A DNA stretch of 42,699 bases, taken from Bacillota bacterium. GTDB taxonomy: Bacteria > Bacillota > UBA4882 > UBA8346. This document shows positions 1 to 42,699 of the stretch, in pieces. The notes under the pieces are model-generated. The model saw only the letters and a program-made list of their open reading frames with translations, searched no databases and was not told the DNA's origin. The DNA lies in contig JAAYEK010000267.1 of the NCBI GenBank assembly GCA_012728785.1, positions 1 through 42,699 on the forward strand. Reading direction: 5' to 3'. Position 1 is the first letter of the stretch. Each line of letters begins with the position of its first letter. The position numbers and the translations under genes were made by a program.

Positions 1-92
1 CAATGCTTTAAGATTTCAAAGGGACAATATTTCATCATTTCGTAAATGTTAGGATTGCTTTCTATGATATTAATAATATCCTCGATATTCAT
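1..92 (-). CDS. Partial unknown protein, runs off left edge
   Basis: Reading the minus strand from an ATG at 92 gives 30 uninterrupted codons to the window edge, beginning MNIEDIINIIESNPNI. A purine-rich AAGGTCGAG stretch precedes the ATG at a plausible ribosome-binding distance. I do not recognise the family; the visible part is acidic and probably helical. The fragment is too short to exclude chance, but it is divergently oriented to the next gene with its own upstream space, as expected for a real gene start. Confidence 0.35.
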   Translation of the reverse strand, partial: MNIEDIINIIESNPNIYEMMKYCPFEILKH

Positions 93-337
93 AATCAATC
101 TCGACCTTCTATATAACTTGTTTCATAGAGTAATTAACCAGCTAGAAACTACAAATTGATTCCATCAAAGGATGCTTTTTTTATTTATGTTAATAAAATA
201 TATATTACGGCAATTTTTGGATTTATCCTCTTTTGAAAATAAAAATTTTTAATACCGGCACCCTTTCTTTTGGCAACCTTAGATATCTAAAAAATGAAAT
301 GCCCCTGAACGTATTTTGAACATTTTGTGTCATTGCC

Positions 338-366
338 TTGACACTATTTATCAGGAATGTTTTAAT
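338..366 (+). promoter_or_regulatory. Candidate sigma-A promoter for the aconitase-family gene
   Basis: A perfect -35 hexamer TTGACA (338-343) is followed after exactly 17 bases by TTTAAT (361-366), one mismatch from the -10 consensus. It would start transcription near 373, giving a leader of about 75 nt before the GTG at 449. The rest of 93-448 is AT-rich with no other convincing feature. Confidence 0.6.
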
Positions 367-448
367 GATAAATGGTGTATGAAAATTAGTAATTAGATTG
401 CTTGAGGTTATGGAAAGTTCATAATTAAATATAATGGAGGATTTTTGC

Positions 449-2812
449 GTGGTAGAGTTAATTAAAAATGGAGTTTATCTTGGAAGAGGAAAGATAATTC
501 AAGAAGAAGCAGGCGATTCAACACTAGAAAGGCTTAATAGTCAGTTGTCTGACGCTGGTCTTGCTCCCCTAACCTTGGACCAAATTAAGCTGGACCAAGC
601 GCGGGCCGGTACTATTGCGTTTAGAATATTGACCGCTCACAATCAAACCGGTGATTGGCGTAACTTAAAGATCAAGTTTGACGCTTTGGCCTCCCATGAT
701 ATCACCTATGTTGGAATTGTCCAAACCGCCAGAGCCAGCGGCTTGACTGAGTTTCCCGTTCCATACGTTCTCACCAACTGCCATAACAGCCTTTGTGCCG
801 TTGGGGGCACCATTAATGAGGACGATCATGTCTTTGGATTGTCGGCGGCCCAAAAATACGGCGGTATTTTTGTACCGGCCCACCAAGGGGTAATCCATCA
901 ATATATGAGAGAAATGCTCTCCGGTTGCGGGAAGATGATTTTAGGTTCGGACAGTCATACCCGATACGGCGCCTTAGGAACTATGGGCGTTGGCGAGGGT
1001 GGACCGGAACTGGTTAAACAACTTCTGAAACGAACTTATGATCTGGCGTATCCTGAAATAATCGCCGTTTATTTGGAAGGCAAGCCCAGTCCGGGAGTGG
1101 GTCCGCAGGATGTGGCCCTAGCCCTTATCAAAGCCGTATTTAGTAATGGTTTTGTCAAAAATAAGATTTTAGAATTTGTGGGACCGGGGGTTGGCAATCT
1201 ATCGGTTGATTTTAGAAATGGGATCGATGTAATGACCACCGAAACCACCTGTTTAAGTTCGATTTGGCTCACGGATGAATCAGTACGGGAATACTACCGG
1301 ATTCATGGTCGTTTATCCGATTATCAACAACTGGAAACAGAAGAGATCGCTTACTATGATGGATTAGTCAAAATCGATCTCTGTAAAGTAGAGCCGATGA
1401 TCGCTTTGCCGTTTCACCCTAGCAATGCCTATACCATTAAAGAATTAAACCGTAATCCCGTTGAAATACTTCAACAAGTCGAAGCCGAAGCTAGGAAACA
1501 ATTGGATAATCCTAAATTAAACTTTGATTTGCGGAGCAAAATTGTCAACGGTCGTTTAAAAGTTGATCAGGGAGTTGTCGCCGGTTGCGCCGGGGGCACA
1601 TTTGAAAACATCTGTGATGTGGCGGAAATATTAAGTAATAAATCGATTGGCCAAGGAGAATTCAACTTAAGTGTTTATCCAGCCAGCCAACCGGTGAATA
1701 TTCAATTAGCCAATAATGGTGTTTTGGCCAGATTACTGGCTACTGGAGCTACCTTTAGAACCGCTTTCTGCGGTCCTTGTTTTGGGGCAGGAGATGTTCC
1801 TGCCAATAACGCCCTTAGTATCAGACATACTACCCGTAATTTTCCTAATCGGGAAGGTTCAAAACCGTCCGATGGACAGTTAGCATCGGTGGCGTTGATG
1901 GATGCTAGATCGATTGCCGCCACTGCGCTCAATGGCGGTGTCTTAACTGCGGCCACCGAAATAAATCCAACCGTTTCTACAGAAAAGTATGTTTTTAACG
2001 CTACTATTTATCAAAACCGGGTATTTCAGGGTTTTGGTAAGGCTAATCCGGACCAAGACTTAAAATTCGGTCCCAATATTGCTGATTGGCCTTCGATGAT
2101 TCCCTTACCCAACAATATATTGCTAAAAGTTGCATCTTTTATAACCGATTCGGTTACGACAACGGATGAACTGATCCCCTCGGGAGAAACTTCATCCTAT
2201 CGTTCCAACCCATTTAAACTTGCCGAGTTTACTCTCTCCCGCAAAGACCCGGGATATGTGGAACGGGCCAAAGCAATTCAATCTGTGGAAGAAGAGCGTC
2301 GGAGTTTACTTCGGGGTTCAAAAACAATAAATGTTATGGGGACTAAGGTTGAACCGGTCTTGATGACGTTGATTCAATCAGGCCTTGAGACCGGGGATCT
2401 AGCTAAGTTGGCTGAGGATACCGGCCTAGGAAGTTTAGTTTTTGCAGTAAGACCGGGTGACGGTTCGGCCCGTGAACAAGCGGCTTCCTGCCAGAAAGTA
2501 CTTGGGGGCTGGGCAAATATTGCGGTTGAATATGCTACTAAACGTTATCGTAGTAACTTGATTAACTGGGGAATGTTACCATTGATCATCTCGGAATTGG
2601 CGGCGGCCAACTTTAAGGTCGATGATTACATTTATCTTCCCGGAATTCGACAAGCCGTTGCTGGTGGCGCTGAAACAGTGAAAGCCTATGTAATTGGTCC
2701 GGAGGGTCATAAAGAATTGAATTTGGCTTTACCCAATCTTTCATCTGACGAACGCGACATTATTTTGGCAGGCTGTTTGATCAATTATTACGCGAAATGT
2801 TTACTTCGATAA
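449..2812 (+). CDS. Aconitase-family hydratase, YbhJ-like
   Basis: Member of the aconitase superfamily, which uses a [4Fe-4S] cluster to dehydrate and rehydrate hydroxy-acids; the substrate is not known here. The 787-residue product has the three cluster cysteines expected of the fold: one in GCAGGTFEN near residue 380 and the CGPC pair near 441 and 444. N-terminal HQGVIHQ and [12 protein letters not shown] motifs also match aconitase-type active sites. It resembles the uncharacterised E. coli YbhJ group more than AcnA/AcnB or LeuC, and no citrate-cycle or leucine genes lie nearby. I place the start at GTG 449, because GGAGG at 436-440 sits 8 nt upstream; the in-frame ATG at 434 overlaps that ribosome-binding site. 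It has its own promoter and appears monocistronic or only loosely linked to pyrG. Confidence 0.85.
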
Positions 2813-2853
2813 CCAGGAATGTAGTTAGAATTTTTAAGATATCATATTAACAA

Positions 2854-2878
2854 TTGAGGTAGAAACCAGATACCTCAA
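2854..2878 (+). promoter_or_regulatory. Leader hairpin abutting the pyrG ribosome-binding site
   Basis: A perfect 8-bp stem, TTGAGGTA (2854-2861) with TACCTCAA (2871-2878), closes a 9-nt loop and ends directly at the GGGGAGG ribosome-binding site of pyrG. No T-run follows, so it is not a normal terminator. It could tune translation or mRNA stability; this function is inferred only from position. Confidence 0.45.
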
Positions 2879-2889
2879 GGGGAGGATAA

Positions 2890-4500
<1,611 letters not shown>

Positions 4501-4510
4501 GAATGGTATT

Positions 4511-4554
4511 AATCCCCTCCCGGTTGTCAAAACTAAATCGGGAGGGGATTTTTT
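4511..4554 (+). terminator. pyrG terminator hairpin that also contains the next gene's RBS
   Basis: AATCCCCTCCCG (4511-4522) pairs perfectly with CGGGAGGGGATT (4539-4550), a 12-bp GC-rich stem followed by a run of T to 4554. The 3' arm contains GGAGGGGA, which is also the only good ribosome-binding site for the TTG start at 4553. Folding would therefore both stop transcription and hide that site. Confidence 0.85.
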
Positions 4555-5149
4555 GAAAAAACCGATATTATTTAAATTAATTGTTTTCGTTTGGTTGTTA
4601 TTCAAGCCAATTAATGGATATGCGACTATTGCGCCGGTTAAGCCTGACTATGAGAAAAATTATAGTGAGTTTAAAAGCATCCAGTTAAACAATCCCGGTT
4701 CCGTTTTACTAAAAGGAGAAATTGTTGGAATTAATCATGGGGAAATCTTGATAAACCCTTTAACTGATAATAGCAATGATTTTTTTCGGTTAAAACTAAT
4801 CCGAGAGACAAAACTTTATTGTAATGGGACCGTTTCAGAGTGGGCGGCTTTGACACCGGTTGCCCCGGAGGCTTATTTTGAAGCCCAAGTATTAATGAAT
4901 AGGGAAACAGAAGCCATTGCCGTAAACGCATTTTATTATGGGGAAGAATGCATTGTTAACCGGAGTTATCAAAATCAAGGCCAACTATTTTTGGAATTGA
5001 TTTCAGCCCATTCCGGTGAAACTTTTGTGTCTCCATTAACTAAAGAAGCTAGATTGCCGTTGAATGAAGGCTGGATGCAAACGGGACAGGCTGTTTATGT
5101 TCTTTTTAGTGATAAAAATAGTATTAGAGGGGTTTATATACCGGATTAA
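4553..5149 (+). CDS. Secreted protein of unknown function
   Basis: I do not recognise the family. The start is TTG 4553, because GGAGGGGA lies just upstream and this choice creates a classic signal peptide (KK, then a hydrophobic stretch LFKLIVFVWLLF, then GYA). An earlier in-frame ATG lies inside pyrG and lacks a ribosome-binding site. The mature part of the 198-residue product is rich in beta-strand-forming residues and seems to hold two similar halves, each with a KGEIVGI- or NQGQLFLE-type opening and a later conserved loop; small OB-like or DUF5666-like units are possible but unproven. It is likely exported to the cell envelope. Expression should depend on read-through or opening of the terminator hairpin that includes its ribosome-binding site. 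Confidence 0.7.
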   Translation: MKKPILFKLIVFVWLLFKPINGYATIAPVKPDYEKNYSEFKSIQLNNPGSVLLKGEIVGINHGEILINPLTDNSNDFFRLKLIRETKLYCNGTVSEWAALTPVAPEAYFEAQVLMNRETEAIAVNAFYYGEECIVNRSYQNQGQLFLELISAHSGETFVSPLTKEARLPLNEGWMQTGQAVYVLFSDKNSIRGVYIPD

Positions 5150-5308
5150 CTTTCCTATAGATCTCAAAATATATTGTAAACCTTATCATTGTAATTAGTG
5201 TGCTTTAGGAACTAATTTGCTTGATCTAAAAAGCAGGAGTTGGCTAGGGGAACGTCGAAAATAAATCTGATATACTGAGAAAAAATATTTTTCCAAGGAA
5301 GGATGCAA

Positions 5309-6349
5309 ATGGCTGTTAGAGTATTGGTAGTTGATGATTCAACTTTTGCGCAACAAATTTTGACAGGCCTGCTAAGTAAGGATCCCGAGTTGGAAATCAT
5401 TGGCGTGGCTGTTGATGGCGAAGACGCTTTACGTCAAATTGCACAATTTCATCCGGATGTAGTCACTTTGGATATTGAAATGCCGAAGATGAATGGATTG
5501 GATTGTTTGGCCAAAATAATGGAGAAAAGTCCAACACCGGTGATTATGGTTAGTTATTTGACTGTTAACGGTGCTGAACATACCATTAAAGCCCTTGAAC
5601 TTGGAGCGGTGGACTTTGTAACCAAACCATCCAAAGATGACGCCGATTTAGAGAAAGTTGCCAAGGAAATAATTCAAAAAGTTAAATTGGCAGCTTCGAT
5701 TAAAGTTGACAAATTACAAAAAGTTATAACTGACAAAAAAGCGCGCTCTCTCACAATTAAACCACCCAAAAGCATCGAATTAATAACTATCGGTTCTTCT
5801 ACCGGTGGTCCAAGGGCGCTCCGCTATTTACTAGGATTATTCCCCGAAAATTTCCCTTTGGGAATAGTAGTGGCCCAGCATATGCCGGTTGGTTTTACTC
5901 AAGTATTTGCCAACCATTTAAATGATGTATGCGATATTGAAATTAGTGAGGCTAAAGATGGAGACCCAATACTACCAGGCAAGGTGTTAATCGCTCCCTC
6001 TGGAAAACAGATTGTGCTCGAGCGCGCTTCGAATGAGGAATTGATAGTGAAAACCTCAAAAGAACCCGTACTTATATACAAACCGTCGGTCAATCATTTT
6101 TTGAAATCTGTCGCCGCAGTTTGCCATGAAAAAGTATTAAGCATAATCCTTACCGGAATGGGATCGGACGGGGCAATCAGTATGCAAGAGTTGAGGAATC
6201 TAGGAGCCAGGACCATTGCTGAAGCTGAGGAGAGTTGTGTGGTTTTTGGAATGCCCAGGGCCGCTATAGAGTTGGATGGAGTAGAGTTTGTTGAAAGTTT
6301 ACCCAATATTTATCCGCGCATTATCGATATTCTTTCCAAAGATGAATAG
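5309..6349 (+). CDS. cheB: Chemotaxis response regulator protein-glutamate methylesterase
   Basis: CheB removes methyl groups from chemoreceptors when its receiver domain is phosphorylated, giving sensory adaptation. The N-terminal receiver domain begins VRVLVVDDS and has the phospho-acceptor aspartate in VVTLDIEMPKMNG (Asp 55) and the KPS motif. The C-terminal methylesterase domain has the catalytic triad: Ser 164 in GSSTGG, His 191 in AQHMP and Asp 287 in GMGSDGA. I chose ATG 5309, six bases inside a longer reading frame, because AAGGA at 5295-5299 is correctly spaced from it. It stands alone: no cheA, cheR, cheW or receptor gene is in this window, so its partners must be encoded elsewhere. 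Confidence 0.95.
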   Translation: MAVRVLVVDDSTFAQQILTGLLSKDPELEIIGVAVDGEDALRQIAQFHPDVVTLDIEMPKMNGLDCLAKIMEKSPTPVIMVSYLTVNGAEHTIKALELGAVDFVTKPSKDDADLEKVAKEIIQKVKLAASIKVDKLQKVITDKKARSLTIKPPKSIELITIGSSTGGPRALRYLLGLFPENFPLGIVVAQHMPVGFTQVFANHLNDVCDIEISEAKDGDPILPGKVLIAPSGKQIVLERASNEELIVKTSKEPVLIYKPSVNHFLKSVAAVCHEKVLSIILTGMGSDGAISMQELRNLGARTIAEAEESCVVFGMPRAAIELDGVEFVESLPNIYPRIIDILSKDE

Positions 6350-6395
6350 TATGAGATGAGAGGACGAGACTTTAGGCTGGCGAACTAACCATTGG

Positions 6396-6424
6396 TTTCC
6401 AGGATTGGTTTGTTGTAGTATAAT
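6396..6424 (+). promoter_or_regulatory. Candidate sigma-A promoter for the zinc-ribbon gene
   Basis: A perfect -10 hexamer TATAAT (6419-6424) is preceded at 17 bases by TTTCCA (6396-6401), four of six matching the -35 consensus. Transcription would begin near 6431, about 60 nt before the TTG start at 6491. Confidence 0.5.
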
Positions 6425-6490
6425 ATTTGGATAAAAAAGAGGAATTAAATCAGCAATGCCGAATTTTTATCAATTGAGGAGGTGGTTCAA

Positions 6491-7141
6491 TTGTTAATTA
6501 CTACTCAACGAACCCTCGCTCTTCGCTGTCCTTTATGCGGTCGGTTAGATTTAAATTCAATATCTTGGTTTGGTTTTTCAGGTAAAGAACCAATTCGAAT
6601 CAAATGTAAATGCGGGTTCAATAAATTGGTTATTCTCTCAAAAAACAATTCTCACGATTTTTATTTTCAAGTTCCTTGTTTGATCTGTGATGAAGTACAT
6701 ATTATTAGATTTTCGAAATCTGAATTATGGGGAAAAGTTAATTTGGTGCTTCGTTGCTCAAATGGGCAAGAACTTGGTTATATTGGTACCGAAGCAGCTA
6801 TTAAAAAATTAGTTAATCAAAAGCGGGATGACTTAGAAAGCATAGTTAATAATCTTGGATTTGACGATTATTTCACCAACCCTCAAGTTATGTTCGAAAT
6901 TTTGAATCATCTTCACCAAATCGCTGAAAAAAACCATCTCTTTTGTCATTGCGGGAATAATCAAATTGAGATTGAGGTATTTCCTGAAAAGCTGGAATTG
7001 CATTGTCCGTTTTGCCATAGCCTGCATATTATTTATGCCGAGACTGTTGAAGATCTAATGATAGTAAAGGAAGCAAACGAAATAGCTTTAACTGAAAAAG
7101 GTTTTTCAAGTTTTGATTCGAGTAAAGTCCATCCGATTTGA
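6491..7141 (+). CDS. Multi-cysteine zinc-ribbon protein of unknown function
   Basis: The 216-residue product contains several paired cysteines: CPLCG and CKCG near the N-terminus, a CLIC pair and a lone cysteine (CSNG) in the middle, and CHCG and CPFC toward the C-terminus. This spacing suggests at least two zinc ribbons separated by a helical middle section. No signal peptide or membrane segment is visible, so it is probably cytoplasmic. The start is TTG 6491 with GAGGAGG ending at 6482, an 8-nt spacing; the upstream in-frame GTG at 6482 overlaps the ribosome-binding site. It has its own candidate promoter. I cannot name the family; a nucleic-acid-binding or metal-dependent scaffold role is possible but unsupported. 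Confidence 0.7.
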   Translation: MLITTQRTLALRCPLCGRLDLNSISWFGFSGKEPIRIKCKCGFNKLVILSKNNSHDFYFQVPCLICDEVHIIRFSKSELWGKVNLVLRCSNGQELGYIGTEAAIKKLVNQKRDDLESIVNNLGFDDYFTNPQVMFEILNHLHQIAEKNHLFCHCGNNQIEIEVFPEKLELHCPFCHSLHIIYAETVEDLMIVKEANEIALTEKGFSSFDSSKVHPI

Positions 7142-7529
7142 AATTATTATTGGAGGTTCTCCACATTTTCCATCTTCCATTAACCCTTTCATCCCTACAG
7201 TCCGTAAAAATTCCATTACAGGATAGTATATTATATAAGTTAGTTGGAAAATATCGAACTAATCTTTCTTTTCCACAAATACCAAGAGAATGAATCGGTC
7301 TTATTTCCGGTATACAATTATTATACCCCCAAGAAACTCCGAAGAAGACTAAAGAGTTATGATCTCCTTCAGGTCTTTTTACTGAATCTAATTTATTTAG
7401 GTTATTGACTGGAAAAAGTATTTTTTAAGGATTGAAAGATATTGATTATAAGTTAATGGGCTAGCAACTAGAGCTGTTAATAAAGAACAAATCTATCTTT
7501 GTTTTGTCTAATTAAGGGAGGATTTCGTA
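7142..7529 (+). other. Gene-free AT-rich spacer before rho
   Basis: No open reading frame with a ribosome-binding site, no RNA fold I trust, and no strong promoter was found in these 388 bases. A weak imperfect hairpin followed by five T occurs around 7353-7380 and could be a poor terminator for the upstream gene. The Shine-Dalgarno of rho (GGGAGG near 7515) lies at the right end. Confidence 0.4.
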
Positions 7530-8819
7530 ATGCAATTGGCTGAATTGGAAGGAAAGACCCTGCAAGAATTGCAGGAAATGGCTAAAGAATTAAATATCGA
7601 AAACATTTCGAACTATCGAAAACGGGAATTAATCTTTGAAATGTTAAAAGTTTTAGCTGTCAAGGAAGGGCTAATCTTTTCCCAAGGCATTTTGGAGATT
7701 TTACCTGACGGCTTTGGTTTTTTGAGAGTTGAGGATTTCAGCCCCGGGCCTGAGGATATCTACGTTTCAGCATCGCAGATTAGGCGTTTCAATTTAAAAA
7801 CCGGGGATATGGTTTCAGGGCAAGTTCGTCCTCCAAAAGATAATGAAAGATATTTTGCTTTGCTTAAAGTACAAGCGGTGAACTTGAATGACCCGGATGC
7901 CCTCAAGCTACGCAATCATTTTGAGGAACTTATTCCAATTTATCCTAATGAACGAGTGCAACTGGAAACCACTCCAAAAGAAACAGCAATGAGGATCGTT
8001 GATATTATGGCGCCGGTAGGAAAGGGACAACGGGGAATGATCGTCGCTCCTCCAAAAGCCGGTAAAACCACACTTTTAAAAAAGATTGCCAATAGTATTA
8101 CAACCAATCATCCGGAGATCGAATTAATTGTACTCCTAATCGATGAACGTCCGGAAGAGGTTACTGATATGTCCCGTTCGGTGAAAGGTTCGGTAGTAAG
8201 CTCCACTTTTGATCTTCCGTCTGAAAACCATGTCCGGGTAGCGGAATTGGTTTTGGAAAGGGCTAAACGATTAGTGGAAACGGGAAAGGATGTAGTAATC
8301 CTCCTGGATTCGATCACCCGGTTGGCTAGGGCTTACAATCTGGTAGAACCTCCAAGTGGGCGCACCCTCTCCGGTGGGGTTGACCCCAGCGCGCTTCATA
8401 AGCCGAAAAGGTTTTTTGGTGCTGCTCGAAATATTGAAGAAGGTGGGAGTTTAACAATTATGGCTACCGCTTTGGTAGAAACCGGTTCTCGAATGGATGA
8501 AGTGATTTTTGAGGAGTTTAAAGGGACAGGTAATATGGAATTACACCTTGACCGGAAGTTAGCCGATCGCCGGATTTTTCCGGCTATTGATATTAACCGT
8601 TCCGGAACGCGTAAAGAAGAACTGTTACTTAAGTCGGAGGAACTGGAATGCGTTTGGGTCTTACGTAAGTTGCTTGGTTCGTTAGGCCCGGCCGAGACTA
8701 CCGAATTATTGCTGGAACGCTTAAGTCATACTAAATCCAACGTTGAACTCAGAGAACTGATTATGACTTCGTCTTTCGCTGAAAATGTTTTGAAAAAAAG
8801 AAACCAGGATGATCATTAA
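7530..8819 (+). CDS. rho: Transcription termination factor Rho
   Basis: Hexameric RNA helicase that ends transcription of untranslated RNA. The 429-residue product has the Rho N-terminal helical domain ([15 protein letters not shown]), an RNA-binding cold-shock-like domain with the RNP motif DGFGFLR, and a RecA-type ATPase core with the Walker A loop [12 protein letters not shown] (invariant Lys near 179), the Walker B region [16 protein letters not shown], and the R-loop region [24 protein letters not shown] 7530 follows GGGAGG. Length and motifs are typical, with none of the large arginine-rich insertions of Actinobacteria. It is followed by an intrinsic terminator and then the LysM/M23 gene. 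Confidence 0.97.
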
Positions 8820-8858
8820 GAGTAACAAGGGTTACCCGTATATAATTCTTGGATTAAT

Positions 8859-8900
8859 TCCCGTCGGTAGTGAAACACTACTTACGGGATTTTTATTTTT
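8859..8900 (+). terminator. Intrinsic terminator after rho
   Basis: A 14-position stem pairs 8859-8872 with 8876-8889 (one C/T mismatch and one G-U pair) around an AAA loop, followed by TTTTTATTTTT. The ribosome-binding site AGGAGG of the next gene begins immediately after the T-run at 8901, so expression of that gene from upstream needs read-through. Confidence 0.85.
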
Positions 8901-8913
8901 AGGAGGCGGTAAG

Positions 8914-9822
8914 TTGAGAACCAGTGTAATTAAGGGTTTAATTCGGGTTTGGCGTAATAAAAGCCGATTTTGCTTAATACTGGTTTTAGCTTTATGCTTA
9001 ATATTTCCGCAACAAATGACTGGGGCTGCGTTTTCGGGGAAAGAATCAAAGGTGAAAATGGAGGACGTTTTTAAGTTCAGAACCGACTTAATTAAGGAAG
9101 CATTACTAAAAGCCGGATTTACAAGTCACTATCTTAAAAAAAATGAGACCTTATATCGGTTGAGTCAAAAATATTATGTATCAGTTGCCGCTTTAAAAAG
9201 AGTAAATCAAATTGCCAACCCCCATTTGATTCCGGTAGGGGAAAAGTTATATATTCCACCAGTGGAATACCAAGCCGGGCGGTTGAAACGTTATCAAGTT
9301 AAGCCAGGAGACTCGTTAAAAGGTTTACTATCCAGTTATAGCTTGGAGCTTTGGCAGTTTAAAAGGATCAATCCGGATCCAACTAAACATTCTCTTAAAA
9401 AAGGGACACTACTGTATTTACCTAAAAAGGAAATTAACCGCTCGCCCCGTTCGACTTTGTCGATTAATTTAGTTCGGCCGGTAGGGGGAAGAATTACCTC
9501 TCGTTTTGGAAGACGGTGGGGACGGATGCATTACGGAATTGATTTAGCGGCATCGCTTGGAACTCCAATCCGGGCTGCGGCATCTGGGAAAGTAGCCTTT
9601 ACAGGATGGAACGGCGGATATGGTTGGTTTATAAAACTCGACCATGGAACTTATAAGACTAACTATGGTCATCTTTCCAAAATAGTGGTAGCTAATGGTA
9701 GTTATGTTCAACAAGGAGATTTAATTGGATTAGTAGGAGCAACCGGACGAGCTTATGGTAGTCACCTTCATTTTGAACTGGAAATTAGCGGAAATAAAGT
9801 TGACCCATTACTCTTCATCTGA
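8914..9822 (+). CDS. LysM-domain M23 metallopeptidase, cell-wall hydrolase
   Basis: A 302-residue exported protein that probably cuts or regulates cutting of peptidoglycan cross-links. The start is TTG 8914 after AGGAGG (8901-8906); it gives a positively charged N-terminus and a hydrophobic segment FCLILVLALCLIF followed by small residues, consistent with a signal peptide or anchor. Two LysM-type repeats follow (KKNETLYRLSQKYYVS and YQVKPGDSLKGLLSSY), which bind glycan strands. The C-terminal M23/LytM domain carries the zinc-ligand motifs: HYGIDLA, YGHLS and HLHFE. All catalytic residues appear present, so it may be an active endopeptidase rather than an EnvC/NlpD-like activator. A longer in-frame start overlapping the rho end lacks a signal peptide and is rejected. 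Confidence 0.9.
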   Translation: MRTSVIKGLIRVWRNKSRFCLILVLALCLIFPQQMTGAAFSGKESKVKMEDVFKFRTDLIKEALLKAGFTSHYLKKNETLYRLSQKYYVSVAALKRVNQIANPHLIPVGEKLYIPPVEYQAGRLKRYQVKPGDSLKGLLSSYSLELWQFKRINPDPTKHSLKKGTLLYLPKKEINRSPRSTLSINLVRPVGGRITSRFGRRWGRMHYGIDLAASLGTPIRAAASGKVAFTGWNGGYGWFIKLDHGTYKTNYGHLSKIVVANGSYVQQGDLIGLVGATGRAYGSHLHFELEISGNKVDPLLFI

Positions 9823-9892
9823 AGTTAAATTAGAATGAAAAAAGCCTTTAGGAGAAGAAAGAGCTATTTATTTGTTTATAAATGCTAATTTT

Positions 9893-9928
9893 GGGGAGGT
9901 TTTTAATCAGACCTTCCCTTGTTTTTTT
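9893..9928 (+). terminator. Intrinsic terminator after the LysM/M23 gene
   Basis: GGGGAGGT (9893-9900) pairs with ACCTTCCC (9911-9918) with one G-U pair, then TTGTTTTTTT to 9928. The T-run overlaps the -35 hexamer of the ctsR promoter, a compact arrangement. Confidence 0.8.
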
Positions 9929-9947
9929 AAAATAAAAGATGTAAAAT
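9919..9947 (+). promoter_or_regulatory. Candidate sigma-A promoter of the ctsR operon
   Basis: TTGTTT (9919-9924) and TAAAAT (9942-9947) are separated by exactly 17 bases. The predicted start site near 9954 lies inside the CtsR-type operator. The -35 element is built from the T-run of the preceding terminator. Confidence 0.6.
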
Positions 9948-9948
9948 A

Positions 9949-9965
9949 AGGTCAGGAAAGGTCAG
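9949..9965 (+). promoter_or_regulatory. CtsR-type direct-repeat operator
   Basis: The heptad AGGTCAG occurs twice in direct orientation (9949-9955 and 9959-9965), separated by three bases. Known CtsR boxes are tandem heptads of the GGTCAAA type with a 3-bp spacer, so spacing and core match while the last bases differ. The site covers the predicted start of transcription and part of the ctsR ribosome-binding region, as expected for autorepression of this operon. Confidence 0.75.
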
Positions 9966-9974
9966 GAATGAAAC

Positions 9975-10430
9975 ATGAGTAATTTGGCGGATTTAATTGA
10001 ACAATATTTGAGAACTGCATTGGCCCAACAGAACATTGTTGAACTCCAAAGAAGAGAGTTAGCCAAGATGTTTCGTTGTGCCCCATCGCAAATCAATTAT
10101 GTCCTGGAAACCAGATTCACCTTAGACCAAGGCTTTATAATCGAAAGCAAGCGTGGTGGAGGAGGATATATTCGAATTACTCATTCTCAAATACCTTTGA
10201 ATTTACCGGAGGTTTTAGATGAACTAATGCCTGAAATGTTACGGCAGGAAGAGGTTGAGGTTTTATTAAATAGACTGGTTTCCAAGGAAGTAATCAGGTC
10301 TGAAATAGCGCAATTGGTATTAGTATTAACGGAGAGAGAGTTGGCGGATTTACCCGATGATTATGCCAATGAATTCCGGGCTAAATTTGTTAAGACCATT
10401 CTAATGGCGCTTGTAAGTATCAATGAATAA
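9975..10430 (+). CDS. ctsR: Transcriptional repressor of class III stress genes
   Basis: CtsR represses clp and related protease genes at normal temperature by binding tandem heptad operators. The 151-residue product has the N-terminal winged helix (NLADLIEQYLRTAL through the APSQINYVLETRF recognition region) and the glycine-rich beta-wing SKRGGGGYIRI, whose arginine contacts DNA and is the known target of McsB phosphorylation in related species. It is the first gene of a four-gene operon with mcsA, mcsB and clpC, the classical Firmicute order. A matching operator lies at its own promoter, so autoregulation is likely. ATG 9975 is preceded by AGGA at 9964-9967. Confidence 0.95.
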   Translation: MSNLADLIEQYLRTALAQQNIVELQRRELAKMFRCAPSQINYVLETRFTLDQGFIIESKRGGGGYIRITHSQIPLNLPEVLDELMPEMLRQEEVEVLLNRLVSKEVIRSEIAQLVLVLTERELADLPDDYANEFRAKFVKTILMALVSINE

Positions 10431-10451
10431 AAATGAATGGGAGTGATTAAA

Positions 10452-10964
10452 GTGCTCTGTCAAAATTGTCAACAGCGTCCGGCAACAGTCCATTTGACCA
10501 AAATAGTCAATTTTGCCAAAACGGAAATGCATCTTTGCGAAGTCTGTGCAAAGGCTGCCGGTAATGAATTAGGGATTATTTTTGGGACTAATTTTTCTTT
10601 CCAAAATTTAATCGCCGGATTGTTAGGCGATGAAGAATTGGAAATTCAACAGCAACCTAGTATTGGTAGGGAACTTAAATGTGAAAATTGTGGTTTGACG
10701 TTTTCTGATTTTAAGAATAGTGGGTTACTTGGCTGTGGAGAATGTTATCACTATTTCCAAACTGGTTTGGAACCATTACTCAAAAAGGTTCATGGGAGCA
10801 TCACTCATACCGGTAAAGTACCGCGTCGAACCGGTGGTAAGGTTAGAATCAGAAAGGAAATACAGGACCTTCGCCATCAGTTACAACAAGCGATTCAAAA
10901 AGAAGATTATGAGCAGGCGGCAAGTCTGCGGGATGAGATTCGTCATTTAGAAAAAGAATTGTGA
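10452..10964 (+). CDS. mcsA: McsA, activator of the protein-arginine kinase
   Basis: McsA is a zinc-binding partner that activates McsB and modulates CtsR. I place the start at GTG 10452 (MLCQNCQQRPATVHLTK), because GGGAG at 10439-10443 is well spaced and the N-terminus then matches other McsA proteins exactly; the upstream in-frame ATG 10437 overlaps that ribosome-binding site. The 170-residue protein has two zinc-binding regions formed by CxxC pairs (CQNC and CEVC; then CENC and CGEC) and a C-terminal UVR coiled-coil motif (LRHQLQQAIQKEDYEQAASLRDE region), which in this family contacts partner proteins. It lies 21 nt after ctsR and 13 nt before mcsB in the operon. Confidence 0.94.
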   Translation: MLCQNCQQRPATVHLTKIVNFAKTEMHLCEVCAKAAGNELGIIFGTNFSFQNLIAGLLGDEELEIQQQPSIGRELKCENCGLTFSDFKNSGLLGCGECYHYFQTGLEPLLKKVHGSITHTGKVPRRTGGKVRIRKEIQDLRHQLQQAIQKEDYEQAASLRDEIRHLEKEL

Positions 10965-10977
10965 GGGAGGGTTGGAG

Positions 10978-12048
10978 GTGAATAATCAAAATAGATATGG
11001 AGAAATTTTACCGGTATGGATTGGAAAGGACAATGACTCCAAAGATGTGGTAATCAGTAGCAGAATTCGGTTGGCTCGAAACTTGAAGGGCTCATCTTTT
11101 CCAAGTTATGCAGATGAAAAACAATTAGCGAAAGTAATTGAAGAGGTGCGGGAGGCTTTAAAAGTTAAAACGGATATTAGCCCTTTGCATTCATTTCAAA
11201 TAGAAGAATTGTCTCCGGCAGATCGATTGGTATTGGTGGAAAAACACCTTTGTAGTCCCCAATTTATTGAACAACCTCATTTAAGAATGTTAGTGGTAAA
11301 CCAGGAACAGACTATCAGCATTATGGTGAATGAAGAAGACCACTTACGTATTCAAACGATCACTCCGGGATTTTCCTTGGAAGAGGCATTGGCCTTGGCA
11401 AATCAATTGGATGATTATTTGGAACAGACTTTGGAGTATTGTTACGATGAATCTTGTGGTTATTTGACCACATGTCCGACTAATGTCGGGACTGGAATTA
11501 GGGCTTCGGTAATGTTGCATTTACCTGCCCTGGCAATGGTGGATCAGATAAAAAAGGTATTGCCTGCTTTGCCCCATATTGGGATCAATATCAGAGGGTT
11601 TTACGGTGAGGGTACTGAATCATTAGGAGATATCTATCAAATATCTAACCAAGTCACCTTAGGACAGTCGGAAGAAGATTTGACCAATAATTTGAAGAGT
11701 ATTTGCCGTCAGGTGATTGAGCAAGAACGTTCAGTCCGTGAGGCCTTGCTTAAAGAATCAAAAATGCAATTGGAAGACCGTCTGTTTCGCTCCTATGGAG
11801 TTCTAGCCAATTGTCGGATCATTAACTCTCAAGAAGTATTAAAATTATTATCCGATGTGAAATTAGGAGTAGAATTGGGCATAATTAAGGGTGTAGATAA
11901 TAAGAGTATCACGGAGTTAATGTTTTTAACCAGGGCATCTTTGATCCAAAAAATAATCGGTAAAGAGGTTTCTCCTGCCGAAAGAGACATTTATCGGGCT
12001 AAAATCATTCGGGAGGAACTACAGAGAAATAGCGGAGGTGGGTCATAA
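10978..12048 (+). CDS. mcsB: Protein-arginine kinase McsB
   Basis: McsB phosphorylates arginine residues on misfolded proteins, tagging them for ClpC-ClpP, and inactivates CtsR during stress. The 356-residue product is a phosphagen-kinase-like catalytic domain: [12 protein letters not shown] in the nucleotide-binding region, the [12 protein letters not shown] loop carrying the family's conserved cysteine, and [10 protein letters not shown] further on. The start is GTG 10978, because GGGAGG ending at 10970 is 7 nt away; the in-frame TTG 10972 is too close to that site. It overlaps clpC by one base (TAATG), indicating translational coupling. Confidence 0.95.
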
Positions 12049-14501
12049 TGTTTGAAAGATTTACGGAACGCGCTCGTAAAGTAATCTACCTAGCGCAACA
12101 GGAAGCTGCGCGACTAGGGCATAATGTGGTTGGTACGGAACACTTACTTTTGGGACTGATTGTTGAGGGAGATGGAGTAGCTGCTAAAGCTTTGGAAATA
12201 CTTGATATAAGCTTGGACCAGATCCGGCAAGGGGTTGAAAAGATCATTGGAAGCGGGGAACCCAATCCGTTTGGAGAAATTCCATTTACCCCTCGAGCAA
12301 AGCGTGTTTTAGAATTAGCAGTAGATGAAGGACGTCATATGGGGCATAATTACGTTGGGACCGAACATATCCTCTTGGGGCTAATCCGTGAGGGAGAAGG
12401 AGTTGCCGCGCAAGTATTAAAAAATTTAGGGGCCGACCTTGATAAAGTTCGTAAACAAGTAATCACCCTTTTGGGGGGAGCGAATACTTTTACAGGACCT
12501 GGAAATCAAGGAAAGTCCCACAATCGGACCCAGACTCTGAATCAATTCGGGAGAGATCTTACCGAACTCGCAAAAATCGGTAAACTTGATCCGGTTATCG
12601 GACGTGAAAAAGAGATCGAGAGGGTAATTCAGGTTTTATCGCGCCGGACCAAAAACAATCCGGTCCTTATCGGTGAGCCTGGTGTGGGGAAGACCGCTAT
12701 TGCAGAGGGTTTGGCACAGAAGATTTATAATGGGGATGTGCCGGAAATTTTACGTCATAAAAGGGTAGTCACACTGGATCTAGGGGCGATGGTAGCGGGT
12801 TCCAAGTATCGGGGTGAATTTGAGGAACGACTGAAAAAGGTAATGGACGAAATCCGTAATTCCGGAGATGTTATTCTTTTCATTGATGAGTTGCATACTT
12901 TGATCGGCGCCGGAGCAGCCGAGGGGGCTATTGATGCTGCAAATATTTTAAAGCCGGCTTTGTCCCGGGGGGAACTGCAATGTATTGGCGCAACCACATT
13001 GGATGAGTATCGAAAATATGTTGAAAAGGATGCCGCTCTCGAACGGAGGTTCCAACCGATTATGGTTGGTGAACCGTCTTTGGAAGAGACAACTTTAATC
13101 TTGAAAGGGCTACGGGATTGTTATGAAGCCCATCATCGGGTGAAGATTACCGATGAGGCTATTGAAGCTGCAGTCCAATTTTCCGACCGGTATATAACTG
13201 ATCGTTTCTTGCCGGATAAAGCGATTGATCTGATTGATGAAGCGGCTTCACGAGTTAGATTACGGACCACGATTACCCCTCCTGATTTAAAAGAATTGGA
13301 AGACCAAGTAAATCAATTACAACAGGAGAAGGAAGCGGCCATTAAAAATGAAGAATTTGAGAAAGCGGCCAAATTGAGGGATGATGAGCAGAAATTACGC
13401 CAACAGCTGGATGATATGGCCATTGACTGGAAGAATAAAAGAAGTAAGTCAGAGCCAACTGTTGGCGAAGAAGAAATTGCCTATGTAGTTTCGAGTTGGA
13501 CCGGAATTCCCGTTACCAAATTGCAACAGGAAGAGACGGAGCGTCTTTTAAAGCTTGAGGAAACACTTCATCAAAGGGTTATCGGCCAAGATGAAGCGGT
13601 TGAAGCTATATCTCGTGCGGTACGGAGGGCCAGGGCCGGCCTGAAAGACCCTAAGCGACCAATTGGCTCCTTCATCTTTTTAGGACCTACGGGAGTCGGT
13701 AAAACCGAATTGGCTAAAGCCTTGGCAGAATCCCTTTTTGGTGATGAAAATGCCATGATCCGGATTGACATGTCCGAATATATGGAAAGACATACTGTTT
13801 CCCGCTTGGTGGGAGCTCCTCCCGGATATGTAGGTTATGATGAAGGTGGGCAGTTAACTGAACGGGTTCGGAGAAAACCTTATTCGGTTGTTTTGTTGGA
13901 TGAGATTGAAAAAGCCCATCCGGAAGTTTTTAATGTTCTATTACAAGTGCTTGAAGATGGTCGGCTGACCGATGCCCACGGACGGGTTGTTGATTTTAAG
14001 AACACCGTAGTGATTATGACTTCCAATGTAGGCGCTAATTTAATCGAACATTCTATGGGGATCGGGTTTCAAACCGGCGATGAGGACTCTACCGACAACT
14101 ATCGAAAGATGAAAGATAAAGTCCTTGAAGAACTGAAACGTACCTTTAGGCCTGAGTTTTTAAACCGAATTGATGAGGTTATCGTATTTCACGCTTTGAA
14201 TCGTGAACAAATTAAAGCGATCGTCGATCTAATGGTCAAACCTGTCGCCCATCAGTTGCTAGATAAGGGCATTGTCATAGAACTAACGGAAGAGGTTAAA
14301 GAATTTCTGGCTAAAGATGGTTTTGACCCTAATTTTGGGGCTCGTCCGTTGCGCCGTTCGGTTCAAAGGTTTATTGAAAACCCGCTTTCGGAAGAGTTAT
14401 TAAAGGGAGCGCTAGAACCGGGGTCCACCCTTAAGGCTGTGATCAAGGATGAGCAGGTCATCTTTGAAACTGTCGGTAAGAAAGAAAAATCGCTTCGGTA
14501 A
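12048..14501 (+). CDS. clpC: ATP-dependent Clp protease ATPase subunit ClpC
   Basis: Hsp100 unfoldase that feeds arginine-phosphorylated and adaptor-bound proteins to ClpP. The 817-residue sequence has two Clp N-domain repeats (residues about 1-145, each with GTEHLLLGL or GTEHILLGL), a first AAA+ domain with Walker [10 protein letters not shown], a ClpC-type middle domain with a UVR-like helix ([19 protein letters not shown]), and a second AAA+ domain with GPTGVGKTE, followed by the ClpP-contact region. Length and order are typical of ClpC rather than ClpB or ClpE. It is the last gene of the CtsR operon and is followed by a strong intrinsic terminator. No clpP is present in the window. Confidence 0.97.
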
Positions 14502-14527
14502 GGGAAGTAACCTTATTTTAAGTAAAG

Positions 14528-14568
14528 GACCGCTCAATGAAGGACAGAGCGGTCTTTGTTATTTTTTT
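14528..14568 (+). terminator. Intrinsic terminator of the ctsR-clpC operon
   Basis: GACCGCTC (14528-14535) pairs perfectly with GAGCGGTC (14547-14554), followed by TTTGTTATTTTTTT. Confidence 0.9.
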
Positions 14569-14613
14569 GATATTATGTAAATGTTATTTAAAGTGAAAAT
14601 TTGGTTAAGTATC

Positions 14614-14643
14614 TTGCCTAAAGGGGGTGGATGGTGGTATACT
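14614..14643 (+). promoter_or_regulatory. Candidate promoter of the hydrogenase operon
   Basis: TTGCCT (14614-14619) and TATACT (14638-14643) are separated by 18 bases, with a TG one base before the -10 (extended -10). Transcription would begin near 14650, next to a lone TTGTGAA half-site (from 14653) and upstream of the two full Rex-type boxes. The leader would be about 150 nt. A promoter closer to the gene is not excluded. Confidence 0.5.
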
Positions 14644-14699
14644 AAAAAAATATTGTGAAAATAGGAACGAGCGAGCTAAGTCTTTTTTAAAGAGATAGT

Positions 14700-14717
14700 T
14701 TGTGCAAATTTTCACAA
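14700..14717 (+). promoter_or_regulatory. Rex-type redox operator 1
   Basis: TTGTGCAAATTTTCACAA matches the 18-bp Rex consensus TTGTGAA-N4-TTCACAA at all but one position. Rex is an NADH/NAD+ sensing repressor of fermentation and hydrogenase genes in Firmicutes. Its centre is 33 bp, about three helical turns, from the second site. Confidence 0.75.
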
Positions 14718-14732
14718 ATTTTTTTGATTTAT

Positions 14733-14750
14733 TTGTGAAATAATTCACAA
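14733..14750 (+). promoter_or_regulatory. Rex-type redox operator 2
   Basis: TTGTGAAATAATTCACAA is a perfect match to TTGTGAA-N4-TTCACAA. It lies 50 nt upstream of hydC. With the first site it suggests cooperative repression of the hydrogenase operon when NADH is low. The rex gene itself is not in this window. Confidence 0.85.
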
Positions 14751-14800
14751 CTGTTAATTTTTCGTTAAGAATTTATTTCATTAATGAGGGGAGAAAGAAT

Positions 14801-15331
14801 ATGGCTAATTCTGCAGTTGTAGAGAAAGACAAGTTTTTTAAAGGTTCTTCGTGCCGGAGTTTTGAGAAAATCAATGAAGTTATTGAAAGGCATGGAAAAA
14901 AACAAGCGGCGTTAATCCCGATTTTACAAGAAGTCCAGGATGAATATCGGTACTTACCTGAGGAAATATTGACTTATGTGGCGACCGCTTTAAATTTATC
15001 TCCAGCCACGGTTTATGGGGTAGCGACGTTTTACGCTCAATTTTCTTTGGAGCCTAAGGGTAAATATGTGATCAAAGTTTGCGACGGCACTGCTTGTCAC
15101 GTTAGAGGTTCCAACCCGGTGAGAGATGCGATTCGAAAACGAGTCGGACTTAACGGAGAGAAACAAACTACCAATGATCTACGTTTTACGGTAGAAACCG
15201 TCTCTTGCTTAGGCGCATGCGGATTGGCGCCTGTAGTGATGATTAATGACCAAATTTACGGACAAATGACAGCGGATGCAATTAATATCATTATCGATAA
15301 AGTATTAGAGGAAGAGGGTGAAACATGTTGA
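14801..15331 (+). CDS. hydC: [FeFe] hydrogenase NuoE-like subunit
   Basis: A 176-residue thioredoxin-like [2Fe-2S] subunit of a multimeric NAD- and ferredoxin-linked hydrogenase. It contains the four cluster cysteines in CDGTACHV and VSCLGACGLAP, and the helical NuoE N-domain (LIPILQEVQDEYRYLPEE, ATVYGVATFY). In bifurcating hydrogenases such as Thermotoga HydABC this subunit is called HydC; HndA is the equivalent in Desulfovibrio. ATG 14801 follows GAGGGGAGA. It is the first gene of hydC-hydB-hydA and overlaps hydB by seven bases, indicating coupling. Two Rex-type operators lie upstream. Confidence 0.92.
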   Translation: MANSAVVEKDKFFKGSSCRSFEKINEVIERHGKKQAALIPILQEVQDEYRYLPEEILTYVATALNLSPATVYGVATFYAQFSLEPKGKYVIKVCDGTACHVRGSNPVRDAIRKRVGLNGEKQTTNDLRFTVETVSCLGACGLAPVVMINDQIYGQMTADAINIIIDKVLEEEGETC

Positions 15332-17211
15332 TCGAGTCTGTAACTAAACTGGAGGAATTACGCGAACAATGGCGCCATGCATATCAAAAGGAACCAAATC
15401 GAATTTTGGTTTGTGCCGGTACCGGGTGTGTTGCCAATGGTTCCCTTAAGATTTACGATGCTTTAATAAAGGAGCTTTCAACTCGAGGAGTATATATTGC
15501 CGTTGAATTAATGATCGAAGAAAAATCTAGCGGCACTACAGTCGTAAAAAGCGGTTGTCACGGGTTTTGCGAAATGGGGCCCTTGGTCCGTTTGGAACCT
15601 TCAGGAGTGCTTTATACCAAAGTAAAACTAGAAGATGTTACGGAAATTGTTACCGCTTTAATTGATGGAAAAGGACCGGTAGAAAGGCTACTATATCGGC
15701 ATCCTGTTACGGATACTAGTTATGACCGGGAGCATAGTATTCCTTTTTATAACAAACAACAGCGTAACGCATTGGAAAACTGCGGTTCGATTGATCCGGT
15801 TGAAATTCGCGAATATATAGCGAAGAATGGATATGAGGCGTTAAGCAAGGTTCTGGCTATGAAACCGGAAGAAGTATGTAAGGAAGTTTTGGATTCGGGG
15901 CTTCGCGGACGGGGTGGTGGAGGTTTTCCCACCGGTAGAAAATGGGAGATGACCCGAATCGCTAAAGGAGAAAAAAAATATATAGTTTGTAACGGTGATG
16001 AAGGGGACCCGGGAGCTTTCATGGATCGGAGCGTTATGGAGGGCGACCCCTACAAACTGCTTGAAGGGATGACTATTGCCGGATATGCGATTGGTTCCGA
16101 TGAAGGTTATATTTATGTACGGGCTGAGTACCCGTTGGCTGTAGATAGATTAAAGCAAGCGATTAAAACTGCTGAAAAATGTGGAGTACTCGGTAAAAAT
16201 ATTTTAGGGACCGGCTTTAACTTTAAAATCAAAATAAAAGAAGGAGCAGGCGCTTTCGTTTGCGGAGAAGAAACCGCTTTGATAGCTTCCATTGAAGGAC
16301 AGCGGGGAATGCCGCGACCTAAGCCGCCGTTTCCGGCCCAATCTGGTCTATGGGGCAAACCGACTCTGATTAATAATGTGGAGACTTTTGCTAATATTAC
16401 CAAGATTATTCAGAAAGGCGCCGATTGGTTTAAAAATGTCGGAACTCCAAAAAGCCCCGGGACCAAGACTTTTGCCCTTACGGGTCAAGTCGCTAATACC
16501 GGGTTGATTGAAGTGCCGATGGGAACTACTCTCCGGGAGGTTGTATATGAAATCGGAGGCGGAGTCCGTGGTGGTAAAGAGTTTAAAGCGGTACAGATCG
16601 GAGGCCCTTCCGGCGGTTGTTTGACTAAAGATCATTTGGAACTTCCACTGGACTTTGATTCACTGTTATCCGTAGGGGCCATGATTGGTTCCGGCGGATT
16701 GGTGGTTATGGATGAAAACACTTGTATGGTCGAAGTGGCGCGTTTCTTTATGAACTTTACTCAGAATGAGTCTTGCGGTAAATGTGTGCCTTGCCGTGAA
16801 GGGACCAAAAGATTGTTGGAAATTTTACAACGGGCGGTCGACGGTCAAGGTAAACCGGAAGATATCGAAGTTTTAGAAGATTTGGCAATGGCTATTAAGG
16901 ATGGTTCACTGTGCGGCTTAGGTAAAACCGCGCCTAACCCGGTGTTGACTATGCTGAAATATTTTAAAGATGAATATTTAGCGCACATTATTTATAAACG
17001 TTGTCCAGCTGGTGTATGTAAAGGATTAGCCAGTTATAGTATTGATCCTAACACTTGTAAAGGATGCACCAAATGTAGTCGGGTTTGCCCGGTCGGCGCC
17101 ATTAGCGGTAAAGTAAAAGAACCATTTGTCATCGATCCGGATAAATGTATCAAGTGCGGCGCTTGTATAACGGCTTGTCCGTTTCAGGCGATTAAGGAGG
17201 GAACGCGATGA
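15325..17211 (+). CDS. hydB: [FeFe] hydrogenase NuoF-like flavoprotein subunit
   Basis: The NAD(H)- and FMN-binding subunit of the trimeric hydrogenase, the presumed site of electron bifurcation or confurcation between NADH and ferredoxin. The 628-residue product has an N-terminal thioredoxin-like [2Fe-2S] domain (CAGTGCVANGS and SGCHGFCEMGP), the FMN/NADH-binding core (GLRGRGGGGFPTGRKWE, CNGDEGDPGAFMDR, GAGAFVCGEETAL), a SLBB-like segment, the NuoF [4Fe-4S] motif ESCGKCVPCREGTK, and a C-terminal pair of 4Fe-4S motifs (CKGCTKCSRVCP and CIKCGACITACP). This domain order is that of HydB/HndC rather than complex I NuoF. It overlaps both neighbours by a few bases. Confidence 0.95.
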   Translation: MLIESVTKLEELREQWRHAYQKEPNRILVCAGTGCVANGSLKIYDALIKELSTRGVYIAVELMIEEKSSGTTVVKSGCHGFCEMGPLVRLEPSGVLYTKVKLEDVTEIVTALIDGKGPVERLLYRHPVTDTSYDREHSIPFYNKQQRNALENCGSIDPVEIREYIAKNGYEALSKVLAMKPEEVCKEVLDSGLRGRGGGGFPTGRKWEMTRIAKGEKKYIVCNGDEGDPGAFMDRSVMEGDPYKLLEGMTIAGYAIGSDEGYIYVRAEYPLAVDRLKQAIKTAEKCGVLGKNILGTGFNFKIKIKEGAGAFVCGEETALIASIEGQRGMPRPKPPFPAQSGLWGKPTLINNVETFANITKIIQKGADWFKNVGTPKSPGTKTFALTGQVANTGLIEVPMGTTLREVVYEIGGGVRGGKEFKAVQIGGPSGGCLTKDHLELPLDFDSLLSVGAMIGSGGLVVMDENTCMVEVARFFMNFTQNESCGKCVPCREGTKRLLEILQRAVDGQGKPEDIEVLEDLAMAIKDGSLCGLGKTAPNPVLTMLKYFKDEYLAHIIYKRCPAGVCKGLASYSIDPNTCKGCTKCSRVCPVGAISGKVKEPFVIDPDKCIKCGACITACPFQAIKEGTR

Positions 17212-19238
17212 ATGCTGATAATCTAGTATATATCGACAATCAGCCGGTCGAAATCGAAGGCGAAAACAATTTATTGCAATTAATCCGAAAGACCGGAATT
17301 GAACTACCAACATTTTGTTATCATTCTGAATTAAGCGTTTATGGTGCCTGCCGGATGTGCGTCGTGGAAATCGAAGGACAGGGGATTGTGGCTTCCTGTT
17401 CGACTCCTCCGCAAGCGGGGCGTAGAATTTTAACTAATAGTCCAAGGGTTCAACGGGTTAGGCGAACAGTGTTGGAACTCTTGTTGGCCAATCACGAACG
17501 GGATTGTACTACCTGTGAAAAGAACGGTCGTTGTAAATTACAGGAACTTGCCAACCGTTTTGGTATCAGTAAGGTGCGTTTTGGGGAACGGGATTTAAAA
17601 TTACCAATCGATAATTCCGGTACTTCAATTGTCCGTGATCCTAATAAATGTATTCTCTGTGGAGACTGCGTCCGGATGTGCTCGGAGGTCCAAGGGATTG
17701 GTATTTTAGACTTTAGTAATCGGGGTTCAAAAGTAACAGTCTCACCGGCTTTTGGCAAAAACATTTCTGAAATAGACTGCGTCAGCTGTGGCCAGTGTAC
17801 CGCCGTTTGCCCTACTGGAGCATTGGTGGTTAAGAAAGAAACCCATAAGGCTTGGGCGGCGTTGCATAATCCGGAACTTACAGTAGTCGCCCAGGTAGCG
17901 CCGGCAGTCCGGGTAGCTTTGGGGGAAGAGTTTGGAATTCCGGCTGGGGAAATTGTAACCGGGAAAGTAGTGGCGGCATTGAAGCGATTGGGCTTTAATA
18001 AAGTGTTCGATACTAGTTTGACTGCGGATTTGACTGTTATCGAAGAAACCCATGAATTTCTGAAGCGGTTGGAGAATAATAAGCGCTTACCGCAATTTAC
18101 TTCTTGTTGTCCAGCATGGGTGAAATATGCTGAATATAATGCTCCCGAACGCCTTCATCAGCTGTCATCCTGTCGGTCGCCACAACAAATGTTTGGTTCG
18201 TTGGTTAAAAAGCATTGGGCCAAATCTCTTGGGAAGAAGCCAAGTGAGATTTATGTAATATCAATTATGCCTTGTACCGGTAAAAAGTATGAAGCGGCCC
18301 GGCCCGAGTTTTCCGAGGATAAGGTGAGAGATGTTGATCTGGTGTTGACCACCCAAGAAGTAGCTCAAATGATCCGGGAGTTTGGTTTGGATTTCGTTAA
18401 TCTGGATGCCGAGTCTTTTGATATGCCACTTGGATTCACCACCGGCGCCGGAGTGATCTTTGGGGCTAGCGGAGGCGTGGCGGAAGCTACCTTACGTTAC
18501 GCCTATGAGATCGTCAGTGGAGAAACGTTGGAACAGGTCAATTTTGAAGCGGTTAGAGGCTTTAAGGGTTTAAAAGAGACTTCCGTCAATTTAAATGGCC
18601 GTGAAATTAGGTTAGCGGTAGTCCATGGCCTTGGTAATGTTAAAAAACTGCTTCAAAAGATGAAAGAAGGCAAGGCTGAGTATGATCTAATTGAAGTAAT
18701 GGCTTGTCCCGGAGGTTGCATCGGAGGCGCCGGCCAACCAATAGCGGGTACTGAGGTAAAACAGGCTCGGGGACGCGCTATCTATAAAGCCGATAAGTTA
18801 TCTCAATTACGTAAATCCCAAGATAATCCCATCGTAACGCGGTTATATCAGAATTGGCTGGAGAAGCCGGGTAGCGAACAAGCTCATCATAGTTTGCATA
18901 CCAAGTATCATCCTAGAGTCAAGATTAAGGGCGAGGATATCGAGCTGATGACCGGCGTGGAAGAAGATAAAGTAGATATTGCAGTTTGTGTAGGTACATG
19001 TTGTTACCAAAAAGGCTCTTATGATACTTTGCGGGAGTTTATGAAACAGGCCGAACAGTTGAATCTGAGCGAACGAGTTAAGCTCCATGCTACTTTTTGT
19101 TTGGAAGGATGCCGGCATAGCCCGTCGGTAAAGATTGATGGAGAAATTTTGGAGGAAGTCTTGCCGGATAAGGTGGAATCAATCCTTAAGACTAAAGTTT
19201 TAAGTCGTGTTAAGCGCGGAAACTTGAAAACTGTCTAA
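17208..19238 (+). CDS. hydA: [FeFe] hydrogenase catalytic subunit, trimeric A3-like
   Basis: The hydrogen-producing subunit. The N-terminal [2Fe-2S] domain (CYHSELSVYGACRMC) is followed by a His-Cys3 [4Fe-4S] site (HERDCTTCEKNGRC) and two 4Fe-4S motifs (CILCGDCVRMC and CVSCGQCTAVCP). The H-cluster domain carries all three signatures: TSCCPAW, MPCTGKKYE and MACPGGCIGGAGQP. A C-terminal extension with CVGTCC and CLEGC looks like another [2Fe-2S] thioredoxin-like domain, as in the large subunits of bifurcating hydrogenases. The 676-residue length fits group A3. The start ATG overlaps the hydB stop by four bases (ATGA) and follows GGAGGG. Maturation genes hydE, hydF and hydG are not in the window. 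Function in reoxidising NADH and ferredoxin during fermentation is inferred from the family. Confidence 0.96.
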   Translation: MNADNLVYIDNQPVEIEGENNLLQLIRKTGIELPTFCYHSELSVYGACRMCVVEIEGQGIVASCSTPPQAGRRILTNSPRVQRVRRTVLELLLANHERDCTTCEKNGRCKLQELANRFGISKVRFGERDLKLPIDNSGTSIVRDPNKCILCGDCVRMCSEVQGIGILDFSNRGSKVTVSPAFGKNISEIDCVSCGQCTAVCPTGALVVKKETHKAWAALHNPELTVVAQVAPAVRVALGEEFGIPAGEIVTGKVVAALKRLGFNKVFDTSLTADLTVIEETHEFLKRLENNKRLPQFTSCCPAWVKYAEYNAPERLHQLSSCRSPQQMFGSLVKKHWAKSLGKKPSEIYVISIMPCTGKKYEAARPEFSEDKVRDVDLVLTTQEVAQMIREFGLDFVNLDAESFDMPLGFTTGAGVIFGASGGVAEATLRYAYEIVSGETLEQVNFEAVRGFKGLKETSVNLNGREIRLAVVHGLGNVKKLLQKMKEGKAEYDLIEVMACPGGCIGGAGQPIAGTEVKQARGRAIYKADKLSQLRKSQDNPIVTRLYQNWLEKPGSEQAHHSLHTKYHPRVKIKGEDIELMTGVEEDKVDIAVCVGTCCYQKGSYDTLREFMKQAEQLNLSERVKLHATFCLEGCRHSPSVKIDGEILEEVLPDKVESILKTKVLSRVKRGNLKTV

Positions 19239-19298
19239 ATAGAAAAAGGGCTGGATGGACGAAATGGGCCAAAAAGCCGAATTTAAATAAATTATTTG

Positions 19299-19339
19299 GG
19301 GCTGTTACAAAATTTCACATTTTGCGACAGCCTTTTTTT
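19299..19339 (+). terminator. Intrinsic terminator of the hydrogenase operon
   Basis: GGCTGT (19300-19305) pairs with ACAGCC (19327-19332), with a further CAAAAT/ATTTTG inner stem, followed by seven T. The sequence resembles the hairpin at 21503-21538 read on the minus strand. Confidence 0.85.
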
Positions 19340-19376
19340 ATTGCAGGTAAGTTGATGGATAACCGTACTGATTATC

Positions 19377-19946
19377 TTAAGATATCCTTTGACCTAAATA
19401 ATCTTGGTACGCCACAGTCATGCAGATGACTGAGAAAGGAACGGTCAGCAGAGCCCCGATACCAAAAGCTACTGCGCCGATTGCAGATAAAATCAAGGCA
19501 ATCAGAGCGTAAATCCAGATAATAACCGGATCGGTTTTTATAAAAGTAAGGGCCTCCTTAAGTGCTGGAAGCGGGGGATAATTTTTTTCAATGATTAAAA
19601 CAATTGCAAAGGCCATAATTACTAGGATGAAAGGACTAAAAGCAATACCGAGGAATACACCAATTATCGGTACTTTTTGGATAATCAATAAAAAGAATAG
19701 TGATGGTAGAGAGATAAGCGTGGTAGGCAAAAATTTATCAAAATGGGAGAAGATCTCCCTAAAGGTAGCTGGTTTATTCCTAATCAGATTAAGGGTTAGT
19801 ACCATTGCGCCGCCAATTAATGGCCCGGCTAAAATTCCCATACTAATAATTGAGATGATTGTACCGATAGAAATGGTTAAGAAGAAAATTCCGAAATTAT
19901 TCAGATATAAATCGATACTTTTTTGAAGTTTATTTTCGATATCCAT
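19377..19946 (-). CDS. Multi-pass membrane protein of unknown function
   Basis: The 189-residue product is almost entirely hydrophobic, with about four to five transmembrane segments (FGIFFLTISIGTIISIISMG, LIGGAMVLTL, LPSLFFLLI, FILVIMAFAIVLI, WIYALIALILSAIGAVAFG). Its pattern resembles the loosely defined membrane families related to the glycerophosphodiester-phosphodiesterase membrane domain or DUF975/DUF4013, but I cannot assign one. A GGGGG ribosome-binding site precedes two adjacent ATG codons; the second (19946) is better spaced. It converges on the hydrogenase operon terminator and is apparently monocistronic. Confidence 0.75.
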   Translation of the reverse strand: MDIENKLQKSIDLYLNNFGIFFLTISIGTIISIISMGILAGPLIGGAMVLTLNLIRNKPATFREIFSHFDKFLPTTLISLPSLFFLLIIQKVPIIGVFLGIAFSPFILVIMAFAIVLIIEKNYPPLPALKEALTFIKTDPVIIWIYALIALILSAIGAVAFGIGALLTVPFSVICMTVAYQDYLGQRIS

Positions 19947-20215
19947 CATATTACCCCCTTTAAACGGTATAATTAATTAAAACTCATTATGTTTTATGAA
20001 AATAAATCTAGCATTATTACAATTAATATTGTTTAAATCCGGTGACATAATTACCTCAGCATTGATATAAAGAGATCCGATGAAGTTTTAGATTAAGTAA
20101 TCATGGATGGGATTTAGTTTAGTGAATAAGCAGGAAAAATCATAAGGATTTTGAATTAATGAACATGGATAATTTCTAATCTAGTTGATTCAAATTTAAG
20201 AAAGGAGCCAATCCT

Positions 20216-21445
20216 TTGTCAGTAGTAATGGCGGGAAAAAGATTTTTGTTAATTCTTTTAATAATAGCTAGCCTTCTAATAATTGGCCCAGCTAACATTC
20301 GTTTTTTTAAGCTATTATTTGAATTTATGACAATAATAATAATGACTTTAGTTTATGTTCTGGCGATGAAGTATTATCGCTATACCAAAAACGACTTCTC
20401 ACTCTTCATGGGATATTCATTACTAACATTTGGGATTATTCGCCTAATTTACATTCTTCTAAATTATACTGAACACGGTTTCTCGATATCAACCATAGCG
20501 ATAGTGCATTCGGGAGCACTTTTGTTAGAAGCGTTCATTTTTGTTTGCGCTCCTTTTTTTATTAGCCGGAAATTATCAAAAAGCTTATTCACAAATGGAG
20601 TCGTGTTAATATTGATTTTGGATATTGCTTTGGTCTGGTATCTTGGAAATTCAGCCAATTATGGAAATATTCTCGGATTTAGTTGCGGGATGGGATTAAT
20701 ATTGGCTATGGTTAATCTCTTTTGCCACCGGCGGGAAATTAATGACTCTATTTATCAGAGGATAATGGGGGCGATGCTACTATTGACCGGCGCTTCATTT
20801 TTACAAGCTGCTACGTTTACCAATACTCTACAATTAATCCCGGATCTGTTTAGACTGGGGGCTTATATTCTAGTTTATAAGGGGACAATCTCCATTCCCT
20901 ATGAATTAGATATTCACAATTTCGAAGAAAAAGCTCTTATTGATGGGTTGACCGGTTTATATAATCGCCAGGGTTTAATGGAATTTGCTAAGAAGGAAAT
21001 GGCCCGCGCTGAACGGGAGGGCTGGTTTATTGGAGTCTTATTAATGGATCTTGACCGGTTTAAAATAATTAACGATCGGCACGGTCATTTAGTTGGTGAC
21101 CGGATAATTCAACAGTTTGCCAATATCTTAAAGGCTTCGATCCGAGAAACCGATATTATCTGCCGCTTGGGTGGGGATGAATTTGTAGTGATGCTAAGTG
21201 CTAAAGAAATTTATCCGAGTATGATCAGGAATCGTATTATCGAAGCAGTCGAATGTTGGAAATCAAACAACGAATTGGCGGCAAAAATCGGGGTCAGTAT
21301 CGGAATTGGGATAAAAGAACCCAGCACTCCGAAGGGATTGGAAGAAATTCTCAAAGAAGCCGACCAGCATATGTATTGTGATAAAAAGAAAAAGAAGTCG
21401 GTTAAAAAGAATGAACAAGCAAATCAGTATAAAATGTTCTGCTAA
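20216..21445 (+). CDS. Membrane-bound diguanylate cyclase (GGDEF)
   Basis: Makes the second messenger cyclic di-GMP from two GTP. The first 225 or so residues form about seven or eight membrane-spanning helices resembling a MASE-type sensor (possibly MASE3); the ligand is unknown. The cytoplasmic GGDEF domain starts at DGLTGLYNRQG and has an intact GGDEF motif (residues 319-323), so it should be catalytic. An RETD inhibitory I-site lies exactly five residues upstream (310-313), indicating product feedback. The start is TTG 20216, eight bases after AAAGGAG. It is monocistronic. A link to motility or biofilm is general family knowledge; the orphan cheB in this window shows that chemotaxis exists in the organism. 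Confidence 0.9.
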   Translation: MSVVMAGKRFLLILLIIASLLIIGPANIRFFKLLFEFMTIIIMTLVYVLAMKYYRYTKNDFSLFMGYSLLTFGIIRLIYILLNYTEHGFSISTIAIVHSGALLLEAFIFVCAPFFISRKLSKSLFTNGVVLILILDIALVWYLGNSANYGNILGFSCGMGLILAMVNLFCHRREINDSIYQRIMGAMLLLTGASFLQAATFTNTLQLIPDLFRLGAYILVYKGTISIPYELDIHNFEEKALIDGLTGLYNRQGLMEFAKKEMARAEREGWFIGVLLMDLDRFKIINDRHGHLVGDRIIQQFANILKASIRETDIICRLGGDEFVVMLSAKEIYPSMIRNRIIEAVECWKSNNELAAKIGVSIGIGIKEPSTPKGLEEILKEADQHMYCDKKKKKSVKKNEQANQYKMFC

Positions 21446-21493
21446 ATTGAATACCGCCGCCCAAACATTGCTGAAAAATGATAAATTAATTTT

Positions 21494-21538
21494 AAAAAGA
21501 AAGGAGCTGTTGTAAAAAAATTCTTTTGCAACAGCTCC
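21494..21538 (-). terminator. Intrinsic terminator for the SLH-protein gene (minus strand)
   Basis: GGAGCTGTTG (21503-21512) pairs perfectly with CAACAGCTCC (21529-21538). Read on the minus strand it is followed by TTTCTTTTT, so it ends the SLH gene transcript. It lacks a T-run on the plus strand, though it may still slow convergent transcription. Confidence 0.8.
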
Positions 21539-21555
21539 GAATATCAGTATTAATG

Positions 21556-22782
21556 TTAATAGGAGTTTTGATTACCTGGATTTGCACCCAGTAACTTGCT
21601 TAAAGCTGCCGAAGCCAGCTCAATCTTGCCGTATTCCTTAATCTTATCCATATCCCTGGCTAAGAGCGCCTGGCCGAAGTCGATGGAGACTCCCAGATAA
21701 TCGGCGAGCACTTGAGCTAAACGTTCCTGGCTAAGAGTGTCAAGATAGTTCCAATCTTGGACCATGATACTTTCCGCTTCAGCCGGGTCCAGTCCCATAT
21801 CCACCAAACGATTGTAGAGGCTGCCTTTCAAAGTGTCTTTTACTGAATCCCAGTCGCCGGCCATGATTGCGGCAATCTGGTCCCGGTCCAAGCGGCCTTG
21901 TATCGAGGCGCTAATCTGGGAAAGTAGGTCGTTTTTGGTGATCTTACCAAAAGCTTTTAAGAATTTTACATCTCCGGATTGTTCTGAGATAACAGTAACT
22001 TCGTCCCCTTTAATCAGATCTTCCATTGGAGCGTTAACGTTGTTGCGAATCAAAACTGTTTCCGGAGTAACCAAGACCATTAACGGATCGTTACCGGATT
22101 CTTTTTGGATATTCATTAAGCCACTTCCGGCATCGACCTGACTGAGTTTTCCTTTTGAGACCTCCAACCCTTTTACAGCTTGAATCATCCAAGCGGCTTC
22201 ACCTCTAGTAACAGCCTGCTCGGGGTGGAACTCGGTTTGATATTCCGGGGGTAGTAATCCGAATTTGTTGCTGAGTTCGATATAACGAAAAGCCCAATGA
22301 TCATTGGAAACATCAACGAAACTGGCAGGCCAATCTTGACCGAACTTTTCTTCCGGTTTGGCCAGGTTCAAAACTCGGGCGATAAAAGTGGTTAACTGAG
22401 CGCGATTAACCGCTTTCTCCGGCTGAAAATTACCGTCGTTAAAACTGTTCATCACTTTTGCTTCGGCCATAGCGTTCATATAAGGGGCAGCCCAATGAGG
22501 GCCGATATCCGGATATTTACTGCCGGTTACCGGTTGATAGCCCAGGGCTTTACTGAGCATTTTGGATAATTCTGCTCTGGTAACCGCCTGATCCGGTTTG
22601 AAAGTCCCATCCGGGTATCCGTTAATCACCTCTTGGTCCGCTAAGTTTTGAATCGGTTTGGCAGCCCAGTGGTTCTGGATATCGGATAAAGCTACACTCG
22701 CATGAACCTGAGTGCAAAAAAACAGTGAGATAACTAGGGAAAGCATTAACATCAAGTTGAATTTCTTTTGAGTAATAAACAT
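21556..22782 (-). CDS. Secreted protein with three SLH domains
   Basis: A 408-residue exported protein anchored to the cell wall by surface-layer-homology domains. The start at 22782 follows AAAGGAG and gives a signal peptide (hydrophobic LMLMLSLVISLFF, then HA before the mature protein). Three SLH repeats follow over roughly residues 30-215, with NHWAAKPIQNLADQEVINGYPDGTFKPDQAVTRAE-type sequence; each has the conserved W, GY or equivalent and TRAE/NRAQ/TRGE signature. The middle part (DPLMVLVTPETVLIRN) may form a small beta domain. The C-terminal third is helical, with repeated DWxxxD-like motifs, and of unknown function. A TATAAT -10 sequence lies upstream on the minus strand at 22859-22854. 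SLH proteins link envelope layers in diderm Firmicutes, which fits the barrel proteins elsewhere in this window. Confidence 0.88.
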   Translation of the reverse strand: MFITQKKFNLMLMLSLVISLFFCTQVHASVALSDIQNHWAAKPIQNLADQEVINGYPDGTFKPDQAVTRAELSKMLSKALGYQPVTGSKYPDIGPHWAAPYMNAMAEAKVMNSFNDGNFQPEKAVNRAQLTTFIARVLNLAKPEEKFGQDWPASFVDVSNDHWAFRYIELSNKFGLLPPEYQTEFHPEQAVTRGEAAWMIQAVKGLEVSKGKLSQVDAGSGLMNIQKESGNDPLMVLVTPETVLIRNNVNAPMEDLIKGDEVTVISEQSGDVKFLKAFGKITKNDLLSQISASIQGRLDRDQIAAIMAGDWDSVKDTLKGSLYNRLVDMGLDPAEAESIMVQDWNYLDTLSQERLAQVLADYLGVSIDFGQALLARDMDKIKEYGKIELASAALSKLLGANPGNQNSY

Positions 22783-22974
22783 CGATATTTCTCCTTTCGT
22801 CACGGTATTATCGGTAACTAAAACACAAATATCAGACAATCGTTTTACATAAGATTATATCAGGTTATTCTCGTTTTAGCAGGGGGTTCCTGTATGTAAT
22901 TGCTGGTAGGAATGGTTGCAAGAATAGTTTTTGGAACATATCGGAGGTACAATATTGGGTGTCAATGGAATGCC

Positions 22975-23003
22975 TTTAAATGAATTGATGGGTGGAGTAT
23001 AAT
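22975..23003 (+). promoter_or_regulatory. Candidate sigma-A promoter of the anti-sigma-like gene
   Basis: TATAAT (22998-23003) is preceded at 17 bases by TTTAAA (22975-22980, four of six). Transcription would begin near 23010, about 22 nt before the TTG start at 23032. Confidence 0.5.
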
Positions 23004-23031
23004 AAAAATAGGTAAGAAAGGGCGGGTTGAT

Positions 23032-23736
23032 TTGAACTGTTACATTGTACGGTCACGTTTGGAAAAGATGGCGGCCGGGGAAATCGGTGGTGTATTGAGA
23101 AGCCAGATACAAGAGCACTTTCGATCCTGTCCCGGATGTCTCAAAGAATATCAAGCGATGAAACAAGCGTTGGAAATGATGGAACAAGAACCCCAAGAAG
23201 CTGAGAAGCGAAGTTTTAGCCCTGTCTGGCGGCAACGTATCCGCCAAAGGGCAGTAAGGGAAGAACTCCGCCGCCGGTCCTTTTTTTCAGTATTTAAAGC
23301 CAACACTTTAGTACCAGCCTTGGGAGTGTTAGTAGTATTCGCAGTTTTAGGGGTGTTTAGCGTTTTGATCCGTTTTACTCCTAAAGTTGTAATTAAGCCT
23401 TCAATAGAAGGGTACAGCCCATTAATGTCCTCAACGATTGGTATTCCTTTAATCGCAAAGCTCACTGGGGGTAAAACGCCACAGAAAGTAGTATATCATT
23501 GGACCGCCGAGTACGGACGGTTTTTAAGTTGGGGCGGCGAAGTGACTGAGTTGGGAACAGATATCCGAATTCAAGAAAATGAAGTGTATTGGAGTATTGA
23601 TGCTAAAGAAATAAGTGAGTTCACAAGTTTTGATATTCATTTGCAAGTCGAGGCTTTCAAGACGGGTAAAACAATAACCCGGACCTCGCTTAGTCTGGAG
23701 AAGGACGAGGAAGGCTTTTTTGTAGTGAGAAAATGA
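23032..23736 (+). CDS. Membrane protein with anti-sigma-type zinc finger
   Basis: A 234-residue single-pass membrane protein. The N-terminus has the zf-HC2 arrangement of ZAS-type anti-sigma factors: an early Cys (NCYIVRSRLEKMAAGEI) and HFRSCPGC (H-x3-C-x2-C). A basic helical stretch (WRQRIRQRAVREELRRR) leads to one transmembrane segment (LVPALGVLVVFAVLGVFSVLI), and the outer part of about 110 residues is beta-rich and unrecognised. ZAS proteins hold a sigma factor at the membrane until a signal arrives, but the usual adjacent ECF sigma gene is missing here, so its partner is elsewhere or it has another role. TTG 23032 is chosen with an AAAGGGCGGG purine tract upstream. Confidence 0.7.
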   Translation: MNCYIVRSRLEKMAAGEIGGVLRSQIQEHFRSCPGCLKEYQAMKQALEMMEQEPQEAEKRSFSPVWRQRIRQRAVREELRRRSFFSVFKANTLVPALGVLVVFAVLGVFSVLIRFTPKVVIKPSIEGYSPLMSSTIGIPLIAKLTGGKTPQKVVYHWTAEYGRFLSWGGEVTELGTDIRIQENEVYWSIDAKEISEFTSFDIHLQVEAFKTGKTITRTSLSLEKDEEGFFVVRK

Positions 23737-23782
23737 AACATAGATTCCGTTATTTCGAGCGGACATTTCTGATTTATTTTTT

Positions 23783-24811
23783 TTAGTCCGTCTTCAATTC
23801 ATCTAAAATTAGTCTATATTCCTGTTTTTGAAGTTCTTTCAATAAGATTTCAAAGTAATGAAAATAGTTGTTTCCCGAGTGGGAATAAAACGGTTTCGCG
23901 CGGGCGATTTGATAATGGTTATTCTTTTCAGTAACGGTATACCCTTCATTTTGTAAATCCTCGAAAATCTCTTCTTTGATCGTATTATACCTTGCGATTA
24001 ACGCCGCGTAATTCTGATCAATAATGAAAAAAGTCCTGATCAATCCTTTGTTTTCGATAATCTCCCGGTACTGACTGGGGTAATGGCTTTTGGCGTACTG
24101 CAAGTATTTTAAAATAAAAAACTTAAATTCCGGATAGGCAAAATATACGGCGTTGACCTGGTCCAGATATGTAATCCAACGGTCAACTCCGGATGTCATT
24201 TTATCCCGGTAATAAGGATAGATCTCAACCGCGGCTTTGGTGCCGTAGTAATATGCGCAAAACTCATCCATCAGCCCATAGATGCCTAAAATCTGAGAGG
24301 CGAGGGTTTTCTCGGCATTAACATAAGAAAACCGGAAAGTCCTTAAAGATTCGGGAATTATCGCGGCGATCTCCCTGGTATTGAAGACCTTAGTACGTTT
24401 CACCAAAATATCGTTACCATCCTCAATATAATAAGCATCATAATACTCTTCAAGGGGCACTTTTACCCTTTGTTCCGCCAAAAGTGGATAAGCCATGTTA
24501 CCGGTGTAATAATGACACATTTCATGGACTACGGTTCCAATGGCGGTAAGAATATCTTTCTCGGTATCCCCGTGGACCCAGGTCGTCAATTCTTCCTTCA
24601 AGATCGGGAGCACAATTTTTCGGGATCCTAAATATAGTTCTTTATTATCAGGCAAACCCTCAACCCGGGTGACCAAATGATAGCCGGAGGGGGAGTATTC
24701 CTTAAGTAACTGCATAATTGTTTCCCGAGGAGATAGTATCGCATCTGATTGCATAGGGAAAATAATTAATAATATAGCTAATAAAAAAATCCATTTTATT
24801 GTTTGTCCCAT
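23783..24811 (-). CDS. Secreted putative zinc metallopeptidase-like protein
   Basis: I do not recognise a named family. The 342-residue product has a clear signal peptide (WIFLLAILLIIFPMQSDA). A zinc-peptidase HExxH motif is present as HEMCH at residues 96-100, inside a helix-like context (AIGTVVHEMCHYYTG). A glutamate at 183 in GLMDEFCAYYYG could be the third zinc ligand, as in gluzincins; this is inference. The rest is helical and rich in tyrosine. ATG 24811 follows GGAG. It is the gene downstream of the PAP2 phosphatase on the same strand, with a 74-nt gap, and both concern the envelope, but a functional link is not shown. Confidence 0.65.
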   Translation of the reverse strand: MGQTIKWIFLLAILLIIFPMQSDAILSPRETIMQLLKEYSPSGYHLVTRVEGLPDNKELYLGSRKIVLPILKEELTTWVHGDTEKDILTAIGTVVHEMCHYYTGNMAYPLLAEQRVKVPLEEYYDAYYIEDGNDILVKRTKVFNTREIAAIIPESLRTFRFSYVNAEKTLASQILGIYGLMDEFCAYYYGTKAAVEIYPYYRDKMTSGVDRWITYLDQVNAVYFAYPEFKFFILKYLQYAKSHYPSQYREIIENKGLIRTFFIIDQNYAALIARYNTIKEEIFEDLQNEGYTVTEKNNHYQIARAKPFYSHSGNNYFHYFEILLKELQKQEYRLILDELKTD

Positions 24812-24885
24812 ATTTATCTCCGATCAGCCAATTTATAATATGATTAAGAACACTTGAAGTTATAAAAACCAACCTCGCCGAGGGG

Positions 24886-25734
24886 TTAAGCCATTCCCGG
24901 AACATCCTGGAACATACCTTTGAACAAATACGGCGCGATGATGGTTACCCAGACGCCCATCAGCAGATAACAGAAAAAGTCGCAGATCAATAAAGCGGGT
25001 AAGAGTTTTTTCCCAAGGAACTCAATGGCCAGAAGAACGGTCATTCCCAGCAAGTACTTAATGATTTGTTTCCCCAAAGAAGCTTGAGGCGAAAAATTAA
25101 TATAGCGGGGTTCGATAAAATAGCCGAGTAAAAAGCCAAAGCTTGCGCCAGCCGCTTTATAATAATAAGGAGTGGGGAAAAAGTAAAGTCCGGCCAAGAT
25201 CAGGATAACCGGTATAGCAAAAATAGAGTGGTTTTTCCGGCGTTCGGCATAGTCAAAGAACCAGTTGGAAACAAAGACCCAACCGATCCCGATAATAGCC
25301 CCGCAGGCAACATCCGCCGGGGTATGCACTCCGAGATAGAGCCGGGATATAGCCACCATTATGATAATTATTAAACTTAAAAAATAGACCCCGGTTTTTT
25401 TAAAGTGAGTTCCAAAAGAGATGGCTAGTGAGGCGGCGCCTTGAGTATGCCCACTAGGGAAAGAATAACCGACGGCGGTCTTGGAAAACAGCGAACGAAT
25501 ACCAGGTTGGCCTATAGGCCGGGGTACTTGAAAAATTTCTTTGATGGTTAAGTTTAAAATTCCGTTGGAGAGACAGGCGAAACCCAGGCGGTATCCCCAA
25601 TCTTTTTGGAAACACCAAAAGATCAACGCCGTCACCGGAACGGCAAAATATACTTCCCCCAGTAGGGTCGCGCCGATGAAAAACTTGTCCCAAAAGGGAT
25701 TGGCGAAAGATTGAAGATATTTGATGACTTCCAT
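24886..25734 (-). CDS. PAP2-family membrane phosphatase
   Basis: Likely a lipid-phosphate or undecaprenyl-pyrophosphate-type phosphatase in the cytoplasmic membrane. The three PAP2 signatures are intact: KEIFQVPRP (KxxxxxxRP), YSFPSGHTQG (PSGH) and SRLYLGVHTPADV (SRxxxxxHxxxD). The 282-residue protein has about seven to eight transmembrane helices, with a C-terminal hydrophobic extension beyond the minimal fold. The start is ATG 25734 after AAGGAG; an earlier in-frame ATG at 25854 would translate into the 21-bp repeat array and lacks a ribosome-binding site. A TATAAT sequence on the minus strand at 25800-25795 is a plausible -10 element, with the phased array immediately upstream of it. Confidence 0.88.
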   Translation of the reverse strand: MEVIKYLQSFANPFWDKFFIGATLLGEVYFAVPVTALIFWCFQKDWGYRLGFACLSNGILNLTIKEIFQVPRPIGQPGIRSLFSKTAVGYSFPSGHTQGAASLAISFGTHFKKTGVYFLSLIIIIMVAISRLYLGVHTPADVACGAIIGIGWVFVSNWFFDYAERRKNHSIFAIPVILILAGLYFFPTPYYYKAAGASFGFLLGYFIEPRYINFSPQASLGKQIIKYLLGMTVLLAIEFLGKKLLPALLICDFFCYLLMGVWVTIIAPYLFKGMFQDVPGMA

Positions 25735-25794
25735 AATCGTGCTCCTTATATAAAACTTAGTTAAACGATAGCTTATCAATAACTTAATTTTATC

Positions 25795-25800
25795 ATTATA
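25795..25800 (-). promoter_or_regulatory. Candidate -10 element for the PAP2 gene
   Basis: The minus strand reads TATAAT here, about 60 nt before the ATG at 25734. No good -35 hexamer is present at 17 bases (TGTTCA, three of six). The tandem array starts 28 bases upstream of the -10, where activators or UP elements usually act. Confidence 0.4.
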
Positions 25801-25827
25801 ACAGAGGAACCGGGTTTTGAACATGCT

Positions 25828-26100
25828 AAGCGTTAAGTAAAGATCATCAATCATTTAGTCTCAATCATCAAACGATATATGAAAATAACTAGACGATAGG
25901 TAAAAATCATTAATCGTTAAGTGATTTTTACCAAACGATAAGTAAAATTTACTAAATGATTGGTCTCAATCATTAAATGATTAATATAAATCACCAAACG
26001 TTAAGTGATAATCATTAAACGATAGATTTCGGTTATCAAATGATTGGTAATTGTTATTAAAGGTTAAGTCCCAATCACTAAAGGGAATGTTTCAGTCATT
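25828..26100. repeat. Degenerate tandem array, 13 units of 21 bp
   Basis: The 273 bases divide exactly into 13 successive 21-bp units without insertions. Most units begin AAACGAT, AAATGAT or AAACGTTA, often continue AAGT, and end in ATCATT, ATCACC or TTACT. Individual units differ at many positions, but the period is strict. The AATCATT end of one unit and the AAATGATT start of the next form short dyads; one perfect example pairs 25955-25962 with 25967-25974. Diverged, slightly out-of-phase unit-like sequence also occurs at 25763-25804. On the minus strand one frame is partly open with heptapeptides like NDFYLSF, but it is broken by four stop codons. It lies upstream of the PAP2 gene. Confidence 0.85.
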
Positions 26101-26123
26101 AAAACGGAGGTCCTGAAGATAAT

Positions 26124-26148
26124 TCGGAGCGCTTGGCGGGCGCTCCGA
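26124..26148. repeat. GC-rich inverted repeat in the gene-poor spacer
   Basis: CGGAGCGC (26125-26132) pairs with GCGCTCCG (26140-26147), nine base pairs with the flanking T-A, around a 7-nt loop. No T-run follows on either strand, so it is not a standard terminator. The rest of 26149-26345 shows no supported gene. Confidence 0.5.
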
Positions 26149-26345
26149 TGATAATGTATATATTTGGAATTGGCTTAACAATTTGTTTGTAGTATCGATT
26201 CTAAAATAATTCATATCTATTAATATGTCCGCTGTCAATTTGTCGAAACGGATACCAACCGGAGGATTGCTCTGGGGAAAACCTATCATTAAATTGTAAA
26301 GGGAAAAGGGTAAAAGAAAACATTTTGGCTCGGGGGTAATGCAAT

Positions 26346-26517
26346 ATGAAGACTAAAGAATTGATAGCTATTTGTTCCATCCCGAGGCTGAAAAGGAATT
26401 TGTTGAAGCCATTGACTAATTCGAGGAACTTGAGATAGGTTTGGGTAAGGTAACATAATGATTGTAGCTGTTATGCATCTACATAGAGATCCCGAATATT
26501 GGGAAAATAGAATCTAA
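26346..26517 (+). pseudogene. Broken RelE/ParE-family toxin gene
   Basis: The remains of a type II toxin-antitoxin toxin. From ATG 26346 the frame reads MKTKELIAI, then after a one-base shift FHPEAEKEFVEAID, a stop where a tyrosine is usual, and FEELEIGLGK. After an internal deletion of roughly 45 codons, the typical C-terminus follows from 26461: IVAVMHLHRDPEYWENRI and a TAA. FHPEAExEF near the start and AVMHLHRDPxYW at the end are hallmarks of the ParE/plasmid-stabilisation family. At least one frameshift, one nonsense codon and one deletion make it non-functional. A ribosome-binding-site-like GGGGG precedes the ATG. No antitoxin gene is recognisable upstream; 26518-26734 holds nothing clear. 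Confidence 0.75.
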
Positions 26518-26734
26518 GAAAACTATCCCTCATATGAACTTGTAATAGACCTCAATAATCTGCGCCTCAGCCCCATAAATCATGCTATTTGATACTCACC
26601 ATAATTCCGTTGTGACATAAAATAATAGTGAAAATTGAATTGGAAATCAAGCCCTAGATGTGATTGGATCAGTTATTGGGAGAAAAACCGATTCATTTTG
26701 TCATATATATTTAATAAAAAACGGAAATAAGGTG

Positions 26735-27772
26735 ATGTTGGTGGAGGGAAACAGTAATATCGCCCAATTTAGTTTGAAACCGGGAGTAGCCGGGCAACTT
26801 TCGGACGTTACCATATCAGTCCCGATGATGGAGGCGATTACTCCTAGGTGGTTATCAACTTTTTTACCCTGGACTCCGGTGAAGACAGGTGTCTACCGGA
26901 TTAACCGGTTAAAAAAGCAATGCGAAGATCAAGACGGCGATCGTCAAACCCAAAATGAAATAGAATCAAAGGGTTCCACTCACCGTTATGATGAATGCGG
27001 TGATAAGTTAGCCGACCTGGTAGCGTGCCCTAACGGAGAGTCCGATTTACCATTGACCTTTGCCGATTATTGTGAAAAGCCCCGGGAGATTCCGTTAAGT
27101 AGGATTCAAACCATCCTGAGGATTAATACAGCAGTCTCCGATATCTATAACGTCCCCCTTAACCAGACCCAACAGCAGATGCGATTGATAATTGAAGCTA
27201 TTTTAGAGCAACAAGAATGGGAGCTGGTTAATAATAACGACTTTGGTTTGATTCACTCAGTAGCCCCCAAAATGCGGTTAGCGACCCGGAAAGGCCCTCC
27301 GACCCCGGATGATCTGGATGAACTGCTTTCCCGAGTCTGGAAAAAACCGGCCTTCTTTTTAGCTCATCCCCGGGCAATCGCGGCCTTCGGTCGGGAATGT
27401 ACCCGGCGCGGCGTGCCGCCGCCTACGGTTAACCTGTTTGGATCGCCCTTCGTCACTTGGCGGGGAGTACCGTTAGTTCCCAGCGATAAGCTGTTGGTCA
27501 ACGGTAGAACTATCCCGGAAACAACTTCGGGGACCACCAATATCTTACTGATGAGAGTCAGCGAATCGGAACAAGGGGTGGTCGGTTTACATCAGCCCGG
27601 GATTCCGGAGGAACAAGATAAACCAAGCTTATCCGTGAAGTTCAGCGGGATTGATAATAGGGGAATCTCAAACTATGTGTTGAGTCTCTATTTTTCATTA
27701 GCCGTATTAACCGATGACGCCTTGGGAATGTTGGAAAATGTCGAGGTGGGCTCTTATTATGACTATGATTAA
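26735..27772 (+). CDS. Family 2A encapsulin shell protein
   Basis: A HK97-fold protein that should self-assemble into an icosahedral protein compartment. The 345-residue product matches the SrpI-like family 2 encapsulins: an N-terminal arm, then ITPRWLSTFLPWTPVKTGVYRINR (about 36-57), a central region with FLAHPRAIAAFGRECTRRGVPPPTV and FVTWRGVPLVPSDK, and the C-terminal segment GVVGLHQPGIPEEQ through SLYFSLAVLTDDALGMLENVEVG. I see no cyclic-nucleotide-binding insertion, so subfamily 2A rather than 2B. ATG 26735 is used; GTG 26741, with AGGTGA five bases upstream, is an alternative that shortens it by two residues. The next gene, a cysteine desulfurase, overlaps its 3' end and is the classic cargo of this subfamily. 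Confidence 0.88.
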   Translation: MLVEGNSNIAQFSLKPGVAGQLSDVTISVPMMEAITPRWLSTFLPWTPVKTGVYRINRLKKQCEDQDGDRQTQNEIESKGSTHRYDECGDKLADLVACPNGESDLPLTFADYCEKPREIPLSRIQTILRINTAVSDIYNVPLNQTQQQMRLIIEAILEQQEWELVNNNDFGLIHSVAPKMRLATRKGPPTPDDLDELLSRVWKKPAFFLAHPRAIAAFGRECTRRGVPPPTVNLFGSPFVTWRGVPLVPSDKLLVNGRTIPETTSGTTNILLMRVSESEQGVVGLHQPGIPEEQDKPSLSVKFSGIDNRGISNYVLSLYFSLAVLTDDALGMLENVEVGSYYDYD

Positions 27773-29144
27773 TGCGAAATCATTGACTCGGCCGGCCAAT
27801 GCCATAGGCCATTCTACTCTAGGAACGAACGATGTTTCGAAGGACCTCAGCGATTCCTATTATTTTTTGAAAGCATCAAACCGGGATGACCTTACCTTAC
27901 TAGGCCAATCACCGGATTTAACCTATAATGTCCAAGGGATCCGTGAGGATTTCCCCATTCTCCAACGAAAAGTCAACGGACATCCTCTGATTTGGTTCGA
28001 TAATGCCGCTACTACTCAAAAGCCGCAAGTGGTGATTGAGGCTTTAGAGAAGTTTTACCGCCAGTCCAATTCCAATGTTCATCGGGGCGCTCATTCCTTG
28101 GCTACCGAAGCCACCAATGCTTATGAAACCGCTCGGGAAAAAGTCCGCCATTTCTTGGGCGCATCCTCAACCGCGGAGATCGTTTTCCTACGGGGTACCA
28201 CCGAGGCTATTAATTTGGTGGCCCAAACATATGGCCGGAAGGTAGTGGGCCAAGGAGATCAGATCCTTCTCACTGCTATGGAGCATCATTCCAATATTGT
28301 GCCCTGGCAATTATTGCAAGAGGCGACCGGAGCAATTATCCAAGCGGTTCCCATTACTAAAGCAGGCGAAATCGACTTGGGTGAATATGAAAAGCTCCTA
28401 ACTCGGCGGCCGAAGATAGTTGCAATCACCCATGTATCCAATGTCCTGGGGACGATCAACCCCATCCGGAAAATGGTCGCAATGGCCCATCATTACGGGG
28501 CTTGTGTATTGGTGGACGGCGCTCAAGCCGTGGCCCACTTGCCGGTGAATGTCAGGGAATTGGACGCGGATTTCTATGTTTTTTCCGGTCATAAAATCTA
28601 TGGGCCCACGGGAATTGGAGTTCTCTACGGGAAAAAAGCTTTGCTGGAAGAAATGCCTCCTTGGCAAGGTGGAGGTAGTATGATCGATCGGGTTACCTTT
28701 GAGGAGACTAATTATAATAAGCTGCCTTACAAGTTTGAGGCTGGGACCGGGAATATCGCCGATGCCGTGGGTTTAGGAGCGGCAATTGACTATCTCCAAA
28801 AAATTGGCCGCTCTGCGATTGAAGGTTATGAGAGAGAAATAACGAGATATGCCATGAGTGAATTAGCTAGAATTCGGGGAGCGCGTCTGTTCGGAAGATC
28901 AAAGTTGAAAACCAGTGTTATTTCTTTTTTGGTTGACGGGATTCCACCGGAAGATTTGGCCTGGGATTTGGATCGACAAGGAATTGCGACCCGGGTTGGT
29001 CACCATTGCGCCCAACCGCTGATGCGGTATTACGGTATTGAGGGCGCCATCCGGGCATCCTTAGGGATTTATAATACTAGGGAAGAGATTGACTTGTTGG
29101 TGGAAACAATTAGAAGGGTGTTACAGGGAGCTTTTTTAATGTAA
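27759..29144 (+). CDS. SufS-like cysteine desulfurase, encapsulin cargo
   Basis: A PLP enzyme that takes sulfur from cysteine, forming alanine and an enzyme persulfide. Catalytic features are intact: the PLP lysine in FSGHKIYGPTG (Lys 279), the EHHSN stacking histidine, and the nucleophile in RVGHHCAQPLM (Cys 417), a type II/SufS-like site. The first 55 residues, before the usual SufS start at YNVQGIREDFPIL, are polar and low in order; such extensions load this enzyme into family 2A encapsulins. It is shorter than some described extensions. ATG 27759 follows GAGGTGG by nine bases and overlaps the encapsulin stop by 14 bases, so the two are co-translated. No sufBCD or iscU lies nearby, supporting a role in the compartment rather than routine Fe-S assembly. 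Confidence 0.92.
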   Translation: MTMINAKSLTRPANAIGHSTLGTNDVSKDLSDSYYFLKASNRDDLTLLGQSPDLTYNVQGIREDFPILQRKVNGHPLIWFDNAATTQKPQVVIEALEKFYRQSNSNVHRGAHSLATEATNAYETAREKVRHFLGASSTAEIVFLRGTTEAINLVAQTYGRKVVGQGDQILLTAMEHHSNIVPWQLLQEATGAIIQAVPITKAGEIDLGEYEKLLTRRPKIVAITHVSNVLGTINPIRKMVAMAHHYGACVLVDGAQAVAHLPVNVRELDADFYVFSGHKIYGPTGIGVLYGKKALLEEMPPWQGGGSMIDRVTFEETNYNKLPYKFEAGTGNIADAVGLGAAIDYLQKIGRSAIEGYEREITRYAMSELARIRGARLFGRSKLKTSVISFLVDGIPPEDLAWDLDRQGIATRVGHHCAQPLMRYYGIEGAIRASLGIYNTREEIDLLVETIRRVLQGAFLM

Positions 29145-29261
29145 ACCGACATAAATGAAATAGTTAATGATAACTGCGACAAGGATATGGATGGGGATGC
29201 CATTAAAAGGCATAACTGTTGACTTTACATAAAGAAATTTGAAGTGTCTTGATTAACTCTG

Positions 29262-29290
29262 ATCCGCCATTATGGCAGGATTTTTTTTTT
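29262..29290 (+). terminator. Intrinsic terminator between the desulfurase and xseA
   Basis: ATCC-GCCA (29262-29269) pairs with TGGC-GGAT (29273-29281, one bulged A) around a TTA loop, followed by ten T. It ends 41 nt before the xseA start. Confidence 0.85.
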
Positions 29291-29330
29291 AATTATGGAA
29301 TACCCTTTATATTATGAAAGGAGCATTCTT

Positions 29331-30533
29331 TTGGCTTTCAATACAATTACCGTCTCCCAACTTACCTATGCCCTGAAACGTTTAATTGAAGACAACTTTT
29401 TGCTGGAAGGAGTCTGGGTTCAGGGTGAGATCTCCAATTATACCGCTCATTCTTCCGGACATTTATATTTTACCTTAAAAGATGCCGGTGCTTGCCTTAA
29501 ATGTGTGATGTTTAAGTCACAAGCCAGGGGATTAAAGTTCAAACTCGCCGAAGGCCAACAAGTGGCTGTTAGAGGCCGGATCGGAATCTACGAAAAAAGC
29601 GGCCAGTATCAGCTTTATGTGGAGGAAATGACCCCTTCGGGCATGGGTGATCTTTACCAAGCGTTTTTAAAACTCAAAGCAAAATTAGAACAAGAAGGGC
29701 TGTTTGCTCCGGAACGAAAGCGAAAGTTACCGCCACTGCCTCAGAAGATCGGAGTGATTACCTCTCCCACCGGAGCTGCGGTCCAGGATATTATCAAGAT
29801 CTTACGTCGCCGCCGACCTAATCTGGATATCCTAATTTTTCCCGCCCAGGTCCAGGGGGCAGAGGCCCCGGCTAGTTTGATTAAAGCTTTAAATGAGGCG
29901 GCCCGGTTTCAACATCTGGATCTGATAATCATCGGTCGGGGCGGCGGTTCTCTCGAAGAATTATGGGCTTTCAATGATGAACAATTGGCCCGGACCATCG
30001 CCGATTTTCCAAAACCGGTAATCTCAGCGGTGGGCCATGAAACCGACTTTACGATTGCTGATTTTGTCGCCGATTTGAGAGCTCCGACTCCTTCGGCAGC
30101 GGCAGAGTTAGCGGTCCCTGATCAACAAAACTTAGCAAATCAAATCAGACAATATCAAAACCGGATATATCGGTCGGTTAATCTTAAACTGGAAACTGAA
30201 CGACGAATGCTCCAAAAAATAGTCCGGAGTCGGGTATTTGGTTATCCAAAGGAATTAATAAATACGCGCCGCCAGGAAGTGGATCTTTTAAACGAAAGAA
30301 TGCTTCGGCAGGTTAAAGGAAGCCTTTCCCTTAACAGGGAGCGGTTTTTAAAAGTATTGGGACAGTTAGAGACTTTGAGCCCTTTAGCAACTTTGCAACG
30401 GGGTTATTCCATCGTCCAAAAGAACGATGGTGCTTTCGTCAAACATTCAGCCCAGGTTGAACCGGGAGATCCGGTAAAAATCACTTTGGCATCAGGAAAA
30501 ATCAATTGTGAAGTTTTATCAAAGGAGAGTTAG
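29331..30533 (+). CDS. xseA: Exodeoxyribonuclease VII large subunit
   Basis: Catalytic subunit of exonuclease VII, which degrades single-stranded DNA in repair. The start is TTG 29331, seven bases after AAAGGAG (29317-29323), giving MAFNTITVSQLTYALKRLIE, the normal N-terminus; an upstream in-frame ATG at 29295 lacks a site. The 400-residue protein has the OB-fold DNA-binding domain (VWVQGEISNYTAHSSGHLYFTLKD), the catalytic core with GVITSPTGAAVQDII, IIGRGGGSLEELWAFNDE and SAVGHETDFTIADFVADLRAPTPSAAAE, and a C-terminal coiled coil that binds XseB. It is the first gene of xseA-xseB-ispA, the order common in Firmicutes next to the isoprenoid genes. Confidence 0.95.
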   Translation: MAFNTITVSQLTYALKRLIEDNFLLEGVWVQGEISNYTAHSSGHLYFTLKDAGACLKCVMFKSQARGLKFKLAEGQQVAVRGRIGIYEKSGQYQLYVEEMTPSGMGDLYQAFLKLKAKLEQEGLFAPERKRKLPPLPQKIGVITSPTGAAVQDIIKILRRRRPNLDILIFPAQVQGAEAPASLIKALNEAARFQHLDLIIIGRGGGSLEELWAFNDEQLARTIADFPKPVISAVGHETDFTIADFVADLRAPTPSAAAELAVPDQQNLANQIRQYQNRIYRSVNLKLETERRMLQKIVRSRVFGYPKELINTRRQEVDLLNERMLRQVKGSLSLNRERFLKVLGQLETLSPLATLQRGYSIVQKNDGAFVKHSAQVEPGDPVKITLASGKINCEVLSKES

Positions 30534-30534
30534 G

Positions 30535-30792
30535 ATGAGTACGGATAAAGAAGGAAAACCGAGCGAACGGAGTTTTGAAGAGGCTATCGCCAGATTGGAC
30601 GAGATTGTACAGCGCTTAGAGGCGGGTAATATCGCTTTGGATGAAAGTTTAAGTCTCTTTGAAGAAGGAATCGGACTGGCTAAATATTGTTCCGTAAGAC
30701 TGGACGCAGCTGAAGGCCGTCTCGAAGTATTAATGGGCTTTGAAAACGGTGAACCGAAATTGGCTGATTTTAACCAGGACGAGGGGGAGTAG
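30535..30792 (+). CDS. xseB: Exodeoxyribonuclease VII small subunit
   Basis: The 85-residue helical partner of XseA. It contains the family motif FEEAIARLDEIVQRLEAGNIALDESLSLFEEGIGLAKYC, predicted to form a helical hairpin that wraps the XseA coiled coil. ATG 30535 comes one base after the xseA stop and behind AAAGGAGAG, so the two are translationally coupled. Length is normal, with a slightly acidic tail. Confidence 0.93.
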   Translation: MSTDKEGKPSERSFEEAIARLDEIVQRLEAGNIALDESLSLFEEGIGLAKYCSVRLDAAEGRLEVLMGFENGEPKLADFNQDEGE

Positions 30793-30804
30793 CAAGCTGC
30801 TAGC

Positions 30805-30879
30805 TATTGGCTTTTGGCTTTAAATACTAATAGTATTTAGGCTAAGGAATACCTCAAGGCTAACAGCTAAAAGCCAATA
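30805..30879. repeat. Intergenic inverted-repeat element between xseB and ispA
   Basis: A 15-bp outer stem (30805-30819 with 30865-30879, one G-U pair) encloses a second near-perfect hairpin at 30822-30838. The arms contain TTGGCTTTTGGC and GCTAAAAGCCAA. It is not followed by a T-run and lies inside an apparent operon, so it may be a small mobile-type repeat or an RNA-processing site. Confidence 0.65.
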
Positions 30880-30907
30880 TTTAAGGAAGTAACAAGGGGG
30901 ATTTAAT

Positions 30908-31990
30908 TTGGCTGTAAATCGAGGAGAGTTTATCCAAGCATTGCGGGAACGTGAGGCTAAATTGGTCGAACTGATTAATCGGGATCAATACCGTCGGAGT
31001 TTTAATCCGGAGGAATTAAGGGAAGCGGTTTACTCTTATTTAAATCGGCCGGCCAAACGGCTCCGCCCGGGAATCCTTCTTTTTTCCTGTGGAGCGGTTG
31101 GCGGCGACGAGCAACGCGCACTTTCAGCCGCTGCTGCTGTGGAAGTCTACCATACTTGGACTTTAGTTCATGACGATATCATCGATAATGATTCTAAAAG
31201 ACGCGGGTTTCCAACATTGCACGAGCAATTTCGGGGAAACGCCTTAAATGAAGGCTATTCCGAAGGGGAGGCGGCGGATTATGGCCGGAATATGGCAATC
31301 TTAGCCGGGGATCTGCAACATGCCTGGTCGATGCAGTTGATTTGGGAATCGATCAACTCCGGAGTCAGCAGCGCAGTAGTCTTGGATTTGCTCGCCAGGT
31401 TAACCAATCTTACCAAAGGTTTGTTGGAAGGAGAGGCGTTGGACGTTCTTTTTTCAAAACGAAAGATCGATGATCTCAAGGAAATGGAGATCTTAAAGAT
31501 GTTGGAGTTAAAAACCGGTATATTATATGAGTTTGCCGGTATTGTTGGAGCTTCAATCGGCTTGGACCGGACTATTGATGAAAACAATCTGATTCAGGCG
31601 ATAGGTTCTTTTGCCCGTAAATGCGGCGTCGCCTTTCAGCTTCAGGACGATATTTTAGGGATTACCGGTGATGAAAAGCGTTTAGGAAAACCCATCGGCT
31701 CCGATATTCGGGAAGGTAAACGGACGGTCATAGTATTACATGCCTTTCAACAAGCTGATGATAAAGACCGTGATTATTTACTTAAGTGGTTGGGCAATCC
31801 GGCGGTGTCCGGAGAAAAAATTGAGAAAATAAAGCAGATGCTGATTGAATATAATGGAGTAGAATATGCCAAAAAGATGGCCGATCAGATTGTAAATGAG
31901 GCAATTGAAGAACTTGCCCCTATTCCTGAGTCGCAATACAAAAACTTATTATTGGCTTGGGCCGATTATGTGGCTGATCGGCAGGTGTGA
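30908..31990 (+). CDS. ispA: Polyprenyl (farnesyl/geranylgeranyl) diphosphate synthase
   Basis: Condenses IPP with allylic diphosphates to make C15-C20 isoprenoid chains. The 360-residue product has the first aspartate-rich motif DDIID in LVHDDIIDND, preceded by KRLRPGILLF, and the second in QLQDDILGITGDEKRLGKPIGSDIREGKRT. Lengths and spacing suit a short-to-medium chain synthase; exact product length cannot be read from the sequence alone. TTG 30908 follows AAGGGGGA. It is separated from xseB by an inverted-repeat element. Downstream come DUF212, the OLE RNA, oapA and dxs, so it belongs to an isoprenoid cluster. The symbol is given by context; another prenyl synthase name is possible. Confidence 0.85.
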   Translation: MAVNRGEFIQALREREAKLVELINRDQYRRSFNPEELREAVYSYLNRPAKRLRPGILLFSCGAVGGDEQRALSAAAAVEVYHTWTLVHDDIIDNDSKRRGFPTLHEQFRGNALNEGYSEGEAADYGRNMAILAGDLQHAWSMQLIWESINSGVSSAVVLDLLARLTNLTKGLLEGEALDVLFSKRKIDDLKEMEILKMLELKTGILYEFAGIVGASIGLDRTIDENNLIQAIGSFARKCGVAFQLQDDILGITGDEKRLGKPIGSDIREGKRTVIVLHAFQQADDKDRDYLLKWLGNPAVSGEKIEKIKQMLIEYNGVEYAKKMADQIVNEAIEELAPIPESQYKNLLLAWADYVADRQV

Positions 31991-32222
31991 AGTTCAGAGT
32001 CTAAAATCTAAAAATCTAAAAGTCTAAAGTCTAGAGTCTAAAGTTTAAAATCTGAGGTTGGTAGTTTTTTATGGGTGAAACTTAAGTTTAGGGATTTATC
32101 AAAGTTTTATTAACTATTAACCTTCAACTTTCAACTTTCAACTTCCTACTTTTGGCCTTTAATCTGACTTTCGACCTTTGACCTTTGACTTTCGACTGTT
32201 TTCGACTGTTGACTTTCGTTAC
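31991..32222. repeat. Low-complexity tract with opposed short repeats
   Basis: The left half repeats TCTAAAA/GTCTAAAG-like heptads to octads about seven times (31999-32055). The right half repeats CAACTTT, then CTTTGAC and CTTTCGAC (32119-32218). Read on the other strand the right half becomes GTCAAAG/GTTGAAAG, so the halves are roughly inverted relative to each other and could fold on each other. No gene is present. Its right end touches the TTGACA of the next promoter. Confidence 0.7.
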
Positions 32223-32251
32223 TTGACAGCATGTTGTAAACCGTGTATTAT
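32223..32251 (+). promoter_or_regulatory. Sigma-A promoter of the DUF212 gene
   Basis: A perfect -35 TTGACA (32223-32228), a 17-bp spacer, and TATTAT (32246-32251). Transcription would begin near 32258, giving a leader of about 26 nt. Confidence 0.75.
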
Positions 32252-32283
32252 TTTATTTTAGGTTTATGAATAGAGGAAACAAA

Positions 32284-32736
32284 GTGCACAATTTTTTTAA
32301 AGAACTACCTCATAATGAAATTCTTTGGACTGCGGTGATCGCATGGTTTTTAGCCCAGTTCATCAAAGGTGTTTTTTATTTTATTAAAGAAAAACGGGTT
32401 AATTTTCGTCGTTTTGTTGTGGGGGCGGGAGGCATGCCGAGTTCTCATTCGGCTTTAGTGGCCTCCTTGGCTACGGCGGTTGGATTGAAATCCGGTTGGG
32501 ACCAGCCCCTAACCGCAGTGACTTTTATTTTTGCGTTGGTGGTAATGTACGACTCGGCTGGAGTGAGACAGGCCGCCAGCCGTCAAGCCGTCATTTTAAA
32601 TAAAATGATCGATGAATTGTTTGAAGAAGGCGAAATTCACCAGGAAAGATTGAAAGAACTTCTGGGCCATACTCCGGTTGAGGTATTTGTCGGAGCAGCG
32701 CTCGGAGTGGTAATAGCTTATCTTTTGATTAGGTAA
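32284..32736 (+). CDS. Divergent PAP2-family (DUF212) membrane protein
   Basis: Member of the DUF212/YuiD family, a small membrane protein related to PAP2 phosphatases. The 150-residue protein has the family signature GGMPSSHSALVASLATAVG and later YDSAGVRQAASRQAVILN, with about three to four transmembrane segments. The start is GTG 32284, seven bases after AGAGGA; the ATG at 32266 lies before that site. It has its own strong promoter, so it may be expressed apart from ispA. The substrate is unknown; the isoprenoid setting makes a prenyl-phosphate link attractive, but this is inference. Confidence 0.88.
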   Translation: MHNFFKELPHNEILWTAVIAWFLAQFIKGVFYFIKEKRVNFRRFVVGAGGMPSSHSALVASLATAVGLKSGWDQPLTAVTFIFALVVMYDSAGVRQAASRQAVILNKMIDELFEEGEIHQERLKELLGHTPVEVFVGAALGVVIAYLLIR

Positions 32737-32818
32737 GTAATTATTCAGGGGTCCGAAGATAGAAGATCGGATTCAGTAGTTAGTAGTTTAAAGAAGGTGA
32801 TTCCCGAATATTGCCCTT

Positions 32819-32847
32819 TTGGCAGGACCATAAAAATATGTTATAAT
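32819..32847 (+). promoter_or_regulatory. Sigma-A promoter of the OLE RNA
   Basis: TTGGCA (32819-32824), a 17-bp spacer, and a perfect TATAAT (32842-32847). The predicted start near 32854 is just before the 5' strand of the terminal OLE helix. Confidence 0.8.
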
Positions 32848-32860
32848 GAACTTACAAATG

Positions 32861-33466
32861 AGGGGATGGTGTAGTATCCTAGTCAGGGTGACCATCTTTG
32901 AAGACGGGCCTAAAAATCCGTTGCGGGCACATCGATGAAGTCCCTGGTGCTGGCCGCCGACGCCCAGTCGGGAGTTGGTGCTGGGGGTTAAGGGGATGGG
33001 GCGATCTACAATGGCATGTAGGCGTTGACCCCACCACCGTGGAGGCCCAAGTGCGTGGGAATCCCGCGAAAGCGAGCGTGAACTACGGCTTGGGGGTAAA
33101 CCTGCATGTGGTACGGTATTTGATTACTTAGTATCGGTGCAGTGTAGCCTGCCTTGAGCGGTTTGGGAGGAAATGGGTATCAAGTCATCAGTTTCTGCAG
33201 AACGAAGTGACTCTCCGCCATTAAACCCAATCTCGCAAAAGAGGCTAGATGATGGGACGCCTTGTGAGGAAAACTCCTAGGCTATTCAATGCTTTGAGTT
33301 CCATTGGGGATTGCAGTGTGGACTAAGTGGTAATCCAGTCTCGTTTCTGGCGACAAAACGGAACTGCCTTAAAGGGGAACCACCTTGGCGGTGACGCTGA
33401 GGAGGCAGTTGGGAAAACCTACTGGACCTAAGCCATAATTTTTACTCAGTGGGATACCATCCCTTC
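32861..33466 (+). ncRNA. ole: OLE RNA (ornate large extremophilic RNA)
   Basis: A long, GC-rich, non-coding segment in an AT-rich intergenic space. Its ends pair: GGGATGGT (32863-32870) with ACCATCCC (33456-33463), extended by flanking pairs, enclosing about 600 nt, which is the usual OLE size. It has its own promoter (start near 32854) and terminator (to 33557). Many internal GC-rich inverted segments fit a complex fold. Directly downstream is a membrane-protein gene matching OapA, the OLE partner, then dxs, with ispA upstream: the setting described for OLE in Bacillus halodurans and other Firmicutes. In those species OLE-OapA forms a membrane-associated complex needed for growth under cold or short-chain alcohol stress. 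A 77-codon open frame inside it is spurious. Identification rests on size, terminal pairing and context, not a covariance model. Confidence 0.85.
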
Positions 33467-33536
33467 ATTTACATAGTGTTCCATACTTATTAATATTAGA
33501 TTTCGACACTTAATAGACATTCTTTGGTTTATCCCT

Positions 33537-33557
33537 GACCCCAAAGGGTCTTTTTTT
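33537..33557 (+). terminator. Intrinsic terminator of the OLE transcript
   Basis: GACCC (33537-33541) pairs with GGGTC (33546-33550), followed by seven T. It lies 50 nt before oapA, so oapA needs read-through or a weak local promoter. Confidence 0.8.
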
Positions 33558-33606
33558 GAATGTATTATTATTGAACGGCCAAACTACTATTTAGTCAGGT
33601 GATTCT

Positions 33607-34182
33607 TTGTTTACCAATTTATTTCGGGCTTTAAAAATTAGCATTTTATCTTTTGTGATCTCCTTGACCATCTCGTTTCTATCGGGCTCTTCGTTGGGAT
33701 TTTGGCTTTCGGTAACAGTATTGTTAGTGGTGATCTTGACCGGAATTATCTTTGATATCATCGGTACCGCCGTTACCGCTGCCACTGAAACTCCGTTTCA
33801 TGCTATGGCTGCCGATAAGGTGAAAGGGTCCAAACAAGCCATTTACCTAATTAGATCCGCAGACCGGGTGGCGAATATCTGTAACGATGTTGTGGGAGAC
33901 ATTGCCGGGACCCTTAGCGGAGCATTAATGGTGGGAATAGTATTTGACTTTGCTAATGTCTTTCAGGGATTAGGTGAGGATTTATTAAGTTCAATAGCGG
34001 TCGCACTGATAGCTGCTTTAACTGTAGGCGGTAAAGCATTTGGTAAATCTTATGCTATCAATAATGCTAACCAGATAATATTCACGGTTGGCAAAGGTTT
34101 CTCTCTTTTTAAGATTAATTTTCAAGCCAAGATGGCTAAACAAAAGAAGAAAGGAAATTCACGAAAGGTAAGACGGAATTAA
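33607..34182 (+). CDS. oapA: OLE-associated membrane protein OapA
   Basis: The protein partner that anchors OLE RNA to the membrane in characterised Firmicutes. The 191-residue product has two N-terminal membrane helices (LSFVISLTISFLSG and FWLSVTVLLVVILTGIIFDII), then the conserved TAATETPFHAMAADKVKGSKQA segment resembling the DUF21-like group, and two further hydrophobic segments (GTLSGALMVGIVF and LLSSIAVALIAALTVGG). A strongly basic tail (KMAKQKKKGNSRKVRRN) could contact RNA. TTG 33607 follows AGGTGA. It overlaps dxs by one base (TAATG), so it is coupled to isoprenoid synthesis. Assignment is supported by the OLE RNA directly upstream. Confidence 0.85.
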   Translation: MFTNLFRALKISILSFVISLTISFLSGSSLGFWLSVTVLLVVILTGIIFDIIGTAVTAATETPFHAMAADKVKGSKQAIYLIRSADRVANICNDVVGDIAGTLSGALMVGIVFDFANVFQGLGEDLLSSIAVALIAALTVGGKAFGKSYAINNANQIIFTVGKGFSLFKINFQAKMAKQKKKGNSRKVRRN

Positions 34183-36083
34183 TGAGCAATCTTTTAGATT
34201 CTATCAAGCAGCCGTCCGATTTAAAACAACTGTCGGATGAACAACTAAAAAATTTAGCTATTGAGATCCGGGAGTTTTTATTAAAAACTGTGGCCCATAC
34301 CGGAGGACATTTGGCTTCCAATTTAGGAGTGGTTGAACTAACCCTAGCTTTACATTCAGTCTTTAATAGTCCAAAGGATCAGATAATTTGGGATGTCGGT
34401 CATCAGTCATATATACATAAAATGCTTACCGGTAGGTTTTCCCGGTTCGAAACCCTGCGTCAGTATAGGGGTTTAAGTGGCTTTCCCAAGCCAGAAGAGA
34501 GTGAGCACGACGCTTTTGCCACCGGACATAGTTCCACATCGATTTCGGCTGCGCTTGGCTTGGCGAAAGCTCGTGATCTGATGGATGAAAACAATAAAGT
34601 GGTAGCGGTAATCGGTGATGGGTCTCTTACCGGAGGCATGTCCTTTGAAGCTCTGAATCATTTGGGACACCTACAAACCGATTTAATTATTGTCCTTAAT
34701 GATAATGAAATGTCGATCTCCAAAAATGTAGGGGCATTATCCCGGTATTTAACTAGGCTTAGGTTGAACCCCAGATTACGAAGGCTCAAAGCTGATGTTC
34801 AAGACATGTTGCAACGTATTCCCAGATTGGGACAGGTTACGGTTCGAACCCTCGAAAAACTGGAAGATAGCATTAGGTTCTTAGTTATTCCAGGAATGCT
34901 CTTTGAGGAATTGGGGATTAATTATTTGGGTCCCATCGACGGCCATAATATTCCTGATTTAATGCTGCATCTTAAACAAGCTTCAGTCCATAAAGGGCCG
35001 ATATTGGTCCATGTGTTGACTACTAAAGGAAAAGGGTATGAGTTGGCGGAGGAAAATCCCCAAAAGTTTCACGGCACCGGTCCCTTCGAATTAAAGAACG
35101 GCAAAAAAATGTACGGTTCCCTGAGTACAAGCTATACTGAGATTTTTTCAAAAGTAATTGTGGAAATGGCGCGGCAGGATCCAAAAATTATAGCGATTAC
35201 CGCGGCCATGACCGATGGTACCGGTTTGGTTAGCTTTGCCAAGGAATTTCCGGAGCGTTTTTTTGATGTGGGGATTGCCGAAGAACATGCGGTAACCTTA
35301 GCCGCCGGTTTGGCTAAAAAAGGGTTTCATCCCGTGGTCGCTATTTATTCTACTTTTCTGCAAAGAGCTTATGACCAAATTATTCATGATGTTTGTCTCC
35401 AAAAACTACCGGTCATCTTTATGCTTGATCGGGCCGGTTTAGTTGGCCCCGACGGCCCGACTCATCATGGTATTTTTGACCTCTCATATTTAAGGCATAT
35501 TCCTAACCTAACAATAATGGCCCCTAAGGATGGTAATGAATTGCGGGATATGTTTTTTACCGCGCGGCAAATTAACGGCCCGGTAGCTATCAGATATCCG
35601 AAACGGGACGGTCTGGAACTGACCACGGAAGCAGCTGGGCTGAAAAAAATTCCGATTGGCCGTAGCGAGATTCTCCAACCAGGACAAGCTGTGGCATTAA
35701 TCGCGGTAGGTTCCATGGTTGAAACTGCGGTTCGGGCCGGACGCTGTTTGCTAAAACAGGGGATTAATTGTACTGTTCTTAACGCCCGTTTCGTTAAACC
35801 TCTTGATGAAGACTTGTTGTTACAATTGGCAGATAGCCATCAAAACATCATCACCATTGAAGAGAATGTTAGAGCGGGAGGTTTTGGCTCCTCCGTTTTG
35901 GAGTTTCTGACCAATCGGGGCGTAAAGGGGAAAAATATTAAAATTTTGGGGCTGTCCGATGAATTTATTTCCCATGGCCCTACCGAGCTGTTATTACATA
36001 AATGTGGTTTGGATGTGGAAGGAGTATGTCGGGCGGTTCGGGAACTTAATTTATCGACTGTCGGTATTCAAGTGAGGAGATAA
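34182..36083 (+). CDS. dxs: 1-deoxy-D-xylulose-5-phosphate synthase
   Basis: The first enzyme of the MEP pathway, joining pyruvate and glyceraldehyde 3-phosphate with thiamine diphosphate. The 633-residue length is typical. Motifs: DVGHQSYIHKMLTGR, the ThDP-binding GDGSLTGGMSFEALNHLG to NDNEMSISKNVGALS, the catalytic-glutamate region GIAEEHAVTLAAGLA, and DRAGLVGPDGPTHHGIFDLSYLR. The gene starts on the last base of the oapA stop. With ispA nearby it forms an isoprenoid cluster interrupted by the OLE RNA. Followed after three bases by a transporter gene. Confidence 0.97.
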   Translation: MSNLLDSIKQPSDLKQLSDEQLKNLAIEIREFLLKTVAHTGGHLASNLGVVELTLALHSVFNSPKDQIIWDVGHQSYIHKMLTGRFSRFETLRQYRGLSGFPKPEESEHDAFATGHSSTSISAALGLAKARDLMDENNKVVAVIGDGSLTGGMSFEALNHLGHLQTDLIIVLNDNEMSISKNVGALSRYLTRLRLNPRLRRLKADVQDMLQRIPRLGQVTVRTLEKLEDSIRFLVIPGMLFEELGINYLGPIDGHNIPDLMLHLKQASVHKGPILVHVLTTKGKGYELAEENPQKFHGTGPFELKNGKKMYGSLSTSYTEIFSKVIVEMARQDPKIIAITAAMTDGTGLVSFAKEFPERFFDVGIAEEHAVTLAAGLAKKGFHPVVAIYSTFLQRAYDQIIHDVCLQKLPVIFMLDRAGLVGPDGPTHHGIFDLSYLRHIPNLTIMAPKDGNELRDMFFTARQINGPVAIRYPKRDGLELTTEAAGLKKIPIGRSEILQPGQAVALIAVGSMVETAVRAGRCLLKQGINCTVLNARFVKPLDEDLLLQLADSHQNIITIEENVRAGGFGSSVLEFLTNRGVKGKNIKILGLSDEFISHGPTELLLHKCGLDVEGVCRAVRELNLSTVGIQVRR

Positions 36084-36086
36084 GTT

Positions 36087-36779
36087 ATGGAGCAACGCAG
36101 TTATCGGTATTTGGATTTGATTTTAGGACTATTTGTTGCGGTTTTAATCATTAGTAACATTGTATCGGTGAAAGCGGTCCGTTTGGCGGTTCCCCTAACT
36201 GGAATGCATTTATCATTTGATGGCGGAACGATCCTATTTCCCGTCAGTTACATATTTGCGGATGTTCTCACCGAGGTTTACGGCTATGAAAGATCACGCC
36301 GGGTTATCTGGGCCGGGTTCTCAGGATTGATTTTAATGAGTATCACAATCTGGTTGGTGGGAATAATCCCGGCTGATCCCGAATGGACTTTACAATCATC
36401 GTATCAAAGTTTGTTAATGACTGCACCCCGGATAGCCCTAGCCAGCATGATCGCTTATTTTGTGGGCGAGTTCAGTAATAGTTACATTATGTCCCGCCTG
36501 AAAGTGTTTACTAAGGGGAAGTATCTCTGGGTTAGAACAATCGGTTCTACCTTAGTCGGCCAGTTGCTTGATTCGGTTATATTTGTGGTCATCGCTTTCG
36601 GTGGAATTTGGGAAAATTCACTGGTAATCAGAGTGTTGATTTCCAACTATATTTTTAAAACTATGTTTGAGGTTTTAGCGACTCCCTTAACTTATTCGAT
36701 TACTCGTTGGTTGAAAGATAAGGAGAGAGAAGATCATTATGATTACGAAGCTAATTATAACCCATTTATCTTGAAGTAG
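36087..36779 (+). CDS. Queuosine precursor transporter, VUT/YhhQ family
   Basis: A 230-residue membrane protein with about six transmembrane helices that likely imports 7-deazaguanine precursors of queuosine for tRNA modification. The family pattern is clear: LGLFVAVLIISNIVSVKAV, then GGTILFPVSYIFADVLTEVYGYERSRRVIW, and later FVGEFSNSYIMSRLKVFTKGK with WVRTIGSTLVGQLLDSVIFVVIAF. ATG 36087 follows GAGGAG, four bases after dxs, so it is co-transcribed with it; the functional reason is unclear. The tail is polar and acidic. Substrate is inferred from YhhQ. Confidence 0.87.
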   Translation: MEQRSYRYLDLILGLFVAVLIISNIVSVKAVRLAVPLTGMHLSFDGGTILFPVSYIFADVLTEVYGYERSRRVIWAGFSGLILMSITIWLVGIIPADPEWTLQSSYQSLLMTAPRIALASMIAYFVGEFSNSYIMSRLKVFTKGKYLWVRTIGSTLVGQLLDSVIFVVIAFGGIWENSLVIRVLISNYIFKTMFEVLATPLTYSITRWLKDKEREDHYDYEANYNPFILK

Positions 36780-36833
36780 GTTATTTTGCCAACAGGAAAG
36801 AGAAATAAAAAGGTGAATATCATCCCTCCAAAC

Positions 36834-36870
36834 AAGCGGCGATAAAGTAAGTATATTAGCGCTGCTTTTA
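36834..36870 (+). terminator. Possible terminator after the dxs-transporter operon
   Basis: AAGCGGCG (36834-36841) pairs with CGCTGCTT (36860-36867, one G-U), followed only by a short T-rich stretch. It is weaker than the other terminators here. Confidence 0.4.
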
Positions 36871-36903
36871 GAAGAAAATACTAGGTATCAGGAGGGATTA
36901 TGC

Positions 36904-37572
36904 TTGGCAAAAAAAAGATTTCTAACTTTGATGATGATTGGGTTATTGCTAATTCCGACCAGAGCAGCTTTTGGTTATGGAGTATTCGGCTCCAGCGACC
37001 TAATGATTACTCCTTCAACAGCGACACTTAACGCTAATGATACCGGTTTTGCCCTTAACTTCGCCGAGGGGGATGTAACTTTATTCAACCTTGATTACGG
37101 CCTAATATCGGACTTGGAAATCGGGTTGTCGGTGTTAAACTATGATGATGACCGACCTTGGAGCGATGGCGGTGAGACCTATGTGACCCTTCGCGGTAAA
37201 TACCGTTTGCTGCGTGAGACGTCATCCGCTCCGGCTTTGGCCATTGGGATCCAGGACATTGGTGAAGAAGATTTGGATGTCTCGCCTTACTTAGTAATTT
37301 CTAAAAATCTAGGACCAGATTTAGATGTTGATGGTTATCTTGGTGTCGGGGGCGGAGCAATAGACGGGATATTCGGGGGTTTGAGTAAAATCTTTAGGAT
37401 CAGCCCCGCCCAGAGAGGCAGTAATAATTTGTCCAGGATCCAGTTGATTCTGGAATTTGATTCCGATAACATGAACCTGGCCACAAGATTTCAGATCGGA
37501 CCCCGCATGAAAATCAACTTTGGTTTTTACGATATGGAAAACTGGATGGTGGGGATGACTTATACGATCTGA
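36904..37572 (+). CDS. YjbH-like outer-membrane beta-barrel protein
   Basis: A 222-residue exported protein. The signal peptide (RFLTLMMIGLLLIPTRAAFGYG) is followed by GSSDLMITPSTATLNANDTGFALNF and repeated alternating strands (LEIGLSVLNYDDD, VTLRGKYRLL, PALAIGIQDIG, LDVDGYLGVGGG, TRFQIGPRMKINFGFYD), ending MVGMTYTI. Alternating hydrophobic strands with tyrosine and glycine suggest an eight-stranded or similar barrel; the opening resembles YjbH-type barrels. Such a protein implies an outer membrane. TTG 36904 follows AGGAGGGA. The exact role is unknown; polysaccharide export is known only for larger YjbH proteins. Confidence 0.7.
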   Translation: MAKKRFLTLMMIGLLLIPTRAAFGYGVFGSSDLMITPSTATLNANDTGFALNFAEGDVTLFNLDYGLISDLEIGLSVLNYDDDRPWSDGGETYVTLRGKYRLLRETSSAPALAIGIQDIGEEDLDVSPYLVISKNLGPDLDVDGYLGVGGGAIDGIFGGLSKIFRISPAQRGSNNLSRIQLILEFDSDNMNLATRFQIGPRMKINFGFYDMENWMVGMTYTI

Positions 37573-37612
37573 AGTCAGAAGACAGAAGTCAGAAGTCGGA
37601 AGTGACGGTTGA
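37573..37612. repeat. Short AGAAGTC-type direct repeats
   Basis: Immediately after the barrel gene, GTCAGAAG-like octads are repeated about four times with small changes. It resembles the low-complexity tract at 31991-32222 in style. The remaining 37613-37700 is unremarkable. Confidence 0.5.
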
Positions 37613-37709
37613 CTCAAGAAAGGACTTTCGGGACTCTTGATCGTGTTAAACAAAGCGGTGTCCGCACTCGTAACGATTAGGGAGAACGATAGGGAAAAAT
37701 ACAAGTTAA

Positions 37710-37735
37710 AACGGCCCACTAAAGGCCGTTTTTTT
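37710..37735 (+). terminator. Intrinsic terminator before the second barrel gene
   Basis: AACGGCC (37710-37716) pairs with GGCCGTT (37724-37730), followed by a run of T to 37735. Confidence 0.85.
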
Positions 37736-37839
37736 AGAATTATTTATTCAATGGTTTGAGACTTATGCCGGATTAATAGATGTTAAAAAAGTCACCATAA
37801 TCATTAATACGATTAATATGGGGAAAGAGAAAGAACTTT

Positions 37840-38733
37840 ATGAAAAAGGTTACTATTTTAGCTTTAAATGTGATATTTTTATTATTTTCAACAAGATTTA
37901 CCCTAGCCGACTCCGGTTGGGAAGTGTCAATCCAAGAATGGGATCTGGCCGGTTTTTTTGACTATACCCTTTATTATCCTTACTCCTCCCAAGTGATTTC
38001 CGAAGTAAAATTGCCCCAAAACCAATTAATGACTATCTTGAAGGCCAAGTACGTCTCTGCTACTGAAAAAAACTATCTTGGGTTGGTGTATGGCGGGACA
38101 GATACTAGGCTTAAGGGAAGGGGTTCCGACTCCGATTGGATGATTGAAGGTTCGGATCTATTAACCGATTATGGCGAATTGAACGCCTTTGGCAAGCAGA
38201 AGATAGCAGAGGTCGATTTGGGTAGGATGATCCTTAAGAATGAGACCCATCAAACCAACCTTTTTTTGGGTTGGGTCAGACAGAATACTACTAATGAACT
38301 AAGAGATATTGTTTATCAACTTAGCGAGGGGAATGACCTTGGAAACCAACCCCAACCGGATAATGGGAGTTATCTTAATGGAGAATTTAGCGGATTAATA
38401 CTGGGAATCAATGAGACTTATAAAGTCAAGCCAAATTTATTATTAACCGCAGAGCTGAAAGGGTCATTTTTAAATGCCAAGGCTTATGGACACTGGGCCA
38501 ACCACATTCCGGCCTGGAATTGGGAGAATACCGGTAACACGTTGGGTTATGGAGCTGATGTTGCTTTAAAATATACTTTCAACAGTAATATCCGGGCTGA
38601 GTTGGGCTACTACTATAATTACGCTAACTTTTCCGGTTGCAATGAAATACTTAACGGAGAATTAATACCGCAATTGGTCGACTTGAAATATGAGCGTAAA
38701 GGGTTGTATGCCGGAATGGTTTTGTTGTTTTGA
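37840..38733 (+). CDS. Putative outer-membrane beta-barrel protein
   Basis: I do not recognise a named family with certainty. The 297-residue product has a signal peptide (VTILALNVIFLLFSTRFTLA) and many amphipathic strands separated by polar, turn-rich loops (LMTILKAKYVSATEKNYLGLVYG, TNLFLGWVRQ, FSGLILGINETYKVKPNLLLTAELKGSF, GADVALKYTFNSNIRAELGYYYNY). The last residues YAGMVLLF end in phenylalanine, the classical beta-signal of outer-membrane proteins. An omptin-like or Protochlamydia-type barrel is possible, since no protease residues could be identified. ATG 37840 follows a purine-rich GGGGAAAGAGAAAG stretch. It stands between two terminators or promoters as a single gene. Confidence 0.65.
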   Translation: MKKVTILALNVIFLLFSTRFTLADSGWEVSIQEWDLAGFFDYTLYYPYSSQVISEVKLPQNQLMTILKAKYVSATEKNYLGLVYGGTDTRLKGRGSDSDWMIEGSDLLTDYGELNAFGKQKIAEVDLGRMILKNETHQTNLFLGWVRQNTTNELRDIVYQLSEGNDLGNQPQPDNGSYLNGEFSGLILGINETYKVKPNLLLTAELKGSFLNAKAYGHWANHIPAWNWENTGNTLGYGADVALKYTFNSNIRAELGYYYNYANFSGCNEILNGELIPQLVDLKYERKGLYAGMVLLF

Positions 38734-38856
38734 GTGGTATTAAGATACGACACAAACTTGAGTAAAGTTTTTCATGCTCCCCTTTTCTGATCGTTTCCCC
38801 GGAAAAAATGATTGTTACTTTTCAATTAAAAAAATATGACCATAATTACAACAATC

Positions 38857-38885
38857 TTGACAGGTTTAGGGAAAAAGCATATCAT
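38857..38885 (+). promoter_or_regulatory. Sigma-A promoter of the tetR-type gene
   Basis: A perfect TTGACA (38857-38862), a 17-bp spacer, and TATCAT (38880-38885). The start near 38892 is just before the palindromic operator. Confidence 0.7.
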
Positions 38886-38898
38886 GATTATATAATAA

Positions 38899-38923
38899 AT
38901 GAATATTTTATTAACATATTCAC
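38899..38923 (+). promoter_or_regulatory. Candidate TetR-regulator operator at its own gene
   Basis: ATGAATA-N11-TATTCAC, 25 bp with six of seven arm positions complementary (all seven if the outer A/C is ignored). It lies between the predicted transcription start and the ribosome-binding site. A copy with the same spacing precedes the adaptor gene. Confidence 0.65.
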
Positions 38924-38935
38924 AAGGAGATTGGA

Positions 38936-39526
38936 ATGTCCGAAGACCGTAAAACAGAAATCTTACAAGCTTTCATGAAACTGGTCAGCCGATTCGGCTT
39001 GGAGAAAACGACGATACAGGATATTGCCAAGGATGCCGGGGTCAGTGTCGGAGTCATCTATAAAGACTATGCCAATAAAGATGAGTTAATTGATGCTTAT
39101 GCCAACCTCGTGGTTGAAAAAATCATCGATGACTATCGCGATCTGATTGATGAAAATAAATCTCCGGAAGAGCAATTGTACGATCTGATCATTGGTTCGG
39201 TAAAGATTATCCACCACTACTTACTTGATGATCTAGGGATTCAGCAAATTTTGGCAGATGATATTTCCCTGAAGTATGTCCGTAAAAATTACTCGCGAAA
39301 AGCTGAAATTAAAAAGTGCTTTGTTAGTCTGGTAAATGATATTATGCAGGACGGGGTCGAACAGGGAGTATTTCAAATTAAAGATGTGCCTCTGACGGCA
39401 GAGTTGTTTTTGGATGCGTTTCAAGGATATTATATGAGTATTTTGTTTGAAGAAAACTACGTTGATCAGCTTTTAGAAAAGCGCGAGGCGATGTTCAGAT
39501 TTTTAATAAAAAACCTCAAACGGTAG
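38936..39526 (+). CDS. TetR/AcrR-family transcriptional regulator
   Basis: A 196-residue dimeric repressor that likely controls the efflux genes downstream. The N-terminal helix-turn-helix is typical: ILQAFMKLVSRFGLEKTTIQDIAKDAGVSVGVIYKDYANKDELI. The C-terminal helical domain would bind a ligand and is not similar enough to a known regulator to name one. ATG 38936 follows AAGGAG. It is immediately upstream of the adaptor and RND genes on the same strand, and matching palindromes lie before both, supporting autoregulation and control of the pump. Confidence 0.9.
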   Translation: MSEDRKTEILQAFMKLVSRFGLEKTTIQDIAKDAGVSVGVIYKDYANKDELIDAYANLVVEKIIDDYRDLIDENKSPEEQLYDLIIGSVKIIHHYLLDDLGIQQILADDISLKYVRKNYSRKAEIKKCFVSLVNDIMQDGVEQGVFQIKDVPLTAELFLDAFQGYYMSILFEENYVDQLLEKREAMFRFLIKNLKR

Positions 39527-39543
39527 TTTTTTTTTGACTCCCC

Positions 39544-39568
39544 GTGAATAAAATAAAATATTATTCAC
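39544..39568 (+). promoter_or_regulatory. Candidate TetR-regulator operator before the efflux genes
   Basis: GTGAATA-N11-TATTCAC, 25 bp with perfect seven-base arms. It is the same motif as at 38899-38923. It overlaps a likely promoter region (TTGACT at 39534-39539; TATTAT at 39559-39564 with a long 19-bp spacer), so binding would block transcription. Confidence 0.7.
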
Positions 39569-39687
39569 AATTAACAAATTCATTGTTATGAATAGTCAAT
39601 AATTTTTAAAGAGGTGATGAGTACAAAAGTTATTTTCTTTAGTAAATAAATTGTCTAATATAAGAGTTTAATTAAGGAGGAAATGTT

Positions 39688-40725
39688 TTGAAAAAAGTAA
39701 TCATAATAGTTCTAGTTTGTTCTTTATTCTCTTTTACTGGTTGTATCTTCGGCAACAAGCAGGAAACTAGCTTCAAAAGTATGGAGCAGCTCCACCAGGA
39801 AAATGGTGTTCCGGTAAAAATCCAAGAAGTTAGAGCCGATGAGTTTGTAGCAGAATTGAAATACTCCGCTACCTTACGGGCGCGTTCCGAAGCAGTACGG
39901 TATGCCGGAATCGCGGATGTGGTCCAAGAGGTCCTTTTCAATGTCGGGGATTATATCCGGGAAAATGAAACCGTGCTAACTTTTCCGGAAAACAATCAAG
40001 GCGCCCAATACCATCAAATAAAAGCCAGTTATGAATTGGCCGAGGCGACCTACAAACGGATGGAAAAGATGTATCAGGAAGGGGTAATCTCCAAACAAGA
40101 TTTGGACTCCGCCCGTGCTAATTTTGAAATAACCCGTGCCAATCTGAACGCAACGGATGACGTAATCCGGGTGAAAGCGCCGTTAAACGGGTACATAACC
40201 CAGCTAAACGTCAAACCCACCGATAATGTAAGTCCGGGCTTTCCCTTGTTTACCGTTTCCAATCTCGATCTGATCGAAGCTCAGATTTGGGCTTCATCGA
40301 AAGAGGCGGATCAGATTAAAGTCGGCCAGAAAGTCACTTTGGAATGGGATGGTAAACTGATTGAAGGCTCAGTAATTCAGGTCAGTCAAATCATGGATGT
40401 TAATCGCAAAGCATTTGAAGTTAAAGCCTTATTTAAAAACCCGGATAAGGTTTTGACCAGCGGGATCACAGCTGATATTTCAATTCGGACTTATAATAAT
40501 GCTCAAGCAGTGGTAGTGAGTCGAAAGAACCTGATTGAAGAAGGCGGTAAGCGTTTTATCTATGTCGTCAATAATGGTATGGCTGTTAAAAGGGAGGTCT
40601 CGGTAGGAAGGGAGCAGGGTGCGCTCATTGAAGTCAACTCAGGATTAAAATCGGGTGAGTTTATCATTACCGAAGGCAATAAAATGGTGGAGGATCAGAT
40701 CAAAGTTAAAATTATCAATTCGTAA
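39688..40725 (+). CDS. RND efflux periplasmic adaptor lipoprotein (HlyD/AcrA-like)
   Basis: The membrane-fusion protein that joins an RND pump to an outer-membrane channel. The 345-residue product has a lipoprotein signal peptide with lipobox FTGC, so it is anchored to the membrane by lipid on Cys 19. A barrel-sandwich/lipoyl half (VVQEVLFNVGDYIRENETVL) is followed by a helical hairpin (YHQIKASYELAEATYKRMEKMYQEGVISKQDLDSARANFEI), the second lipoyl half (VKAPLNGYITQLNVKPTDNVSPG), and the beta-barrel and membrane-proximal domains. TTG 39688 follows AAGGAGG by seven bases. The RND gene begins 32 nt downstream. No outer-membrane TolC-like gene is visible before the window ends. Confidence 0.93.
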   Translation: MKKVIIIVLVCSLFSFTGCIFGNKQETSFKSMEQLHQENGVPVKIQEVRADEFVAELKYSATLRARSEAVRYAGIADVVQEVLFNVGDYIRENETVLTFPENNQGAQYHQIKASYELAEATYKRMEKMYQEGVISKQDLDSARANFEITRANLNATDDVIRVKAPLNGYITQLNVKPTDNVSPGFPLFTVSNLDLIEAQIWASSKEADQIKVGQKVTLEWDGKLIEGSVIQVSQIMDVNRKAFEVKALFKNPDKVLTSGITADISIRTYNNAQAVVVSRKNLIEEGGKRFIYVVNNGMAVKREVSVGREQGALIEVNSGLKSGEFIITEGNKMVEDQIKVKIINS

Positions 40726-40757
40726 TTTTTACCGCGAAAATCAGGAGGGAATACCAT

Positions 40758-42699
40758 ATGTTTTTATCGGACCTTTCCATAAAAAGGCCTGTCATGATGT
40801 TCATGATCTTGACGACATTTTTACTATTCGGCTTCATCGGGTATAATAATTTGCCTTTAGCCTTAATGCCGGAAACTAATATGCCTGTAGTTACAGTACA
40901 GACCATCTATAGCGGCGCTAGTCCAATTGAGATTGAAAGTCAGATTACTAAAAAGGTCGAAGATGAAGTCGCCTCCTTGAGCTTGATTGAAAGTATGAAT
41001 TCTTATTCAATGGAAAACGTATCCATTGTTCAAATTCAATTTGATTTAGGTAAAGATGAAAATGTTGCTCTTCAGGAAGTTAAGGATAAAGTAGATCAGA
41101 TCTTAAATGAACTTCCAGACGGGGCCCAGCAACCGGTCATCCAAAAGATTGATATTACAGCTACACCAATTATGAATATCATTATGGAAGCGGATCTGCC
41201 CGCTACGGAACTTTATGATATTGCTGACAAAAAGGTGAGGGAAAGACTCTCCCAGGTTGAAGGCGTTGGTAAAATAGATCTCTTCGGCGGCGAAGAACGG
41301 GAGATCCGTGTTGAACTGGATAAGCGGATTGTTTACGAAAACTCCTTATCCCTTACTCAGTTAGCCGGTATTATAGGCGCTGCCAACCTGGATATGCCGG
41401 GAGGCAATTTAAAAGAAGCGGGGCAGGAATATTCGGTACGCTTCAAAGGTGAAATTCCTAGCCTTGACACCTTAAGGAATCTTAATGTTCCAACCAACGC
41501 CGGCTTCAGAAAACTTTGGCAAATAGCGGATGTCAAAGATTCCATCAAGGAAGTCCGTCAACGGGTCACCTATATTAATAATCAAACCAAACTCCGCAGC
41601 GATAATTCTGTCTTGCTCACTGTAGTTAAGAACCCAATCAGCAATACTGTTAAAACAGTAGAAACAATCACTAAAATTTTGCCCGAGATCGAGCAGGAAT
41701 TAGGAACCGGCATTAAGTTGACTGTGGTACGGGAAGAAGGAACTTTCACCAAGAATACTGTGGCCGATGCTTTCGGCAATATTTATCAGGGTATAATACT
41801 GACAGCCCTTGTCTTACTGCTTTTCTTGCACAACCTGCGGTCCACTTTGATCGTGGCGATCTCAATGCCGATGTCAATTATTCCTACTTTCATGGTCATG
41901 AACATGCTGGGTATTTCATTAAATGCTTTATCACTCATGGGGTTATCAACTGCCAGCGGTATTTTGGTAGCTAACTCAGTTGTGGTTTTAGAGAACATCT
42001 TCCACCGCAAAAGGCTGGGTGAAAATAGTAAACAAGCGGCGTCGCTTGGTACGGCTGAGGTAACAACAGCGGTGATCGCTTCGACTTTAACCAATATCGT
42101 GGTTTTTTTACCAATCGGAACTATGCCGGGAATGGTTGGAATGATCCTCAAAGATTTTGCCTTGACCGTAACCATCGCCACCTTATTTTCGATTGTAGCG
42201 TCATTTACAGTTACCCCAATGTTGGCGGCGTTAATCCTACCCGATGAGCTTAACGAAAAAAATCGTTTCAGCGCTGTTTTTGATCGTGTATTTAAAAAAT
42301 TGGAAGATGGTTATCGGAGTTTGCTCCGCTTCACTTTATCAAGTAAAAGTCAGAGCCTAATAGTGATTGGACTTACGATACTACTATTTTTCGGCGCTGT
42401 ATTACTCTTTACCAAAGTGCCTTTTGATTTTATGCCTTCTATGGATAACAATAGCATTAATATTATAGCCGAATTACCGGAAGGGTATGATCTGGGCGAA
42501 ACAGCCGATCTTGTAAGGCAGATTGAAGACAGAACCAAAAACCATCAGGAAGTAGTTAGTTTGTTGACCAATCTTGGTAAAGTCTCCGATCTTAACCAAG
42601 GGGTCAATATGGCGTTACTAAAGGTCACATTAGTGGATAAAGATGAGCGAGAGCTGACGGATAAAGAATTAGCCGCCTTGCTCACCAAGGAATTTTCTG
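40758..42699 (+). CDS. RND-family efflux transporter, HAE1/AcrB-like (partial)
   Basis: An inner-membrane proton-driven pump; only the first 647 codons are in the window, with no stop before the edge. Sequence: LSIKRPVMMFMILTTFLLFGFIGYNNLPLALMPE (first helix), the periplasmic porter region (VVTVQTIYSGASPIEIESQITKKVEDEV, VEGVGKIDLFGGEEREIRVELD), and the transmembrane block GIILTALVLLLFLHNLRSTLIVAISMPMSIIPTFMVM followed by SLMGLSTASGILVANSVVVLENIFHRK. In most HAE pumps the latter reads GLVVDDAIVVVEN: here the two adjacent aspartates that carry protons are replaced (GILVANSVVVLEN), which is notable. ATG 40758 follows AGGAGGGA. It forms an operon with the adaptor under likely TetR control. Confidence 0.93.
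   Translation, partial: MFLSDLSIKRPVMMFMILTTFLLFGFIGYNNLPLALMPETNMPVVTVQTIYSGASPIEIESQITKKVEDEVASLSLIESMNSYSMENVSIVQIQFDLGKDENVALQEVKDKVDQILNELPDGAQQPVIQKIDITATPIMNIIMEADLPATELYDIADKKVRERLSQVEGVGKIDLFGGEEREIRVELDKRIVYENSLSLTQLAGIIGAANLDMPGGNLKEAGQEYSVRFKGEIPSLDTLRNLNVPTNAGFRKLWQIADVKDSIKEVRQRVTYINNQTKLRSDNSVLLTVVKNPISNTVKTVETITKILPEIEQELGTGIKLTVVREEGTFTKNTVADAFGNIYQGIILTALVLLLFLHNLRSTLIVAISMPMSIIPTFMVMNMLGISLNALSLMGLSTASGILVANSVVVLENIFHRKRLGENSKQAASLGTAEVTTAVIASTLTNIVVFLPIGTMPGMVGMILKDFALTVTIATLFSIVASFTVTPMLAALILPDELNEKNRFSAVFDRVFKKLEDGYRSLLRFTLSSKSQSLIVIGLTILLFFGAVLLFTKVPFDFMPSMDNNSINIIAELPEGYDLGETADLVRQIEDRTKNHQEVVSLLTNLGKVSDLNQGVNMALLKVTLVDKDERELTDKELAALLTKEFS

Follow-up and report, generated by a model that had tools for sequence, protein, structure and literature searches.

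A two-gene encapsulin and cysteine desulfurase unit of a Bacillota bacterium whose shell fits family 2A by domain content and groups with family 2B shells in phylogeny

Organization of the encapsulin-desulfurase locus

Within the window, by which we mean the whole stretch of 42,699 nucleotides analysed here, two overlapping genes on the forward strand code for an encapsulin shell and a cysteine desulfurase (Table 1). The shell ORF (26735-27772) is open and yields 345 aa when read from the ATG at 26735, the cargo ORF (27759-29144) is open and yields 461 aa, and the two share the 14 nt from 27759 to 27772, in agreement with the 14-base overlap given in the initial annotation. An overlap of 14 nt is ordinary for such units; it was also found in the family 2A unit of Azospirillum and in the family 2B unit of Kitasatospora. 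Translation of the shell more likely begins at the GTG at 26741 (343 aa), because an AAGGTG lies about 7 nt upstream of this codon and a TTG is aligned with it in a sister species of the same genus (L014, genome G001), where the ATG is not conserved. The gap upstream of the shell gene measures 880 nt, of which a single 52-nt block is kept in the sister species (86.5% identical to L014 640-691), the adjoining sequence being unmatched. This gap also contains AT-rich direct repeats, degenerate and some 21 nt long with a unit like AATCATTAAACGATTAATAT, at 25968-26023 (within 25880-26090). The hairpin behind the cargo gene has a folding energy of -9.6 kcal/mol (z -2.85 against shuffles) and was missed by a simple terminator scan, which permits no bulge. 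An RNA regulator of the encapsulin unit was considered and rejected, as the only Rfam match in the window is an OLE RNA located elsewhere.

Table 1. Features of the encapsulin-desulfurase unit and the basis of each assignment
Feature	Position	Strand	Basis
52-nt block 5' of shell gene, candidate promoter or regulatory site	26577..26628	+	sister-species conservation
Family 2 encapsulin shell gene	26735..27772	+	PF19307, encap_f2a, encap_f2b, PDB 6x8m
40-residue insert, residues 60-99, at the E-loop CBD site of 2B shells	26912..27031	+	63-shell alignment
Putative linker scar DECGDKLADLV, residues 86-96	26990..27022	+	insert tails, 63 shells
Shell residues F303 to Y314, equivalents of SrpI F262 and Y273	27641..27676	+	alignment
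GAGGTGG, likely cargo-gene ribosome-binding site, within shell gene end	27743..27749	+	sequence
SufS-type cysteine desulfurase, predicted encapsulin cargo	27759..29144	+	sufS TIGR01979; begins inside shell gene
Disordered N-terminal tail, residues 1-55	27759..27923	+	SufS homology start, AlphaFold pLDDT
Decayed first motif SLTRPANAIGHS, residues 8-19, in the LARLANEFFS place	27780..27815	+	motif score
YYFL (residues 34-37, within SDSYYFLKAS), short linear motif that may bind the shell	27858..27869	+	matches AASPYYFLDG
PLP lysine K279 (SGHK)	28593..28595	+	invariant in 35 cargos
Catalytic cysteine C417 (GHHCAQP)	29007..29009	+	invariant in 35 cargos
Hairpin with a U tract behind it, likely terminator of the two-gene unit, ahead of xseA	29261..29291	+	folding energy

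Identity of the shell protein

The shell protein matched the SrpI-like family PF19307 with 347 bits, and the profile search for family 2A was passed with 425 bits on NCBIfam encap_f2a (cut-off 380); the family 2B model encap_f2b was passed too, with 418 bits (cut-off 400). Its best solved relatives are SrpI (PDB 6x8m, E 2.6e-103) and the A. baumannii shell 8t6r, and a Foldseek search with the structure model of the shell, which is a weak one (pLDDT 58.5), returned 2A shells first, with 8t6r and 6x8m on top, and 2B shells after them. The profile matches together with 6x8m confirmed the earlier view that the gene encodes an SrpI-like encapsulin, a protein shell of viral descent. The SrpI pore residues G194 and P196 are conserved, and so are F262 and Y273, which in SrpI are found close to cargo density around the threefold axis (PMC8049743). 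A phage capsid origin was rejected, since a search of 50,697 phage records gave matches only in two large Acinetobacter bins (CAKLQH020000001.1 and CAKLQF020000001.1), each of which holds the usual bacterial shell-desulfurase pair; it may be noted that NZ_CP077849.1, a 3.66-Mb Acinetobacter record, seems to be a chromosome rather than the plasmid that its label states.

By the domain rule, a family 2A encapsulin is a shell without a cyclic-nucleotide-binding domain (CBD) (PMC8346489). The window shell gave no PF00027 match, does not carry the CBD that marks the E-loop of family 2B shells, and has only a 40-residue insert at this site, as compared with 12 residues in SrpI and about 171, the CBD included, in 2B shells. 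However, canonical 2A shells scored 523-536 bits on encap_f2a, against 425 for the window shell and 434-451 for its CBD-less kin in the Bacillota.

The E-loop insert and the descent of shell and cargo

The insert of the window shell ends in RYDECGDKLADLVACP, a degenerate version of the sequence NEYGEKxI found after the CBD of 2B shells. The 2B linker ends in NEYGEKLIDTHSGE, and a matching end, for example CNEYGEKLIKMSSGH, was read in other CBD-less Bacillota shells. Among the 63 shells compared, this linker end occurred in 2B-side shells whether or not they carry a CBD, and was absent from canonical 2A shells. PF00027 was detected at the insert site in each of the five Bacillota shells with a CBD that were tested, whereas the CBD-less ones gave no match, and the Bacillota CBDs formed one clade, consistent with their shells.

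A scan of genome contigs yielded 332 relatives, many of them metagenome bins, of which 80 were kept. In the unrooted tree of 63 shells, calculated with the insert columns left out, canonical 2A shells (SrpI, Acinetobacter, Azospirillum and others) were split with support 100/99 from all 2B shells together with two CBD-less groups. The window shell fell within a Bacillota clade (support 100/100) made up of ten shells without a CBD and seven with one. It sides with CBD-bearing shells in the tree and retains the post-CBD linker end. The AU test rejected the union of CBD-less Bacillota and canonical 2A shells (dlnL 66, p 5.6e-6), and likewise a topology in which every CBD-less shell falls into one clade (dlnL 203, p 9e-5). 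A single CBD-less clade within the Bacillota was not rejected (p 0.054), so that loss within the Bacillota need not have been repeated. All three p-values are generous, as the groups were picked after the tree was seen. In the cargo tree the canonical 2A cargos formed one clade (SH-aLRT 99) and the Bacillota cargos were mixed irrespective of the CBD. The two trees agree, and in neither did the window protein cluster with the SrpI lineage. Thus, combined together, shell phylogeny, cargo phylogeny, insert sequence and profile scores suggest that the shell-desulfurase pair belongs with family 2B systems by descent, and the label family 2A, under which the unit was initially annotated, holds for the absent CBD and not on any of these four counts.

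Among the closest known systems, the sister species L014 has a shell 85% and a cargo about 80% identical to those of the window, and shares the downstream xseA, the CBD-less shell and the same linker end. Petroclostridium (L028), Pseudobacteroides (L029) and HGW-Firmicutes-7 (L039) fall in the same Bacillota shell clade, and L028 and L039 share the cargo group of the window (L029 was left out of the cargo tree); all three have short tails with YYF and stand-alone two-gene units as in the window, but unlike it carry a CBD in the shell E-loop. The Streptomyces 2B shells (9bhu, 9bje, 9bix) have a homologous HK97 domain and actinobacterial kin on the 2B side of the tree, and differ from the window shell in having the CBD; in S. 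lydicus the shell is known to be two-component (PMC12407261).

CBDs that are homologous, nearly equal in length and placed at the same site occur in the Bacillota clade and in several others, and the simplest reading is a single CBD insertion followed by later loss. The window shell is thus best read as a 2B-side shell that has lost its CBD and retained a linker scar. We considered whether the CBD-less Bacillota shells might instead be ancestral intermediates which retain the linker as it was before the insertion and never lost a domain. Such a history would fit a linker end that occurs both with and without a CBD, an unrooted tree and the compatibility of the data with one CBD-less Bacillota clade; it has to accommodate CBD-bearing shells inside that same clade, with same-site homologues in several others, for which one gain plus losses is simpler, and we regard it as unlikely. 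Transfer of the domain by recombination could mimic either CBD loss or the ancestral state.

A second CBD-less group was observed on the 2B side (L048, L053, L054, L063 and L089, from Nitrospira and Verrucomicrobia). In several of its shells the linker end is of the NEFGE type, and L109, a Methylobacterium shell with a CBD, branches within the group; an independent CBD loss is possible there.

The desulfurase and its N-terminal tail

The cargo scored 581 bits on sufS TIGR01979 (cut-off 475), both the PLP lysine and the catalytic cysteine are present, and the SufS homology begins at residue 54-60, which bears out the SufS-like enzyme with a 55-residue N-terminal extension that had been proposed. 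On the cargo model f2_encap_cargo1 (NF041166) it reached 696 bits, below the cut-off of 800. Seven cargos of Bacillota relatives tested on this model likewise gave 692-725 bits, all below 800, as against 826-873 for canonical cargos; a short tail by itself does not account for these low scores, since one canonical cargo, that of Aliarcobacter, scores 826 and so passes with a tail of roughly 100 residues.

AlphaFold gave pLDDT below 50 at residues 1-29 and 37-54 of the cargo and a locally higher confidence for residues 30-36, exactly LSDSYYF. Nichols et al. named two conserved motifs in the tail, LARLANEFFS and AASPYYFLDG (PMC8049743). Set against this description of 2A cargo, with two motifs in a long tail, the window cargo has the YYFL, which is conserved in Bacillota cargos, a decayed first motif and a tail of 55 residues. 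In leave-one-out scoring the first motif reached 3.8 bits, as compared with 8.2-28.6 bits for true sites, and that of the sister species (LPAQLVQGIYHG), whose tail is about 30 residues longer, is also weak (4.7 bits). A YYF element without a recognisable first motif was noticed in L022, L024, L027, L028 and L039, and by eye in L029.

The tail had been proposed to show the minimal loading signal, and this stands in part: one recognised motif is retained beside a decayed second, but the tails of L029 and L039 are shorter still, and in S. elongatus GFP was loaded by residues 1-100 but not by CyD 155-183, the YYFL stretch on its own (PMC8049743). Across the relatives, the shell position corresponding to F262 and the cargo YYFL showed no clean covariation, which, like the GFP result, counts against the reading favoured below. 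Loading in the window system would then rely on dimer avidity or on co-adaptation of shell and tail, or else be weak or absent. The last of these options, in which the tail is a decaying remnant, the desulfurase works as a free enzyme and the shell is empty or otherwise filled, draws on the short tail with its decayed first motif, on the published insufficiency of the YYFL stretch and on the cargo model score below cut-off. We nevertheless hold it to be distinctly unlikely, as Bacillota relatives keep shell and desulfurase genes adjacent and mostly overlapping, the shell and cargo trees agree, and the YYFL has been retained in a tail about 30 residues shorter than that of the sister species.

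A different element, YFPEF, was observed near the tail start of three canonical 2A cargos that do not have YYFL (L104, L099 and L100, from Aliarcobacter and two Bacillota genomes), and is possibly another loading signal.

Proposed function of the compartment

The explanation that we favour for the unit as a whole, and consider probable, is that a 2B-lineage shell without a CBD packages the desulfurase through the YYFL tail. In this scheme the HK97-fold encapsulin would self-assemble, probably as a T=1 particle of 60 subunits by analogy with SrpI, and would take up the desulfurase encoded by the gene that overlaps its own. Uptake would depend on the disordered N-terminal tail of the enzyme, in which the short linear motif YYFL would be the chief element for shell binding still left. 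The desulfurase, which should be dimeric as other SufS enzymes are, would withdraw sulfur from cysteine inside the shell, and the freed sulfur may be passed to a lumenal store or carrier. The E-loop CBD of the ancestral 2B shell would have been lost, leaving the linker scar, and the shell would on that account now fit the domain-based definition of family 2A.

The unit could also be an ordinary canonical family 2A system with an SrpI-type shell and the known cargo in which the tail is merely shortened; the missing CBD, the slightly larger margin on encap_f2a than on encap_f2b and the cysteine desulfurase cargo agree with this, but the AU rejection of that shell grouping, the cargo tree, an encap_f2a score well below those of true 2A shells and the 2B-type linker end make it very improbable. 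The canonical SrpI-CyD system of S. elongatus (6x8m, 6x8t) does resemble the window unit in its SrpI-family HK97 shell (51% identity), the adjacent cysteine desulfurase gene and a disordered cargo tail with a YYFL-like motif. It differs in belonging to the canonical 2A shell and cargo clades, in a linker of 12 residues instead of 40, in a cargo tail of 225 residues instead of 55, and in its neighbours, namely serine acetyltransferase, cysteine synthase and rhodanese.

Sulfur storage has reportedly been studied in Acinetobacter, and such desulfurase cargos have later been described as involved in it. In S. elongatus encapsulation raises the turnover of the desulfurase about sevenfold (PMC8049743).

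A bolder proposal, which we put forward tentatively as something that may well turn out otherwise, is that family 2A in its current definition is polyphyletic, shells of the 2B side having repeatedly lost the CBD and kept a recognisable linker scar, and that loading has here shrunk to a single YYFL, with the avidity of the dimer replacing the two-motif tail. If the favoured explanation is true, the CBD-based division into 2A and 2B departs from descent and function is not to be read from the label. Related shells with and without a CBD around the same kind of cargo would offer a natural comparison for the role of the sensor domain, and the short tails would isolate the loading signal to one known motif in about 55 residues on a native enzyme. 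The lineage thereby tests the requirement for loading against the published result with the YYFL stretch.

Genomic neighbourhood and host

No sulfur gene, and in particular no rhodanese, CysE or Suf gene, was detected by Pfam among the ten flanking ORFs, and the rest of the window, read by eye, was in keeping with the earlier statement that no SufBCD system, serine acetyltransferase or rhodanese lies nearby. The proposal of a two-gene unit is further supported by the Bacillota relatives, where shell and desulfurase stand alone in varying surroundings and no conserved operon partner was seen by eye. Such a shell was found in 6 of 398 sampled genomes of the phylum, the host included. The polyprenyl synthetase at 30908-31990 was rejected as a terpenoid cargo of the 2B type: the gene order around it, xseA-xseB-synthetase and then dxs at some distance, looks ordinary, and a long tail was also not obvious.

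CysE, one SufB/D-like gene and an IscS adjoining IscU were all located on other contigs of the genome. General iron-sulfur supply likely falls to IscS-IscU. No other desulfurase of the genome exceeds the SufS cut-off, and the window enzyme is encoded away from IscS-IscU, which would fit a dedicated sulfur role for it.

The host is probably anaerobic, since no haem-copper oxidase was found in the genome and the window carries a hydrogenase-like set (14801-19238) of three genes which by eye resemble NuoE, NuoF and [FeFe]-hydrogenase, as in electron-bifurcating hydrogenases; this set also supports a hydrogen-metabolising host. Outer-membrane-like beta-barrel proteins, a TetR regulator and an RND-type adaptor were recognised by eye at 36904-40725, and these, together with the SLH-domain protein at 21556-22839, suggest that the host is possibly a two-membrane Bacillota. 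The OLE RNA lies at 32850-33476 on the forward strand (RF01071, 470 bits). On its 3' side the ORF 33607-34182 encodes a 191-aa membrane protein, followed by dxs; this protein, which gave a weak CNNM match, may be the OLE RNA partner OapA.
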